Assembly: GCA_913055215.1 (NCBI GenBank)
Contig: CAJXJP010000003.1
Location: forward strand, 1 to 52,458
Source: an uncultured Candidatus Altimarinota bacterium
Lineage (GTDB): Bacteria; Patescibacteriota; Gracilibacteria; BD1-5; UBA6164
DNA length: 52,458 nt
Direction of reading: 5' to 3'
Shown: positions 1 to 52,458 of the stretch, one piece after another
Numbering within the stretch: position 1 is the first letter of the stretch
How the letters are laid out: each line of letters begins with the position of its first letter
Notes under the pieces: model-generated
The model's database searches: none
Told to the model about the DNA's origin: nothing
The model's input: only the letters and a program-made list of their open reading frames with translations
Position numbers and translations under genes: made by a program

Positions 1-100
1 TTAAAATTTTTTCAGCCATAAAAATATTTAAAAAATAAAAAAATGTATAGATATATAATATCATATACATTTTTATCTTTCAATTCATTTAAATTGACAG

Positions 101-1480
101 CTAAGAATTTAACTGCATAAGTGCAAGAAATGCTACTGATGAAATAATCGCAGACACAGGTAAGGTAATAACCCAAGCAAGTGCAATATTTTTAATCATT
201 CATTTTTCAATATATGATTTATCATTTCCTTTTATTCTTTTAATGTGTTCTCTCAATAAACCTACACCAAATATTCATCAAAGCGCAATATGAGTTGAAC
301 TTACAGGTAGTCCAAATTGACTTGCAAGAATAACAGTAATTGCCGCCGCAAGTGCTACTGAAAAGGCTCTTACTTGATTCAATTTTGTAATTTCACCTCC
401 AACTGTTGCGATAAGTCTACTTCAAAATATCATCAATCCTAATGATAACCCCGCAGCTCCCAGGAACATAATCCAAAACGGAATAGAAACACTTTCTGTT
501 GTAAGTCCTGCTGATTGAATAGTTTCATTAATTGCCACAAGTGGTCAAATAGCGTTTGCTACATCATTGGCACCATGAGCAAATGATAAAAGAGCTACTG
601 CACAAATAAGAGGAAGATTAAATAATTTATTAATGTTTTTTTTGTTGTTTTGTAATAATGATTTGTGTTTTTTAAGATATATTCTTGTTAAGATAATAGT
701 CGAAATTCAGATTACTACTCATAAAAATAGTGACGTTGTAGGAGTTACTATCGTAGAAAGCCATTCAGAGGACTTTACTAGTGGCTTTAATCATTTAAGC
801 AGTAAATATATAGAAAATACTGTTGCCATTAATCAGACATAGATAGGAAGCCAATTTTTAGCTGCTTTATCTATGTGTTTTTGTTTCATAATCGTTTTAC
901 GAATAGATAGCATAATTAATGCTGCTATGATTCATCATAATAATGGTGAGATAACCCATGATGCTGCAATTTTTCAAACAACTGCCCAGTCTACTATTTC
1001 TGCTCCATATGCAGTTAATCCTCATCAAAGCAAACCTCATATAATTGAATGAGTTGCAGAAACAGGCGCTTTAAAATATGTAGCAATATTTATCCAAAGA
1101 GCTGCTCATAAAAGCGTTGCTGTCATTATAAATATAAATTCTTGTGGATTCGTAATCATTGATGAATCAATGATTCAGCCTTTAATTGTATTTACAACAT
1201 CTCATCCAGCAATTATTGCTCAGGACGCTTCAAATATCGCTGCAATTATAATCGCTCCCGTCAATGTCAAAGCCTTAGCTCACACTGCAGGTCACATGTT
1301 ATTTGCAACATCATTTGCTCAAATATTCATTGCCATATAAATACCCAGTATCGCTGCAAACAAGAGAAAAACATTTGTATTTCCTCATTGAAAAAAGTAG
1401 ACCCATGCAATTAATCACAACACACACGCTGCTAACACCTCATATTTAAAACTTGGTTTTTTCCTCCAACGTCAAAACAT
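101..1480 (-). CDS. Inorganic phosphate transporter, PiT family
   Basis: Low-affinity phosphate permease of the inner membrane. The protein is about 459 residues, is strongly hydrophobic throughout, and has the internal duplication typical of PiT: GANDVANNM near the N-terminus and HGANDVAN in the second half, each followed by a PVSATHS or PVSSTH loop. It ends in a helix containing AWVITLPVSA, as in PiT proteins. Several glycines, including the first Gly of the N-terminal GANDVAN, are coded by TGA. I chose ATG at 1480 as the first in-frame start; no Shine-Dalgarno site is visible, as for most genes here. It is followed upstream by the murG terminator, so it is probably its own transcript. The family is clear; the exact start is not. 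Confidence 0.9.
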
Positions 1481-1540
1481 ATAATTATGTATAAAATAGT
1501 AAGATATAGATTATTGTAATATATTTTACACATTAAAACA

Positions 1541-1577
1541 AAAAAAAGTCAAGAATTAATTATTCTTAACTTTTTTT
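1541..1577 (-). terminator. Rho-independent terminator downstream of murG
   Basis: An inverted repeat (AAGAATTAATTATTCTT) is flanked by A and T runs on both sides, so it can end transcription from either direction. The murG stop codon lies at its right edge. Confidence 0.8.
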
Positions 1578-2625
1578 ATTTATCAAAATTTTCTTCAAAT
1601 ACATGGAGTGCTGAAAAGAATTTATCTAAGTTTAATTGAGATTTTCTCATTTGTTTATAACCTTGAAGAAGTCTAAACAGTTCTAAATTCATGGTTCCAT
1701 TTTCTTTTACAATATTTGAACCGAATTTTTCATGGAAAAATTCTGCATTTTTTTGTTGATGATCTCCGGCACTATGAGGAAGGGGGATTATAATTGAATG
1801 AATTCCAAAATAATTTAATTCCCATAAGGTTGAGCTTCCTCTTGTTATAGCAATATCTGCTTTTTTCATCATAAGTCATAAATCTTTCTGATCTACAAAT
1901 TCATGAGTTTTTACATTTAAATATCTTAAGAAATCTGATCTCATCCCACTATTTTTACTTCCAAGAACAATATTAAAATTAATATCTTTCAAATCAGGTA
2001 AAATTTGTAGTAATGAATTAAAAATAGTTGTAGATCATTGGCTTCCACAAATAACTAAGACTTCTAATTTATCATTTTCTTCTGGATAAAGATTTTTTAA
2101 TTTATCAATCAAATCAGAGTTCATAATTGGACCTGATTCAATAAATTTTGTATTTTCTGATGCGGTTAATTCATTTTCAAAAGTATAAAATACTTTTGTC
2201 GCAAGTTTTCCAATCACTTTATTTGCGACTCATCCAACTGCATCAGATTCGTGTACATAGATTGGTTTTCTCATAATAAATGCGGCAATACATAGAGGCA
2301 AACTCACATATCATCCTTTTGAAAAAACAATATCAATTTTATATTTCCAAATATAATATAATGCAAATATTATTCCCGTTAGATTTTTTAATGGCTCAAA
2401 GAAATTTCTCATATCAAAATACCTTCTCACTTTTCCTGCAGGGACGTCATAAAATGGAATTAGATTTTTTTCTGCAATTTCTTGTTCCATTGAATCTTCT
2501 TCACCCACCCAAACAAAGTTATATTTATTTTCATCACGAAAATAATTATAAACCGACAACAGTGGGAAAATATGTCCTCCAGTTGCTCAACCTGTAAGGG
2601 CAATAGTTTTTTTATTGTTTTCCAT
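1576..2625 (-). CDS. murG: UDP-GlcNAc:lipid I GlcNAc transferase MurG
   Basis: Glycosyltransferase that converts lipid I to lipid II on the inner face of the membrane during peptidoglycan synthesis. The 349-residue protein is the usual MurG length. The N-terminal glycine-rich loop reads TGGATGGHIFP (residues about 11-21), followed by FSKGGYVSLP and the donor-site region with CGSQGS and, near the C-terminus, TRGSSTLWE. The C-terminal glutamines of the nucleotide-sugar site appear as AGDHQQKNA. It starts 3 bases after the end of the PAP2 gene, so the two form an operon that links lipid carrier recycling with lipid II synthesis. ATG at 2625 places the glycine loop at the expected distance. Confidence 0.93.
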
Positions 2626-2628
2626 ATT

Positions 2629-3273
2629 TTATAATTTTAATAAAGCAGCTATTTTTATAATAAAAGCATTCACTGTTTTTACAAGTTTTAGTTCGGCAAA
2701 AAGACGAAATATTACAAAAGCCGAAGCAATTCATACTATTGATCCTGCTAAAACATCAAAAGGCCAATGTACTCAAACCATTACACGTGAAACATTCATC
2801 ATAATCGCAAAAGGAAGGAAAATCCAAGCTGTTTTTTTATAGCCTGCCAAAAATAGTGCTGTAGCAAAAGCCATTCAAACTGCTGCATGATCTGAAGGAA
2901 AACTGGCATCAGGAATATGCGATAAAATTAACGTTGTTTTTCATTCTAAAGCCGTTTCTGGTCTAGAAAAATGAACAAATTGTTGAATAATAATATTAAT
3001 CACAACTGCTAAAACAGGAGTATAAGTCATTAATAATAATTTTGATTTTTCAACCGAAGAATTTCCCTTATTGAAACATATACATAGCCATGCTGTAATT
3101 AAAAATATTGGTAAGAAAAAAATTGGCAAATCCGCCATAAATCTTACAACATTCGCAACAATATCGTTCGAAGTGAAAGAGTTCATATAAACTAAAATAT
3201 TTTCGTTAATTGATTGTAACATATTATAGGTGTGAATAAGGTTAAAATAAGGTAAAACTATATAATTCAACAT
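2629..3273 (-). CDS. PAP2-family membrane phosphatase
   Basis: Integral membrane phosphatase of the PAP2 superfamily, 214 residues. The three motifs are present: FSRPE as the end of KX6RP, PSDH for the PSGH motif (Asp in place of Gly), and SRVMVGVHWPFD matching SRX5HX3D with its catalytic His. There are about five hydrophobic segments. Family members dephosphorylate lipid pyrophosphates; being 3 bases upstream of murG, the most economical role is recycling undecaprenyl pyrophosphate (BacA-independent, PgpB-like). That substrate is inferred from context, not shown by the sequence. Confidence 0.85.
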
Positions 3274-3389
3274 TATAGTTAATAATCTATTTTTTTTATA
3301 TTCAAAATCAAGAAAAAACTTTTTTTTTAAAGAAAATAGTATATAATTTATTCCTATATTATATTAGTAATTAAAAACAAGACGAAAAG

Positions 3390-4667
3390 ATGTTAGATTA
3401 TGCACCGCTCAATTGAACTCAAGATTTTTACCCTGATGATCACACATACATGACATTTCTGAAAAAAGTGTTCCGTCATGAGTTTCGTAAAAATGGGTTT
3501 AGAAGAATTTCTACTTCTGTATTAGAGAAGGGAGAAGTTATAGACGAGGTGTTTGGAGAAAATAAAAGCGCTATTTACAAGACACAAGACTGATATTTAC
3601 GTTCACACTCTGCAGTTGGTATATTAAGATCATACATTAATGCCGAACTTCATGAATCTATTCAACCAGTATACTTTTACTATATGGGAAATTATTTTTC
3701 TCAAACTGAAGAAGGGTACAATGAATTGCATAAAATTGGAGGTGAAATTATTGGTGAAAATGACCCTATACTAGATGCTATTCTTATTTACACAACCTAT
3801 AGTGTTCTTAAAAAAATTGGACTCGAAGATAAATTTACAATCAAAGTTAACTCTATCTGAGTTGAAAAAGAAAAAGCTAAATACAGAGAAGAATTGATTA
3901 CTTTTTATGAAAATAAAAAACATCTTCTTTCTCAAAAATCTCAAGATGACCTTGAAATTGATCCTATGTTATTGCTTTTATCAAAAGATGAAGACGAACA
4001 AATTTTAGCAAAAGAGGCTCCAGCAATGGCTCCTAAATTTCTAAAAAAAGACAGTAAAGCACATTATTTAAAAGTAAAAGAATATCTTGATTTATTAGAA
4101 ATTCCTTATGCTGAAGACCATACATTAGTAGGAAAATTTGATTTTAACACTCATACAATCTGGGAATTTGCTGACAAAGAAACAGGACAACAAATTTCAC
4201 TATGAGCAAGACATAATACTCTTTCTACAAAACTTGGTTCAGCAAAAGAAATTCCTGCAACAGGATTTTTCACAAATACAAATGTTTTAATTAACATGCT
4301 GAAAGATAATGAAATTAAATTAAAAAATAAAGATTCAATTGATTTATACTTTGTTCAACTTGGAGATGAAGCTAAAAAAGTAATCTTACCTCTTTCTCTT
4401 GCTGCAAGAGAAGCTGGGATTAATACTGTAGTGTCACTTGGAACTCCATCAATGAGAGAACAAATGCTTAAAGCAAATAGATCTGGTGCTAAATATGTTG
4501 TTATGGTTGGATTAATGGAAGCCAGAAATGGAATTTTCCAAGTAAGAGATGCTGAAGCTGGAACACAAGCTGAAGTAAAAAAAGAAGACCTAATTGACTA
4601 TATAATTGATAAAGTAGGAGCAGGAAAACTTGATTTCTATTGTCCCGCTAAAGATTTAGTAAAATAA
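3390..4667 (+). CDS. Histidyl-tRNA synthetase-like protein with altered catalytic motifs
   Basis: A 425-residue protein with HisRS architecture: an N-terminal GTQDFYP start, a class II catalytic domain and a C-terminal HGTP anticodon-binding domain (from about residue 330). However, residues that HisRS uses for chemistry are replaced. RPE-x-T reads RSHSAV, the motif 2 FRxERPQ loop reads FSQTEE, the HisA signature LVRGLDYY reads LVGKFDFN, GGRYD reads GARHN, and no motif 3 G-x-E-R is visible. It therefore looks like a non-catalytic paralogue, in the way HisZ derives from HisRS, but unlike HisZ it keeps the anticodon domain. No Shine-Dalgarno site. I would expect a true hisS elsewhere in the genome. 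Confidence 0.8.
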
Positions 4668-4668
4668 A

Positions 4669-4700
4669 AAAAAGAACTGATTATATCAGTTCTTTTTTTT
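4669..4700. terminator. Bidirectional terminator between HisRS-like gene and malic enzyme
   Basis: Stem AAAAGAACTGA / TCAGTTCTTTT with a short AT loop and T-runs in both directions. It serves two convergent genes. Confidence 0.85.
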
Positions 4701-4706
4701 ATTTTA

Positions 4707-5876
4707 TTATTTAATAACTTTTGCAATCATTTCTGCAACATTTTTATCAAGTGGTGATGGAATGATTTCATCTGGAGTTGGATTTTGAACATAATCAGCT
4801 AATGCTTGTGCTGCTGATAATTTCATTTCTTCTGTGATTTGAACTACTCTATTCTCAAGCGCTCATTTAAATAATCCTGGAAAAACAAGTACATTATTTA
4901 ATTGATTTGGGAAATCTGAACGTCCAGTAGCAATAATTTTAGCTCCTGCTTCTTTTGCATCTTCTGGCATAATTTCTGGAGTTGGATTTGCCATAGCGAA
5001 AATCATTGGATCTTTATTCATTGATTTTACCATGTCTTTTGTTAATGCTCCTGCAACAGAAACCCCAACAAATACATCTCTTCCTGAAACCGCTTCTGCT
5101 AATCATCCTGTAATACATTCTTTTGAAGTTGGATCTAAAACACAAGCCGTATTTGTAATGTTTGTAAGCATTTCTTTTGTAGGATTTAAATCCGTTCTTC
5201 CTGTATGAATTGTCCCTCTGCTGTCAACCATTACAATATCTTTCACTCCGTATGCAAGTAATAGTTTTGTAATAGCTACACCAGCTGCACCAACCCCATT
5301 TACAACTACTTTAATATCTTCTTTTTTCTTTCCTGTAATTTTCAATCCATTAATCAAACCGGCCAAAGTTACAATTGCTGTACCATGTTGGTCATCATGA
5401 AACACTGGAATATTTAGTTCTTCTTTTAATCTTTCTTCTATTTCAAAACATCTTGGTGCAGAAAAATCTTCTAAATTTATTCCACCAAATGTTGGAGCAA
5501 TATTTTTAATAGTTGCTATAATTTCTTCTGTGTCTTGAGTATCTAAAATTATTGGGAATGCGTTTACTCATCCAAATTCTTTTAAAAGCGCACATTTTCA
5601 TTCCATAACAGGAAGTCCTGCTAATCCTCATATATTTCCAAGTCATAACACCGCAGATCCATCCGAGATAACCGCAACTGTATTTCATTTCAAAGTGTAA
5701 TCATACGCAGCTTCATGGTTTTCTGCGATAACATTACATGGTTCAGCTACTCATGGAGAGTAAGCCAGTGATAAATCATCTTTTGAATTTAATTCCATTT
5801 TAACACTTGTTTCTAGTTTTCCTCTATGTTTTTTGTGTAATTTTAAGCTTTCTGCAAAATAATCCATAATTTTCAT
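4707..5876 (-). CDS. Malic enzyme (NAD(P)-dependent, short bacterial form)
   Basis: Oxidative decarboxylation of malate to pyruvate with reduction of NAD(P). The 389-residue protein has the short form lacking the phosphotransacetylase tail. Visible landmarks are SLAYSPGVAEPC near the N-terminus, the metal-binding stretch with FGGINLEDF, the HDDQHGTA motif, and the Rossmann loop NGVGAAGVA followed by ANPTPEI. ATG at 5876 gives the usual N-terminus; an in-frame ATG three codons later is possible. In an organism with reduced metabolism this could be a source of pyruvate and NAD(P)H. Cofactor preference cannot be read safely. Confidence 0.92.
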
Positions 5877-5991
5877 TATTATTTATAAATTTCTTATCTT
5901 TAAAATAATATTTTTTCATATATAAAAGTAAAGAAAAAACATTATTTCTTGTTAAAAATACTCTAGAAACTTAATTTATTCTTAAGAATAC

Positions 5992-6020
5992 AAAAAAACG
6001 GACATACTACGTCCGTTTTT
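5992..6020 (-). terminator. Terminator of the small gene 6024-6236
   Basis: Perfect stem AACGGAC / GTCCGTT with loop ATACTAC and A/T runs on either side, just past the stop codon. Confidence 0.85.
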
Positions 6021-6023
6021 ATA

Positions 6024-6236
6024 CTAACCCGTAAGCTTTTCTAAGCCTGTACAGATCATCTTTGCTTTTTGCACCCATTCTCCTTCTTCTTTTTTCAGAA
6101 GAGCAAAAATCGCTGCTTGTTTGTGATTTTCATCTAACGTTTTGTTAGCAAAAATTTCATTAATCTCACTATGCAGCACCTCTATTTTTTCAGGAATGCA
6201 TAAATGTAGATCTTCTTTCATTCGCTCTATACACAT
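6024..6236 (-). CDS. Small soluble protein of unknown function (70 aa)
   Basis: A 70-residue, mostly helical, charged protein with no signal peptide or membrane segment. I do not recognise the family. It is real: a GGAGAAG ribosome binding site lies 5 bases before ATG and a strong terminator follows the stop. It has no in-frame TGA and ends in TAG. It belongs to the group of SD-led, TGA-free genes in this window. Confidence 0.65.
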   Translation of the reverse strand: MCIERMKEDLHLCIPEKIEVLHSEINEIFANKTLDENHKQAAIFALLKKEEGEWVQKAKMICTGLEKLTG

Positions 6237-6302
6237 AAATCTTCTCCAAGATGTAATGTAAAAACTATCCAGATTATAACAAAAAACAAATAAGTGTAAA
6301 CC

Positions 6303-6641
6303 TTATTTGTTTCTCTTTTCTACAAATCTTAAATATGACTGATTTTTATAATAATCTGCTTGTATCTTTTTTAATCTCATTTCAGATTCTTCTGACGTTT
6401 TTTCCCAATTTGTTTGAGAAGAAATATTTTTTAAATCTTGTAACATTTCAATATTTTCTTGTTTTGTATTCGTATTAATACTTGATTCATATTCTTTAAT
6501 GCCATTTTCAGTTTTCGGCCAAGTAAGAATCACCAATATCAATAAAAGGGTAAAAACAAAAGGGAATGTATACATTACCACCAGCAACCATTTCGGTCTT
6601 TTTTGAGCCGATGGTTTAGTTGGTATTTTCATTTCAATCAT
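6303..6641 (-). CDS. Single-pass membrane protein of unknown function
   Basis: 112 residues: a basic cytoplasmic N-terminus (about residues 1-18), one membrane helix (about 19-41, rich in L, V and F) and a charged helical exterior tail. Its ATG overlaps the end of the secreted acidic protein gene by 8 bases, which suggests translational coupling and a shared job at the membrane. No family recognised. Confidence 0.7.
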   Translation of the reverse strand: MIEMKIPTKPSAQKRPKWLLVVMYTFPFVFTLLLILVILTWPKTENGIKEYESSINTNTKQENIEMLQDLKNISSQTNWEKTSEESEMRLKKIQADYYKNQSYLRFVEKRNK

Positions 6642-8112
6642 TGGTGTTATCTAAAGTATTATTTTTATCTTGAGACTCTTTCATTGTTTCCACAAATGGA
6701 TTTTTTGTTGATGCCTCTGGGGTATATTGATCATATCCTTTTTTAGGATTTTGTATAACAGGAATTATTTCTTCCTCTTTTTCTTCTTCTACAACTGTTC
6801 CTGTTGCTGTCTTATCCACTGGTTGTTCTTCGGTAGTTTCTTCTTTATCTACTGTTTCTTGTGTGTTGTCTTCGTTTGTTTTCTCATTTTCCAAATCTGA
6901 AGTTTCTTTATCTAAAATATCATTTAGATCTGTTTCAATATTTTCATCTATCTTATCTTCTTCTTCCTCTTCTACAACTGTTCCTGTAGAAATTTTTCCT
7001 GTAGCTGTTTTTTCTTCTGGCTCTATTGGTGTAATTTCTGGCTCAGGGGCTATAAATTTTACTGATTCTTTATATCTTAACTCTTTTAAGCCATATTTTT
7101 CTAAGTCAGAATAATATGAATCTAGTCCATCATAAATCGTCATCGTTTTTTCAATAAAGCCATCCATATCTGAAATATCGATTTCGGCTAACATTTCATT
7201 TAATTTCTTTTTTTCTGATTTTAGTTTTATTGCGTTTACTTCATTTTCTAACTTTTGTAAAACATCTGATTGAATTGATTTATCAGTTTTTTCATACTTT
7301 AAACCTCCTGGAATTGTTTGATTATTTGCTGAATAATAATTATTGATTTCTGTATAAATTCCTTCTACTTCATCAAAAAAAGTTTCTTTGGTAAAATCTA
7401 ATGAATTTTGAGCGATTTCCATTCTTTTACGAAATGTATCTTGAGAAATTTCAGCAATTTCTTTTTGAAGATTTTTCACTACGAAATATTTATCAATCTC
7501 TATGATAAAATCATCTTCTTCAGTTTCTTCATATTTAAAATATTTATTTAAATCTCAATAAATTTCTTCTATTTTTAGGAAAAATTCTTTTTCATTTGAA
7601 ATATTTTTTAAAATTTCAAATTCTTGTTTTATATATTTTTTAAAATTTACTTGAACAATATATGAGATTTCTTCCTCTAGGTTTTCAAGAATGATTTTTT
7701 GTTTTTCTTGAAAATTAAAACTTTCTTTTTCATATTTTGAAATATCTTTTTGAATTTTTTTTGAAAGTTTTCTATATTCATCAAAAAAATCTTTTGGTTC
7801 ATTAATTTGTTGTAAATCAGAAATTTGTATACGATAAACTTTTTGTTCACTTTGATTTGGTATAATCTCAATTTTTTTCTTTAAATCGAGTATAAATACT
7901 TGTTTTAAAGTGTTTTCTTGAGTCAGTTGATTAATTTCTTCTTTTGTTGATTCTATTATTTCTCATTTGTCTGGAGAATTAAGTATTTGTTTTTGTATTT
8001 CAGAAATGAAATACTCTGTAAAAACACTATTTTCTTTTTGAAAATTTGCTTGTATAGAAGCAAATCCTAACACAAAAATAAATAAAATTGCTGTTCATTT
8101 AATAAAATGCAT
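6634..8112 (-). CDS. Secreted acidic coiled-coil protein with repeated TATGTVVEEE motif
   Basis: 492 residues starting with a signal peptide (MHFIKGTAILFIFVLGFASIQA). A long charged helical region follows (about residues 25-310), then a very acidic low-complexity C-terminus containing the motif TATGK/TGTVVEEE twice (KTATGKISTGTVVEEEEE and KTATGTVVEEEKEEE). No anchoring helix follows, so it is exported or held by a partner; the overlapping downstream gene encodes a one-pass membrane protein. No family recognised. The standard-code reading starts only at 7479 because of TGA codons upstream. Confidence 0.75.
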
Positions 8113-8139
8113 ACGTTTGTTCACGGGAAATATAATAAT

Positions 8140-9654
8140 TTATTTGAATTTTTTCTTAATAACTTCTCTAATAATTTTTTCTGCTATTTGAGTTGTTTCT
8201 TCGAGTAAAGGATCTTCCTCTAGTAGTCTCATTTCTTCTTGTTGGATCAATACACAAAAATCTTCTATGTTATTTTTAATCCATTCTTCTGCTTGAAGTT
8301 CGATAAATGATTCTGAGTTTGTTAGTTTTTTTGCTCTGGTTTTTGTCATATTTTTAAACGGACGAGAAACCATTTTTTGTAAAAACCCTAAAAGTGTTTG
8401 TTCTGGATTTTCAGAATTTTCTGAAATCAAAATCTCAAAAATTTCAGTAATTTTTTTAGATGAAAAATTAATAAGTGATTCAAATATTATTTTCTCATCA
8501 TAAATATCAAAATCATAAAATTTATTTACTAATGATTCATTTTTTAATAAAAGTTCTGAATACTTTTCAATAAGAGAAATATTTGAATTTTCAAAATAAA
8601 GTTCTTGGAATTGAACAAAAGAAGCACGAATACTTAATAATTCAAAATTTTTAAATACTGAATCTATAAATCCATTTCAAAAATTAAAATCCGACAACAA
8701 CAATTTCATTTCTTTGATGTTGTTGTTTGGTATTTTTAATTTAGTATTATTTATACGACCTTTTTCGCTTTCTAGCGATTCGCTATTTTCCTTTCTGATA
8801 GGTACGCTTTCAGCTTTTATATCAGGAGAATTTTTACTTTCAACCTGAGTCGTATTTTGACTTTCTCATAAAGAGCTTTTTTCACTTTCTAGTTTATCAA
8901 AAGGATTTACTAGCTGAGTACTTTTTTTACTTTCGACCTGAGTGCTTTTTTTACTTTCATCTCTTTTTAGGAGCTTCTTTATATCTATTTTTTCATATTC
9001 CACAAGTGATTCTACATTGATGCAGAAATATCTTGTATTATCATGACCAAGTTGAACGGAAAGAAGTTGTAAATCGTTGAGTTTTTTGATTGATTTAAGT
9101 TGTTGTTTTTTCGTCAAAGTAGTATCTTCTTGGACATTTTTTACAGAATTATAAAAATATCCATTTCTCAATTCTCATTTTTTCAAGAAATATGTTCTTT
9201 TAGAAAGCAGATCTTTAATAAGAATTGTTTCATTAATTCAAATAGTATGAGCTAATGCTATAGGGTAGCGAATATATGATTCATCCATAAATGGCTCAAG
9301 AGAAAGGTTTAAGTCCCACATTTCTTGGTTTTTCGGATAAAAAATTTGATTTATCTTTTCATTATTTATTTTGAAATGAAGCTTTTTTCATTTTCCAAGT
9401 TTTGAGAGGATCAGTTCTTGTTCTTCGAGTTTTTTACGAGCTGTATCAAATTTTCATCTTGGTAAAGCTGTGTTATCAAATACACAATCTTTAGAATGAT
9501 AAAAGAACCCGTCTATTCCTAGCGAGTTATTTTTATGATGATATAATTCTTTATCAATCAGCTCCATTAGCAAAACAGCGGGATTTATACCAAACATTTG
9601 GATAAATCTTTTTGGAAGCAGAAGATGTTGAGATATGATTTTGTTTACTTCCAT
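8140..9654 (-). CDS. Replication initiator-like protein with two winged-helix regions
   Basis: 504 residues. The N-terminal part (about 20-85) reads as a winged helix of the kind found in plasmid and phage initiators (helix LLMELIDKELYHH, then GFFYHS, then a recognition helix region TARKKLEEQELI). A second such region lies at about 145-215. The middle (about 220-280) is a polar linker with repeats of ESKKSTQ/ESQNTTQ/ESKNS. The C-terminal third is helical and acidic. Function as a replisome organiser is inferred from the fold pattern only. It lies 7 bases after the AbiEi-like gene, so they are co-transcribed and may be remains of a mobile element. Confidence 0.5.
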
Positions 9655-9661
9655 ATAAAAC

Positions 9662-10405
9662 TTAGAATAAGTTATTTAAATCAATTATATTTTTTGTTTG
9701 TGTAGTTTTTACCACAACTTTCTTTTCTGACTTTATAGATCTGTTATCTATGCGTTTCCCCGCATTTTTTAATTCAAAAACAATGGTTTTATAGTTTTCT
9801 ATGTATCAATTGTTTTTATAAAAAAGTGCTATTTTAGACAGTCAGCTTATTTTATAGTTTTGTTTAATTTTTTCTTTTATTTCTTCTCAATTTATATCTA
9901 ATTGTAGAAGAAATTTTTGAAATTTTTTATTTTTTCAGTGGGAGAAATAATTATTTATAGCAAATGAAAGCGGTTTTTCTATAGAAAGACTAGCTCATTC
10001 AATATTCACTATTTCTGATTCTCTAGGAACAGAGCTCATTTGAAAATCTAAAGTAATATTTTTATTTTCTCACAGGTTTGTTTGAAAATTTTTACTTTTA
10101 TTAATTATTTTAATATTTTTTTTCGAAGGAATTTCTCAAAGATGATAATTTAATGCAAAATCTCAACTTATAATCCCTCATAGTAATTCTAATATTTGAA
10201 AACAATATTTATCTACTACTTCTGATGCAAATGTATCAGTTTTTTTTAATACATAAATTCAACGAATAGGAGAGTAGAGCATTTTCTCTTTTACAAGATA
10301 GTTTTTAATAGCGGAATCTATACCAGAACTAGAAAAAACAAATACATTCTTTTGTGTATGTTTTAATATAAAATCACGAGATTTCTCTAAAATACTCATT
10401 CGCAT
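9662..10405 (-). CDS. AbiEi/DUF6088-like regulator
   Basis: 247 residues. The N-terminal part resembles the AbiEi antitoxin/DUF6088 group: a winged helix followed by R-G-I-Y-V-L, then I-I-S-G-D-F-A-L-N-Y-H-L-G where family members have 'vSG-x-A-L-x-x-H-G-L'. In AbiE systems this protein represses its own operon; no AbiEii-type nucleotidyltransferase gene follows, so the toxin partner is missing or the protein has another role. Starts ATG at 10405 (or 10399). Two TGTACATA repeats in its upstream region (10449 and 10483) are candidate operators. Confidence 0.5.
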
Positions 10406-10507
10406 AAATTAGCGATTACTTATATATAAATAATCCTTACATAAAAAATGTACATAAGAATATTTTTAATTCACATAAAATTTGTACATATAAATTTATA
10501 AAAAAAA

Positions 10508-10550
10508 GCAGGATTTTTTCTGGGTAAATTGCCGAGAGTAAAAATCTGCA
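10508..10550. other. Long hairpin, possible structured leader RNA
   Basis: GCAG-g-ATTTTT pairs with AAAAAT-CTGC; inside the loop CTGGG and CCGAG can pair again, giving a two-level stem. It sits in an otherwise AT-only region, so its GC-containing arms stand out. It could be an attenuator, a small RNA or a binding site. Confidence 0.35.
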
Positions 10551-10649
10551 TATATATACAATTCTAGTTATAAGAAGAATTGCATAAATTACAAAATTTT
10601 TTAGGTATTTTATGTGAAAAAATAAGACTTAGGTATTTGATATATTTAT

Positions 10650-10677
10650 TTGACTTTTATTATATTAAAGTTATACA
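10650..10677 (+). promoter_or_regulatory. Sigma-70 type promoter of the sensor pair
   Basis: TTGACT, 16-base spacer, TATACA, placed about 30 bases before the ribosome binding site GGAGGAG (10695-10701) of the PAS gene. Confidence 0.6.
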
Positions 10678-10707
10678 TAATGATAACTTATCGTGGAGGA
10701 GAAAGTT

Positions 10708-11247
10708 ATGACAGAGAAAATTGATTTAACGAAACGAGTTATCGTTCCGAAGGGAGTTTGTATTTATTCAAGTACAAATGATCAAGGGAAAATAACAGGG
10801 ACTAATCCTGAGTTTTTAACTTATTCGGGGTATGAATATGACGAGCTAAATGGTCAAGACCATAACATTATTCGTCATGAAGATATGCCTCAGAGTTTGT
10901 TTTATATTCTGTGGACCGAGTTACAAAAAAGCAGAGAACATGTGCCTACTGAAGTAATAGTATTTGTGAAAAACAAAACAAAGTTCGGCGGTTACTACTG
11001 GGTCTTAGCTACTGTAAGTGTTACGAAATATAAACCAAATGGCCAGCCTGCGTTGTATATGTCCAATAGGGTAGGGGTGTATGATGTATCAGATATAAAC
11101 TGGCTTGAGAATGAGTATAAACAGATTAAACTTTGTGAATCTCGTAAACTTAGTGCTAGAGAAATATCGCAACATAAATGTCTTACTATGGCTACTGAAT
11201 TGATTCAAGGGGAAAAATATGCTGAAATTATCAAAAAATACAGATAA
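10708..11247 (+). CDS. Aer-type PAS-domain sensor protein
   Basis: 179 residues. Residues about 10-120 are a PAS domain of the Aer aerotaxis type, with the diagnostic [11 protein letters not shown] (Aer: HNIVRHPDMP) and Y-Y-W-V-L-A (Aer: FYWV-x-A). Family members bind FAD and sense redox or oxygen. There is no membrane segment; the methyl-accepting signalling part is encoded by the next, overlapping gene, so this is a split Aer. A standard-code call would start at GTG 10693, but GGAGGAG six bases before ATG 10708 fixes the start. All ten or so glycines use GGN, none TGA, and GC is higher than nearby. Confidence 0.85.
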
Positions 11248-12496
11248 GTTTAAAAAAATTATTTTTTCGATATTAGTTTTGAGTTTGTTCGTGAATGTAG
11301 GGTATTCTGCGTACCAAACTTTTTGGATTACGGCGCTTTTTGATATTATTTTATTAGGACTTTTATTTTCTTATTATTGTTTTAATAAAAAAGAACAGAA
11401 TGACTTACAAGTTATTCTTAAATCGATTGGAGAAGCTGTGCAGGGGAATTTTCCCCAAAAAATAGGTATTTTAGAATCTACCAAATATACGGAAGTTGCT
11501 GGTGGGGTGAATAATCTTATTTATGGGGCTCAATATTTTACAAAAGAGATCAGTCAATCGGCTTTTGCTTTATCGACAGGTAACTTTAGTAGAACAATTG
11601 GGGTTAATACATTAAATTCTGCATATAGACCGGCAGCAAGTTTGGTTGAAAAAGCTTTTGATGTTATGAAAAAAAGCCTAAAAGAAGCTGAAGTAGCAGA
11701 AAAAAAAGCTATTCTTGCTAAAACCGATCCAAGAAACAATCTGCTTAATGAAAATCTTCCAACTATAAAGGAAGCTCAAGTTAATGCAGAAAATATTTTC
11801 GAGATATCAATGAGTTTGTCAGCTTCAAGTGAGCAGACGAATACTCATGTAAAAGATATACTTGCATATTTGAATTTTTCAAACAATGCAATTGAAGATA
11901 TGAGTGAAGAATTTTTGTCTCTTGAAAAGTCTATTGAACAAGTTTCACAGTTATCAAAAACGATTGAGGAAATTGCAGCTCAAACTAATTTACTTGCACT
12001 TAATGCGGCTATTGAAGCAGCACGAGCAGGAGAATTTGGTAGAGGATTTTCTGTCGTTGCCGATGAAGTACGTGTACTTTCTCAAAGAACACAAAATCAA
12101 GTAGGGAGTATTAATGAGGTAGTTCAAAATATTATCGACCAGACTTCGATTATTAGTGCAATGTTTGAGGGGATTAGTTCAGAGTCAGCTGAGTCAAAAG
12201 ATAAACTTGATGAGGTTTCTGGTAGTCTTGGGCGAGTATTACAACAAGTAGAAACAGTCTCAGTAGCGAGTCAGTCTTTACAATTAACATCAGGAAACGT
12301 TCATAGTTTAATGATGGATTTATCTGTCTTGAATGGAGTATATCGTTCATGTGCTTATGGTGTAAGAATTGATATAGCATTAGATTCGCCATACTTGATC
12401 AAGTATGATGAGCCTATTTCACAATTTAACAAATATATAGAAAAGGGGGAACTGCCAAGTTTAGACTTAGTAGAAAGTTTCCAATTAGTGTCTTAA
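11219..12496 (+). CDS. Methyl-accepting chemotaxis-type signalling protein
   Basis: 425 residues. Two hydrophobic segments near the N-terminus (about 14-50) form a membrane hairpin without a periplasmic domain, as in Aer. A linker and a long coiled coil follow, with the conserved hairpin tip [20 protein letters not shown] at about 248-267 and [12 protein letters not shown] after it. This tip contacts CheA and CheW, neither of which is in the window. The gene overlaps the PAS gene by 29 bases and starts after GGGGAA, so the two products probably act together. About 21 glycine codons, none TGA: likely acquired from a bacterium with the standard code, plausibly a gammaproteobacterial host, or kept TGA-free by selection. 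Confidence 0.9.
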
Positions 12497-12509
12497 TAAA
12501 AAAAGGAGC

Positions 12510-12575
12510 AAAAAAAAGGATAAAATAAAAGAAAGAGAGCGATGTATGCTCTCTCTTTTTTTTATCCTTTTTTCT
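12510..12575. terminator. Nested bidirectional terminator
   Basis: Inner stem AGAGAGC / GCTCTCT with loop GATGTAT, followed by a T-run; an outer AAAAAGGATAAA / TTTATCCTTTTT pair surrounds it. It lies between the convergent MCP and Kazal genes. Confidence 0.85.
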
Positions 12576-12590
12576 CTTAATTAAAGAGTT

Positions 12591-12860
12591 CTATTTACAT
12601 TCTCATGTTGTATAGCCATCAATAGGGCTTGTTGAACATGCTGAACAAGCATTTGAATAGTTTTTGTTATCGTCTCCACAAACAGGAGAGTAATCCATAG
12701 TACAGATTTCAGCTGTTTTTTCTTCTTCTGAACAAAGAATAAGTTCTTGTAATGGTTCTGTTGGTTTTGTTTCAACTACATTATTTTCAGAGTTTGAACA
12801 CCCTGCGATAAATATTAATGAAACGATAAGAATAGTCACTTTTAGTATAGTATTTTTCAT
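12591..12860 (-). CDS. Kazal-type protease inhibitor lipoprotein
   Basis: 89 residues with a lipoprotein signal peptide (lipobox FIAGC; Cys about 21) and a single Kazal domain (about 48-88): C-x-E... spacing with SPVCGDDNKNY-S-N-A-C-x2-C and the closing I-D-G-Y-T-T-G-E-C. The last Gly is TGA, which supports code 25 because GEC is nearly invariant in Kazal domains; a standard reading loses this end. Kazal domains block serine proteases. On the surface of an episymbiont or predator it may protect against host proteases. Confidence 0.88.
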
Positions 12861-12931
12861 ATATTCGTTATTAAGAATAAGTATGTATATTTTAAGATTT
12901 TATAAGAATAAATCAAGAATAACAGTTTATA

Positions 12932-13189
12932 TTATTGATTATGTTCAGCTTTTGTTTCCATATATAATTCTTCTACTTTTTCTCTTGCCCAAGGGGTCTT
13001 TCTTAAAAAGTTTAAGCTAGACTTTTTTGTTGGATTAATAGCAAAGCAATTGATTTTAATTCTATAGCTTAATTCCTCAAATCCATATTCATCAACAAGA
13101 AAATCTAACATCATTGCAAGAGTGACTCAGTGAAGGGGGTTGTTTGCTTGAGGGATTTTATCCTCAGGTTTTGGTGAGATTACTTTCAT
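12932..13189 (-). CDS. DUF2132 (VF530-like) family protein
   Basis: 85 residues matching the VF530/DUF2132 family: NPLHGVTL near residue 17, then INCFAINP, SSLNFLRKTPWAREKVEELY. The family has a small helical, DNA-binding-like fold but no proven function. The Gly of LHGVTL is TGA. A second copy lies next to it. Confidence 0.9.
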
Positions 13190-13276
13190 AAAAAGAGTGT
13201 TATTTTATAGATTAATTTGATTATATTCGGAAAAAAAGTAAGTCAAACTTAGAAAAAGATGAACAAGATTGAAAAA

Positions 13277-13311
13277 AATAAAAAAATCACAGCATAGCTG
13301 TGATTTTTTTA
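13277..13311. terminator. Terminator of the second DUF2132 gene
   Basis: Perfect stem AAAAATCACAGC / GCTGTGATTTTT with loop ATA and flanking A/T runs. Confidence 0.85.
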
Positions 13312-13551
13312 TTTTTCATGATTCTTTTTTTCAAGCACAGTTCTTACATATAGTCCTTGAACTTGCAAACGAGCCCATTCTGTTTTTCTTAAAAATTTCA
13401 AACTTGAAGCAATTGTTGGGTTTGTTCTGAAGCAATTAACTTTGATTCTTTCATCAAGACCTTCAAATCAATATTCTTCTACCAATGTTTCTAAAACGGT
13501 TTTCAGACTTACTCAATGAAGTACTTTGTCGTTCCTATTGTTTTCACTCAT
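13309..13551 (-). CDS. DUF2132 (VF530-like) family protein, second copy
   Basis: 80 residues, paralogous to the product of 12932-13189: V-L-H-G-V-S-L, VNCFRTNP, SSLKFLRKTEWAR. The two proteins differ at many positions, so this is an old duplication rather than an assembly artefact. Ends within its terminator hairpin. Function unknown. Confidence 0.88.
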
Positions 13552-13732
13552 GTTATTTTGGTTAAATATTAGCCTTATCATACATTTTTTATCTTAAAAC
13601 ACAACAGTAAGATATGTTGTTATTATGTTGTAATGAAAATGAGTAATGTTTATTACTGATTAAGTTGAATCTCATGATTTTGAATATTTATAAGTTTCTC
13701 AATATAATTCTTTGCCAATTTTTTGTATACAA

Positions 13733-14299
13733 TTATTTAAAATATCAAATTATGCATAAATAAAATGCTATAGGGCTTATTATAGATCATCAAAATAGAT
13801 ATAGGTTTTCACTACTTAGTAGTTCTGTGTAAGAATTTTTTCTATTTCTATAATTGTTAATTAGCATTCCTGTGCAGATTATAAAAAAGGCTAGTATTAT
13901 GATTAAATAAGTCGTTTTTTCTCTTTCTTCTATTGTGGTTTTGTATGAAAAATGATAGCTGATTGATGTAATTACTCATAATAATGAAGCAGTTATCGTC
14001 CATAGAGACAATTGATAATTAAGAATTAGGTTTTTTGTATTTGCTTCATGTCTTATGTTTTGATTTGAAGAAGATCATAAGCTTTTGAGGTACGTTAATT
14101 CTTGTTTACTTAATTCTTCTACTCAGAGGTTTTTTTTCGAGTCTTCCACTAATTCTTCAAATGTTAATCAGTTTTCTTGGTGGAGCTCTTTTTTTTCTGA
14201 TTTTATCATGATTTGCAGTATAATGATAGCAAATACTGAGAGTCATATGATTACAAGCTCATGTTCAGAAAAAAAGTTTTGAATTAATTCTAAAGACAT
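13733..14299 (-). CDS. Membrane protein of unknown function
   Basis: 188 residues under code 25 with about four hydrophobic segments: one near the N-terminus (about 15-32), a pair in the middle (about 96-112 and 126-144) and one at the very C-terminus. Between the first two is a charged helical cytoplasmic part. Several TGA glycines. I do not recognise the family. It is the last leftward gene before the mobile region and is followed by an unremarkable 180-base gap. Confidence 0.6.
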
Positions 14300-14571
14300 A
14301 ATAGTTTTGTTAATTTATATATGCTTATATTAAAACATATATTTTAAAAGGAATCAATTTTATTGTATTGAAAAAAATAACTTATAACTAAGTTGTTAGT
14401 GATTAGAGAGATTTGTCACAGTAGGAAATACAGATAAAAAAGGTTTATCCTTTTTTGTCTGATTCATTTGTGAAAGAGTTGACGTTGGAGTTGTATGAAA
14501 TGTGTGAAAAGAACATAGAATTTGGTATATGTTAAAAAGTTTTTCACAAGGAAATTTATAATGGGTTGAAA
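14300..14571. other. Intergenic region at the left edge of the mobile region
   Basis: 272 bases without a convincing gene. It should contain the promoter of the reverse transcriptase gene and perhaps the left end of element A, but I found no copy of the TATGGTAC att core here. Confidence 0.5.
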
Positions 14572-16205
14572 ATGGGAGTTATTCAGTGTATATTATTGTT
14601 AATTTTAATTATTATTAATACTTTTTATGTTATGCGATTAAAAAAAGATGATTTAACATTTGTGCTAGATTGAATTAAGCGCTACGGAGATAGTAATTTA
14701 TTCCCTCGTCCATTTGAGTTAGATTTTATTGATATTAATGAGGTAAAGGTTGACTTAAATAAATGGAATCCTGTATGAGATTTAAGGTACTTAGTTCCTA
14801 AGAATAATTCTTCATTTAGGACGGCGAGTTTATTGGATCCGACAGATATTTTACTATATAATACTTTTCTTTTTAGTTTAATTAAAAATAATGTTGAAAT
14901 ATATAATAAAAATTACGTATATTCGGATATCTTTAAAGTTGATGATGAGAAAGCTCAGTATATAAATCAGAACTATAAATGATTTATGGAAGAAACGTTG
15001 TCGTTAGGTGGGTGGTGTTGATTTATTCTATCTACGGATATTGCTGATTTTTCCCGAGAATATATATGCATGATATTGAAAGAGCATTTTATTCTATGTT
15101 TTGAGCTAATGAGCAAAATATAATCTCTAAATTTCTTAGAGTAAGGAATGTTAATGAATCTATTTCTGTATTGCCAGTAGGTCCTACTGCTTCATGAATT
15201 GTCTCAAATCTTGTTTTACAGGACGTGGATAATTATTTAAAGAGTAAGTGAATAAAATTTATTAGATATGTTGATGATTATCGTTTTTTTGCTGACACAG
15301 AAAACGAAGCCTATGAAATACTATATTTATATTCAGACTATTTACATTCTAGATATAATTTAACTCTTCAAGGTAATAAAACAAAAATATATTCATTTAA
15401 AGACTATAATAATTTGTGTAAAAATAATTTCGAAACCCTTCAGGATTCTGAAATTTATGATATTTTGCACGAAATTAATGATATTGAATTTCAAAAAAAA
15501 TTAGATTTAGCTGAGTCATATGAAGAGCTAGATGATATTATTGAAAAGGAAATTTCAAAAGGAGATCAAGAAAAAATCCTTCATGCTATAAATACAGAGC
15601 TTGTTTCAGAAATAGAAAAAAATCATATTAATGTCAAAAAAATTAAAAAAATACTAAACATATGATATAGGTATAATATTATGTGACTCCACAATATATT
15701 ATTTGATCACAAAATATTAAGGAAAGTATACGTTATAATACCACAAATTTTGAAATATACGAATATAGTTAAGTCAAAAATTCATAGTGAAGATTTCTTG
15801 AAAATTAAATCTATATTATTTGATTTATTAGATAATAAGGAGTTTCATTTAAATAAGATTACTTATTATAAGGTCTGGATACTAGATTTTCTCGAAAAAA
15901 TTTCTGATCATTTAGGAGAGGAGGATAAAAACATGTTAATTAGGTTATATGATAAAGAAAATGATATTTTGGTAAAAAGGTATATTATATTGATTTTATG
16001 AAATTTAAAGGTTGATTTTTGGTTTAGAGAGAAGAAAAAATATTATCTACAACTTTCTGAATGGGAGAGAAGGGCGTTTGTATATAGTTTTTGAAAATGT
16101 AATTTTTCAATTGATGAAAGGAGAGCATTTGATAAAAATGTAAAAGATACACTGTGAATATATGATTATTTTAGAAAAGATTTTTTATTACTATGAAAAC
16201 AATAA
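14572..16205 (+). pseudogene. Defence-type reverse transcriptase, frameshifted
   Basis: About 544 residues when one base is restored. The N-terminal part has the FPRPFE stretch and VPKNNSSFR typical of Abi/DRT ('unknown group') reverse transcriptases. Motif A is STDIADF-(Y)-PRIY, interrupted: adding one base between 15052 and 15053 (TTT T-C CCG) restores it. Then PVGPTASGIVSN and the catalytic YVDD at 15267-15278. The C-terminal 300 residues are helical without a maturase or HNH domain, so it is not a group II intron protein. ATG 14572 or 14632 is the start. The stop overlaps the start of the recombinase remnant by 13 bases. Either a true frameshift, a sequencing error, or programmed slippage at the T-run. 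Confidence 0.75.
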
Positions 16206-16487
16206 TATATTACAGAAAATCAACTGATAGGGATGATAAGCAGGCGAATAGTTTGGAGTATTAATTGAATAATTGTGAAAATTAATCCTTGTAAAACAAA
16301 AAAGAGGGCTGAACTTTTTATAGACAGCAAAAAAGACCTTCAAATAGAGGAAAGTCCACTATTTAAAAGTCTTAAATATTTAAATTTTTCATATGGTACT
16401 CTTGAAGGGTTTGATGTTAGAACTTATAAGGAGTATTTGAAAAAAATAAATTTACGAATGCTTATAGAATTAAATAATCAATCATAA
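16193..16487 (+). pseudogene. Remnant of a large serine recombinase (element A)
   Basis: The first 70 bases match the start of the intact recombinase at 24313 (MKTIIYYRKSTDRDDKQANSLE; about 78% identical in DNA, mostly silent changes), then a CAA-to-TAA change stops it. Almost the whole body is deleted; from 16311 the sequence is the C-terminal end of the same protein (FIDSKKDLQIEESPLFKSLK). After the att core it reads on for 31 residues to TAA at 16485, through what I take to be the left end of element B. The gene is dead but its 3' end is preserved. Confidence 0.85.
16311..16399 (+). repeat. Direct repeat with att core, left copy
   Basis: 89 bases matching 25678-25766 at about 82 of 89 positions and ending in the core TATGGTAC. 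It encodes the C-terminal end of the recombinase. I interpret it as the old right att arm of element A, now the left boundary of element B. Confidence 0.8.
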
Positions 16488-16573
16488 AATAAAAAAAGTC
16501 TGAAAATTAATGTTGAGTTAATATCATTTCAGTATACTGTATGTAATTTTAATTGTATAAGTAGCAAAAACTG

Positions 16574-18457
16574 ATGGAAGATACGCATTATTTAGAATTT
16601 ATAGATGAAAAATTTAAATTTTTTCCTTCATGCTATGTCTTTCAAAAAAAAGCAACTATTGATTTAAAAAAATTTTTTACAGGATTAATCTTAGATTGAC
16701 TTATTTGTTATGACTATTCCTCTTGAAAGAAAAAAGTAAAAAATAAGAAAAACATTAAAAGTCATGTTGTGAATATTCAATGAGAAGAAATAAAATTTAT
16801 TTATGAGTTTTTTAAATATGATAGTTTCCCTTATTTTGTTAGTAGATTAGATTCAAATTTTTTATGAGAATATAAAGAACAAGATCATTGATATTTATTG
16901 ATAATTGAAATTTGAGAGTTTATTTTTATTCAAAAAACATGATGAATTAGACAGATATCGCCTACTATTAAAAAAACATTTAATCTGATTAATTTAAATA
17001 GTACTTATAGGGATAGGTTAATTTATTGATATGATAAATTAGAAAAGTTGAAAATTCATAATGTAAACAGTAATACTAATGAAATTGATATTATAGAAAT
17101 AGAGGCAGAAGATTTAACTAAAGTGGTTTCTTCATGAGAATATGCTAATTTTTTTGCAAGAAATATTAAGGCAGGGAATTCAACTAATAAAAAAACGTTG
17201 ACTATTAACGCGGGTACATCTAGATTACAATTTGCCAATCAGGAAATTGAGGCTAATTTAACTTCTTTAATAGGTTTTTATGTGATGCATAAAATAATTC
17301 TAGATAAAGCTATTGAGGCTACTGAATTATTGGAAAATAAAATTATTAAATTTAATGATAATTTAGCAAAAAATACTGATAAATTACCTATGCAATCACC
17401 AAAATATTTGAGTTTTATGTTATCTGAAATTGAGCAAGAATTTATTGAAGAAGATAACTTTTTTGATATTCAAAATATTTTAGATAAATTTAAATGATTT
17501 CATTTATTAAAGAAAAGTTGAGAAGATATTATAACAGATGATATTGAAGTAGGTAAATATATAAATTTATGAGAAGGTTATATTGTAGATGATTATATGG
17601 TAAAAATATCATATACTTCAACTGATGAAATTTACAGAGAATTATTCCGCGTGATACAAGATAAGCAATTATTTAAACTATCTTATGATTTGGATAAAAT
17701 ATCTTATATAAATGGATCATTTTATGAAAATAGAAATTATGAAATCCCTTATATTGATGTGATTTTAAACTCGATTTACTCATTTATTCCTTCTTCAGTA
17801 ACTAGTGAAAAATGATTATACTCAGAATATGTAGTTGGTTCTAATAGTAATTGGTCAGTTAATAGTATTTTTTATCATGTTGAGGATATATTAAAAAATG
17901 ATAGTGATATTAAATATTTATTTTGCGGAGATATGTGAAAAGAAATAGCTGATCATATCTCATTTAGTTCTGATACAATTACTTTCATACATTGAAAAGC
18001 AACAGGTAGAAATAGGTCAACTAAGTCAGTATCTGATTTTTCTGACTTAATTGGACAAGTTATAAAAAATATGTGATTTTTACCTTTAGATAAGGATGTG
18101 ACAAAAGAGGAAATTATAAAGTTAGCATCTGCGAGTTTGAGTCCTGCAATTACTAAATGAAAACCAATATGAGTATCTTCTGATAAAAATGTAACTAAAA
18201 AATCATTAATAAAATGAAATGAAGTAGATTTTGAAAATTTCCTTGATAATTTTTTGAATGGCCAACAATTTTTTAAGAAAAGAGTTGTTTTGGCAGTAGA
18301 TTTTTTTGATAAAAATTTTATAGAAAATAGATTGAATAAATATAAAGTAGATCCTTGATCGTTAGATTTTTTAGATATTCAATTTATTAATACACTATGA
18401 ATGTTAGAATCTATGTGTAAAAGAAGATGAACTATATTTGAGATATGGTGCAAATAA
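16574..18457 (+). CDS. Large protein of unknown function, possible defence component
   Basis: 627 residues under code 25, soluble by its composition, with no signal peptide. I recognise no family. Charged helices alternate with stretches of beta character; a region around residues 210-300 is helical (LTSLIGFYVMHKIILDKAI). It is the first gene of element B and is followed 164 bases later by a PD-(D/E)XK nuclease, so the two may form a restriction-like or abortive system in which this protein is the sensor or specificity subunit. That is inference from position only. Many TGA glycines, no Shine-Dalgarno site. Confidence 0.65.
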
Positions 18458-18580
18458 TAACTATATTAATAATGTAATGAAGAAGATAGGATAAAGATTT
18501 AGAGTTCTTTTTCTATTTTATTATAAAACATATTTAAAGGTAATCAATTTAAATTAATTTCATAATGGCTTTAAATAGAG

Positions 18581-18586
18581 TATAAT
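18581..18586 (+). promoter_or_regulatory. -10 box upstream of the nuclease gene
   Basis: A perfect TATAAT 35 bases before ATG 18622. The -35 region is weak. It suggests the nuclease can be transcribed separately from the gene before it. Confidence 0.4.
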
Positions 18587-18621
18587 ACATGTATATATTG
18601 TATAAATAAATTGTACTAAAT

Positions 18622-19419
18622 ATGGATATCAGAAAAATATCTTTACATCTTTCGGGTAAGGTATCACCATATGAGAAATATTCTAGATTAGAATTTTTTG
18701 ATTATTTGGAGGATATTTTTGGTTACAATTTGGATAAATTAGATTTTTATTGGAAGCAAGCAAAAGAATTTGAAGAAGAGTTTTATTATTTAGTATTTGA
18801 TAAACTATATAGTAAATCAAAAAAAAACGAATGAGAAAAAGTAAAATTAGAAAAATTATTATTGGAATTAGATTTGCCTAGTGATATTTATAGCGCGAAA
18901 GAATGATTTAATTATAAAGTACTTAAAAAAGAATTTGATGAGATAATTACAAAAAAAACTAGTCAAGATACTTGAGAATCACAATTAAAATGAAAACAAT
19001 TTGAAGTTTTTCTGCAAAAATTATTTAATGAGATTGAATGATTAGAAATAAGCAAAATAAAGGTTGTTGAAGATGAACAAATTGATTTGGTGATTAAGAA
19101 TAATATTAATAAGCCATTTTGGTTAAATCTTAAAAGTCCAGTTATTATTTGAGAAGCTAAAAATCGGTCTAAAAAGACTAATACAGAGGTTATTAATACA
19201 TTAAGAGGGAAAAGTGTATGACATACTAATTTATCAAAAATAGGCATTGTAATTGCTATGAATTGATTTACGAAAGCAGTTGATTCAAATCTATTAAGAG
19301 ATTGAGCATCTGAAAGGGTTATAGTGGCTATTACTTGAGATGATATAAATAATTTACTAGTTACTGAATCTAACCCGATTGAATGGTTAGAGTGATTGAT
19401 TATGAAAAGTTTTGTTTAA
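18622..19419 (+). CDS. PD-(D/E)XK restriction endonuclease-like protein (Mrr-type fold)
   Basis: 265 residues. A helical N-terminal half (about 1-115) precedes a nuclease core: K-x-F-E-V-F-L-Q-K-L-F at about 129-140, D in EDEQIDLVI, then the catalytic strand PVIIGEAKNR (E-x-K) and a following helix with NTLRGK. The order helix, D, E-x-K, helix matches the Mrr/restriction endonuclease fold. Family members cut foreign DNA; the target is not readable. Neighbour of the unknown 627-residue protein; together they are the element's likely defence cargo. Confidence 0.7.
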
Positions 19420-19507
19420 CTAAAAAGGCCATTAAGGGTCTTTTTAATTTGTCATAAGATTAACTATCTTATATAATATGATTAATATGGATTTTAATAT
19501 AAAATAA

Positions 19508-20467
19508 ATGCAACTATCACAAAAACTAAAAACAATAGAAAATCTTTTATTGTGGAATAAGGCAAAAGAATTTTCATATTTTAAAAGAGTTAATTTAATT
19601 GGAGAAGACAAAGTATCATATAAGTATTATTCTGTTATAAAACAAAAATATGTTTGATTTGATGTTCTAGATGGAGTAGAAATTTATAATCAATTATGAT
19701 ATGGCTTTACTTTAAAAAATATATTTTATCAATTTTTTAAAGTAAATTTATATAAAAAATCTTTTATGAATGAATCTAGATGGGGGGAGATTAATAATAG
19801 AGATACTGTATTAGCTATATTTAATGTGTCTGATTCAAAAATATTTATAAACTCTTTATTAGATTTTATAGATTCTGAAAAAGAAAATTTAACAATATTG
19901 AAAAAAAATGAACAAGAAAAAGAAGTTAGAAATGAGATTGATAAGTTAAAAGGGAAGTTTGAGATGCTCAAACTCCCTTTAACGTTCAATCTTTCTAATT
20001 TCTTGTCTTCATATGTTCAATATTATAAAACGTTAAAATCTTTAGAGCGGCAGTATAAAATTTTAGATATTCAAATTTATCAATGAAAAATAACTTTTGT
20101 ATTATCTGAAAATATATCTAACAAAAAAGAAGTTATATTTAAGGAGAATGAATTATTTATAGATTCGCAAAAAGTGTTTTTCCAAAGAAAAAATACAATG
20201 ATTTTTGAAATGATAAAACTTATATTTTTATATTTACAGGAAAATGAAACTAATAAAGTTCAGTTTTTTGAATTAGAAGAATTTTATCAGAATAATAAAA
20301 ACTTGTACCCTCAAATCTCAGCCGTGAAGTTTAATTATGACTATTTACGTAAATCTATTGAAACAAAAACGAAGGAAATCGAAAGAAAACATCACTTAGA
20401 TAAAAATTTTCTCGGAATTGATATATCTTGAATTAGATGCCAATACTTAGAACCGGAAAACAAGTAA
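19508..20467 (+). CDS. Protein of unknown function with C-terminal winged-helix-like region
   Basis: 319 residues. The central part (about 125-195) is coiled coil. The C-terminal 85 residues resemble an OmpR-type winged helix in order and spacing: a helix IKLIFLYLQENE, then FFELEEFY, then YDYLRKSIETKTKEIERK and a closing LGIDISGIRCQYL hairpin. No receiver domain is present. Could be a transcriptional regulator or initiator accessory of the element; the family is not recognised. A perfect-looking hairpin lies inside the gene at 19949-19980. Confidence 0.5.
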
Positions 20468-20506
20468 AATTCCGTTATTTCCGTTATATTTTCCCATAAA
20501 ATATGT

Positions 20507-20549
20507 AATCTCGCTTTTGACAGTTTATCTGTCTGAGTGAGATTTTTTT
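20507..20549 (+). terminator. Terminator before the Rep gene
   Basis: Two-level stem: AATCTC...GAGATT outside and GACAG / CTGTC inside with loop TTTAT, followed by seven T. It ends the first transcript of element B. Confidence 0.75.
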
Positions 20550-20578
20550 CTTGCAAAAATTCAATCGATTGAATTTAG

Positions 20579-20637
20579 TCCCACACATTAATGTGGGAGC
20601 AGTTAACTTAAAACAGTACTATTTTTATATCAGTACT
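20579..20637 (+). other. Hairpin and direct repeats upstream of Rep, possible origin
   Basis: Hairpin TCCCACA / TGTGGGA with loop CATTAA (20579-20598), then CAGTACT at 20614 and again at 20631, then ACTCGCGAGT, a palindrome. Such hairpins next to repeats upstream of a Rep gene are typical of rolling-circle origins. The assignment is inferred from context. Confidence 0.4.
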
Positions 20638-20660
20638 CGCGAGTCATTATTTAATTAATA

Positions 20661-21713
20661 ATGAAAAATTTTAATATTGAGAATAGAGTCCACCATTTTG
20701 GATTAGACCATTTAGAAGTTTTTTGAACTTTCAAAAATGAAGAGGTATTTGATGCATTAGATTTTGATAACTCTAATTATTCTGAATTAGATGAATACAA
20801 AATTACTAAAAATGAAGTTCCGAAATATAAGTATAAAATTATTTTCACTAAAGGAGAGTATAGTTTATTTGCTTATTATAAATGAATTCCTAAAAGTGAA
20901 AAACAACCAGTAGGAACAAGGGATTATATAACTGTATATTCTACAGCTTTTAAGTTATTAGAATATGAAGAAATACTATGATTTTTAGAGTGGCATATGA
21001 ATTTGAAGCACTGTAGGAGGTTTGATATTTGTATGGACTTGAAAATTGAAATAGACGAGCTTTTAAGTGATTATTTTGATAGTTATAAAACCGGGAGAGA
21101 TTATAGGAAGTCGTGAAAGACAGAAACGAGATATTATTGAGAAATGATGAACTCGAAGAATAAGAGACAACTTATAAGGGTCTATAATAAAATAACTGAT
21201 ATTTTGGTGAAAAAGAAAATTGCTTTATATCAAGACTATTTAGTTGAGGATAATATTACTAGAATTGAACTTGAAATTAGACCAGAATTAGCAAAAGTAA
21301 GAAATTATAGAGATGTTTTTGACAATGCATTACTTATAGGAATATTTAAAAATTATTTATATAAATATTCAAAAGTTTTTGAACAAATACAAGGCGAAAG
21401 AATTACCTTATTTAATGCTAAAAAAATAAAGCTAAATGCAGAAGATTATCAAAGTCTCTATTATAAGACACAAAAAAAAGCCATGTTTGTGGCTTATGCT
21501 AGAACAGCTTATAATCTTTGATTCTGCCCAGTCAGGGTATTGATAGCAGAAGGATATATTCAAGAGAAAACTAAAGACCTTTTATGAGTAAGAATATTAG
21601 AGGATATTATCAGAAAAGAAATAGATGCGAGGATTCAGGCAAGAGAAAATGATTATATCAAAAATAATATTGATGAAATACTTGGTAACTATTACAAGTA
21701 TGGAAAATTGTAA
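20661..21713 (+). CDS. Rep_trans-like replication initiation factor
   Basis: 350 residues. The pattern fits the Rep_trans family (rolling-circle initiators and MobT-like relaxases): an N-terminal strand region, CRRFDICMDLKIEI (about 113-126) where the family has R-x-D-x-x-x-D, then VYNKITDIL and ITRIELEIRPEL, matching 'Y-x-K ... R-x-E-x-x-x-R'. A catalytic Tyr is likely in this second block but I cannot fix which. It would let the excised circle replicate or be nicked. A small gene overlaps its end. Confidence is moderate because similarity is only at motif level. Confidence 0.55.
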
Positions 21714-21828
21714 ATTAGATTTTGAAAAATATAAGGAAAGGCTTGAAAAAGTCTTTCCAACTTATACAGAAGAAGAGTTAAGAGAGTATTTTATTTATTA
21801 TGTAGGATATTTGGAGTTGTTGATTTAA
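21700..21828 (+). CDS. Small protein translationally coupled to Rep (42 aa)
   Basis: 42 residues, acidic, helical, starting MENCKLDFEKYKERLEK. The start codon lies inside the last codons of the Rep gene (14-base overlap), which suggests coupled translation. No TGA. No family recognised; a copy-number or relaxosome accessory role would fit but is a guess. Confidence 0.45.
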   Translation: MENCKLDFEKYKERLEKVFPTYTEEELREYFIYYVGYLELLI

Positions 21829-21845
21829 AAAAATATGAATAATAA

Positions 21846-21894
21846 CGAAATATAAGATTTCGCATTGATTAAATGTTAAAAATGAGTTTTTAAC
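21846..21894. promoter_or_regulatory. Two inverted repeats upstream of lexA
   Basis: CGAAAT-ATAAG-ATTTCG (21846-21862) and GTTAAAAA-TGAG-TTTTTAAC (21875-21894), both perfect, in the 164-base gap before lexA. Either could be a repressor site; the second could also end the Rep transcript. Confidence 0.4.
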
Positions 21895-21992
21895 AAAATC
21901 ATTCAAATTTGTTGTATAAGTGTATAAAAAAACTTTGACTAACGTAAAAAATACATAATAATTAAAAGTGTTATTAGTAACCACGAAAAGAA

Positions 21993-22619
21993 ATGAGGGG
22001 AAAAGATTTAGATAATAGGGTGTTGAATTATTTAGAATTACTTATAAAGGCAAATAATAAGATATCTGTTAGGTCTATAGCTAAATGATTATGAAAAATA
22101 AATTCTATCAGGTCTATACAGCTGTCATTAACTAGGCTGGAGAAAGCTTGATTAATACTCAAAACACATGAGTGAAAAATAGAATTAATTCAAGATGATT
22201 TTAGTATTAAAGAGAAAGTGAAAATAAAAATAAAAACACAAAATATACCTCTTATTGGTTCAATTGCTTGTGGTTGACCTACATTAGCAGAAGAAAATAT
22301 AGAGAGTTATATGTCTATATCTCAAGATTTTTTAAAAGATAGAAAAGAATATTTTTTATTAAGAACTACTTGAGATAGTATGGATAAAAAGTGAATAAAT
22401 CCTTGAGATGTAGTATTAATTAGACAAGAAAACACTGCTAAAAATTGAGATATAGTTGTAGCTTTGATTGATGATAGTGCCACATTAAAAGAGATTAAAA
22501 TGGAATATTGAATTGTAAAATTAATTCCTCATTCTACAAATCCTGATAATAGGGTAATTGTAGTTACGGAAGATTTAATTATTCAATGAATATATGAAAG
22601 AAACTTAGGTCAATTTTAA
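21993..22619 (+). CDS. lexA: LexA-like autocleaving repressor
   Basis: 208 residues. A winged helix (about 10-60: VRSIAKGLG, then RSIQLSLTRLEKAGLI) is followed by a linker and the S24 peptidase domain. The cleavage region reads IACG-G-PTLAEENIE; the catalytic Ser is in TTGDSM and the catalytic Lys in ATLKEIK, matching LexA VTVKRxK. In response to RecA filaments LexA cleaves itself. Here it probably keeps the element's excision and cargo genes silent until DNA damage. The linker glycine after Cys-Gly and that of TTGDSM are TGA. Confidence 0.88.
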
Positions 22620-22636
22620 TTAATAAAAAAATTATC

Positions 22637-22915
22637 ATGAGTACATTTTTGATAAGTTACGATTTATGATGACCAGAAAATTCATCAGATTATAAAAAAG
22701 TTTCTGATTATATAAAATCTTTATGAGCATGGGCTAAACCATTAGAATCATTTTATTTTGTTATATCTTCAAAAACTACGGCAGAAATAAGGGATGAATT
22801 TATAAAGATTACAGATAAAAATGATAAGGTAGTGGTAATGGACGTTGATTGAGATGACTGGGCTACTTTTAATATTTCAGAAGGAGTTGCAGGTTGGATG
22901 CAAGATAATATTTAA
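22637..22915 (+). CDS. Cas2-fold (SinR-like) small protein
   Basis: 92 residues with the ferredoxin-like pattern of stand-alone Cas2/SinR proteins: MSTFLISYDLGGP, then Y-K-K-V-S-D-Y-I-K-S-L-GAWAKPLESFYFVIS, T-A-E-I-R-D-E, then KVVVMDVDGDDWA. No cas1 and no CRISPR array are in the window, so it is not part of an adaptation module. Relatives are VapD- or SinR-like nucleases and regulators. It sits between lexA and a membrane coiled-coil gene in one operon. Confidence 0.7.
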
Positions 22916-22930
22916 TTAAAAATCAGTATT

Positions 22931-24313
22931 ATGAGTAATGAATATGATTGAGAATACGAAAAATTAAAAAAGGAACTAGATAAAATCAGATTAGATTATA
23001 ATAGAGCTAAGAGATTATTATGAAATGTTGAAATTTTTTGAATTTGAGAATTTGCTAATAAGTATAAGGATTGGCAAAAATTACTTGAAGATGAAGAATC
23101 ATGAGTTGATGCCGTTCTAAATCAAATGACAGAATCAAAAGATGAGATTATTAGGCAAGAGTGAATATCAAAGAAGCTAGTAGATGAAATTAAAGATAAT
23201 CTCATATCTGTTAAGGAAAATATTAGTGATATGCAAACATCTTATGAAAAGTTTTTGCAAATACAATGAAAAATAGAATGAGCAGACTCAAATATTTCGA
23301 ATTTATTAGATAATTCGAAACAACTTAAAAATGATATTGATAAAGTCAAAGAACAATCTGAATTTATACTTAATAACATTAAAGAACTATTTTCAACAGC
23401 ACAAGAGCAAATTAAAAATATGCAGGAAGCATACCAACGTTTTTTAGAAATTAGATGAAAAATAGAAGATGAAAAAACAGGTTTATCAGCAATTTTTGAT
23501 AATGTAAATACTTTATATAAAAAATCACAATGATTATACAGTGAATTACAAGGTTTTAGGGATGAAGGAAATAAATTATTAGAAAATATTAAAGATAATA
23601 AGAATAAATCTGATTCTATTAGGTCTAGAATTTCTGATGTTTTTGATGAATCAAAAAAAATTAGTGATGCAAAAATTGAAGAAATTAAAAAAGTTGCTTC
23701 ATTAATTACTGATACTTGATTTGCAAATTCTTTTCATAAACAAGCAAAAAAATTAGATAAATCAAGGATGTTTTGGGGGGTTGTGATAATTTGAACAACG
23801 TTTTGATTGGTGTATGTTTTGTTTTGGTTGTTTGTGTTTCAGGATTATAAAACGTGAGAGAAAATGCTATTAGATTTAAATATATCAGCAGTCTTTTATA
23901 GATTAAGTCTTACATCACCATTTCTATTTTTAATATGATTTGCAGTTAATCAATATTGAAGAGATACAAAATTAAATGACAAATATGAATTCAAAGCAGC
24001 AACTGCTAGTGCTATTTCACATCATATTGACTTTTTAAAAAAAGAGTTTCCGAAAAGTAATGATATTATTCTTGATTTTGCAAAAGATACATTTTCAAAA
24101 ATATATAAAGAACCATATAAAGATGATGTTGATATTAAGAAAATAGAAGATTTAAAAAAGCAAATTGAGGAAATAAAAAATAATAATAAGAACGATGATA
24201 AAATAATGAATATTGATAAAATTCTTAAATCTTCTAAAGAATTAAAGGAATTATTTCCTGATAATGATAACTTAAAGGAATTATTAAGTATATTAAATTC
24301 TATAATTAAATAA
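22931..24313 (+). CDS. Coiled-coil membrane protein, element cargo
   Basis: 460 residues. Residues about 1-270 are almost continuous coiled coil, followed by two membrane helices (about 278-300 and 320-342) and a charged cytoplasmic C-terminus with more coiled coil. Such coiled-coil plus membrane-hairpin proteins occur among phage defence effectors, but no catalytic domain is visible. Its stop overlaps the recombinase start (TAATG), the same arrangement as the reverse transcriptase in element A, so it occupies the cargo slot before the recombinase. Confidence 0.6.
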
Positions 24314-25908
24314 TGAAAACAATAATTTACTACCGTAAATCAACTGATAGAGATGATAAACAAGCAAATTCGTTAGAACACCAACTAGCGAATTGTTTGA
24401 AGGTGGTTGAAAAATATAATCTTGAAGTAGTTAAACAAATAGGGGAAAGTAAAAGTGCAAAAACTGAATTTACGAGACCTTGATTTAATGAACTGATAGA
24501 ATTATGTAAAAAATGAACGGTAGATTATATTGTTATTGATGAGCCAAAAAGACTATCAAGAAATAATATAGATACTTCAAGAATTATTGATTTATTAGAT
24601 AAAAAATTAATCAAAGGGATTTTGTGAAGTTCGAGAGAATATAGAGCTGATAATTCAAGAGATAAATTTCTATTACAATTGGATTTGTCATTATCTAAAA
24701 TGGATAATGAAGACAGAAGTAAAGATGTAAAAGATAAAATGGAAAGTTGTATTAATAATACAAAGAGATTTTTATGAAAAGCCCCTTTTGGTTATAAGAA
24801 TGTTACGATTAAAAAATGACATAAAGAAATTCATATAGATAAAAAACAAGCAAAAATAGTTGCTGAAATTTTTGATTTAAGGATTCAAAACAAAGCATTC
24901 ACTACCATTGCTAATATTATCAGAGAAAAGCACGGAGAATATATTTGAATGAGTATTAGAAGTAGTAGAATACAAGATGTAGTGAATAAAAAATTCTATT
25001 ATTGAACATTTACTTGGAATTGAAAAGAAATTGAATGAAGTCATAAACCAATTATTACAAAAGAGGTATATGATAAAGCACAAAGTGTTGGAAAATGAAT
25101 ATATCAAAATATCGCAACATTAGAAAAGCTACCTAGAAAGCATAAAGCATTTCATTTTAAATGATTCATTAAGGATGAGTCATGAATCTTGTTGAGTTCA
25201 TATGTGCAAAAATGACATACTTACTATATGACTCAACCACGTAGTACTCATAAGGTGAATATTAATGAACAAAAGATATTTTTGAAATTTGGAGATTTAA
25301 TAAAAGACCTTGATTATAAAAATAAAGATTTGTTAGATATTCAAAAAGATATGGTTTTAGAATTATTATCTAAAGATGAAGCAAATACCAAAAATGATAT
25401 TGAGATATATAAAAAAGATATTCAAAAACTAGAAAAGAAACAAGAGGATTTAGTTGATATGAAATTAGATTGAAAAGTAAATGAAGAGATATACTTAAGA
25501 AAAAATAATCAATATTCAGAGGAAATCACGAGAATAAAAGAGAGGATGTCTCAATGAAAAAATGATAATTTTGAAGAGAAGACCCTAAAATTGTTCGAAC
25601 TCTTAGAAAATCATTATACAAGCTATAAAAGTGTAAATGATGAACAAAAAGCAGAGTTAATTAAAAAGTACTTGTTCGAACTTTTTATAGACCATAAAAA
25701 AGACCTTCAAATAGAGGAAAGTCCACTATTTAAAAGTCTTAAATATTTACATTTTCATTATGGTACACCCGGCAGGGATCGAACCCACGCTAACCAAGGT
25801 CCGCGGCCTTGTGCTCTTCCACTGAGCTACGGGTGCACAATGTGTACTAGTATTGTATGTAATTTTTTGAATAATCAAGTGAAAAAACGATTAAACTTAT
25901 TTTCATAA
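24313..25908 (+). CDS. Large serine recombinase (integrase of element B)
   Basis: 531 residues in the integrated state. The N-terminal resolvase domain starts IIYYRKSTDRDD with catalytic Ser10; IVIDEPKRLSRNN and the long helix follow. The recombinase domain contains GKAPFGYKN (about 156-164). The usual zinc ribbon is present in outline (FHFKGFIKDESGILLSS) but its cysteines are gone. A coiled coil (about 375-440) precedes the C-terminus. The att core TATGGTAC (25759-25766) is in frame in the gene, so the last 47 residues are read from the tRNA antisense strand and beyond. In the excised circle the tail would be the one seen at 16400-16487. Confidence 0.9.
25678..25766 (+). repeat. Direct repeat with att core, right copy
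   Basis: Matches 16311-16399. The terminal TATGGTAC includes the TGGT that is the complement of the tRNA discriminator base plus CCA. Right end of element B. Confidence 0.8.
25761..25836 (-). tRNA. tRNA, anticodon GCG by position (Arg)
   Basis: A 76-base cloverleaf: acceptor GCACCCG pairs with CGGGTGT (one G-U), D arm GCTC/GAGC, anticodon stem CAAGG/CCTTG with loop CCGCGGA, T arm GTGGG/CCTGC with TTCGATC, discriminator A and encoded CCA. By position the anticodon is GCG at 25802-25804, reading CGC/CGU as Arg; A20 and C35 agree with arginine identity. C33 in place of U33 is unusual. Its CCA end is the att site of element B. A weak promoter (TTGATT, 15 bases, TACAAT) lies to its right. Confidence 0.8.
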
Positions 25909-25935
25909 GAAAAAATAAAATAAAAAGAATATTTT

Positions 25936-25963
25936 TTGATTTTTTAAATCGAAATGATACAAT
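25936..25963 (+). promoter_or_regulatory. Promoter of the 49-residue gene
   Basis: TTGATT, 16-base spacer, TACAAT; the transcript would have a leader of about 130 bases before ATG 26099. The leader has no strong hairpin. Confidence 0.45.
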
Positions 25964-26098
25964 GCAAATAATCTATAGGATAGGAAGATATATTTCCATA
26001 ATGGAGATTTTTCTTATTTGAAAAGAGGTGAGATGTTTTTCTTTATTGAAGTATGTTGATTACTGAGGTATTTGATTAATAAAATGAAAGGAGTTTTC

Positions 26099-26248
26099 AT
26101 GAATACAGAAGAAAAAAAACAAGCTCCTCGTGAGCAAGGTTCGCGTCCAGCTAAGGTGGCTCCGGTTAAAAAGGATGATTCAAATGAGGCGAAAGTTTCA
26201 TCTTGGGTTAAGGATATTTCTGGAGGTGGTCGTGATATGTATTTATAA
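26099..26248 (+). CDS. Small basic protein of unknown function (49 aa)
   Basis: 49 residues, basic N-terminal half rich in Lys, Pro and Arg, and a tail SSWVKDISGGGRDMYL. An AAGGAG site 6 bases before ATG, its own promoter and a strong terminator show it is a real, probably well-expressed gene. No TGA codon although it has four glycines. No family recognised. Confidence 0.65.
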   Translation: MNTEEKKQAPREQGSRPAKVAPVKKDDSNEAKVSSWVKDISGGGRDMYL

Positions 26249-26254
26249 AAAATA

Positions 26255-26283
26255 AAAGCGTTGCATGTTGCAGCGCTTTTTTA
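26255..26283 (+). terminator. Terminator of the 49-residue gene
   Basis: AAAAGCG-t-TGCA / TGCA-g-CGCTTTT with a 3-base loop and a T-run. Confidence 0.85.
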
Positions 26284-26426
26284 TTGTTAAAATTAATTAT
26301 GTTTAGTAATTTTTATTGCCTTTTTTTTAGCATCTGTATAATGATACTCAAAGTTTATATTTCCTGAAAATCTTCACTTGTTTTGAAAAAAAAGAGGGAG
26401 GGATATGGATATTTAATGAAAATAAA

Positions 26427-28076
26427 ATGCAAGAAAAAATAAGTATAAAGAAAAATATAATTAAATTTGATTCAGAAACAATGAATCAGGATATAGGGTC
26501 GATCCTGGTGCAAAGGTTTGAAGATCCTTCAGAATTAAACATGACAATTGATGATTTACATGATCCTTTTGCGTTAAAGGATATGTGAAAAGCCGTGGAA
26601 AGATTGCTTCAGGCAAAAGAAAATGATGAAAAAGTAATGATTTTTGGTGATTATGATGTTGATGGAGTAACGAGTACGTCTATTTTGATGCATTTTTTCA
26701 AAAAAATATGAATAAAGGCAAGTTATCGCCTCCCTCATAGAGTGAATGATGGATATGGTTTAAAGGATTATTTTGTTGATGAATGTGCTGAATTAGGGGT
26801 AAGTTTGATTATCACGGTTGATTGTTGAACTCGTGATATAGATGTAATTAAACATGCTAAAAAATTAGGAGTTGATATCATTGTAACTGATCATCATGCG
26901 GTTCCTGATGTGATTCCAGAAGAAGCGGTGGCAATTGTAAACCCAAAAAGACCAGATTGTGAATACCCGTTTAAATGATTAGCCGGAGCTGGAGTTGCTT
27001 TTAAAGTAATGTGTGCGGTGGCAAGTGAGGTATTTGATTTTGAAAAATATCAAGCATATGTTCAAGATTCGATAGATATATGTGCAATCTGAACAGTGGC
27101 TGATTGTATGACACTTACTGGGGAAAATAGGTTAATTGTTGTGGAATGATTAAAACAAATTAGAAATTCTCGTAGTAAATGAATTAGGGCATTAATTGAA
27201 GATAAAATTAACACAGATCTAGATGCAGATGTTTTTGGGTTTGTTATTTGACCGAGGCTGAATGCTGCAGGGAGAATGGATAGTCCATACAAAGCGGTAA
27301 ATTTAATTTTAAACAATTGAGAAACTTTAGCAAAGACATTACATGAGATTGAAATGTTAAATGACCAAAGAAAATTTCAAACAAAACAATTTGTAGAAGA
27401 AGCTCTACAAAAGGTAAATCCAAGAGATAATCTATTATTTTATTATTCTCCAGCGATTGAACATGGAATTATTGGTATTGTTGCGTGAAGATTAACTGAG
27501 CAATTTTATAGACCATCAATTGTATTAAAAGATGAAGGTGATAAATTAGTTGCGAGTTGTCGTGCTCCAGAGTATTTTTCAATAATTGATATTTTAGAAA
27601 AATATAAAGATTATTTTATTGCATTTGGGGGGCATAAACAAGCTGCAGGATTTTCAATAAAGCGTGAAAAATTTGGTGAATTTAAGACTAAAGTATTAGC
27701 AGAGTTAAATGCTATTGATTTCAGAAGACATAAAAAAGAATTACATGTTGATAAGGTCGTAAATTTAAATGAATTAGGTTTTGGTTTTTTATATAAAATG
27801 AATAAATTCAAACCTTATGGTATAGGGAATAAAAAGCCACTCTTGATGGTTGAAGATTTAGATTTTGAATCAGTTTCTATTCTTTGAAAAAATTCTCGTG
27901 ATCATATTCAATTTAAAACGCCTCATGGGTATAAGATTTATTGATTTGGTTTTGGTCAATACTTGGATGATATAAAAAAAGCGAATAAGATTGATGTTAT
28001 TTTTGATATTTCTGAAGATAATTGGATGTGAAAAAAGAATATCTTATTAAAAGTAGAGGATATTGTTTTATATTAA
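26427..28076 (+). CDS. recJ: Single-stranded-DNA exonuclease RecJ
   Basis: 549 residues. DHH phosphoesterase core: FGDYDVDGVTST (motif I), TVDCGTRD, TDHHAVPD (DHH motif), VADCMTL; then the DHHA1 part with FGGHKQAAGFS and the OB-type C-terminus. RecJ degrades single-stranded DNA 5' to 3' in recombination and mismatch repair. Glycines in VDCG and IGPRLNAAGR are TGA, good evidence for code 25. No Shine-Dalgarno site before ATG. The Nudix gene follows after 16 bases. Confidence 0.93.
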
Positions 28077-28092
28077 TACTTTGAAAAATATT

Positions 28093-28602
28093 ATGAAAGA
28101 AAAAATTATTATAGTGGATAAGGAGGATGAAATTGTATGATATAAAGAAAGAGGTACTCTTGAAAAAGAAGATATATATAGGGTGTCAGCCTTGTGGATC
28201 GAGAATAGTAAGGGGGAGATATTGTTAACTCAGCGTAGTTTTTCTAAACGAAATAATCCTGGGCAATGGCAATGTGCTGTTGCGGGAACTGTGGATAAAT
28301 GAGAAGATTATGATGATAATATTTATAAGGAGACAGAAGAAGAAATATGAGTGATTTGAGAAAAATTAAAAAAGCTGAAAAAAGAATATTGTGAACAAAA
28401 TTGAGGCAAATATAGATTTTTTTGTCAACGGTATTACTTGTTGATTGATAGGGGAATAGAGAAATTCACTATTCAGGAAGAGGAGGTTGAAAAAATTAAA
28501 TGGTTTAAGAAAATAGATTTAATTGAAAAAATATATAAAAATCCAAATGATTTTTCTGAAAATATATTAGAGATGATGAAATACTTTGAGGATATAAAAT
28601 AA
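28093..28602 (+). CDS. Nudix hydrolase, IPP-isomerase/Nudix type
   Basis: 169 residues. The Nudix box is complete: G-TVDKG-E-DYDDNIY-KETEEEIG (its third Gly is TGA). The N-terminal strand DEIVGYKERG and the SKRNNPGQWQ segment resemble isopentenyl-diphosphate isomerase-like Nudix enzymes, but the second Cys/Glu signature is not clear, so a nucleotide or sugar pyrophosphohydrolase is equally possible. Follows recJ closely, probably one operon. Confidence 0.85.
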
Positions 28603-28631
28603 AAAAACACGAAAAATTTCGTGTTTTTTTA
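28601..28631 (+). terminator. Terminator of the recJ-Nudix operon
   Basis: AAAACACGAAA / TTTCGTGTTTT with a short AT loop, then T-run. Confidence 0.85.
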
Positions 28632-28659
28632 TTTGTTTTAAATTTGCATAAAAAACAAA

Positions 28660-28695
28660 AATAATTATACATACACTGATGTATGTATAATTATT
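28660..28695. promoter_or_regulatory. Perfect palindromic operator before the TetR gene
   Basis: Two perfect 16-base arms, AATAATTATACATACA and its complement, around CTGA, ending 8 bases before ATG 28704. TetR dimers bind such palindromes, so this is most likely the autoregulatory site. TATAAT-like sequence lies inside it, so binding would block RNA polymerase. Confidence 0.75.
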
Positions 28696-28703
28696 AGCAA
28701 AAA

Positions 28704-29309
28704 ATGAGAAAAACGAAAGAAGAGCACGAAGCAATGAAAAAACTACTCTTGGAAGTAGCTTGATATTTATTCGAAAAAGACGGTTATTATCACACTTCTT
28801 TGGAAAAAATTGCAAGTTCAGCAGGTGCGACAAGAGGAGCGATTTATCGGAATTTTTCATGAAAATTAGACCTTTTAGAGAAACTTTTAGAGGAAAATCA
28901 TAAAAAATATTCAGTGTGATTAGAATTAGATTTTTATAAAACTATGTCAGCCAGACAAAAATTAGAAAATATTTTTGATATATATTTCTGACTTTTAGCA
29001 AATGACGAAAGTTTTAGGCAAGTTGAAAGATTTCGCTATTTTGAAAAATTTATATGAAACGAAAAGCAAAAAATGGAATATTTTTCTAAAAATGATACAG
29101 AAGACTTTGAAGATTATGTAGAAGAAATTTATAAGCAATGAATTTTAACGCTTGAGTTTAAAAATACATTTTTACCAAAAATATTCGCTCAAACATTTGT
29201 CAGCTTCTTTTTATGAATTCAAATGACATTTTTAAATCAAAATGATTGGGAGAATGCTCAAAAATCTGCGCGTGATAGATTAGAGGTATTCTTAAATTGA
29301 GTTTTGTAA
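28704..29309 (+). CDS. TetR/AcrR-family transcriptional regulator
   Basis: 201 residues. N-terminal helix-turn-helix (about 10-55): A-x-x-L-F-E-K-D-G-Y-x-x-T-S-L-E-K-I-A, then ATRGAIYRNFSGKLDLL, the classic TetR signature. The C-terminal ligand domain is helical and resembles AcrR-type repressors. The gene stands alone and is followed by a terminator, and no efflux gene adjoins it, so besides itself its targets lie elsewhere. Confidence 0.92.
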
Positions 29310-29316
29310 AAAAAGG

Positions 29317-29350
29317 AAAAACCCCTAGAATATAATATTCTGGGGGTTTT
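29317..29350. terminator. Terminator after TetR, shared with 29369-29644
   Basis: AAAACCCC-t-AGAATAT / ATATTCT-g-GGGGTTTT type stem with flanking A/T runs between convergent genes. Confidence 0.85.
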
Positions 29351-29368
29351 AGTTTACAATAGTCATGT

Positions 29369-29644
29369 TTATACTGCTTTTTGTGGATTTTTCCATAAAA
29401 TAAACGGCGAATCCATTACGATGATATTGAAATCATCAAACACTGGCTTGTTTTCTGTGCTTTTTGTTGCATAGTAGCCAAGAATTAATGAACGCTTGTT
29501 TATCCGTTTAATTTTTGTTTCTTCTGAAATAAATGGGTTGAGAATCACTCGATTATGGTGTTTCATGAGACAAAGTGTCAAGATATTCCATAGAACGTCT
29601 CCCAAGCCAAGAAGAAATTTTTTTCCAAAAATTACTAGTTTCAT
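29369..29644 (-). CDS. Small protein of unknown function (91 aa)
   Basis: 91 residues, beginning MKLVIFGKKFLLGLGDVLW, a basic amphipathic start that could be membrane-associated. An AAGGAG site 7 bases before ATG. No TGA codon, stop TAA. No family recognised. One of the SD-led TGA-free group. Confidence 0.55.
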   Translation of the reverse strand: MKLVIFGKKFLLGLGDVLWNILTLCLMKHHNRVILNPFISEETKIKRINKRSLILGYYATKSTENKPVFDDFNIIVMDSPFILWKNPQKAV

Positions 29645-29778
29645 AACAGTCTCCTTTTTATTGTAGAACTATATTATAGTTAAAATATACTTTAGTCAAA
29701 TAATTGTTTTGTTGCACAAATAATGATTTTATGATAAAATATAAAAGTCATAGTTTAAATAAAAAAATGGAGGGAATT

Positions 29779-29973
29779 ATGGCACAAAAAATTAAAATTG
29801 GATATAAAAAGCAGTTGTACACTGAAAATGGTATGGCTGTTCGTTACAATGGTCAAGAAGTTTACCAATGTGATGATCCAAATATGTGGAAAAATGGAAG
29901 TGGTCAGTATATTTCAGACCTGAAAGGAAAATCATTTTTCGAAGTAGCAAACAAGCTTGGTTACAAGTCTTGA
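29779..29973 (+). CDS. Small protein whose stop codon is TGA
   Basis: 64 residues (MAQKIKIGYKKQLYTENG at the start, FFEVANKLGYKS at the end). GGAGGG lies 4 bases before ATG. The reading frame meets its first TGA at 29971-29973, and a terminator hairpin starts 13 bases later. If TGA is read as Gly the protein runs on for 26 codons through the hairpin to TAG at 30049-30051. All internal glycines are GGN. No family recognised. Either a recent import from a standard-code genome or a read-through product. Confidence 0.65.
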   Translation: MAQKIKIGYKKQLYTENGMAVRYNGQEVYQCDDPNMWKNGSGQYISDLKGKSFFEVANKLGYKS

Positions 29974-29986
29974 TTTTCTACTATCA

Positions 29987-30017
29987 AGAAGCTACGCAAT
30001 TTGCGTAGTTTTTTCTT
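29987..30017 (+). terminator. Terminator 13 bases after the TGA of 29779-29973
   Basis: AAGAAGCTACGC / GCGTAGTTTTTTCTT stem and T-run. Confidence 0.85.
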
Positions 30018-30089
30018 GTTTAAAAATACTCTCGTCAACATGGTGCTTTAGCTCCATGAAAAAAACACAGGACTGAAACCTTGCGTTGA

Positions 30090-31085
30090 CTAATGATCCA
30101 AAAATCTTTTTTCCCAGTCAATTTTTTCTTTTTTTGAAAATATTCCAAATTCGTGATTTCATGTTTGAATTTGTGCGTGGTAGAAAAAATAATTTCATTT
30201 TTTCATAGATATTTTTTTATAGGCTGGACGAACAGATAGCGATAAATTAAAATTACTTTTGAAGTGCTTTTTGATAAAGTGCCTATGATCTTCAGAGTTT
30301 TTTCATAAGCAAAAAGGCTCTAAAATATCTTCATTGGCAGAAAAATATTCCTTGTGATCTTCATGAATAAAAACTATAATCTCAGCATCTTTTTTATCAA
30401 TGGTATTTCTAATTTTTTCAACTTTTTTTTCAGAAATTCATTTTTCTTTAAAGAATTTTGAATCAGCTAAAAAATAATTTTCCCAATCAATATTATCTTT
30501 TTCATTTATGTCTATTGTTGACGCAAAATCCATCATAGCTGCATTCATTTCTCTTCAAGAGAGATCTGATTTTTCAAACATTTCTTGAAATTCTTTTTTA
30601 TGTTCGGGTGTGAGTTTTGTAAATCTGCTTCAAAAATAATACCTGGCAAATATTTTTTCGATATTTGTATCAAATGCAAGAATATTTTGATTATGTCCAA
30701 ATGATAAAATTGCTTGCGCCGTATAAGGTCAAACCCCAGGCAAATCGAGCAATTCTTTGTATGAATTTGGAAAAAACCCATTATATTTGTCAGAAACAAT
30801 TTTTGCAGTTTTTAGCATATTTCTTGCACGAGAATAATATCAAAGTCATTCATAATATGGAAAAAATTCTTCATAAGAAAGTTTTGCAAAATCATTTACA
30901 CTTGGGAAATTGTTTTTTACACGTTCAAAATATGGGATAACTCTGGAAACTTGAGTTTGTTGTAAAAATATTTCAGAAATCCACACAAAATAGGGATCTT
31001 GATTTATTCTCCAAGGTAAATTATGTCTACCATTTATATGGTACCAATCAAGGATTTTTTTGAAAGGAAATTCTTTGAATGCCAT
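30090..31085 (-). CDS. mutY: A/G-specific adenine glycosylase MutY, without Fe-S cluster
   Basis: 331 residues. Removes adenine opposite 8-oxoG. The helix-hairpin-helix-GPD domain is clear: LPWR, SEIFLQQTQV with the catalytic Glu, LPGVGPYTAQAI (Tyr where Nth has Lys) and AFDTNIEKIFAR with the catalytic Asp. The C-X6-C-X2-C-X5-C cluster loop that should follow M-x-D is absent: the segment reads MMDFASTIDINEKDN with no cysteines. Cluster-less MutY proteins are known in some other bacteria. The C-terminal part (about 225-331) fits the NUDIX-like 8-oxoG recognition domain weakly. Confidence 0.88.
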
Positions 31086-31152
31086 GATGAAAATTTAAAA
31101 ATAATTATTCTCATAAAGTATAAGAAAAAATTCATATTTAAAAGGAGAAAAA

Positions 31153-31245
31153 ATGAATTTGATTAAAATACTTAGGTTTACATCTTTAATATTTGTGTTA
31201 TTATTAATTTTGTTTTATAATAGATATGCTTATTTATTTACTTAA
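31153..31245 (+). CDS. Small single-helix membrane peptide (30 aa)
   Basis: 30 residues: MNLIKILRFTSLIFVLLLIL and a short polar tail, one membrane helix. AAAGGAG sits 5 bases before ATG, which is rare here and supports translation. It ends 5 bases before the next gene. Too short to assign a family. Confidence 0.5.
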   Translation: MNLIKILRFTSLIFVLLLILFYNRYAYLFT

Positions 31246-31250
31246 CAAAT

Positions 31251-31568
31251 ATGCAAAAGACACAAAATAAATGGGAACGCTGGCTCGGTGCTTACAAGGA
31301 AATTAATTCGCATAGATGTAGTAGAATAAAGGGGGCGAATAAGAAAAGTTTTTATGAAAAACATATTCGTAAAAACACAAAAAAGAAAAAGATACATCCA
31401 ATTGAAAAATACTTTGTATCTATTATGTGGGTATTTATTCCTTGTGTGTTGGTAGCATTTGCTATTACAGGGGTAATTGGTTATATTACAGCTATTTTAG
31501 GGGTAATACTATACCATTTTGTAGCGATGCATTATATCATTATGATGGGATGATATCTTAAAGATTAG
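31251..31568 (+). CDS. Small membrane protein of unknown function
   Basis: 105 residues: a strongly basic N-terminal half (about 1-48, many Lys and Arg, possibly nucleic-acid or lipid head-group binding) and two membrane helices (about 55-95). The penultimate part contains one TGA glycine (GGYLKD). No Shine-Dalgarno site. No family recognised. Confidence 0.55.
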
Positions 31569-31570
31569 AA

Positions 31571-31602
31571 ATAAAAAAGTCATGAAAAGTGACTTTTTTA
31601 TT
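31571..31602 (+). terminator. Terminator
   Basis: AAAAAAGTCA / TGACTTTTTT around a 6-base loop, after the stop of 31251-31568. Confidence 0.8.
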
Positions 31603-31656
31603 TGCAATAAAATTACAAAGGTATATAATAAGTGTATATTTTTGTATATATAAATT

Positions 31657-32301
31657 ATGCCTAAAAAATTACCAGAATTCATGGAATATTTTTTTCATGA
31701 CTGTCTTCGAAATGAACCGTCTTTTTCTTATAAAACTATGTTTTGATGATATGGTATTTATAAAAATGCTAAAATATTTGCGATTTACGTTGGACCTGGT
31801 GAGGTATATTTTAAAGTATGAGACAATAATAGGCAAGACTATCTTGATCTATGATCGTCTTGTTTTAAATATAAAAAACAGGGTAAAACTATGGAGTTGT
31901 CTTATTATTTATTACCAGAAGAATTATTTGAGAATTATGATGAATTAATGATTTGGATTAATAAATCTTTAGAAGTTCCGACAAAAACTATAAAAAAAAC
32001 TAAGAAAAATCCTGAATTAGATAAGAAAATATTAGAATTTCTTCAGACTATTCCAAAATGAAAAGTAGCTAGTTATAAAGCAATAGCTGATAAATTTTGA
32101 GTACACCCAAGAAAAATAGCATCGGTTATGAGATATAACAAAGAACCATGAATTTATCCTTGTTATAAAGTGGTGGCAGATTCTGGAAAAATAAGTGGCT
32201 ATAATACACAAAGATGAGTTTCTGAAAAAATAGAAAAACTTTTATCAGATGGAGTGAAGATCGAAAATAATGTTATCGAAAAAAAATATTTTATTGATTA
32301 A
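31657..32301 (+). CDS. TfoX N-terminal domain fused to MGMT-like alkyltransferase
   Basis: 214 residues in two domains. Residues about 1-100 are a TfoX_N domain (KTMFGGYGIYKNAKIFAI, VYFKVGD, LSYYLLPEELFE). Residues about 118-205 are the MGMT/Ada DNA-binding domain: IPKGKVASYKAIADKFG, ASVMRYNKEP, then YPCYKVV with the reactive Cys (consensus PCHRV) and S-G-K-I-S-G-Y. With Cys kept it may act as an alkyltransferase rather than an alkyltransferase-like protein, though His and Arg of PCHR are Tyr and Lys. The fusion partner TfoX_N has no proven role in repair. Confidence 0.85.
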
Positions 32302-32312
32302 TTTTTTATATT

Positions 32313-32786
32313 ATGGAAAAAATAATACATTGAGGATTTAGGATTGTTGGAACAAAAATTACAACTAACAATCAAGAAGCTATGGTAGAAAAAACAATCG
32401 AAGCAGCATGGGGGAACTTTATGAAAAATGCATTATATAATGAAATTTCATGAAAAATAAGTAATGAAATATTTTGATTATATTGTCATTTTGAAAAAGA
32501 TTTTACAAATGATAGTATGAATAAAAACTATGATTTAGTTATAGGTTGTAAAGTATCAAATGACATGGTTGCTCCAGAATGAATGGTCGCGATTGATGTT
32601 CCAGAAGCAAGTTATATGCGATATGAAGCAAAGTGAGCAATGCCGGATGCAGTAATTCATACTTGGGAAAAAATATGGACAAATCAAAATTTACCAAAAA
32701 ATTACACTTTTGATTATGAGGTATATTGAGAAAAGGCACAAAACTGAGATCAAAGTGAAGCAGAGGTATTTGTTGGAGTTGATTAA
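32313..32786 (+). CDS. GyrI-like/AraC effector-binding domain protein
   Basis: 157 residues fitting the GyrI-like small-molecule binding fold found at the C-terminus of AraC activators and alone in SbmC: repeated strand-helix-strand units, Y-D-L-V-I-G-C-K-V, M-V-A-I-D-V-P-E-A-S-Y, and a closing DYEVYGEKA ... E-A-E-V-F-V-G-V-D. No DNA-binding domain. Stand-alone members bind or hydrolyse xenobiotics, or inhibit gyrase. 11 bases downstream of the TfoX-MGMT gene, so co-transcribed. Confidence 0.8.
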
Positions 32787-32794
32787 TGAAAAAT

Positions 32795-32824
32795 AAAAAA
32801 ACAAGAGCAAAGCTCTTGTTTTTT
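32795..32824. terminator. Bidirectional terminator
   Basis: AAAAACAAGAGC / GCTCTTGTTTTT with a 3-base loop between convergent genes. Confidence 0.85.
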
Positions 32825-33902
32825 AGTATGAAATTTTACTTGAACACTTAACGCGTTCAGATTTGGCTATAACGATATTTTCAATTCTTACTCAAAATTT
32901 TCCAGGAAGGTAAATTCCAGGCTCAATCGTAAAAGCCATTCATGGTTTAATTTCCTCTTGAGAAAATTGATTAATCCATGGTTTTTCATGTACATTTACT
33001 CAAATTCAATGCCCAGTTGAATGTGAAAAATAAGGACCATATCCATCTTTTTCTATAGAATTTCTAGCAATTAAATCAATTTCATATGCCTTCATTCAAA
33101 CTTTCGTTCATAAAATCGCTTTTATATGCGCCTTTTTTACACTTTGATAAATATTTGCAAATTCTTCATAATCTTTAGTTTTTGCTCCAACCCAATAGGT
33201 TCTTGTAAAGTCGGAACAGTATCATTTATAGATTGCACCCATGTCAATTAGTAAAGGACCATTTTCAATGAGTGTTTCTCCTGCTGTATGATGCGCTATG
33301 GCAGAATGTGATCAAAAGGCCACAATTGAATCAAAACTTTCTGATTCTCATCCGAATTCAAGAATTTTATTGATGATTATATTTCTTACTTCAATTTCGG
33401 TTTTTCAAATTATTTGTTTCGATTTGATTAAGTACTCTATATAAAGGGCAACTTGATCAATAATTTTGATAGCTTTTCACAACCTATCCTGTTCACGTTC
33501 AGATTTACAAAGACGAATTTTTTCAAAAAATGAAGGAATAATTTCCATTTTTTTTGGGTGAGAATTTACTCACATATCAGATTTATTTTTAATTTCTTTG
33601 AAATATTTTAAAGTAAGGCTTTCTTCAACCTCAATGGCTTTTGAATCAGAACAACTAATAAGCATAGCATCGATTAAAGGTCATGAAATTTCATGAAAAT
33701 ATACTTTTTCCATGTTTGTTTTTTCACAAATTCTTTTCTCGTTTAATTTTTTTGTTTTTTCGAAATATCTTTTATCTAAAAAAATATGAATTCCATTTTT
33801 TCTCAAAGCAATTCATCATAATGTTGGTTGAAAACCTAATAAATAGAAAAAATCCTTATTTATTATGCCATTATCTGTGTCTGTAATCAAAAAAGTTGCC
33901 AT
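32823..33902 (-). CDS. M24-family aminopeptidase (Xaa-Pro type)
   Basis: 359 residues. An N-terminal creatinase-like domain (about 1-125) precedes the pita-bread catalytic domain. All five metal ligands are visible: LLIDMGA (Asp), CSDFTRT (Asp), HSTGHGIG (His), FTIEPGIYL (Glu) and RIENIV (Glu). Cuts N-terminal residues before proline in cytoplasmic peptides; useful for an organism living on imported peptides. Divergent from the next gene across a 120-base promoter region. Confidence 0.9.
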
Positions 33903-33968
33903 ACAGTTTGGTTTATAGTTGTATTTTTATAATTGTATCATTTTATTTGATAAAATTCAAAAATCTCT

Positions 33969-33998
33969 TTGAAAAAACCGGAAAAAAGATAATATAAT
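33969..33998 (+). promoter_or_regulatory. Promoter of the FAD oxidoreductase operon
   Basis: TTGAAA, 18-base spacer, TATAAT, 27 bases before ATG 34026. Confidence 0.5.
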
Positions 33999-34025
33999 GT
34001 ATATATTAAGTATATAAAAATTACC

Positions 34026-35474
34026 ATGAAAAAATTAATCATATTATTCGTAGTTATTTTGTTGAGTTTTTGCGTATTTGTAGGCTATTTTATATTACCG
34101 GCAAATATTCCACATACTGATAAGATAACAGATTTTTCGAGAATTGAACAAGAAATTATTTCAGAAGAAATTCATGTGGAAAAAATTCAAGAAATCAAAG
34201 ATGCGCTTAATCAAGCAAAAAAATCATGAACGAAAGTTTCTATTGCGGGCGGAAGGTTTAGCGGGGGAGGTCATATCATGACAAAATATGGAATGATGAT
34301 TGATATGTCAGGTTTTAATAAAATTTTAGATTATATCCCAGAATCACAATTAATAACTGTAGAATCTTGAATCAGATGGCGTGAAATCCAGGAACATATT
34401 CAGGCAGATAATTTAGCAATTTGAGTCATGCAGTCTTCAAGTATTTTCACTGTTTGAGGATCGATGTCATCAAATATACATGGGAGAGATGCCCGTTTAT
34501 GAACGATTGTTGACTCGATTGAATCATTTAGATTATTATGAGCTGATGGCAAAGTAATAAATGTTTCGAGAGAAGAAAATTCAGAATTATTTTCATTGGT
34601 AATTTGAGGCTATGGATTATTTGGAGTCATTACAGATGTGACGATTCGTCTTGTTCCTGATGAAAATTATAAACGTTACACTATTGCTCTTACGAAAGAA
34701 AATTATGCAAGGTATTTAGAAAAAAATATCATAGATAACGATAATATAGGACTTCATTTTTGAAGACTTTCATTCGCACCTTGAGATAAGTTTTTAAAAG
34801 AGTTTTTTGTTACTAATTATGAAAAAATTAATGAAAAAGACCTAAATATTTCAGTTGATAAAAAAATTGAAAATGAAAAAAATGTTTTAAGAAATAGATT
34901 CTTTTTTAATCTTTCTAGGGAGTTTAATTGGGCAAGAAATCTTCGTTGGTTTTTACAGAAAAAATTTACCGATAATATAAATAGTACTCAATATGTTTCG
35001 CGTAATAATGCTATGAATCCACCGATTGAATTTATTTCTTATTATAGTGAAAAGGATACAGATATTTTACAAGAATATTATATTCCAGTTGAAAATTTTT
35101 CTGAATTTATAGATGATTTATGAAAAATATTATCAGAAAATAATGTAAATTTATTAAGCCTAACTACTCGTTATGTACCAAAAAATACAGAAATATTTTT
35201 GGATTATAATCCTGTAGATATGGTCGCAGTTGTACTGTATTTTAATGTATGACTGAGTGATTCGGAGCAAGAAAATGTAAAAAGTTATATTCAAGAAATA
35301 ATTACATCAACAGATATACATGGATGAAGATATTATTTAACATATCAAAACTATGCAAATAAAGAATTGTTAATGAAGAATTATTGAGAATTTTCAGATT
35401 TTCTAGACTTAAAAAAGAAATATGACCCACAAGAGTTATTCTCAAATAAATTTTATGAAACTTATTCAAAATAA
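34026..35474 (+). CDS. Membrane-anchored FAD-binding (PCMH-type) oxidoreductase
   Basis: 482 residues. An N-terminal membrane anchor or signal (about 4-24) is followed by a PCMH-type FAD domain: VSIAGGRFSGGGH, G-I-R-W-R-E-I, and SSSIFTVGGSMSSNIHGRD, then LFGVITDVTIRLV. This arrangement resembles DprE1, alditol and aldonolactone oxidases. The C-terminal half is the substrate domain, ending KKYDPQELFSNKFY, as in the family. The substrate is not readable; a cell envelope sugar is possible given the anchor. Next gene follows after 2 bases. Confidence 0.82.
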
Positions 35475-35476
35475 TT

Positions 35477-36604
35477 ATGGAAAATAAAAAATTTTCACTC
35501 AAAGATGAACTATTTAACCAAGATAAAGTAGAATTTATTGCGAATAATATTTCTCAGGTATATGGAGGTTTTGATAAAAATGCATTTATAAAAGAAACAA
35601 TTCAAAAATTTCCTGAACTGGAATTAAAACAAAGAATATTCCATATTCGTGATATGCTTGATAAATATTTGGATACAAATTATTTCGATTGTGTAGATAT
35701 TTTATTAAATAGTCTGCCGAAAGAATTAGATCCTAATCTTACGGATAATGATTTCGGATATTTTATTTTATCTCCATATTGAGAATATATTGCAAAATTT
35801 GGATGCGAAAGAAAATATTTAGATTTTTCGTTCGATGCTATGTTAGAGTGCACAAAAAGATTTTCTATGGAATTTGCCATTCGTCCATTCTTAAAAAAAT
35901 TTCCTGAAGAAACTTTGAAATATGTTGAATTATGCTCAAAACATGAAAACTATCACGTAAGAAGGCTCGCTTCTGAATGAATTCGCCCAAATTTACCATG
36001 GTGAGGAAAAGTGGATTTATGAGTTGAAAACACACTTAAAATTTTAGATAATTTATATACTGATGAAACTCAGTATGTCTTGAGAAGCGTAGCAAATAAT
36101 TTAAATGATCTATCTAAAATTGATTCGGTTGCAGTGATTGAAAGGCTGAAAAAATGGCAAAAATCAAAAAAACAATCTGATAAAAATATTAATTTTTTGA
36201 TTCGTCATGCATTACGCACACAAATTAAATTATGAAATCAATCAGCATTAGCGTTATTAGGGTATAAAAAACCAGAAATAGAGTTTATAAACTTTGAAGT
36301 TATCACTAAAAAGGTCAAACTTTGAGAGTCAGCAATATTTAATTTCGAAATATTCTCGAAAAAAGCTCAAAATATTATTATAAATTATCACTTATATTTT
36401 GTCTGAGCAAATGGAAAACTTTCCTATAAAGTATTTCATGTTTGAAAAAAGAATGTAAATAATTGAGAAAAAGTAGAATATGAAAAAAAACATCCATTAC
36501 GCGAAATGACTACAAAAAAACTCTATTCATGAGAACATTTCATAGAAGTAGTTATTAATGGAGAAATTTTTGAAAAAAAGAGCTTTAAATTTGAAGCGCT
36601 CTAG
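35477..36604 (+). CDS. AlkC-like DNA alkylation repair protein with C-terminal Ig-like domain
   Basis: 375 residues. Helical HEAT-like repeats with the AlkC signature NYHVRRLASEGIRPNLPWG and YVLRSVANNLNDLSK. AlkC/AlkD glycosylases remove 3-methyladenine and 7-methylguanine. Residues about 275-375 are predicted beta strands (Ig-like), as found in some AlkC proteins. 2 bases after the oxidoreductase stop, so in one operon. Together with the TfoX-MGMT fusion it gives two alkylation repair enzymes in 5 kb. Confidence 0.8.
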
Positions 36605-36673
36605 GGTATGATTTTTTGCTTTTTTGTCAAAAAAAGCTAGTATAAGAAAAATATATTTTATTAATAAAGAACT

Positions 36674-37918
36674 ATGTCACAATCAATTATTTGTCCAAAT
36701 TGTAGCACATCAATCGATTTAGATAAGTTGGCTGATGAAAAATATTCAAAATTAATCAAAGACCAAGAAGTAAAACTAAAAGCTGAACAAGAAAATCAAA
36801 GAGAAGCTTTTGAAAAAGAAATGGAAGCAAAAACTGTTGAAATGAGAAAAAAAGCTCAAGAATTTGCAGAAAAAAAAGCATTGGAAGCAAAAAAAGAAAT
36901 GCAGCTTGAAATGAAAGATATGCAAGAACAACTTGATAAAGCTGAAAAAGATAAAGAAGAGTCTAGAAAAAAAGAACTAGATATGCTCAAAAAACAAAGA
37001 GAATTAGAAGATAAGGAAAAAAACTTTGAGTTAGAAATGGAGAAAAAAATGCTTGAAGAAAGAAAAAATATTGAAAAAGCATTAGAAGAAAAGATGAAAG
37101 AAAATTCTCAAAAAGAAATTGATATAAAAATGGAAAAAGTTCAAGAAGAATTTAGAAAAAAAGAATTAGAGTACCAAAAACAACAAGAACAATTAAAGAA
37201 ATCACTTGATGATGCAAAAAGAAAAGCTGAACAATGATCTCAACAAATTCAATGAGATATCCAAGAAGATGACTTAAAAAATGCACTAGAACAAAACTTT
37301 GCTATTGATGATATTGCAGATGTTCCGACTGGTATAAAATGAGCTGACTTGATCCAAACGGTTAAAAATAATCTTGGGCAAGCTTCGGGGACACTTGTTT
37401 GGGAGTCTAAAAATACAAAGTCATGGCAAGATGCGTGGATTATGAAATTAAAAGAAGATAACCTAAAAGTAAACGGAAATATGCCAATTTTGGTTTCAAC
37501 AGTTCTGCCAAAAGGTTTGCAAAATTTTGGAATGATTGAAGAAGTAATGGTTTGTTTACCAGAATATGCAGTGGCGGTAGCTTCGCTTTTAAGAAACCAA
37601 TTGTTAGCTATTTCTAAGGTAGAAAAAACACATCAATGAAAAGATATTAAAATGGAAATGTTATACAGATATTTATCAAGTCAGGAATTTTCAGGAAAAA
37701 TCTCTATGATGGTAGATGTATTTTCAAACCTAAAATCATGAATTGATACGGAAAGAAGAGCGATGGAAAAAAATTGGAAAAAAAGAGAAAAAGATTTAGA
37801 AAGAGCTACTTTTGCAGTAACAGGAATGTATGGTGAACTTGAATCACTCATGGGACAAGCTTTACCAGGAGCAGAAAAACTGGAACTGGGTGCTGGAGAT
37901 GAAGAAGATGAATATTAA
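36674..37918 (+). CDS. DUF2130 protein, RmuC/PD-(D/E)XK-like, with zinc-binding start
   Basis: 414 residues. An N-terminal CPNCSTSID zinc knuckle half, a long charged coiled coil (about 20-190), then the DUF2130 nuclease-like core: GDIQEDDLKNALEQNF, DVPTGIKGADLIQTV, SGTLVWESKNTKSWQDAWIMKLKED (E-x-K type pair). The order resembles RmuC, thought to act in DNA recombination. Several TGA glycines in the core, none in the coiled coil. No Shine-Dalgarno site. Confidence 0.88.
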
Positions 37919-37921
37919 TAA

Positions 37922-37951
37922 AAATAGCTCACAAATGAGCTATTTTTTTAC
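37922..37951 (+). terminator. Terminator after DUF2130 gene
   Basis: AAATAGCTCA / TGAGCTATTT with a 4-base loop and T-run. Confidence 0.85.
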
Positions 37952-37969
37952 TTATAAATTATAGAAAAA

Positions 37970-38389
37970 ATGGAAAATAAGTTATCACTTGATTTTGGTT
38001 CAAAAAAACCAAAATTTCGTAGAAAAATAATGCAAAATGTAATTATTGATAGAAAATCAAAGTATACAGTAGTTGGTTGATATGTTGAATCAAAAGAAGA
38101 AGTGAAAATATTTATCTCAGAACTGTTAAAAGATAAATACTTTAGAAAATCGACGCATAATACTTTTGCTTATAGAATTAAGCTTGAGAATGGATCAATT
38201 TTAGAGTGAAAAAATGATGATGGGGAAACTTGAGCAGGAAACTGTGTTCTAAGAGAACTTCAAAGAGAAGAGTTTATCAATACTATAGTGGTTGTTACTC
38301 GTTATTTTTGAGGAATTCACCTGCAAGCAGATAGATTTAAAAACGTAATCGAAGGAACGAAAATTATATTAAAGGAAATATCAGATTAA
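37970..38389 (+). CDS. IMPACT/YigZ family protein (UPF0029 N-terminal domain)
   Basis: 139 residues: DRKSKYTVVGGYV, THNTFAYRI, the DDGETGAGN stretch (family DDGEP-x-G-T-A-G) and VVTRYFGGIHL. The C-terminal YigZ domain is missing, so this is a short single-domain form. Relatives affect translation or bind nucleic acid; role not established. Begins 52 bases after the DUF2130 stop. Confidence 0.88.
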
Positions 38390-38439
38390 GTTTCTTTTAA
38401 CATCAAACTATATAATAAGAAAAGTTAATCTTTAATATT

Positions 38440-39609
38440 ATGATTATGAAAATATTTAAAAAATTTATTACGATTTTTGTTATAATTCTATTTTTCTTTG
38501 GAATGAGTTTAGCTTATTCTCCAGTTGAAAAAGATTTTCAAATTGCAGAAAGAATTGAAAATAATCTATATGAAAAAATTGAAAATAATCAGAATTTATT
38601 GCCTGAAGAGGTAGTTGATAGACTGATATTTATTCAAAATAATAAAAATTTATCATCAAGGGCACTGTTTATTCTTGATATTATTATCGAAGATATGATT
38701 CATGATTTTAATCTTGAAAATATATATTCGTACCAAGATATGACAGAAGATGATTGTTATGATGATGAAAAGTATGATATTGAAGGAAAATACTGTTATA
38801 TTGAGTGAAAAGAAAATGAGAATAATATCGAAGAATACTACGATAAAAACTTCCAAATTAACCAAGATAATGATGAATGAGAGGGGAATATTGAAGCGAG
38901 ATATGGTGTCTTTGAAAATAATATTACTCTCTTAAATTGATTGGAAAACCAAGAGCATAGAGAAGTTTGGGAGATGTTTTCGTACATAATTCCTAAAAAT
39001 TATAGAGTAGATTTTATCGAATATGTTGTGTCGAATAATCCTGATTCAGATACATATGCACATGTTCAACAAAATTCAGAAGATTATACAAAATGGGAAT
39101 TGCATATAAACAGGTCAGCATTTTATGATACAAAGGGAAATTTAATTAAAAAAGAATCATTACATACGCTCATTCACGAGTTTGCACATGTACTAACTTT
39201 AAATAAATCACAAGTTCAATATTATCCATTAGACGCGCCAGAATATACACTTTGATTGTATCAAGATAGGTGTAATAATAATTCAATTTCAGAATGATGC
39301 TTATATAAGGCATCTTATTTAAATAATTTCATCAATACATTTTGGGAAGAGGATTTTAGGAAAATAAAAAATGCACAAGAATGAGAAGAATTTGATTTTT
39401 ATACAAATAGTGAAACAAATTTTGTGACAGACTATGCTTCTACAAATCCTGGCGAAGATATAGCAGAAACATTTACCTATTTTGTTTTAGGAAATAAACC
39501 AGAATACACAACTATAGCGAATCAAAAAGTTTTACAACTCTATGAATATCCTGAGCTGATACATTTAAAAAACTTAATACAAGGAAGAATTCTTAAGTTG
39601 AGTAAATAA
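38440..39609 (+). CDS. Secreted zinc metallopeptidase (HExxH)
   Basis: 389 residues with a signal peptide (about 1-26, ending SLAYS). A pro-region rich in Asp and Glu (about 95-155) precedes the catalytic motif LIHEFAHVL (His-Glu-x-x-His), with a third ligand probably Glu in NPGEDIAETF about 90 residues later; this fits gluzincins. Cysteines in the middle may form disulphides. Likely acts outside the cell, on host or own wall proteins. No close family recognised. Confidence 0.82.
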
Positions 39610-39640
39610 TTATTTTACAATTTGGTTTAAATTATTAAAA

Positions 39641-39677
39641 TAATGACTAAATACTTTATTTTAGTCATTATTTTTTA
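39641..39677 (+). terminator. Terminator after the metallopeptidase
   Basis: AATAATGACTAAA / TTTAGTCATTATT stem with T-run. Confidence 0.85.
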
Positions 39678-39679
39678 TT

Positions 39680-40264
39680 ATGAAAAATATTATTATTGTT
39701 ACTGCACATCCTAGTTCAAAATGATTTACGCATGATATTGCAAAAAAATATCAAGAATCAGCTGAATTAGAAGGGAATAGTGTTACTATTATTGATTTAT
39801 ATTCAGATGAATATAAACAAGATTATCTTGCATTTGAAAATGTAAAAGATGATTGGCCAAAAGATGATAAAATACAAAAAATACAAAACCTTATGTCAGA
39901 AGCAAATGAATTTGTTTTTGTTGCACCAATTTGGTGGGGACAAGTTCCAGCGGTTATGAAAAATTTTATTGATGTAAATTTTTCGGCAGGATTTGCTTTT
40001 AAGTATGAGAAATGATGAAAAATAGTATGATTATTTAAATGAAAAACAGCAAGAGTATTCTTAACGTGTGATGCGCCAGGATTTATCTATAAAATGGTTC
40101 CATTTGCTATGAGATTTAAATGATATTTCTGAATGTATGTTTTTGGATTCTGTGGAATGAAATTGAAATCATGTAATATTTTTGATCATATGCATAAAAA
40201 TAAAAGTTCAGAATCAAGAAAAAAAATGTTATCTACAGTAGAAAAAATAGCAAAAAAGTCATAG
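39680..40264 (+). CDS. NAD(P)H-dependent flavin oxidoreductase (NQO1/KefF fold)
   Basis: 194 residues, flavodoxin-like: IIIVTAHPSSKGFTHDIA (phosphate loop for flavin), APIWWGQVPAVMKNFID and FGFCGMK, as in the NQO1/MdaB/KefF family. Reduces quinones or related electrophiles with NAD(P)H. Starts 3 bases after the previous terminator; ends inside its own. Confidence 0.88.
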
Positions 40265-40282
40265 TAATATGACTTTTTTTAT
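40250..40282 (+). terminator. Terminator overlapping the end of the oxidoreductase gene
   Basis: AAAAAAGTCAT / ATGACTTTTTT stem that includes the stop codon. Confidence 0.8.
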
Positions 40283-40326
40283 TTATAAAAAAGACTATAA
40301 TAATACAAATATTATTGAAAAACAAT

Positions 40327-40842
40327 ATGGAAATAAAAATTCAACGTTCGATGAGAAAAACTTTGGCATTACAAGTAAGAAATTCTCAAATTATAGTAAA
40401 AGCACCGATGTTTGTTACAAAGAAAATCATTTTAGATTTTATCGATAAGCATAAGTCTTGGATAGAAAGAAAAATTACAAACCAACAAAAAAGTGTTATA
40501 GATATTGAAAAAATCGATGAATATAAAAAATTGGCAAAGAAAATTTTGCCAATGAGGGTAGAACAATTAGCAAATAGATTTTGATATAATTATAAAAGTA
40601 TTAAAATCAACTCAGCAAAAACAAGATGGGGAAGTTGTACGAGTCAGAAAAATCTTAACTTTACATTTCGATTAGTACTTACTCCTCCTGAAATTATTGA
40701 CTATGTTATTTGTCATGAATTGGCCCATTTAAAAGAAATGAATCATTCAAAGGCATTTCGGAATGAAGTTGAAAAAATGGATAAAAATTATAAAAAACAT
40801 GATAGATGGCTGAAAGATAATTGAGATTTATATGTTTTTTAA
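40327..40842 (+). CDS. YgjP-like metallopeptidase (M48-related, DUF45)
   Basis: 171 residues. Landmarks: T-R-W-G-S-C-T (about 100), then VICHELAHLKEMNHSKAF with HExxH and the downstream His of the family. Members are cytoplasmic zinc proteases. Starts at ATG 40327 (a longer TTG start at 40315 lacks support). No Shine-Dalgarno site. Confidence 0.9.
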
Positions 40843-40849
40843 GATTAAT

Positions 40850-40877
40850 TTGACAGATATAAAATTTAATGTATATT
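40850..40877 (+). promoter_or_regulatory. Promoter of the lipoprotein gene
   Basis: A perfect TTGACA, 16-base spacer, TATATT. It is followed by an 80-base leader containing CCTTAG / CTAAGG around an inner AAGTAAT / ATTACTT hairpin (40890-40937). Confidence 0.65.
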
Positions 40878-40964
40878 AAATAAACTTAACCTTAGTTAAA
40901 GGTTTAAAAAGTAATATATCATTACTTACCTCTAAGGTCAAAAACAAAAATAAAGGAGCATACT

Positions 40965-41588
40965 ATGCTTAAGAAAGTGATTATTGCAGTATCTACATTG
41001 ATCCTTGTTTCCGGTTGTGCTACAAACGGAGGGCAAGATCAAATCGCTACTGGCGATGTCAGTGGCTTAAACGCGAAGAATACAAACATCGTTTCTTATC
41101 ATAACAGCGAGAAGTCGAACGTTATGAAAAAGAAAACAGGACAATTACAAGCCCGTGGTTTGTATGAGCAAGCAGAGAGTGAGATTTTTCTTCTGCAGTC
41201 AAAGGTAAAAGAGCTAATTGCAGATAGAAATGCAATTTCAGCGAAGTTGCTGGAGGAAAACACACTTTCAAATGATCGTTTGATTGCATTAAATCGTATG
41301 ATTTCATCAATTCAGCTCAAAAAATCTGACTTGAACAAATCTATCGAGATGAGCAATGCTGAACTAGAAAGTATTGAAACGGCGATTCGTACTTTGGATG
41401 ACGAGTCAGCGATAACAGGTGAAGATATCCCATGGGATAGTGCTTTACCGTTAGCGCCTACTCTCCCAAATGAAACGGCAGAAACAAAAAAGGCTTGGTT
41501 GGATAACATTACTCCAGAAGCACAAGCTATTCAGAGATTACAATCTGAAATCTTACGTCAGGAATCGGTTATCGATCCTCTGAAGTAA
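40965..41588 (+). CDS. Helical lipoprotein of unknown function
   Basis: 207 residues with a lipobox (LVSGC, Cys18). The mature part is mostly coiled coil (about 55-140) and then a Pro-rich stretch (LPLAPTLPNET). A strong site AAAGGAG lies 7 bases before ATG. GC is clearly higher than in neighbouring genes and none of its eight glycines is TGA. Its own promoter, structured leader and strong terminator suggest high expression. No family recognised; in role it could act as an abundant envelope lipoprotein. Confidence 0.7.
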   Translation: MLKKVIIAVSTLILVSGCATNGGQDQIATGDVSGLNAKNTNIVSYHNSEKSNVMKKKTGQLQARGLYEQAESEIFLLQSKVKELIADRNAISAKLLEENTLSNDRLIALNRMISSIQLKKSDLNKSIEMSNAELESIETAIRTLDDESAITGEDIPWDSALPLAPTLPNETAETKKAWLDNITPEAQAIQRLQSEILRQESVIDPLK

Positions 41589-41589
41589 G

Positions 41590-41637
41590 ACAAAAAATTA
41601 AAAGACCTCTTAGGAGGTCTTTTTTCTTTTGTCATTT
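41590..41637 (+). terminator. Terminator of the lipoprotein gene
   Basis: AAAAGACCTC / GAGGTCTTTT with loop TTAG, enclosed by GACAAAA / TTTTGTC. Confidence 0.9.
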
Positions 41638-41683
41638 TCTATAAAAGATATAAAATACACAAAAATATATTTAAAAAACAATT

Positions 41684-42460
41684 ATGAATAAACAAGAATT
41701 AGTTCAGTATCTGGATTCGTATTTAAAAAATTCAGATTATAAAGATTCTTCAAAAAATGGTCTACAAGTAGATACTGATAAAACAGAAATTAAAAAAATA
41801 TGATATGCGGTTGATGCGACTACATATATTTTTGATAAAGCTATTGATGAAGGAGTTGATTTAATCCTATCACACCATGGGATTTTCTGGGGATATGAAG
41901 AAACGCTTACAGGAGTTCCGTTTGAAAGAGCTTCAAAATTAATTAAAAATGATATTGCGTTATATTCTTCTCATTTACCATTGGATGCCCATCCAGAAAT
42001 CGGGAATAATGCGGGTCTATATAAAGCATTTATTAATATGTTTGCGCTTCAAGAAGATGATTACACATTAGAACCATTTGGGGAATATCGTGGACAAAAT
42101 ATTGGTTTTGGTTTAAAATTTAGAAATAGAATTCATATCTCAAATATGGTGACACCATATGCAGAAATGTTGCAATTAAATAAAAGATTATTTAATTTTG
42201 GAAAAAAAGAATATATTACCTCAATCGCTTTTGTTTCATGAGGAGCAATGTCGAATATGAAAGAAGCTCATGAAAAAGGGTATGATGTTTTTGTGACTTG
42301 AGAATGAGCTCACCATGAATATTTGGCAGCAAAAGAATTATGACAAACAATTTTAGTTGGAGGGCATTATGAAACAGAAAAAATTGGGCCAAAGTTATTA
42401 GCGTATCATTTAAGGGATACTTTTGGAATTGAAATTGAATTTTTAGATGAAAAATATTAA
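41684..42460 (+). CDS. Nif3-like dinuclear metal-binding protein
   Basis: 258 residues, single-domain Nif3 (YbgI type). Landmarks: NGLQV, DLILSHHGIFWG with two metal-binding His, SSHLPLDAHPE, AFVSGGAMSN, TGEGAHHEYLAA and GGHYETEKIG. Metal-dependent hydrolase fold; the old label GTP cyclohydrolase type 2 is not well supported. Many TGA glycines in the C-terminal half. Confidence 0.92.
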
Positions 42461-42497
42461 TAAAAAAAGAGAAAAACTATGTTTTTCTCTTTTTTTA
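42461..42497. terminator. Bidirectional terminator
   Basis: AAAGAGAAAAA / TTTTTCTCTTT stem with flanking A/T runs, shared by convergent genes; it contains the stop codon of 42495-43088. Confidence 0.85.
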
Positions 42498-43088
42498 TAT
42501 ATTTCATTTTGGGGAATATTTTGCTTTTCATTGCATTATTAATGCAATATCTTTTGGTGTGTTGATAAGTCATTTTGTAACCTCATATGCAGTAACTGCA
42601 CAGTTTCCAATGGTTGCAGTACAACCAATTGCTCATCCTAATATATGTTCATAGGCATTTTTTGGGTTGTAAGCGGCTTCCATCATTTTATCAGAAATTC
42701 CTATTTTTCTTAATAATTTTTTATTTTCTGCTAAAAGAGTAAGTTCTGAATTTTGAGTTATTTCCTCTAAAAGAGAATTTTTATGATCAGTTGCTTCTGA
42801 ATGAATTTCTTTTGCTGTTTCTAAAATACTAGATAAATCTTTATCAGAAACTTCATCTTTTAAATAGTTTTTTTCCTTGTCAGTAATATTTACTGAAAGT
42901 TGAATCTCTTCTCTAAGTTGAGATATTTCTTTTTGAGATTGAAATTTTGTAAATTCTTTTAATGTATTTTGTGATAATTCAAATTGTTGTAAAAACTTAT
43001 CAAAACGATTATCCAAGCTATCATTAACGCTATCAGATTTTTTTTCAATTTGTTCTATGTTGTGTAGATTTTCTTTATATTGGCTCAT
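42495..43088 (-). CDS. Helical protein of unknown function
   Basis: 197 residues. Charged helices dominate (about 1-150, heptad-like), then a glycine-rich hydrophobic stretch HILGGAIGCTATIGNCAVTAYE (quoted in parts: HILGGAIGC, TATIGNCAV), possibly a membrane-inserting hairpin. In standard code it would stop at the first TGA in this stretch. It starts 8 bases after the TPR gene and is probably in its operon. No family recognised. Confidence 0.6.
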
Positions 43089-43096
43089 TTGTAATA

Positions 43097-44698
43097 TTAT
43101 TTAAGAAAATTTCCATCTTCAATTAACTTGATTTGTTCACGAGCTAAATCTGTGAAGTCACCATGTTTGTCCAAAGAAATTGTTTTTTTAAAATATAGAA
43201 GAGCTTCTTTGTATTTTTCGTTTTTTACATCGAGTCTTCATAAACTAAAATGAATCATAGCACTTTTTCTGTTTATTTCAAGTCATTTTTTTAAGCTTTC
43301 TTTTGCTTGAGCGAAGGCTTGATCAGTTGTTGCTTTTTCTAATTGTAGCCAACCAATATATCCGAAAAATATTTCAGTATCTGGATATTTTTCATTTCAA
43401 ATTTTGGCATAATCGAGAGCTTTATCTAAATTATTTCAAATAATATTATGAAAAATAGCTAAACTAAGATCTTGCTCAGTAAGATTTTCTTTATTTTCAG
43501 AAATCATGTGATCAAATGCATCAAGCATTTTTTTTGTATCTCAGATTTCATAATAATTAAAGATTTGTCTTCTTCTAACATCAATTGTATGAGCATAATT
43601 TAAGCGAATCGCTTTTTTTAAATGTATCGAACTAAGTACATATTCTTTTAATTTTTGGTATACAATTCACAGTGCATAACTAATTTGAGGATCATTATCA
43701 CCAAGTTTATTATATTTTTGTAAGAATTTTTTAGCATTTAAATAGTCTCACATTTTATAATAACTCATTGCAATAATTTTAATCGCTGGGCGATAGTCGG
43801 GAAAGTTTTCGAGCACATCACGTCCGGTACGAATGGCGATGGGATAATTTTTATTTGTCATAAATGCAAGACTGAGTAATCCTCATTTATAAGATAAGTC
43901 ATGCATTTTTAAATTTTCATAATTAATCAGAGATTGTCTTATGTTTTCTAATTCTGGAAAAATAATAACGGCAATATTTATTTGTTCTGGAATAAACTCT
44001 TCTCATTTTTCTGTAGCGATTTTTTGCTTTTTTTCCTGTTCTTTTTTAAGTTTTTCTATTTTAATGTTTGCTACAGCTTCTTTTTCAGAAAAATAGTTTT
44101 GAAATGCTAATTTACATTCATGGAAATTTACAGCACATAAAAGAGAGTTTCAATAATAAAATTTTTCTTCTTCATTAAATGGAAGTTTTTCTAATTCTTG
44201 AATGGCTCAAGAAAGAGTGCTTGGAGTTACAACTGTTGAATATCATTTTGCTAATGCAGCTTTGTGTTTATCAACTTTTGGAAAATCAGTTACTTTCCAA
44301 AAATATTCAGTGGCTTTGTCGTATTTTTGTAATTCAAAATAGGTAAGTGCTATTTTATGAATATTTTCTTTATCGTTTGGTATTTTCCTTTGAATTTGTA
44401 GGTAGTTTACTAATGCACTTGTATATTTTTCATTGGTAAAGTTTAAGTCACCTTTATGGATTAATCATTTAAGGGCAAGTTTTTGTCTAATAGTGTTGAG
44501 TTTTCATTTCACTTCATCTTTATCTATTTCTTGTTCGACTCATCCAGTACTAGTTCATAGAGATTCTTCATGTTCTTTGAGTAACTGTTGTTCTTCTTTT
44601 GTCAGTTTATATTCACCAAAATTTTGAGTATAAATTACAATTGAACTTACAACTGATAAAATAACAACAAGTATGACTAACAATAATTTTTGTTTCAT
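43097..44698 (-). CDS. Membrane-anchored TPR repeat protein
   Basis: 533 residues. An N-terminal signal anchor (about 3-23), then helical repeats with TPR pattern: YLQIQRKIPNDKENIHKIAL, FELQKYDKATEYFWK, and near the C-terminus IHFSLGRLDVKNEKYKEALLYFKKTI. TPRs bind partner proteins, here outside or at the membrane, for example in pilus or envelope assembly. Divergent from the flippase gene across a region with an inverted repeat. Confidence 0.82.
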
Positions 44699-44763
44699 AA
44701 TAAAAAGGAAAATATATAATTGTCAAAATTTTATGTTTAATTTCCGCTTTGTAAAGTAAAAAT

Positions 44764-44797
44764 AGAGGTTTACTCTTTACAAAAAGAATAAACCTCT
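44764..44797. repeat. Inverted repeat between divergent genes
   Basis: AGAGGTTTA (44764-44772) and TAAACCTCT (44789-44797) with a partly pairing CTCTTT / AAAGAA interior. It sits between divergent promoters, 36 bases before ATG 44833, so an operator is more likely than a terminator. Confidence 0.45.
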
Positions 44798-44832
44798 TAC
44801 ACTAAAGTTCAGTTTAATTTTACCAGAGCACT

Positions 44833-46329
44833 ATGTATAAAAAAATAGCATCAAACACATTTTCACAAATTTTTTCAAAAGTAGGAACAGCATTGATTTC
44901 TATTTTTTTGTTATCAATTTTGACGAATTATTTAACAGTAGAAATGTTTTGAATGTATTCAAAAATTTATAATTATGTTGGAATATTTGTATTTTTAGCG
45001 GACTTAGGATTATATACAATCGCAATTCGTGAGATAGCAAATAATAAAAAAGATTCAGAAAAAATTGTTTGAAATGTTTTAACTTTACGTACAATTTTAT
45101 GATTAATAATTTTCATATTTGCAATTTGAATTGCCTTTTTCTTAGATGGTTATAATTCTCAATTAGCACTTTTATGAATCACAATAGCTTGTTTCTTTAC
45201 AATGTTTCAATTATGGAACTCTTCAATTCTTACTCTGATGCAAGCTCATATGAAAATGGAATTTTCATTAGTGTCTACTATCTTATGAAAGCTTGCAAAT
45301 TTTTTATGTATTTTATGAATAGTTTTCTTATTGTTTCCAGAGGTAAATAATGGAAATTATTTCTACCCATTTTTATGTATAATGCTCTCAGGATTACTGT
45401 GAACAATATGTATGACAACATTGAATTTTAGATATGCGAAAAAAATCGGAAAAATTAGTTTTTTATTTGATAGACAATACATTTTAAAAATATTTAAAAT
45501 GTCTCTCCCTTATGGAATAGCTTTGTTTTTATCTGTTGTCTATTTTAAAATTGACGTAATTCTGTTGTCTATAATGGAACCAAAAGAAATAGCGGACAGA
45601 AGTGTTGCTCTGTATTCGTTGCCGATGAAGATTGTCGAAGTTATAATGGTCATTGGAGGATTTTATTTAAATGCTATGCTTCCTAAAATTTCTCAAGATT
45701 TTAAAAACAATGATTTAACCTCTGCAAATAAACTGATTAACTTTTCTTTTAAAGTAATGTATGCGGGGTCATTGCTTATGGTATGTTTAGGAATTTTATT
45801 TAGAGAACATATTATTGCTATTATTTCTAAGCCAGAATATTTGGATACTTCATTAGCTTTCCATTCATGAGATGCTGCAATAGTGGTGTTTGGTGTTATT
45901 CTCTTCCACTTTGTGTCTCTGGTGTTTATTTATACTCTGATTGCATCAAATCAACAATCAAAATTATTAAGAATTAATTTAATTGTTACGTTGATTAATA
46001 TTATTTGAAATATAATATTGATTCCTTATTTATCATTTATGTGAGCATGAATTGTAACTATTATAAGTCAATTAGTGTTAATGATACTTTGATATTTTTA
46101 TACTAGACAAACTGTATCTGTCTCGATAGGGTTATGATTTATATTTAGACACCTAATTTTCGCAATTACTTTGTTCTCTATATGATATTATATAATGGAC
46201 AAATTTCCATTGGGAAATATATTGTCAATATTGATTTATGGATTCGGATTGTTTTGATTTTATATGTTGTTTTTCTATTTCGAGTTTAAAGAGGTTATCA
46301 ATAAATTAAGAAAAAAAACTGAAGCGTAG
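44833..46329 (+). CDS. Polysaccharide/lipid flippase (MOP superfamily)
   Basis: 498 residues with about 14 membrane helices and the pattern of Wzx/polysaccharide biosynthesis exporters: SNTFSQIFSKVGTALIS at the start, LTVEMFGMYSKIYNYVGIFVF, FLADLGLYTIAIREIA, and in the second half LPYGIALFLSVVYFKIDVILLS. Moves undecaprenyl-linked glycans across the membrane. Many TGA glycines inside helices. No glycosyltransferase genes adjoin it. Confidence 0.88.
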
Positions 46330-46343
46330 CTTCAGTTTTTTTA
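46313..46343. terminator. Bidirectional terminator
   Basis: AAAACTGAAGC / GCTTCAGTTTT stem containing the flippase stop codon and touching the stop of the next leftward gene. Confidence 0.85.
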
Positions 46344-47576
46344 TGCATTATAGACAAATCATTTTTCATCATTTTCTTGAGGTTTAAAAGAATTCATAGA
46401 ATTCATGAAGGCATATTTTGCAGAAATGAATGCACTAAATAATGCAGATCTTTTTGATTCAGTTCTTTTCGATTCTAATCATACACGTTCAGTATATTCT
46501 TGAATAGCATCAAATAATATTTTCATAGTATCATCTTGAGCTCTTTTATAATTATCATTTTTTCTTTTCGGTATTTTTTTACTTAATTGTTCGAGTAATA
46601 TTGTAGCAGCTCTTTTTTCTTCTCTGTTTGGTTTTTTATTTGGATCATATTTAAAAAGGATAGCTATTTCAGACTCAAGTTTTTGATAATCTAAATTAAT
46701 AGAAATTTCTCTTTGAGTCGTTTGTTCTGCTTTTTCTTGGATTCTTTTTATGCTGTTTTGTAAAGTTCACTGATCTATGATATTTTCTTGTTGCTCAGTG
46801 ATTGACTGTTCGAAAGAATTATCTACAGGAGTTGGTTGTATTTTTTTTGTTGTAAATGTGTTTTTTACAGAAGGAGTCAGTTCTTTAAATTTTCAAGTTG
46901 TCTTATTGTTGATAAATTTTTGTATAGCTCACTTTTGAGAAGCATTTACCACTCAATCATCATCAGCAATAATGTGTGTAATTTTTCAATTTTTTGCTAA
47001 AAATTTAAATCTTCTTCATTGTCAGTTTACGTAACTATATTTTCACGAAAAATCAGGATTTTTACTTTCTACAGAATTTTTAGTTATTTTTTTGTTTTTT
47101 CCTGGAATATATTCCGGAGTTGGATTGTTTTTATGCTGTAAGGCATATTCTACAATTTCTTTTTGCCTTCCATTTTTTCTAATACGTGTGAAATTTTTTC
47201 TTAGATTTTCCTTATCTTCCCATTTTTGTTCTATAATTTCTCTTTGAAACCTACAAGGAGTTTGTTTATTTTTATCTTTTGTAACGGTGAATATATGCTC
47301 GATAGTTTTATCTTCTGGGTTAATAAAAATTGCAAAATCAACCCCTTTGTTATTTGTATATCAAACAATGTTTTTATAACTTGGGAGTTTGTTGATTTCT
47401 TCTTTTGTTTCTGGTTGAGTTGTAGTGTTGTTTTCCGTGAAATCTAGAATATCGGCAACCTTGTTTGCAAATTTATTTTTTACTTTTTGGATAATCTTAG
47501 AGGCTTTTTCTTCAATTCATGAAAATACATTTCTTATATTTTTTCATGCATTGATATACTTGTTTAATGAATTCAT
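46341..47576 (-). CDS. Unknown protein, paralogous domain shared with its upstream neighbour
   Basis: 411 residues, polar and basic. A central domain (about 170-240) reads PDFSGKYSYVNGQGRRFKFL ... GKITHIIADDDGVVNASQKGAIQKFINNK and matches a domain in the product of 47595-48842. The C-terminal part (about 300-395) is helical. No membrane segment. I recognise no family. The two genes are 18 bases apart and co-directional, so they act together or arose by duplication of a module. Confidence 0.6.
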
Positions 47577-47594
47577 GATATATTTATTTATGAA

Positions 47595-48842
47595 TTAAAT
47601 ATTATTTTTTTCTAATTGTTTGAAGTATTTTAATTTACTTGTAATAATTTGAGTTATGTCAGTGAAAAGACTTTTTTCTTCACTGTTTTTTGCCTTATCA
47701 GGGTGAGTTTTATGTAATACTTGTTTGATGTTACTTACTTCAAAATGACTTTTTAAATGATGAATAAACTCTATCGAAAAAGTTTCTTCTATATCTTTGT
47801 CACCATTAGATTGTTTAATTGACCACAAAAATAATTCACAATCATCTTTTAATTTTTTATACTTTTTCGTTTTGAGCATTTCAATATTATTTCTTTGAAA
47901 TTTGGAAAATTTTCTTTGATTGAGTAATCTTTGTATTGCAGATTTTTGTTGATGGCTGACAGTGGATTTATCTGAATAAGTAGCGTTGATAATTTTTCAT
48001 TCAACAATGTCTAGATATATTTTTTCACCTTTTGAATTTTTATAACTTCAAGAAAAAGAGATTATTTTATTTTCTTCTGGAATAGGGAATTTTATAATAT
48101 TTTTTGATTTACTTTTAATCGAAACACCATGTTTAACAATATTTCTCATTTTTTCCATATTTATTGGAGTTTCCAATATTCTTAAAAAATTATTAAAAAA
48201 TTGAGAAGAGTTTTCCAGTTTTTTTTCAATTTGTTTTTTTTGAATAGTACAAATAGGTTTTTGATAATCAGTGATTCAAAAACAATCAAATAAAGTGCCA
48301 TCATCTTTCAAAATAACTAAGATTTTAGATCATTTTGTATTTTGATAAATATAACATTTTTTCGAATAAAGTTGTTCAATATTTTTTTCAGATTTTTGTT
48401 CTTGAATTTGAGAAATTTGAGTTTTATATTTTCAGATTTCAGATTGGATATTATTTTTTTCTTGTAAAAGCGCGTTGAGTTTTTCTTGAGTTTTTCTTTG
48501 AGTTTTATTGAGAGAATTGAAATCCGTAACTTTTTTTGAAATATGTGCATGTTGTAATATTTCGATATTATTTTGATTTTTCTCAGCAATTTGAAATTGT
48601 AAATTTCTTGATTGCTTACTTTTCCAATTTTTATTACATTCGTTTAATATTTTTTCATAAATATCTACAGTAATTAATTCACGAAAATAAATATGCTTAA
48701 TCTCTTCGCCTTTTTTAGGAATAAGAATTAAAGCATAGATGTTTTTTCCATTTATTTCTATTTGCGTTGATGCAAATCATTTTATTTGAAGGGAATTTTT
48801 TGAATTTTCAGAAGTTTGAGAATTAATTGCTTGAGTATTCAT
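47595..48842 (-). CDS. Unknown protein with J-domain-like C-terminus
   Basis: 415 residues. Coiled coil at about 110-150; the shared domain (FSGSYKNSKGEKIYL ... GKIINATYSDKSTVSHQQKSAIQRLLN) at about 255-315; and a C-terminus containing HKTHPDKAKNSEEKSLF, where HPD followed by a charged helix recalls the J-domain signature. Helix II before it is short, so a functional DnaJ-type contact with DnaK is possible but unproven. No Shine-Dalgarno site. First gene of a two-gene leftward operon. Confidence 0.6.
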
Positions 48843-49055
48843 ATGAGAAAAAATATTATACAAAAAGTTAATATATTTTAAACAAAAACTAAAATAAGTC
48901 AACACTCTAAGTTTAGTTAATATTTATATGTTTTATTATATAATGTAACCTTAAAAAATTCTTGAAAAGAAAATTTGAAATCGTCAACAAAAAAAAGAAG
49001 ATAATTAAAAAAAAATACGTATAATATAGAAAAATATATGTTTTATGAAAATAAT
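48843..49055. other. Divergent promoter region
   Basis: 213 bases without a gene between the J-like gene (leftward) and the pilin gene (rightward). Very AT-rich with TATAAT-like boxes in both directions; no strong hairpin seen. Confidence 0.5.
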
Positions 49056-50348
49056 ATGAAATTACACACAAAGCTTTGATTCACTTTTGTAGAATTAATG
49101 GTAATTGTTTCGGTCTTAGCAATTTTATGAACAGTAGGTTTTATTAGCTTTTGAAAATATCTTACAAATGCTAGAGATAGCGCAAGGGTTGCTCAATTGT
49201 CGGAAATTTCAGATGGATTAAAAATTCTAAGCTTAGAAAAAACTCTTCCAAAACCTGACGAAGCAATAACTATCAATTATTGACCAGATGCTGTTTTTTA
49301 CCAATGAAAAACCTGAAATGATTTACAAGAGTATACCGAATTCACAAATAAAATGATTGATCCAAAGTCAGGATTAGAATATACATATATTAGAAATAAG
49401 CGTGGAAATCATTTTCAAATAGCGGCATTTTTAGAGGGGAGAGAAGCTGTATGAGAAAGGGTTGAACTTTTAGATGATGCTACAGCCGCGTCAAACTATA
49501 TAGGAAAATATCCGTATTTAGTCTGAAAAAACTTAGGACTTATTGTCTGATCAGGTTCATATAATCATGTGCCTATCGAGCAAGTAGAAGCGTACCAAGC
49601 TAAAAAAAATATAGATTTATTGACAGAAACTGATTCATTTAAGATTTATTTGGGAAACACTGACGTAATAGAGTGAATTTGATCAGAATTATCTGAATAT
49701 AATCCACGTGCCAATTGTAAAAGAATTCAAGAAAGCACAGGGACAAATAAGTCAGGAGAATTTTCGATTGATCCGGAAGGAAATTGAACTTTTAATTCAG
49801 TGTATTGTGATATGGAAACTGACGGATGAGGATGGACCGTAACAACTATGTTGGCAGATACTACAACAGGAAATTTATTTTCTGAAACTCATGTAAATTC
49901 ATCAAATTTCATAAAAAGTGTAAAGAAAAATATAACTACACAAGGAAAACTGAGTAATGTTTGGAAAAATAATTCGAATAAAGATATTTTATTACAATGT
50001 TTTTCAGCAGACAATGAGTTAGCTTGATATAAAATACCATTTATAATTTATGATTTTCCAGGAGCTGAGAAATGAAACTTAACACAAGATGATAAGGCGG
50101 GAAAAGAATTTTCTTCTCTTAATCTCATCGCTTTATGGTCAGGTCACAAAATTAGGCTTCACAAAAATTATAAAAATAATGAAAGTGAATTAATAGATGT
50201 CTCGAATAAGTTAGTTTTCTGATTAGAATACGATAAAATTTTCGTGAATCCTAATTCTGCAATCAACCCGAATTCACCAGCATATAATGCAGCTTGAAAA
50301 GCCTCGAGTTTTTCAGTAAATAATTACTGTATTTCAGCAATTCGTTAA
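49056..50348 (+). CDS. Type IV prepilin-like protein with fibrinogen-like GGGW domain
   Basis: 430 residues. A short basic leader MKLHTKLG is followed by FTFVELMVIVSVLAILGTVG: the G^F prepilin peptidase site, Glu at +5 and the hydrophobic assembly helix. After a pilin-like stalk (to about 220) comes a fibrinogen-related domain: ANCKRIQES, SGEFSIDPEGNGTFNSVYCDMETDG and then GGW-T-V; the middle Gly of GGGW is TGA. These domains bind acetylated sugars or host glycans, so this is probably a minor pilin adhesin at a pilus tip. An in-frame ATG at 49038 gives a longer leader; 49056 is preferred because it gives a standard one. Confidence 0.85.
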
Positions 50349-50382
50349 AAAAAAGTCATTAGCTTTTGCTAATGACTTTTTT
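50346..50382. terminator. Bidirectional terminator
   Basis: AAAAAGTCATTAGC / GCTAATGACTTTTT with a 4-base loop, between convergent pilin and nth genes. Confidence 0.88.
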
Positions 50383-51000
50383 ATAATGTTTACATTTTTC
50401 AACAAATGGACAAGTTTCACATTTAGGTTTTCTCGCTATACAGTGGTATCTCCCAAATAAAACTAAAGTATTGTGTAACATTCCATGATTTTCTTTTGTG
50501 AATCATTTGGATATTTTTTTATCAGTTTCCAAAGGAGATTTTGTATTCACGAGTCACAGCCTATTTAATACTCTATGAACGTGTGTATCTACTCAGATAT
50601 ACGGAGCATCTTCAATAACCGCAAGAAATACTTTAGCCGTTTTTATTCAAACTCCAGGAAGTTTTACTAATTCTTCAATAGTTCTTGGGATTTGTGAGTT
50701 ATGTTCTTTTACTAAAATATCACAAGTTTTTTTTATATTAACGGCTTTATTGTTAAAAAAGGAAATAGAATTTATGAACTCCTTAATATAATCAGTGTCC
50801 ATTTTTACACCATCTTCTGGAGTTATTAAAAAATTGAAAAAATTTCTATTTACAATATTTACCTGTTTATCAGTTGCCTGGGCGGACATAAGAATCGCTA
50901 TTAAAAGCTGAAACTCATTATTATAATAGAGTTCAGTTTTTGCGTCAGGAAACATTTCATTGAGCTTTGCTGCAAATTCAAGAATATCTTTTTTAAACAT
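50359..51000 (-). CDS. nth: Endonuclease III
   Basis: 213 residues. DNA glycosylase/AP lyase for oxidised pyrimidines. LPGVGIKTAKVFL has the catalytic Lys, IGVDTHVHRVLNRL the catalytic Asp, and the [4Fe-4S] loop is intact: C-x6-C-x2-C-x5-C in CIARKPKCETCPFVEKC. So this genome makes Fe-S clusters although its MutY has lost the site. The last five residues are read from the terminator hairpin. Confidence 0.93.
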
Positions 51001-51070
51001 TTCTAATTTTTCTTTGAGAATAATATATTTTACTTTATACTACTGAAAAATTTTTATAAAAAAAGAAAAA

Positions 51071-51793
51071 ATGAAACATTACAATGGATTTTATTTAACA
51101 GAAAAATTAGGGAATAATGCATTTTCTTTTGAAGAAAGAAAAGATAAGAAATTATGGGTCCCAGAGTTAATAGAGTGAAAAATCTCAGATATAAAAATAT
51201 GAGAAAAAGTAGTATTTGAGGATTATGACTTTGATGATAAACTTTCAACGAATTTTTGATTAGAAAATTTTTACAAAATTTCATGGAAATGAAAAGATAT
51301 TTATTTTTTTGATAATCATAATCATGCATATTATTTTTGGTATTTAGCGAGATTTGAAAAAATTATTTGAGATAACAATACATTGATTCATGTAGATGAA
51401 CATGCCGATACTCGTGATCCAGGGAAATATTTATTCAAACCTGATTCTGAAGATCTGGATAAAGTTTTTCATTATACAAATAAGGTTTTCAATGTTGGAA
51501 ATTATATTATTCCGGCAGAAAAAGAAGGCTTAATTTCAAAAACTATACAAGTCAGAAATACACAAAATTTAGAAGATTATTTAGATTTAAGGTCAACTTT
51601 AGGTTCAGAGATAATCTTGAACCTAGATCTGGACTTTTTTCAGCCAGATTTAGATTTTATAGACTATGATTTGAAGAAAAAAGTAGTACTCGATGCAGCA
51701 GAAAAGGCAAAGGTAATCACGGTGGCAACGAGTCCATTTTTTATTCAACAAGAATTAGCAATTCGTGTATTTAAAGATATTTTCTGAGAATAA
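51071..51793 (+). CDS. UPF0489 family protein
   Basis: 240 residues. Landmarks: FFDNHNHAYYFWYLAR, LIHVDEHADTRDP and LNLDLDFFQPD, all typical of UPF0489 (C5orf22-like). The acidic and His clusters suggest a metal-dependent hydrolase related to the arginase fold; function unknown. Its last 23 bases overlap the end of the convergent cupin gene. Confidence 0.88.
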
Positions 51794-52172
51794 TTATAAT
51801 ATTTTCTTGACTGAAATAAGATAAATAAAAAGGAAAATTAGCTAAAGATTTTTGAGAATAATGTTCTTCATAAAAAGAATGAGAATGGAAAAAAATATAA
51901 CCATCGACAGCTTCTTTAAAACTCCAATTATGCATTTGTCCAGGAGTTAGAAAAAAGACACTACCTGGTTTTATTTCATAAAAATTAAAATCTATTTGGT
52001 GTGTTCCAGTACCTTTAGTGAATAGTACGCAAACATAAAAATCATGAGAATGTGGAGATTTAATAGTATCACCATTTTTCAGTAAATGATCAACAAATCG
52101 ATTGCTATAAAAGTTAGCTTCAATATTTTGATCTTTAAAATGAGAAAAGTTAAGAATAGGGTTTTTAGGCAT
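51771..52172 (-). CDS. AraC-type cupin (ligand-binding) domain without DNA-binding half
   Basis: 133 residues. A cupin typical of the AraC N-terminus: SPHSHDFYVCVLF, then IKPGSVFFLTPGQMHNW. After PFYLSYF the protein stops at TAA, where an AraC regulator would continue with two helix-turn-helix motifs. Either a genuine stand-alone cupin or a truncated AraC; the loss coincides with the overlap with UPF0489. No TGA. Confidence 0.75.
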   Translation of the reverse strand: MPKNPILNFSHFKDQNIEANFYSNRFVDHLLKNGDTIKSPHSHDFYVCVLFTKGTGTHQIDFNFYEIKPGSVFFLTPGQMHNWSFKEAVDGYIFFHSHSFYEEHYSQKSLANFPFYLSYFSQENIIIILRKYL

Positions 52173-52273
52173 AAGTTATTGTTTCAATGTCTTAATTGTC
52201 CAAAAATAAGCAATTTTATTACAATGTTTTATCTTTCATTAAGTCCTATTTTTGTTTAAAATATAGGATTAAA

Positions 52274-52458
52274 ATGAATAGAACTGTAAGTGCTTTAAAG
52301 GGGAAATGTCCAAAATGTGAAAAAGGAGATGTTTTTAGTAAAAAAGGTATAATACTACTCTTTAAAGCTCCTGTCATGAATGAAAATTGCTCAAAATGTA
52401 ATCATAAGTTTGAAATAGAACCAGGGCATTATATTGGTGCTATGTATGTTAGTTATGG
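52274..52458 (+). CDS. DUF983 family protein, partial at window edge
   Basis: The first 61 residues are visible: ALKGKCPKCEKGDVFSKKG, NENCSKCNHKFEIEPGHYIGAMYVSYG. The two CxxC pairs and GHYIGA are typical of DUF983, a small membrane protein family with a zinc-ribbon start. The rest lies beyond the window. Confidence 0.85.
   Translation, partial: MNRTVSALKGKCPKCEKGDVFSKKGIILLFKAPVMNENCSKCNHKFEIEPGHYIGAMYVSY

Follow-up and report, generated by a model that had tools for sequence, protein, structure and literature searches.

A prepilin-like gene with a GGGW/fibrinogen-like module in a member of the Gracilibacteria: a probable pilus adhesin from an expanded gene family

The window analysed here is the whole stretch of 52,458 nucleotides from contig CAJXJP010000003.1 (assembly GCA_913055215.1) of an uncultured Candidatus Altimarinota bacterium of the Gracilibacteria, which is ultra-small and probably host-dependent. 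Near its end lies a gene for a modular prepilin (Table 1). The frame is open under NCBI translation table 25, in which TGA encodes glycine, and contains 17 TGA codons, and no open reading frame spans the locus under table 11. TGA codon 258, within GGGW, stands opposite glycine in 31 of 31 table-11 homologues; codes other than TGA=Gly were rejected because this codon aligns with an invariant glycine. The genes on both sides lie on the opposite strand, and the prepilin gene is therefore probably transcribed alone. When the neighbourhoods of orthologues were compared, no conserved gene context was found around them.

Table 1. Features of the modular prepilin gene and its flanks, in window coordinates.
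Feature	Coordinates	Strand	Basis or remark
Possible promoter TTAATA-16-TATAAT, 10/12	48917..48944	+	weak: 14 sites found vs 8.7 expected, AT-rich DNA
Alternative upstream ATG for the prepilin CDS	49038	+	
CDS, modular prepilin with GGGW/fibrinogen-like module, 430 aa	49056..50348	+	code 25
Prepilin leader peptide MKLHTKLG, predicted cleavage G8^F9	49056..49079	+	sequence, homology with pilins
Hydrophobic N-terminal helix, residues 9-36, Glu13 (= position 5 after cleavage)	49080..49163	+	sequence; AF2 helix 11-36
Pilin core, residues 37-219, lineage-conserved R40 D41, Q83 G84, D102, Y111, E127, G157	49164..49712	+	alignments
GGGW/fibrinogen-like module, residues 220-430	49713..50345	+	NF040941 and PF00147 matches, terminal strand motif
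Cys221-Cys251 hairpin, predicted disulphide-stapled joint of pilin and module	49716..49808	+	invariant in orthologues; spacing kept in GGGW pilins
GGGW motif, residues 257-260	49824..49835	+	invariant in alignment
Cys315, predicted second pair with Cys425 (putative pairing)	49998..50000	+	invariant in orthologues
Terminal strand YCISAIR, residues 424-430, closing beta strand of the module	50325..50345	+	motif; AF2 pLDDT 81
Intrinsic terminator, 15-bp perfect stem and T run, directly 3' of the stop codon	50349..50382	+	

The protein runs from a class III prepilin leader through a pilin core of about 210 aa and the GGGW/fibrinogen-like module to a conserved terminal strand. The N-terminus MKLHTKLG^FTFVELMVIVSVLAILG (MKLHTKLG^FTFVE) has the form of a class III prepilin signal, with a short hydrophilic leader ending in Gly and followed by FT.VE. 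The hydrophobic helix with Glu5, FTFVELMVIVSVLAILGTVGF, gave PDB matches to geopilin and PilA. The Pfam model N_methyl scored 17.5 bits on the protein itself, just under the cut-off of 21.2, and matched 75 of 79 homologous pilins at E<=0.001. Both the leader motif and these homologues bear out the class III-type start, G^FTFVE, that was read in the original prediction.

The module was recognised by two profiles, GGGWT_bact (NCBIfam NF040941; 52.9 bits against a cut-off of 30, E=2.7e-14, residues 220-262) and Pfam Fibrinogen_C (PF00147; 30.7 bits against a cut-off of 22, E=3.5e-7), with scores far enough above the cut-offs to speak against a chance match. The motif of subdomain A, C-x~29-YCDM-x4-GGGW, is present, and a disulphide is predicted from it. 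The whole protein has four cysteines (C221, C251, C315, and C425), each within the module and invariant in an alignment of four orthologues; the domain had been described as rich in cysteines, which holds for their location and overstates their number. The same four full-length orthologues, from other genomes and with 35-39% identity (L062, L063, L064, and L075), carry both halves on one polypeptide and align up to the last residue, so the fusion is not an assembly join. A prepilin start and a fibrinogen-related domain in a single polypeptide, as originally claimed, are thus confirmed.

The C-terminal end of the module follows a common pattern. The final residue was R or K in 40 of 40 GGGW pilins, usually within [FYW][VI]R, and R and K together make up 8% of residues; the closing strand of the present protein, SAIR, is a variant of x[FYW][VI]R. 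The [FYW][VI]R-type ending recurred in GGGW proteins from Myxococcota, Bdellovibrio, and Bacteroidetes and in those encoded on phage-derived contigs. The number of cysteines after the CDM motif was even in 39 of 40 GGGW pilins. Fibrinogen-fold proteins of solved structure (FIBCD1, lamprey serum lectin, XEEL/intelectin, fibrinogen beta, ficolins, and tachylectin-5A) resembled the protein in sequence over about residues 216-270 only, and the remaining ~160 residues of the module had no database matches. As the similarity stops at about residue 270, the residues of calcium-dependent or acetyl-group pockets could not be aligned to ficolin or intelectin lectins.

AlphaFold was run on the full-length protein with an alignment of 26 rows and on the module alone with one of 36 rows. 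Mean pLDDT was about 51-52 in both runs and the full-length model was poor. Confident parts were limited to the start of the pilin helix, subdomain A (pLDDT 83-90), and the last strand (81), and residues 266-420 were mostly below 50. All listed Foldseek matches in the PDB were fibrinogen-fold proteins for both models, with TM-scores of 0.2-0.4, which agrees with the fold first proposed for the domain; the confident model extends only to subdomain A and the last strand. No E-value for the module alone passed 0.001, and the fold of the body is therefore supported rather than proven, with ~45 residues and the last strand being demonstrably fibrinogen-like. Residues 220-430 nevertheless likely form one complete fibrinogen-fold domain, because the orthologues align to the end, the cysteines are kept and even in number, and the R/K ending is shared.

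A search with the protein gave 42 matching places in the 1.39-Mb genome. The collected ORFs included 34 distinct prepilin-like proteins, several of them cut by contig ends, and the genome has at least 30 prepilin-like genes; all gene counts taken from such searches are lower bounds. One further collected prepilin-like ORF was rejected as an antisense artefact. Sixteen GGGW domains were found in the genome, 14 of them within ORFs that begin like a prepilin and two together in a single ORF whose start is lost at a contig end. The gene is therefore one of at least 14 GGGW-pilin genes in the genome, a family overlooked in the original prediction. LamG (E=1e-19), a right-handed beta-helix, and a weak match to CBM were found on further members of this pilin family. 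Among 79 modular pilins of the lineage, Pfam assigned Fibrinogen_C to 46 (too high a count, since the GGGW model had been used to fetch many of the loci), LamG to five, Lcl_C to three, and FISUMP to two, and propellers, beta-helix, sialidase-N, and CBM to single cases. The alternative modules on the same pilin core are thus mostly binding folds (LamG, Lcl_C, FISUMP, CBM, beta-helix, and propellers).

Pilus machinery, whose absence would have spoken against the original prediction, is present in the genome. Four strong PilB/T-type ATPases and additional partial ones were found together with four copies of PilC and one A24 prepilin peptidase (PilD). On one contig (C2), a PilB-type ATPase, PilC, a pilin of 248 aa, and a PilT-type ATPase form a cluster, and on another (C8) PilC is followed by three prepilins and a PilX/GspK-like ORF. 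The latter four genes presumably resemble the H-I-J-K tip-initiating set of a minor-pilin cluster, and the gene roles and names given for both clusters are presumptive. A search of the genome for a secretin found none, which argues against a classical type II secretion system (T2SS) and is in line with a monoderm envelope (PMC6851277, PMC6744442).

The C-terminal modules of these pilins appear to be exchangeable. On contig C21 (L212:1060-9626), six modular pilin genes stand in tandem; their pilin parts are conserved and their ends unrelated. Adjacent pairs in this array share 59-98% amino acid identity over residues 1-125 and 19-24% from residue 200 on, the latter being close to the level of unrelated sequences. 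Neighbouring pairs in other genomes behaved similarly, with 90 against 18% (L064) and 76-87 against 24-33% (L148) for the N-terminal and C-terminal parts, respectively. The two genes of the C21 pair 6979/8250 have 100% identical DNA between about codons 10 and 160, and identity drops to background around codon 165-190, just before the Cys-Cys hairpin. This pattern suggests that the pilin part was recently copied and joined to different ends, though it may also be an assembly error at a repeat. Several pilin genes (L034-L036) break off at contig ends within the conserved N-terminus, which is what near-identical repeats would lead one to expect.

The Cys-Cys hairpin also precedes ends other than GGGW (L015 and L017), and two short pilins (L213:3646-4443 and L222:5181-5948) stop right after a Cys-x~29-Cys hairpin and look as though they had lost the module or never gained one. 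Both observations suggest that the hairpin is the joint at which C-terminal ends are swapped, in an exchange that may be continuing. More tentatively, and with somewhat less than even confidence, recombination could feed a combinatorial repertoire, in which near-identical pilin parts are copied between tandem genes, joined through the hairpin to changing lectin ends, and host or prey range is set by the modules carried or expressed.

Relatives of the protein were found in 45 of 60 related genomes. Within the bacterium's own Gracilibacteria family, 41 of 48 genomes and 19 of 20 genera had the GGGW domain. It was present in 54 of 288 sampled genomes of the class, and a sample across the phylum had it in no more than 4 of the 379 other genomes. 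Outside the Gracilibacteria, none of the 31 GGGW loci examined from other phyla was fused to a pilin. The pilin-GGGW fusion is therefore, as far as sampled, a speciality of this Gracilibacteria lineage, and other members of the class show it rarely (L092). The original prediction had the lineage right, and close relatives are named Candidatus Gracilibacteria. Some GGGW modules in the same family sit on non-pilin secreted proteins (L098 and L109), so display on a pilus is not essential to the module.

GGGW domains were also encountered in phage-derived IMG/VR contigs (L224-L229, L231, and L233-L235), mostly at protein ends, where they are possibly receptor-binding tips of tail fibres. Predatory bacteria were frequent among the matches, including Bdellovibrio bacteriovorus kdesi (L179:2140-5043) and many Myxococcota loci, with none of these domains on pilins.

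Taken together, the gene probably encodes a modular minor pilin that shows a fibrinogen-lectin-like adhesin to host or prey cells. The prepilin would be exported by Sec and cleaved by the prepilin peptidase (PilD) after Gly8, and the hydrophobic helix would pack into a monoderm type IV pilus, for which a secretin is unneeded. The pilin core would carry the disulphide-closed GGGW module of ~210 residues, whose bulk fits a position at or near the tip of the filament. There, the module would bind a ligand (most likely a glycan) on the surface of another bacterial cell, and ATPase-driven extension and retraction would then draw the cells together. With at least 14 genes sharing the same joint and bearing different lectin-like ends, the cell could offer a repertoire of adhesins.

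Several lines of evidence favour this adhesin reading, namely the fusion itself, the type IV pilus machinery, the expansion of the family, the binding folds on sister pilins, and the lectin relatives. Most PDB relatives of the module are lectins for glycans or acetyl groups (FIBCD1, ficolins, tachylectin-5A, and intelectins). Some fibrinogen-fold domains bind proteins (angiopoietin and tenascin), so a glycan ligand is not a given. The phage-derived contigs that encode GGGW domains were also counted in its favour, as was the precedent of Streptococcus sanguinis. The modular pilins PilB (vWA) and PilC (ConA-like lectin) of that species can be modelled into the filament at its tip alone, have host proteins or glycans as ligands, and promote adhesion (PMC8179133, PMC9934059), and by analogy the GGGW pilin may occupy the tip and bind the host.

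The strongest competing explanation, though an unlikely one, is that the protein acts outside a long retractile pilus, either as a surface-anchored adhesin or as a secretion-system pseudopilin, and stays in the membrane or a short pseudopilus. GspG matched 61 of the 79 homologous pilins, 15 large GspG-like proteins were annotated in the relative 28_42_T64 by Sieber et al. (PMC6851277), and pilin-like genes far outnumber assembly ATPases. However, the GspG matches mainly reflect the common pilin N-terminus and a DP motif, the PilT-type ATPases and minor-pilin cluster point to true retractile pili, and the search for a secretin, which found none, speaks against a classical T2SS.

It is quite improbable that the GGGW module is a mere structural cap or spacer of the pilus and free of ligand. 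The hairpins left bare at the C-terminus of the two short pilins would suit such a role, but the module bodies, mostly of 150-200 aa, are highly diverse among paralogues and the body of this protein is conserved in the orthologues of four genomes, as one would expect of a specific binder but not of a neutral cap. Slightly less probable again is a minor pilin for DNA uptake (competence), with a module that binds DNA or stabilises the tip. No GGGW/fibrinogen-like domain is known to bind DNA, which counts against it, and a sequence-independent ligand would not call for a large and divergent set of modules. In its favour, ComEC/ComEA and type IV pili have been tied to DNA uptake in CPR bacteria including Vampirococcus (PMC6744442, PMC8080830). 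An artefact of a wrong genetic code, an assembly join, or a chance motif, which the draft state of the genome (83 contigs) and the N_methyl score under the Pfam cut-off might suggest, has practically no chance of being correct and was ruled out by the glycine opposite TGA258 and by the conservation of the fusion across several genomes, one of them a closed chromosome of 1,343,103 bp.

The favoured adhesin shares with S. sanguinis PilB and PilC the class III leader, a pilin module with a grafted C-terminal module, and a monoderm type IV pilus. In contrast to these, it bears a GGGW/fibrinogen-like module and is one of 14 GGGW pilins in a 1.4-Mb genome rather than one of two modular pilins. Adhesion or ligand binding has been shown for the two S. 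sanguinis pilins; the putative adhesin described here comes from uncultivated Gracilibacteria with TGA=Gly. The bacterial GGGWT proteins with YCDxxxxGGGW (NF040941) have the N-terminal subdomain, the cysteine spacing, and the terminal [FYW][VI]R strand in common with the module, but in Myxococcota, Bdellovibrio, Bacteroidetes, and Planctomycetota the domain sat on non-pilins in every locus examined. Ficolins, FIBCD1, tachylectin-5A, intelectins/XEEL, and lamprey serum lectin match subdomain A in sequence and structure; the module differs from these lectins in that its body cannot be aligned with theirs by sequence, no calcium or ligand site was found in it, and it is carried on a pilin.

The GspG-like pseudopilins of Gracilibacterium 28_42_T64, from the same lineage (15 copies with a mean of 528 aa), probably belong to the same gene family as the GGGW pilins. 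Sieber et al. noted "many and potentially diverse pili" in this organism, and the paper neither mentions fibrinogen nor describes fused modules (PMC6851277). Raynaud et al. (2021) report >1,200 modular pilins in 264 architectures, and a fibrinogen-like module is absent from the 15 commonest modules that they show. A literature search for fibrinogen-like domains and pilins in Patescibacteria returned no report, nor did one for fibrinogen-like adhesins in Bdellovibrio; coverage was incomplete in both, and novelty is unproven. The modular pilin as a kind and GGGWT_bact as a domain are already known, and what is apparently new, being undescribed in the literature searched, is the large, lineage-specific, and apparently exchangeable set of pilin-GGGW proteins in Gracilibacteria.

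Little is known of how CPR bacteria recognise their hosts. Should the modules bind glycans on host surfaces, the list of pilus adhesins could be read directly from the genome. Orthologous modules could then be paired with the hosts found alongside them, and the purified proteins could be assayed with no need to culture the bacterium. The fibrinogen/ficolin/intelectin scaffold, a sensor of microbial surfaces in animal immunity, would then extend to bacteria that use it for attachment to microbes.

Other features of the window were also recorded. Positions 14300-25908 hold a reverse transcriptase, an Mrr-type endonuclease, an S24 repressor, and a large serine recombinase beside tRNA-Arg, and are likely an integrated mobile element. 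The tRNA-Arg gene (25761-25836, minus strand) lies antisense in the 3' end of the large serine recombinase. The reverse transcriptase (RVT_1, YVDD motif; 14566-16205) is split across two overlapping frames, 14566-15123 and 14979-16205, which reflects a frameshift in the gene, an error in sequencing, or a programmed shift. At 10693-12496, what appear from their sequence to be a PAS-domain ORF and then a methyl-accepting-chemotaxis-like ORF occur in this small genome.
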